The translations under genes and the position numbers were made by a program. This document shows positions 1-7,420 of a stretch of DNA of 7,420 nucleotides, piece by piece. The first letter of the stretch is position 1, and each line of letters opens with the position of its first letter. Under the pieces are notes generated by a model. The model saw only the letters and a list, made by a program, of their open reading frames with translations, was not told the origin of the DNA and searched no databases. This stretch comes from a bacterium (GTDB lineage: Bacteria > T1Sed10-126). The stretch is from positions 1-7,420 of the forward strand of contig PWHN01000031.1 of assembly GCA_003554945.1 (NCBI GenBank), in the 5' to 3' direction.

Positions 1-408
1 CAGCCAGGCGAAGTGAAGGTTTTGCTTCTTTTCATATTTTGAACTTAACTGTCTACGAACACGGGTCATGCTCGGATCACCAGCTTCTAACATTTCCTCG
101 AGCTCCACCTGCTCTTTTTGCAAATCAGCACGCAAACCCGCCGCTTTCTTTTCCCACTCTCGCTGGATTTTTCTCAGTTTCTCAACCTGGTCGTCGGCGA
201 TACTTAACTCTTCCTCAAGTTTCTCCTTGAACCACGGCTGCCTGTCTCGCCCTTGCTTGCGCCTCGCTTCCTCGTCAAAACCGCGCCTGGCAAAATGCTC
301 GGCGGTCCCACCCCGGCTCCCCTCGGCCAAAGCCGGACTAATACTCGCCAGACCAAAGAAGCCCGCTACTGCTGACAGGATCACAGCTATCAAAATAAAT
401 TTTCTCAT
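1..408 (-). CDS. Spy/CpxP-like periplasmic protein, C-terminus cut by window edge
   Basis: The reading frame is open from an ATG at 408 to the left window edge, giving 136 visible residues with no stop, so the C-terminus is missing. The start is supported by a strong AGGAGGT ribosome binding site at 416-422, 7 nt upstream. Residues 1-28 form a classical signal peptide: MRK, a hydrophobic core, then an ALA cleavage motif before EG. The mature part is a charged, helix-rich protein. Around residues 63-136 it has a pattern typical of the Spy/CpxP/ZraP (LTXXQ) fold: a 'LSIADDQVEKLRKIQ' helix followed by long amphipathic helices rich in Glu, Lys and Arg. Family members are periplasmic chaperones or metal/envelope-stress sensors, so this protein is probably exported to the periplasm. 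The assignment rests on pattern rather than a diagnostic motif. A generic secreted coiled-coil protein is the alternative. It looks unrelated to biotin synthesis. Confidence 0.7.
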   Translation of the reverse strand, partial: MRKFILIAVILSAVAGFFGLASISPALAEGSRGGTAEHFARRGFDEEARRKQGRDRQPWFKEKLEEELSIADDQVEKLRKIQREWEKKAAGLRADLQKEQVELEEMLEAGDPSMTRVRRQLSSKYEKKQNLHFAWL

Positions 409-589
409 CACAATTACCTCCTAAAAAATAATTACTAACACTTTTATCATTTTCTGCTACTAACAAACGCCTAACATTCCAAAACCCCCGATTTTTTCTG
501 TTGAAATCCTTTTTACTATCTTAGAGAGCTATTGATTAGTGCTACCGTTTTAATATCTATAAAATTTACTTAGAGGCTCTCCTAAAAGT

Positions 590-627
590 CCCCTCTCCCC
601 TGGAGGGAGAGGGTTAGGGTGAGGGGG
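590..627. repeat. GC-rich palindromic intergenic repeat (REP-like), possible terminator
   Basis: A perfect 9-bp inverted repeat, CCCTCTCCC at 591-599 and GGGAGAGGG at 605-613, encloses a 5-nt loop. It is followed by the tail TTAGGGTGAGGGGG. From memory, this sequence style (CCCTCTCCC, short loop, GGGAGAGGG, TTAGGGTGAGGG) occurs as a dispersed intergenic repeat in many proteobacterial genomes. It lies 45-80 bp beyond the stop of the 95-residue ORF, where its hairpin could end the bioA transcript. On the minus strand the hairpin is followed only by a short T4 run (GACTTTTAGG), so it is a weak candidate for intrinsic termination. Confidence 0.6.
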
Positions 628-671
628 AAAGCTTTTTGAACAGGATTTGAATAGAACCAATTCCTTCTGTC

Positions 672-959
672 CTACTCTTTAAAATCACTGATAAACTGGC
701 GCAGCTCTTTTGTCGATTCCTCACCCAGTTCGTGTTCCTGATTATGGCCGGTATGTTCGACAAGAGTAAAAAATTCGTTGCGGAAATCACGCCAGCTTTT
801 TTCTTCTTTTTCCGCCAGATTCTGTAGATTTTCAAGATCCTGGTCAGCTATAAATATAATTGTCGGGTCCGCCTCACCGTCAAAGCAGAGCTTTAGAAAT
901 TTTCCATCACCTTCAGGGATTAGTTCGAACTTGTCAGTTTTATTACTTTTCTCGGACAT
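672..959 (-). CDS. 95-residue acidic protein of unknown function, coupled to bioA
   Basis: I do not recognise this protein. The ATG at 959 lies 2 nt after the bioA stop codon (964-962). An AGGAG at 970-974 inside the bioA 3' end sits 10 nt upstream, so translation is probably coupled to bioA. The protein is soluble and acidic, with no signal peptide, membrane segment or cysteine pair; its one Cys is in 'KLCFDGE'. The N-terminal half looks like a small beta-rich part (FELIPEGDGKFLKL, then PTIIFIADQD). The C-terminal half is helical and very charged (from EKEEKSW to the end). Codon-length structure, ribosome binding site and tight spacing support a real gene. A role in biotin metabolism is possible from position only, and a neutral passenger gene is equally possible. 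Confidence 0.75.
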   Translation of the reverse strand: MSEKSNKTDKFELIPEGDGKFLKLCFDGEADPTIIFIADQDLENLQNLAEKEEKSWRDFRNEFFTLVEHTGHNQEHELGEESTKELRQFISDFKE

Positions 960-961
960 AA

Positions 962-2281
962 CTATCCATCTCCTACCTTTTCAATCACAGATTTAAACTC
1001 TTCTATCAAATCAACCAACTGCTCTTCTTCGATAACCAGCGGTGGCATCAGATAAACAACCGGTCCCAGGGGTCGGACAAGCACACCGCGGCGCAGAAGC
1101 TCATGTTTGACACGCTTCGCTCGGTGTACAGCCTCATCGCGGTCAGCCCCATCAAGCTGAACCGTCCCCAGCAGACCGAGACTACGGGCTGTTTTAACAC
1201 TGGAAACGTCTTCCATCTGCTCAAATTGCTCGGCAACCAATTCCGCCAGAGATTGGACGTGAACAAGTAAATCATTTTCATCATAATAATCCAACGTGGC
1301 CAGTGCTGCCGCGGAAGCCAGGGGGTTCCCGGCAAAAGTGTGACCGTGAAAGAATGTTCGCTCCGGCGGTGGACTTTTGAACGAATCATAAATATTTTCG
1401 TCAACCAGGGTAGTGCTCAAAGGTAGATAACCGGCCGTAAGCCCCTTGCCCAGACAGATTATGTCCGGCCGAATGTCTGCCTGCTCGTAAGCCCACATTT
1501 TTCCGGTCCGACCCATCCCCATCGCAATCTCATCATCGATAAGTAAAATCCCCTTTTCCCGGCATTGCAACGCCAGGCGTCGTAAAAAACGAGCCGGATA
1601 AATATTCATCCCCATGGCTGCCTGGCAGAGTGGTTCAATTACAACGGCCGCCAATTCCTCCCCCTCCTGGGACAGCAGTGCAGATACGTCATCGTAACAT
1701 TTCAACGAACAGCTCACTTCAGCTTCCTCACAAGACAGACAGTCCGGCGACGGCAGAGAGGGCTGGTCGGGCAGCACAGCTTTGAAAGGCTTATGAAATC
1801 CTTCCAGGTAACCGACCGACACCGCCCCCAGTGTATCACCGTGGTAATCCCCTTTTAGATAAGCTATCTTTCGGCGCTTGTTATCACCGCGGTTATGCCA
1901 GTGCTGAAGCGCAATTTTTAGTGCCGCTTCTACTGCGGAGGCGCCGTCAGAAGCAAAAAATGCCCGGCGGTTACCGCCGTTTTTTTCTACCAGACGCTGT
2001 GCCAACTCAATCGCCCGCGGATTCGACTGGTTTCCTAAAATAGAGTGCTGGAGCTCGTCCGCCTGGTTTTTAATCGCCTCCACCACCTGCTTCTGTCCGT
2101 GGCCGAGGTTACAGGCCCACCAGGAGGAGATGGCGTCAACGTATTGCTTGCCCTCGACGTCGTAAAGATGAATTCCTTCGCCGGCTTCAATTACGGGAAA
2201 ATCTTCGGACATCAGCTCCCGGTAGTCGGTATAAGGATGCCAGACCGTCTCCCGATCTAGGCGACGATACTCACTCTTCAT
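962..2281 (-). CDS. bioA: Adenosylmethionine-8-amino-7-oxononanoate aminotransferase (DAPA synthase)
   Basis: This PLP-dependent class III aminotransferase converts KAPA to 7,8-diaminopelargonate, normally with S-adenosylmethionine as amino donor, in the cytoplasm. Its 439 residues are close to the usual 420-450. Visible hallmarks are: WHPYT at 14-18, carrying the substrate-site Tyr; SSWW at 52-55; GDYHGDTLGA around 144-153; the PLP-ring Asp in IDDEIAMGMGRTG at about 248-260; the Schiff-base Lys279 in LGKGLTAGYLPLS; HGHTFAGNPLA at 312-322; and VRPLGPVVYLMPP at 402-414. Residues 181-195 carry four cysteines (C181, C184, C191, C195), an insertion absent from the E. coli enzyme. The ATG at 2281 has GAGGAG at 2289-2294, 7 nt upstream. 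The gene is separated from bioD by a 424-bp structured gap, so it may have its own promoter. It is followed within 2 nt by a small ORF. Confidence 0.97.
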   Translation of the reverse strand: MKSEYRRLDRETVWHPYTDYRELMSEDFPVIEAGEGIHLYDVEGKQYVDAISSWWACNLGHGQKQVVEAIKNQADELQHSILGNQSNPRAIELAQRLVEKNGGNRRAFFASDGASAVEAALKIALQHWHNRGDNKRRKIAYLKGDYHGDTLGAVSVGYLEGFHKPFKAVLPDQPSLPSPDCLSCEEAEVSCSLKCYDDVSALLSQEGEELAAVVIEPLCQAAMGMNIYPARFLRRLALQCREKGILLIDDEIAMGMGRTGKMWAYEQADIRPDIICLGKGLTAGYLPLSTTLVDENIYDSFKSPPPERTFFHGHTFAGNPLASAAALATLDYYDENDLLVHVQSLAELVAEQFEQMEDVSSVKTARSLGLLGTVQLDGADRDEAVHRAKRVKHELLRRGVLVRPLGPVVYLMPPLVIEEEQLVDLIEEFKSVIEKVGDG

Positions 2282-2366
2282 TTTTTATCTCCTCATTTAA
2301 TAAATTACTAAAGTTTTGCGTTTTGTAAGCAAGATAGTTCATATCTTTCACCATACGTTTATTTTT

Positions 2367-2392
2367 GGTCAAGTAAGGATTGGTCCCTACTT
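2367..2392 (-). promoter_or_regulatory. Inverted repeat overlapping a TTGACC -35-like box upstream of bioA
   Basis: AAGTAAGGA (2371-2379) and TCCCTACTT (2384-2392) form a 9-bp inverted repeat around a TTGG centre, with one mismatch that becomes a G-U pair on the minus-strand transcript. Its downstream arm overlaps a minus-strand TTGACC (2372-2367), a 5/6 match to a sigma-70 -35 box, about 85 bp before the bioA ATG. The -10 region at the right spacing is poor (GAAAGA/AAAGAT). A repressor operator over a bioA promoter would fit this layout, but the promoter call is weak. The repeat does not match the BirA or BioR operators I know. Confidence 0.25.
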
Positions 2393-2409
2393 TGTAAAAA
2401 AACACGGTA

Positions 2410-2547
2410 GTTCTGAGGGCCGATGGGTTTCTGACGGATTTATAAAGACCTCAAACCCCAGGATGGGGTTGTTTTGAGGTCTTTATACCTCGGAAGTGGC
2501 CAAGAGGGCCACGAGAATGATGTCAGAAATATATCGGTCCTCAGAAC
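2410..2547. repeat. Large inverted-repeat element folding as a three-way junction; unrecognised
   Basis: Two 26-nt arms (2410-2435 and 2522-2547) pair at 22 of 26 positions as DNA, both carrying GTTCTGAGG and TTTCTGAC in inverted orientation. Inside are two hairpins. The first has a perfect 15-bp stem (2441-2455 with 2473-2487), continuing after a 4-nt bulge into CCCC/GGGG (2456-2459 with 2465-2468). The second is GTGGCC-AAGAG-GGCCAC at 2496-2512, extended by CTC/GAG across a GGAA bulge. Read as plus-strand RNA, three of the four outer-arm mismatches become G-U pairs (2419/2538, 2425/2532, 2427/2530); on the minus strand they are A-C mismatches. It holds no credible ORF. It could be a structured RNA, a non-autonomous mobile element, or a leader or attenuator for bioA. 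I do not recognise it as a known family. Confidence 0.75.
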
Positions 2548-2565
2548 GGGGAATCTGTAAAACTT

Positions 2566-2589
2566 TAATAAATTAGATACTATTTATTA
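2566..2589. repeat. AT-rich 8-bp inverted repeat (possible operator)
   Basis: TAATAAAT (2566-2573) and ATTTATTA (2582-2589) form a perfect 8-bp inverted repeat around an 8-nt centre. It lies in a very AT-rich stretch (about 2558-2612) upstream, in minus-strand terms, of the three-way-junction element. The geometry suits a dimeric regulator, but the local AT richness makes a chance match plausible. Confidence 0.35.
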
Positions 2590-2613
2590 TTTTTCTTAAG
2601 TTTTTGAACAACT

Positions 2614-2658
2614 TTACCTCCGAGGTAATGGCAGTATTTCCTCCCCTCAATGAGGTAA
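2614..2658. repeat. Three GAGGTAA motifs, two as a palindrome and one spaced copy
   Basis: TTACCTC (2614-2620) and GAGGTAA (2622-2628) form a 15-bp palindrome around one central base. A further GAGGTAA lies at 2652-2658, where GAGG is also the arm of a short CCTCA-A-TGAGG inverted repeat (2645-2655). The reuse of one 7-bp motif in a non-coding interval suggests a protein-binding site. I know of no regulator with this motif. Confidence 0.3.
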
Positions 2659-2681
2659 CTCCCCCGAAATAACCCCATTAC

Positions 2682-2711
2682 ATTTAACACAATTGCGCAA
2701 GGGTGTTAAAT
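2682..2711. repeat. 30-bp near-perfect palindrome spanning the bioD stop codon
   Basis: The arms are ATTTAACAC (2682-2690) and GTGTTAAAT (2703-2711). They enclose a second perfect palindrome, TTGCGCAA (2693-2700), with only two mismatched base pairs between (AA at 2691-2692 opposite GG at 2701-2702). The bioD TAA (2708-2706) lies in the right arm. There is no T-run after it on the minus strand, so it is not a standard intrinsic terminator for bioD. On the plus strand an alternative 8-bp pairing (AACACAAT 2686-2693 with ATTGTGTT 2712-2719) runs directly into TTTTCTT, a weak terminator-like pattern facing the other way. Confidence 0.5.
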
Positions 2712-3467
2712 ATTGTGTTTTTTCTTGTCCCAAATGGGCGAAAAAACAGCCGAGAGATCTCCTATATTATACTCTTCTCGATCATGTATCTTTTGATAGA
2801 GGTTCCCCTGGCTTTTTATCAATTTATCATAGTCCGGCAGGTAGCGACAGTAACCCGCTACCGGTCGGCCGCTAAGCTCTTCAACAATTTGCAGGTTGTC
2901 CGTCTCAATTTCCGACCAGTTCACTGGCCTCGGTTCGTTGAATACAATCGCTGCCACCTCCAGGCCAGCCACCTGCAATTGACGGACCGAAAGCAGCGTC
3001 TGATTTATAGTTCCCAGGTCTACTCGAGTAACTAATACAACCGGTAAATCTAATTCCACCATCAAATCAAGCATAAGATAGTCACAAGTGATTGGAACCA
3101 TGATTCCGCCCGCTCCTTCAAATATCAGTAGCGGGTATTCTTCCCGCAATTTTTGGCAGTCATTTAGCAGCGCGTCAACCTCAATTGGGCTGCCCGCCAG
3201 TTCAGCCGCCAGATGCGGCGAACAGGCTTTCCGGTAACGACGCGGAGCAAACTTTTCATGAGTGGCTGGATCTGAAGGCAGGTCGCTGGCCTGCAGAATT
3301 TCCGTCAAATCAGGCGCCATCAGACTACCGTCTTCCTCTTTACATCCCGTTTGAACCGGCTTTACGGGCCAGGCCTCCTGACCTTTTTGACGCAGCGCAG
3401 AAACCAGAAGTGCACTGACAAACGTCTTCCCGATGCCTGTATCAGTGCCAGTTACAAAAAAACTCAT
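2706..3467 (-). CDS. bioD: Dethiobiotin synthetase
   Basis: This enzyme carboxylates 7,8-diaminopelargonate with CO2 and ATP and closes the ureido ring to give dethiobiotin, in the cytoplasm. It has 253 residues, slightly longer than the roughly 225 of E. coli, with the extra length at the C-terminus. Seen in the sequence are: an N-terminal P-loop, GTDTGIGKT, at residues 7-15; the substrate-binding KPVQTG at 36-41; SPHLAAE at about 83-89; and EGAGGIMVP at 117-125, which contacts substrate and phosphate. The ATG at 3467 overlaps the bioC stop as ATGA, so the two are translationally coupled. A 30-bp palindrome covers its stop codon, and a 424-bp non-coding interval follows before bioA. No key residue appears to be missing. 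Confidence 0.97.
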   Translation of the reverse strand: MSFFVTGTDTGIGKTFVSALLVSALRQKGQEAWPVKPVQTGCKEEDGSLMAPDLTEILQASDLPSDPATHEKFAPRRYRKACSPHLAAELAGSPIEVDALLNDCQKLREEYPLLIFEGAGGIMVPITCDYLMLDLMVELDLPVVLVTRVDLGTINQTLLSVRQLQVAGLEVAAIVFNEPRPVNWSEIETDNLQIVEELSGRPVAGYCRYLPDYDKLIKSQGNLYQKIHDREEYNIGDLSAVFSPIWDKKKHNI

Positions 3468-4258
3468 CTGCCCTGCACCCGCTTAGTAACGTAGAAACCA
3501 ACTTCATAAGTTGCCCGGACTCCCCCGTTGTGTGAGTATTTTTTTTCGTAAAGTTCACGTAACCGGCGTAATTCACCGGGGGTTAAAGGGAAACGGGGGG
3601 CAGCTACCGTGCGACCGGTTACGCCGCGGCGCTTTAGTGAATTTAAAAAATCAGACGCCGAAGCGTAGTCAACGGTAATTTCAACCGTTTCCTCCTCTTC
3701 GACTTTCAGACCAGCCTCAGCAAGTGCTCGTCTTACCTGATCAAGCCGTGGGAGCGGACGGGTGGGTGTTTTGTCCGGCGCAACGCGAGAACGAATCTTT
3801 TGCAGCTCCCACAAAGTATTTGCGGTCATCAGATTAAAAATAAATTTCCCATCCATCTGAAGATGCGCGACCAGATTTGAAAAAACAGCGGTTAAGGGTT
3901 GTGCCCAGTGCAGGGAGGTACTGCTGACAATAAGGGGAAATTTTTTATTGAGTGAAAATTGACGGGCATCGGCGGCAAACCAGCGATAACTTCCAGCCGG
4001 CAGAGCTGTGGAGGCATGTTCAACCATAGCAGTCGAAAAATCAAAAGCGTAAATCTCTGCCGAATCATACAGTTCCCCCAGCCGGCGCGTTAATAACCCG
4101 GTGCCGCAACCAACTTCCAGCAGCCACGAAAAACCGCCGCAAGGCAGAAAACTTAGCAGCCTCTCGGCTGCCTCAGCCTGCGCTTTTGCCCCCTGTTCGT
4201 AGGTAGGCGCAGCGATAGAAAATTTTTGCCTCTCCGCCAGCAGATCTGGTTTATTCAT
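3464..4258 (-). CDS. bioC: Malonyl-ACP O-methyltransferase
   Basis: This is an S-adenosylmethionine-dependent methyltransferase that esterifies the free carboxyl of malonyl-ACP. The disguised primer can then be extended by fatty acid synthesis to pimeloyl-ACP methyl ester. Its 264 residues fit the family. The N-terminal FSIAAPTYEQGAKAQ (13-27) is the BioC-type entry motif. LLEVGCGTG (46-54) is SAM-binding motif I. The acidic residue of FDFS (72-75) is motif II. SSTSLHW (112-118) is the BioC post-motif that separates it from generic class I methyltransferases. The ATG at 4258 overlaps the preceding esterase stop as ATGA and is preceded by an AGGGGG at 4266-4271, 7 nt away. Its stop in turn overlaps the bioD start. 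Having a demethylating esterase as neighbour supports the assignment. Confidence 0.95.
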   Translation of the reverse strand: MNKPDLLAERQKFSIAAPTYEQGAKAQAEAAERLLSFLPCGGFSWLLEVGCGTGLLTRRLGELYDSAEIYAFDFSTAMVEHASTALPAGSYRWFAADARQFSLNKKFPLIVSSTSLHWAQPLTAVFSNLVAHLQMDGKFIFNLMTANTLWELQKIRSRVAPDKTPTRPLPRLDQVRRALAEAGLKVEEEETVEITVDYASASDFLNSLKRRGVTGRTVAAPRFPLTPGELRRLRELYEKKYSHNGGVRATYEVGFYVTKRVQGR

Positions 4259-4998
4259 TTGACTTCCCCCTCGCTCGCCCAGTCATCCAAAAGTTCAACA
4301 AATTGGTCCGACCGGGTCAGCGGAAAAGCATGACCGCCGGAGACGAAATTCAAAGCAGCATTGGACAGTTGTTCAACCAGATACTGGGCCGCGGCCGGGG
4401 GCACAATTCGATCTTTTTCAGCATGGACAACGGTTAAAAAACGATTAATTTTTGGCAGGTCTTCAATTAGATTTATGCGGTGCAAATATACAAGACCACG
4501 CAATAATTCGCCCTCCTCATCCCGCAGCATTTCACGGCTTATTTCTGCCACCTGCTCTGGCTTGTCCGGATGTGCCGCCAGCTTGTGAAAATCATTCAAT
4601 ACTTGCTCCGGCTGCTGTTTTAACTTAAGCGACATCGCACGCAGAAATTTTTCTTTTACACCGGCCAAAGACTGGGGATTTTGTTGAACAAAACGGGGCG
4701 TTGCCCCGATAAGTAGCACTTCAAATGGCGGGAGTTTTCCTGCCGCCAGGGCTTCCAGTAGGATAATTCCGCCCATCGACCAGGCAGCGACAAGATCTGG
4801 CTTTTCACGTCTTATAATTTCCGTCAGGTTACGCGCATAGGGAAAATAGCAGACTTCTTTAGAACCACTCTGGTCCTCAGCCTCAAGATCAACCTGGTCA
4901 ATTACGGTTAGATGATGTTCGGGCTGAAGTTGTTCTTTCAGATCAGAAAAAACTGACGCCGGATACCCCCAGCCGGAGAGGAAAAGTATTTTACTCAC
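4255..4998 (-). CDS. bioH: BioH-like pimeloyl-ACP methyl ester carboxylesterase
   Basis: This is an alpha/beta hydrolase of 247 residues, close to the 256 of E. coli BioH. It most likely removes the methyl group from pimeloyl-ACP methyl ester, ending the BioC-started cycle. The N-terminal LSGWG (7-11) supplies the oxyanion-hole Trp. The nucleophile elbow AWSMGG (72-77) carries Ser74. Asp196 in HAEKDRIVP and His223 in GGHAFPL complete the triad, in the order and spacing expected for BioH. IGATPRFVQ (97-105) resembles the BioH segment after the elbow. Translation starts at GTG 4998, immediately after the bioF TGA (5001-4999), implying coupling, and the stop overlaps the bioC ATG. Several unrelated or distant esterases (BioG, BioK, BioJ, BioV) do this job elsewhere; this one best fits BioH by its WSMGG elbow. 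Substrate is inferred from operon context. Confidence 0.85.
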   Translation of the reverse strand: MSKILFLSGWGYPASVFSDLKEQLQPEHHLTVIDQVDLEAEDQSGSKEVCYFPYARNLTEIIRREKPDLVAAWSMGGIILLEALAAGKLPPFEVLLIGATPRFVQQNPQSLAGVKEKFLRAMSLKLKQQPEQVLNDFHKLAAHPDKPEQVAEISREMLRDEEGELLRGLVYLHRINLIEDLPKINRFLTVVHAEKDRIVPPAAAQYLVEQLSNAALNFVSGGHAFPLTRSDQFVELLDDWASEGEVK

Positions 4999-6171
4999 TC
5001 AGACCAGCCCCAGATCCTGCGCGTGGGCAATGACTTTCTCTGCTACCCAAACCAGCACTTCCCGGTCGTGTGCATAAGTTATAGAAAAACGAATCCGGGC
5101 CTGCCCCCGGGGAACAGTCGGCGGCCGGATGGCGACAGCCAGTATCCCTTCATCACTTAGTTCCGAGGCCAACCGCAGTGCCTGCTCATTATCGCCTACG
5201 ATCAGAGGGACAATCTGACTGGCTGATTCACCTGTATTCAGTCCGGCCTGCTGCAGCTTTTCGCGAAAAAATGCTGCCCGTTCGAGCACCGCTGTTCCCC
5301 TTTCGGGTTGCTCCTCCAACAGCTCCAGAGCGGCCAGCGCCGCACCGACAGATGCTGGTGGCAGGGCGGTGCTGTAAATAAAAGGCCGCGCTTTATTAAC
5401 CAATAACTCGCAGAGCTCGCTATCAGCAGCAACAGCAGCACCGTAGCCACCGAGCCCCTTGCTCAACGTAACCACGGCCGCCGCTACTTCGCCGGCCAAT
5501 CCCCGTTCATTGATAAGACCGCTCCCGTTTTCACCAAAAACTCCCGTGGCATGAGCTTCGTCCACTATCAAAGCCGCTCCGTAATTACCGGTCAGCTCGG
5601 CCATATCTTCAAGCGGGGCCAGATCTCCGTTCATGCTAAAGACAGATTCAGTCAGAACTAAAACTCGCGCCTCGGGCGGTGCCTCTTCCAGCCGTTTCTC
5701 CAGCTGAGCAAGGTCGTTGTGACGAATTCGACGGAAACAGGTCTGACTCTGAAGCAGACCATCAATCAGACTGGCATGAATCAAACGGTCGGCAAGAACG
5801 TAGTCGTCCTTTCCAACCAGCGCCGAAAGCAGACCGGTATTAGCCAGATAACCACTTCCAAAAAGCAGGGCGGCGGGAAAATTCTTTAATCCAGCCAGGC
5901 GCTCTTCCAGCTCGCGGTGGCAGGGCAAAGTTCCGGCGACCAGCCGGGAAGCAGTTGCACCGGCACCAAACTCCGCCGCGTATTCAGAGGCGCGCTCGAT
6001 TACTTCCGGGTGGTTAGCCAGGTCAAGGTAATCATTTGAGGAAAGATTGATCACTTTTTTATTTCCGCTGGTAAAAACCCCCCCGGTCGCCGCACGTTCT
6101 TCCGTCTGCCGGTAAAGACCAGCCTGGCGCAGCCCTTCCAGCTCAGCGGCAAGCCCTTCAAGACCGGACAT
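4999..6171 (-). CDS. bioF: 8-amino-7-oxononanoate synthase (KAPA synthase)
   Basis: This PLP-dependent alpha-oxoamine synthase condenses pimeloyl-ACP (or -CoA) with L-alanine to KAPA, releasing CO2. From the ATG at 6171 it has 390 residues, typical of the family. Motifs are: NLSSNDYLDLANHP (42-55); GAGATASRLVAG (69-80); the Asp/His pair in VDEAHATGVFG (203-213); the Schiff-base Lys238 in TLSKGLGGYG; and RPPTVPRGQARIRFSI near the C-terminus. The frame can be extended three codons to a TTG at 6180, but the GGAGG at 6184-6188 would then be only 3 nt away. It lies 12 nt from the ATG, so I prefer the ATG. The gene overlaps bioB by 14 nt and abuts the bioH-like start. The fold family also includes 2-amino-3-ketobutyrate CoA ligase, but the operon settles the role. 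Confidence 0.95.
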   Translation of the reverse strand: MSGLEGLAAELEGLRQAGLYRQTEERAATGGVFTSGNKKVINLSSNDYLDLANHPEVIERASEYAAEFGAGATASRLVAGTLPCHRELEERLAGLKNFPAALLFGSGYLANTGLLSALVGKDDYVLADRLIHASLIDGLLQSQTCFRRIRHNDLAQLEKRLEEAPPEARVLVLTESVFSMNGDLAPLEDMAELTGNYGAALIVDEAHATGVFGENGSGLINERGLAGEVAAAVVTLSKGLGGYGAAVAADSELCELLVNKARPFIYSTALPPASVGAALAALELLEEQPERGTAVLERAAFFREKLQQAGLNTGESASQIVPLIVGDNEQALRLASELSDEGILAVAIRPPTVPRGQARIRFSITYAHDREVLVWVAEKVIAHAQDLGLV

Positions 6172-7135
6172 CGAAACCAAGATCCTCCAGCATCTGCAGG
6201 TCTTTTTCAGTCGCCCGCCCGGCTACCGTCAGCAAATCGCCGATCATCATCCCGGTTGCTCCGGCGTGAAAAATATAGGACTGCAAGTCGCGCAGATGTT
6301 TACGCCCGGCACAGACTTTTATCTCTTTTTCGGGGTTGAGCAGACGAAAAGCAGCGATAGTTTTTAAAATTTCAAACGGCTCGGGCGGGCGCAGATTTTC
6401 AATCGGGGTATTTTCAACGGGTATAACGAAGTTCAGGGGAATTGCATCGACGTCAAGACGGCGCAGAGTAAGAGCTAATTCAACCCGCTGTTCCAGCTCC
6501 TCCCCCAGCCCAATAAGTCCTCCAGCGCAGACTTCAAGCCCAACTTTTTTGGCTGTCCGGACCGTCTCAATACGCTGCTCGATATCATGAGTCGAGCAAA
6601 TTTCATCAAAAAAACTGGGAGCAGTCTCCAGGTTGTGGTGAAAACGCTTCATACCTGCCTGTTTGAGCCGGCGGAGCTCTTGTTCGTCAAGTGCTCCGAG
6701 CGAGGAACAATAGGACGGCTGCTTTCTTTCATTGCTTTCAAACAGCTCAATAAGCTGCTCCAGATCGGCTTCCTCCAACCGGCCACCGCTCGTTACAAAT
6801 CCAAAGTGAGAAATGGGAAGCTCCTGCGCCTCATCATAAGCTTCTTTTAGCTTTTCCGGCGGCAGTAAATCATATTCCTCCGCTCCCGCCCGGTAATGAA
6901 CAGACTGGGCGCAGAAAGCACAGTCCTCCCCGCAGAGTCCGCTTTTGGCGTTGACAATTGAGCAGAGGTGTATCTCGTCGCCAAAATTGCGTCGGCGCAG
7001 ACGATCGGTCAGGGAAAGCAGATCAATAAAGCTCTCGCGGCCCAGGGTGAGTATTTCAAGCCCCTCGTCAGCGCTCAGAGGTACACTTTGCTCTATCTTC
7101 TCTTTTAATTTACAAAACAGTGATGATTGACTCAT
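6158..7135 (-). CDS. bioB: Biotin synthase (radical SAM)
   Basis: This enzyme inserts sulfur into dethiobiotin to form biotin, using a radical-SAM [4Fe-4S] cluster and a second, sacrificial Fe-S cluster. Its 325 residues are normal length. The radical SAM motif CGEDCAFC provides C68, C72 and C75. HHNLET (166-171) and VCAGGLIGLGE (202-212) are family hallmarks. Of the E. coli auxiliary ligands, C128 is kept as C143, C188 as C203 and R260 as R278. The position of C97 is Gly112 (HFGFVTSGG), with no gap needed between it and C143. An extra cysteine, C275, sits in KVCAGR, three residues before R278. I recall the same pattern in Geobacter-type BioB, so it is probably a clade feature rather than a defect. 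The ATG at 7135 has GGAGG at 7146-7150, 10 nt upstream. It starts 45 bp after a PilZ gene and leads the visible biotin operon. Confidence 0.97.
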   Translation of the reverse strand: MSQSSLFCKLKEKIEQSVPLSADEGLEILTLGRESFIDLLSLTDRLRRRNFGDEIHLCSIVNAKSGLCGEDCAFCAQSVHYRAGAEEYDLLPPEKLKEAYDEAQELPISHFGFVTSGGRLEEADLEQLIELFESNERKQPSYCSSLGALDEQELRRLKQAGMKRFHHNLETAPSFFDEICSTHDIEQRIETVRTAKKVGLEVCAGGLIGLGEELEQRVELALTLRRLDVDAIPLNFVIPVENTPIENLRPPEPFEILKTIAAFRLLNPEKEIKVCAGRKHLRDLQSYIFHAGATGMMIGDLLTVAGRATEKDLQMLEDLGFDVRS

Positions 7136-7180
7136 AGGTCGGTTTCCTCCGCGAGTCAGGGAAAAGAAGTTTAAACTCGT

Positions 7181-7420
7181 TTATCTCTTAAAAAGCTCCT
7201 CAAGTTCTCGTTCGACTTCGTTGGGATCGGCCAGGTTGTAGGTCAGCAACCGGCGCAGATGGTCAAGACTGTCCGGATCGATAAGCTTCCACCTGAAACC
7301 CAGTCTGCCGTCTTCCCTGTGAACTAAATCCCCCTGTTGACTAATAACAGGACCTGATCCTTCACCGAGCAGCACTTTTAACGAATATTCCTCCCCCTTT
7401 TCTCCGGACCATCCTTCCGG
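7181..7420 (-). CDS. PilZ-domain protein, C-terminal part only
   Basis: An open frame enters at the right window edge and ends with TAA at 7183-7181, leaving 79 visible residues; the N-terminus lies outside the window. The C-terminal segment GRLGFRWKLIDPDSLDHLRR, followed by a helix (LLTYNLADPNEVERELEEL), has the pattern of the last strand and C-terminal helix of PilZ domains as found in deltaproteobacteria: G-x-G-F/V-R-F, then D-x-D-S-x-x-H-L, then YN-x-x-DP. PilZ proteins bind cyclic di-GMP and act in motility, surface or signalling functions. The diagnostic RxxxR and D/NxSxxG ligand motifs would lie upstream, so ligand binding cannot be judged. The gene is co-directional with bioB across 45 bp and may be co-transcribed. 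Confidence is moderate because less than a full domain is visible. Confidence 0.65.
   Translation of the reverse strand, partial: PEGWSGEKGEEYSLKVLLGEGSGPVISQQGDLVHREDGRLGFRWKLIDPDSLDHLRRLLTYNLADPNEVERELEELFKR

Follow-up and report, generated by a model that had tools for sequence, protein, structure and literature searches.

MITE-like elements with different ends share a three-way-junction module that is probably a folded RNA

Element between bioD and bioA

The window, by which we mean the whole 7,420-nucleotide stretch analysed here, carries genes that we take from their translations to be bioB, bioF, a BioG/BioC-like pair, bioD (2706–3467, minus strand), and bioA (962–2281, minus strand). 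The initial annotation had placed an unrecognised three-way-junction element at 2410–2547, between bioD and bioA. Alignment of the flanks of its copies showed that this 138-bp stretch forms the middle of a longer element; the annotated extent stands as that of the core, and the whole, repeated element is 2308–2568. It starts with CTAAAGTTTTGCG, ends with GTAAAACTTTAA, and is bordered on either side by TAAATTA, and its 261 bp contain no open reading frame of 60 or more amino acids. A repeated TGTAAAA, already called doubtful as a target-site duplication, was ruled out in that role because both words fall inside the element; the true direct repeat is TAAATTA. The features are listed below.

2301–2307, no strand: target-site duplication TAAATTA, 7 bp, left copy, identical to 2569–2575
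2308–2568, plus strand: whole MITE-like element, family TIR1, 261 bp, with ends common to other full copies
2308–2324, plus strand: left terminal inverted repeat CTAAAGTTTTGCGTTTT
2410–2435, plus strand: 5' arm of the closing stem of the three-way-junction module, from folding and class-specific complementarity
2435–2440, plus strand: junction strand J1, CGGATT; CGG and one T are invariant across five genomes
2441–2487, plus strand: hairpin B, with a 14-bp stem, a 6-bp inner stem, a GGA loop, and a 4-nt 3' bulge TGTT (2470–2473)
2488–2494, plus strand: junction strand J2, CCTCGGA
2496–2512, plus strand: hairpin A, GTGGCC-aagag-GGCCAC; in other copies, unrelated hairpins take its place
2513–2520, plus strand: junction strand J3, GAGAATGA; AGAATGA is invariant in the cross-genome alignment
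2522–2547, plus strand: 3' arm of the closing stem, from folding and class-specific complementarity
2553–2568, plus strand: right terminal inverted repeat ATCTGTAAAACTTTAA
2569–2575, no strand: target-site duplication TAAATTA, right copy

The annotated fold was borne out in its parts. In the sequence, the arms 2410–2435 and 2522–2547 form 22 of 26 pairs as DNA and 25 of 26 when G-U is counted on the plus strand, three of the four mismatches being G.T on that strand. The enclosed hairpin with its bulged extension consists of the 14-bp stem, the TGTT bulge, and a 6-bp ACCCCA/TGGGGT stem, and the GTGGCC hairpin is present as 6 bp of GTGGCC/GGCCAC. Folding well beyond chance was also confirmed: the RNA minimum free energy of 2410–2547 is -78.8 kcal/mol on the plus strand (z -10.9; 0 of 200 shuffles as stable) and -70.7 on the minus strand (z -11.1), and folding as DNA gave z -12.1 and -11.1 for the two strands. 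Fold energies cannot tell RNA from DNA.

Copies and module classes in the host genome

A search with a 148-bp query found 12 full and 2 partial copies, the window copy included, with 90–100% identity in the same 2.2-Mb genome. The copies lie at many unrelated loci, which supports the reading as a mobile repeat. Related elements are arranged in the same way with other hairpins. A search of the genome for TATACCTC-N(12-40)-GAATGA gave 37 occurrences, against none for the reversed pattern used as control, and the extracted modules gave similar folds and a nearly gap-free alignment despite unrelated helix sequences. A covariance model of 22 sequences matched the genome 61 times at E ≤ 0.1 and 58 times at E ≤ 2.5e-5, the 58 including partial copies at contig ends; these matches added the classes M8 and M9 and copies with a long unrelated hairpin in place of hairpin A. 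At least nine sequence classes were distinguished, with closing stems and hairpins that are unrelated between classes. The junction strands CGGAUU, CCUCGGA, and GAGAAUGA are the same in all copies, and one hairpin is always bulged. What they have in common is a module built from an approximately 20-bp closing stem, the bulged hairpin B, hairpin A, and junction strands, three in number, that are almost without variation.

The module classes are distributed over at least three types of terminal repeat. Nine family-1 (TIR1) elements with both ends are flanked by flush repeats of about 7 bp (shuffle p 0.015), and 13 elements with two other end types, TIR2 and TIR3 (GGCTCTGTTGAAATCC and GGCTCTGTAGAAAACC), have 8-bp flush duplications (p 0.0002). 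Several characters of MITEs are present: terminal inverted repeats (the CTAAAGTTTTGCG type and two further types here, others in the genomes G284 and G068 described below), target-site duplications of fixed length (8 bp for TIR2 and TIR3, about 7 bp for TIR1), and short, non-coding, multi-copy elements. The window element belongs to MITE-like families with different ends, all carrying one module. The non-autonomous mobile element that the initial annotation had offered as one option is thus supported by the many loci, the terminal repeats, and the target duplications. The TIR2 ends, with their 8-bp duplications, had pointed to a partner of the IS6 type, but PF13610, the only transposase family tested, had no match in the MAG (121 contigs), and this partner was rejected.

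The same annotation had also considered an attenuator before bioA, that is, a cis-regulatory RNA of the biotin operon. The position between bioD and bioA and the strong fold would suit such a role, but the genome has dozens of copies next to unrelated genes, inserted in either orientation, and at this locus the strand that folds runs antisense to both bioA and bioD. The insertion between these genes is one of many and gives no evidence of biotin control; we regard the attenuator as unsupported and most improbable. The element at this locus would most likely be a passenger and not a biotin regulator.

Several copies are themselves interrupted or reduced. In L082, L084, and L162 (contigs C24, C102, and C95), an insert of about 95 bp in hairpin A of class M3, starting with GTCCCTATCGGGACGTGTG on the opposite strand, is a nested element. 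In L151 and L152 (C102:58137-58327 and C98:3943-4133), a long CCGAGCACTCAAT...ATTGAGTGCTCGG hairpin stands in place of hairpin A of class M4, and the word GAGCACTCAAT of these two copies also flanks M3 within family-1 elements. Comparison of L079 (C7) with the window copy showed that module-less elements retain only GTTCTGAGAAC; elements such as C7 appear as they would after precise loss of the module, or before its gain.

Occurrence outside the host genome

The 148-bp query found no copy in 58 other genomes sampled, and the element was absent from one genome of the same family as the host. An exact 25-mer search gave no match in other genomes. The window copy had no match among the plasmids or phages searched and the junction pattern was absent from viral contigs, and a phage or plasmid origin was rejected on these grounds. 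Among genome contigs, the junction pattern gave three matches; two (L107 and L108) look like chance, and the third (L109) is a real copy. The latter lies on PWHR01000048.1 from the soda-lake sediment sample T1Sed10, where a family-1 element adjoins ExbD/TonB-like bacterial genes; this contig is filed under a Thermoplasmata archaeon MAG and is probably misbinned.

The covariance models reached further. The first model found two genomes, G124 and G068, among 145, and a second model, to which copies from these two had been added, found G284 and G176 among 386 genomes; a further sample of 385 genomes, largely overlapping the first, yielded no additional genome. Because its training set included some copies from G124 and G068, the second model inflates the scores of these two genomes; G284, G176, and two G124 copies were outside that set. 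None of the four genomes has a rank below domain in common with the window's genome. Their modules have the same junction strands and quite different helices, and most of them lie within MITE-like repeats that have other ends. In G284 the module lies within repeats of about 190 bp with TTAAGCAAAAGTG ends, and in G068 within repeats with ends like GGGTGCG...GTAGGTAG. The four copies in G124 each have a different closing stem, with no visible common ends beyond the closing stems.

Conservation of the fold and of one strand

The helices are supported by compensatory changes, both in RNAalifold and against shuffle controls. RNAalifold on the 22-sequence alignment showed changes on both sides in 29 of 36 pairs. 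Paired cells amounted to 93.0%, compared with 66.4% after shuffling and at most 49.9% with the partner slid by 1–3 columns, and double-changed cells to 218, compared with 75. The covariation score, which rests in part on paralogues within one genome, was 0.692 against 0.201 for shuffled alignments; 0 of 500 shuffles reached the observed values. Among 18 representatives, taken from five genomes, the closing arms share only 32% identity, yet in 17 of the 18 the 5' arm finds its best match in its own 3' arm. The junction, by contrast, is invariant at 17 positions when aligned across genomes.

Mispairs in the helices of the 18 representatives, read on the module strand, comprise 42 G.T and 6 A.C (p 1e-7), which indicates that one strand is the folding strand. 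This strand, the plus strand of the module, folds more stably in 31 of 37 distinct modules, a result that partly follows from the same G.T pairs. Oppositely oriented modules occur within the same composite elements, and each class retains its own G.T strand. Since the helices vary freely yet stay complementary and the junction letters are fixed, the folded single strand is under selection; the strand CGGAUU...CCUCGGA...GAGAAUGA is the one that folds and is selected, and freely changing helices around invariant junction letters are the pattern expected of a functional fold.

The same elements could be read as an ordinary MITE family in which template switching keeps palindromic arms complementary and the fold has no function. 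Stable hairpins are common in MITE-like repeats (PMC10969869), and copies without the module, C7 among them, resemble the products of slippage deletion in palindromes. Template switching, however, does not hold unpaired junction letters constant while all paired letters diverge, nor does it give a preference for G.T over A.C on one strand, and the junction identity extends to genomes without a common rank below domain. This explanation is already disfavoured, and we consider it unlikely.

Genomic position and the form of the folded strand

In 33 of 43 cases, transcription of the gene next to the module's 5' side leads away from the module (p 0.0006), a count that mixes insertion preference with orientation. 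Among 37 classifiable copies, 10 lie in divergent and 2 in convergent regions (p 0.04), and between neighbours of the same direction the module strand is antisense in 18 cases and sense in 7 (p 0.04); all these position statistics are modest, as they use simple heuristic ORF calls and count some composite elements twice. A sigma-70-like promoter signal was not enriched upstream of the modules (p 0.3). Independent transcription is therefore not supported, and a small RNA with its own promoter was set aside on this basis. In composite TIR1 elements, M1 is oriented opposite to M2 and M3, so that no single transcript or DNA strand can show every module in the orientation that folds.

A scan with the Rfam covariance models matched no family. 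The new structured RNA that had been suggested for the core thus gains from the covarying helices, the invariant junction, the strand-specific G-U pairs, and the absence of a known RNA family; its identity as RNA is the part that holds less firmly, as single-stranded DNA would also account for the fold. Another reading is a catalytic RNA, such as a self-cleaving ribozyme, that transposons have spread; the compactness of the three-way junction, its 17 invariant positions, and its novelty to Rfam would fit. We consider such an RNA very unlikely, since the Rfam scan covered the known small ribozymes without a match and no catalytic signature was recognised.

The module may instead act as folded single-stranded DNA, for example as a hairpin or cruciform met by a DNA-processing enzyme in replication or transposition. 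Folding as DNA is as significant as folding as RNA (z -12), G.T mispairs are tolerated in DNA too, the modules lack a promoter signal, oppositely oriented modules coexist in one element, and neighbouring genes more often run antisense to the folding strand than in its direction (18 versus 7). On the other hand, the ends and duplications resemble those of double-strand cut-and-paste elements, which need no hairpin, and a junction invariant at multiple positions is more like folded RNAs than like known DNA hairpin targets. We regard folded DNA as possible, and somewhat doubtful. RNA is the simpler reading of the folded strand and would be the more likely of the two.

Proposed role and comparison with known repeats

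We propose that these elements probably form a MITE superfamily with a common, undescribed three-way-junction module, most likely a folded RNA and possibly a folded single-stranded DNA. Each family would be moved in trans by a transposase recognising that family's ends, and the junction CGGAUU...CCUCGGA...GAGAAUGA would be read by a factor independent of any particular transposase. The module may aid persistence of the element by binding this factor or by acting itself, for example through protecting or processing transcripts or through presenting a structured DNA strand. A MITE is usually regarded as a pair of ends with no content of its own. The present elements differ in their ends and have a content in common, and what is conserved of this content, across genomes without a common rank below domain, is the fold and not the sequence. 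Such conservation points to a common cellular partner or activity exploited by small transposons. More tentatively, and with slightly less than even confidence, the junction could be a functional folded nucleic acid of a new class, as RNA or as single-stranded DNA, read by a conserved cellular factor or itself catalytic, that several unrelated transposon lineages acquired in bacteria without a common rank below domain. The junction motif is defined well enough to be searched, probed, and used as bait.

Known repeats resemble these elements in part. BOX elements of Streptococcus pneumoniae are likewise small, intergenic, modular, dispersed, and predicted to fold when transcribed, with an internal module that may be absent or repeated (PMC3049150). 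BOX modules, however, are recognised by sequence in streptococci and are over-represented between convergent genes (PMC3049150), whereas here only the junction is common, the helices have no common sequence, and 2 of 37 classifiable copies are convergent. The bcr1 and other Bacillus cereus repeats are also short (100–400 bp), dispersed, and mobile, with tens of copies per genome, but bcr1 is one sequence family with a TTTAT motif in the B. cereus group only (PMC6542083), and here one fold occurs in several families with different ends. Correia, ERIC, and QMITE2 are likewise MITEs that have terminal repeats and give transcripts with a stable fold, QMITE2 having direct repeats of 7–9 bp and TIRs of 23–29 bp, and some MITEs of these types alter or cleave mRNA; their sequences and hosts differ from those of the present element (PMC10969869, PMC3049150). 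MRSC-65-2 is likewise a covarying structured repeat with dozens of copies per genome in many phyla, its RNA or DNA form being undecided; it was rejected as the same element because it is a single long stem with repeated UYCCGG (PMC11109978), in contrast to the three-way junction CGGAUU / CCUCGGA / GAGAAUGA. The consulted portions of the literature on BOX, bcr1, Correia, ERIC, QMITE2, and MRSC-65-2 contain no such junction and no module common to MITE families with different ends, and an earlier description elsewhere is possible.

Other repeats in the window

A second MITE-like element lies at 494–658 of the window as a remnant of the TIR2 type (TTTTCTGTTGAAATCC...GGATTTGAATAGAACC) without the three-way-junction module. 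It holds a CCCTCTCCCCTGGAGGGAGAGGG palindrome (about 590–612) that is present at other loci too. At the 3' end of bioD, an inverted repeat, TTTAACAC-N12-GTGTTAAA, is found at 2683–2710 and could be an operator or a terminator remnant.
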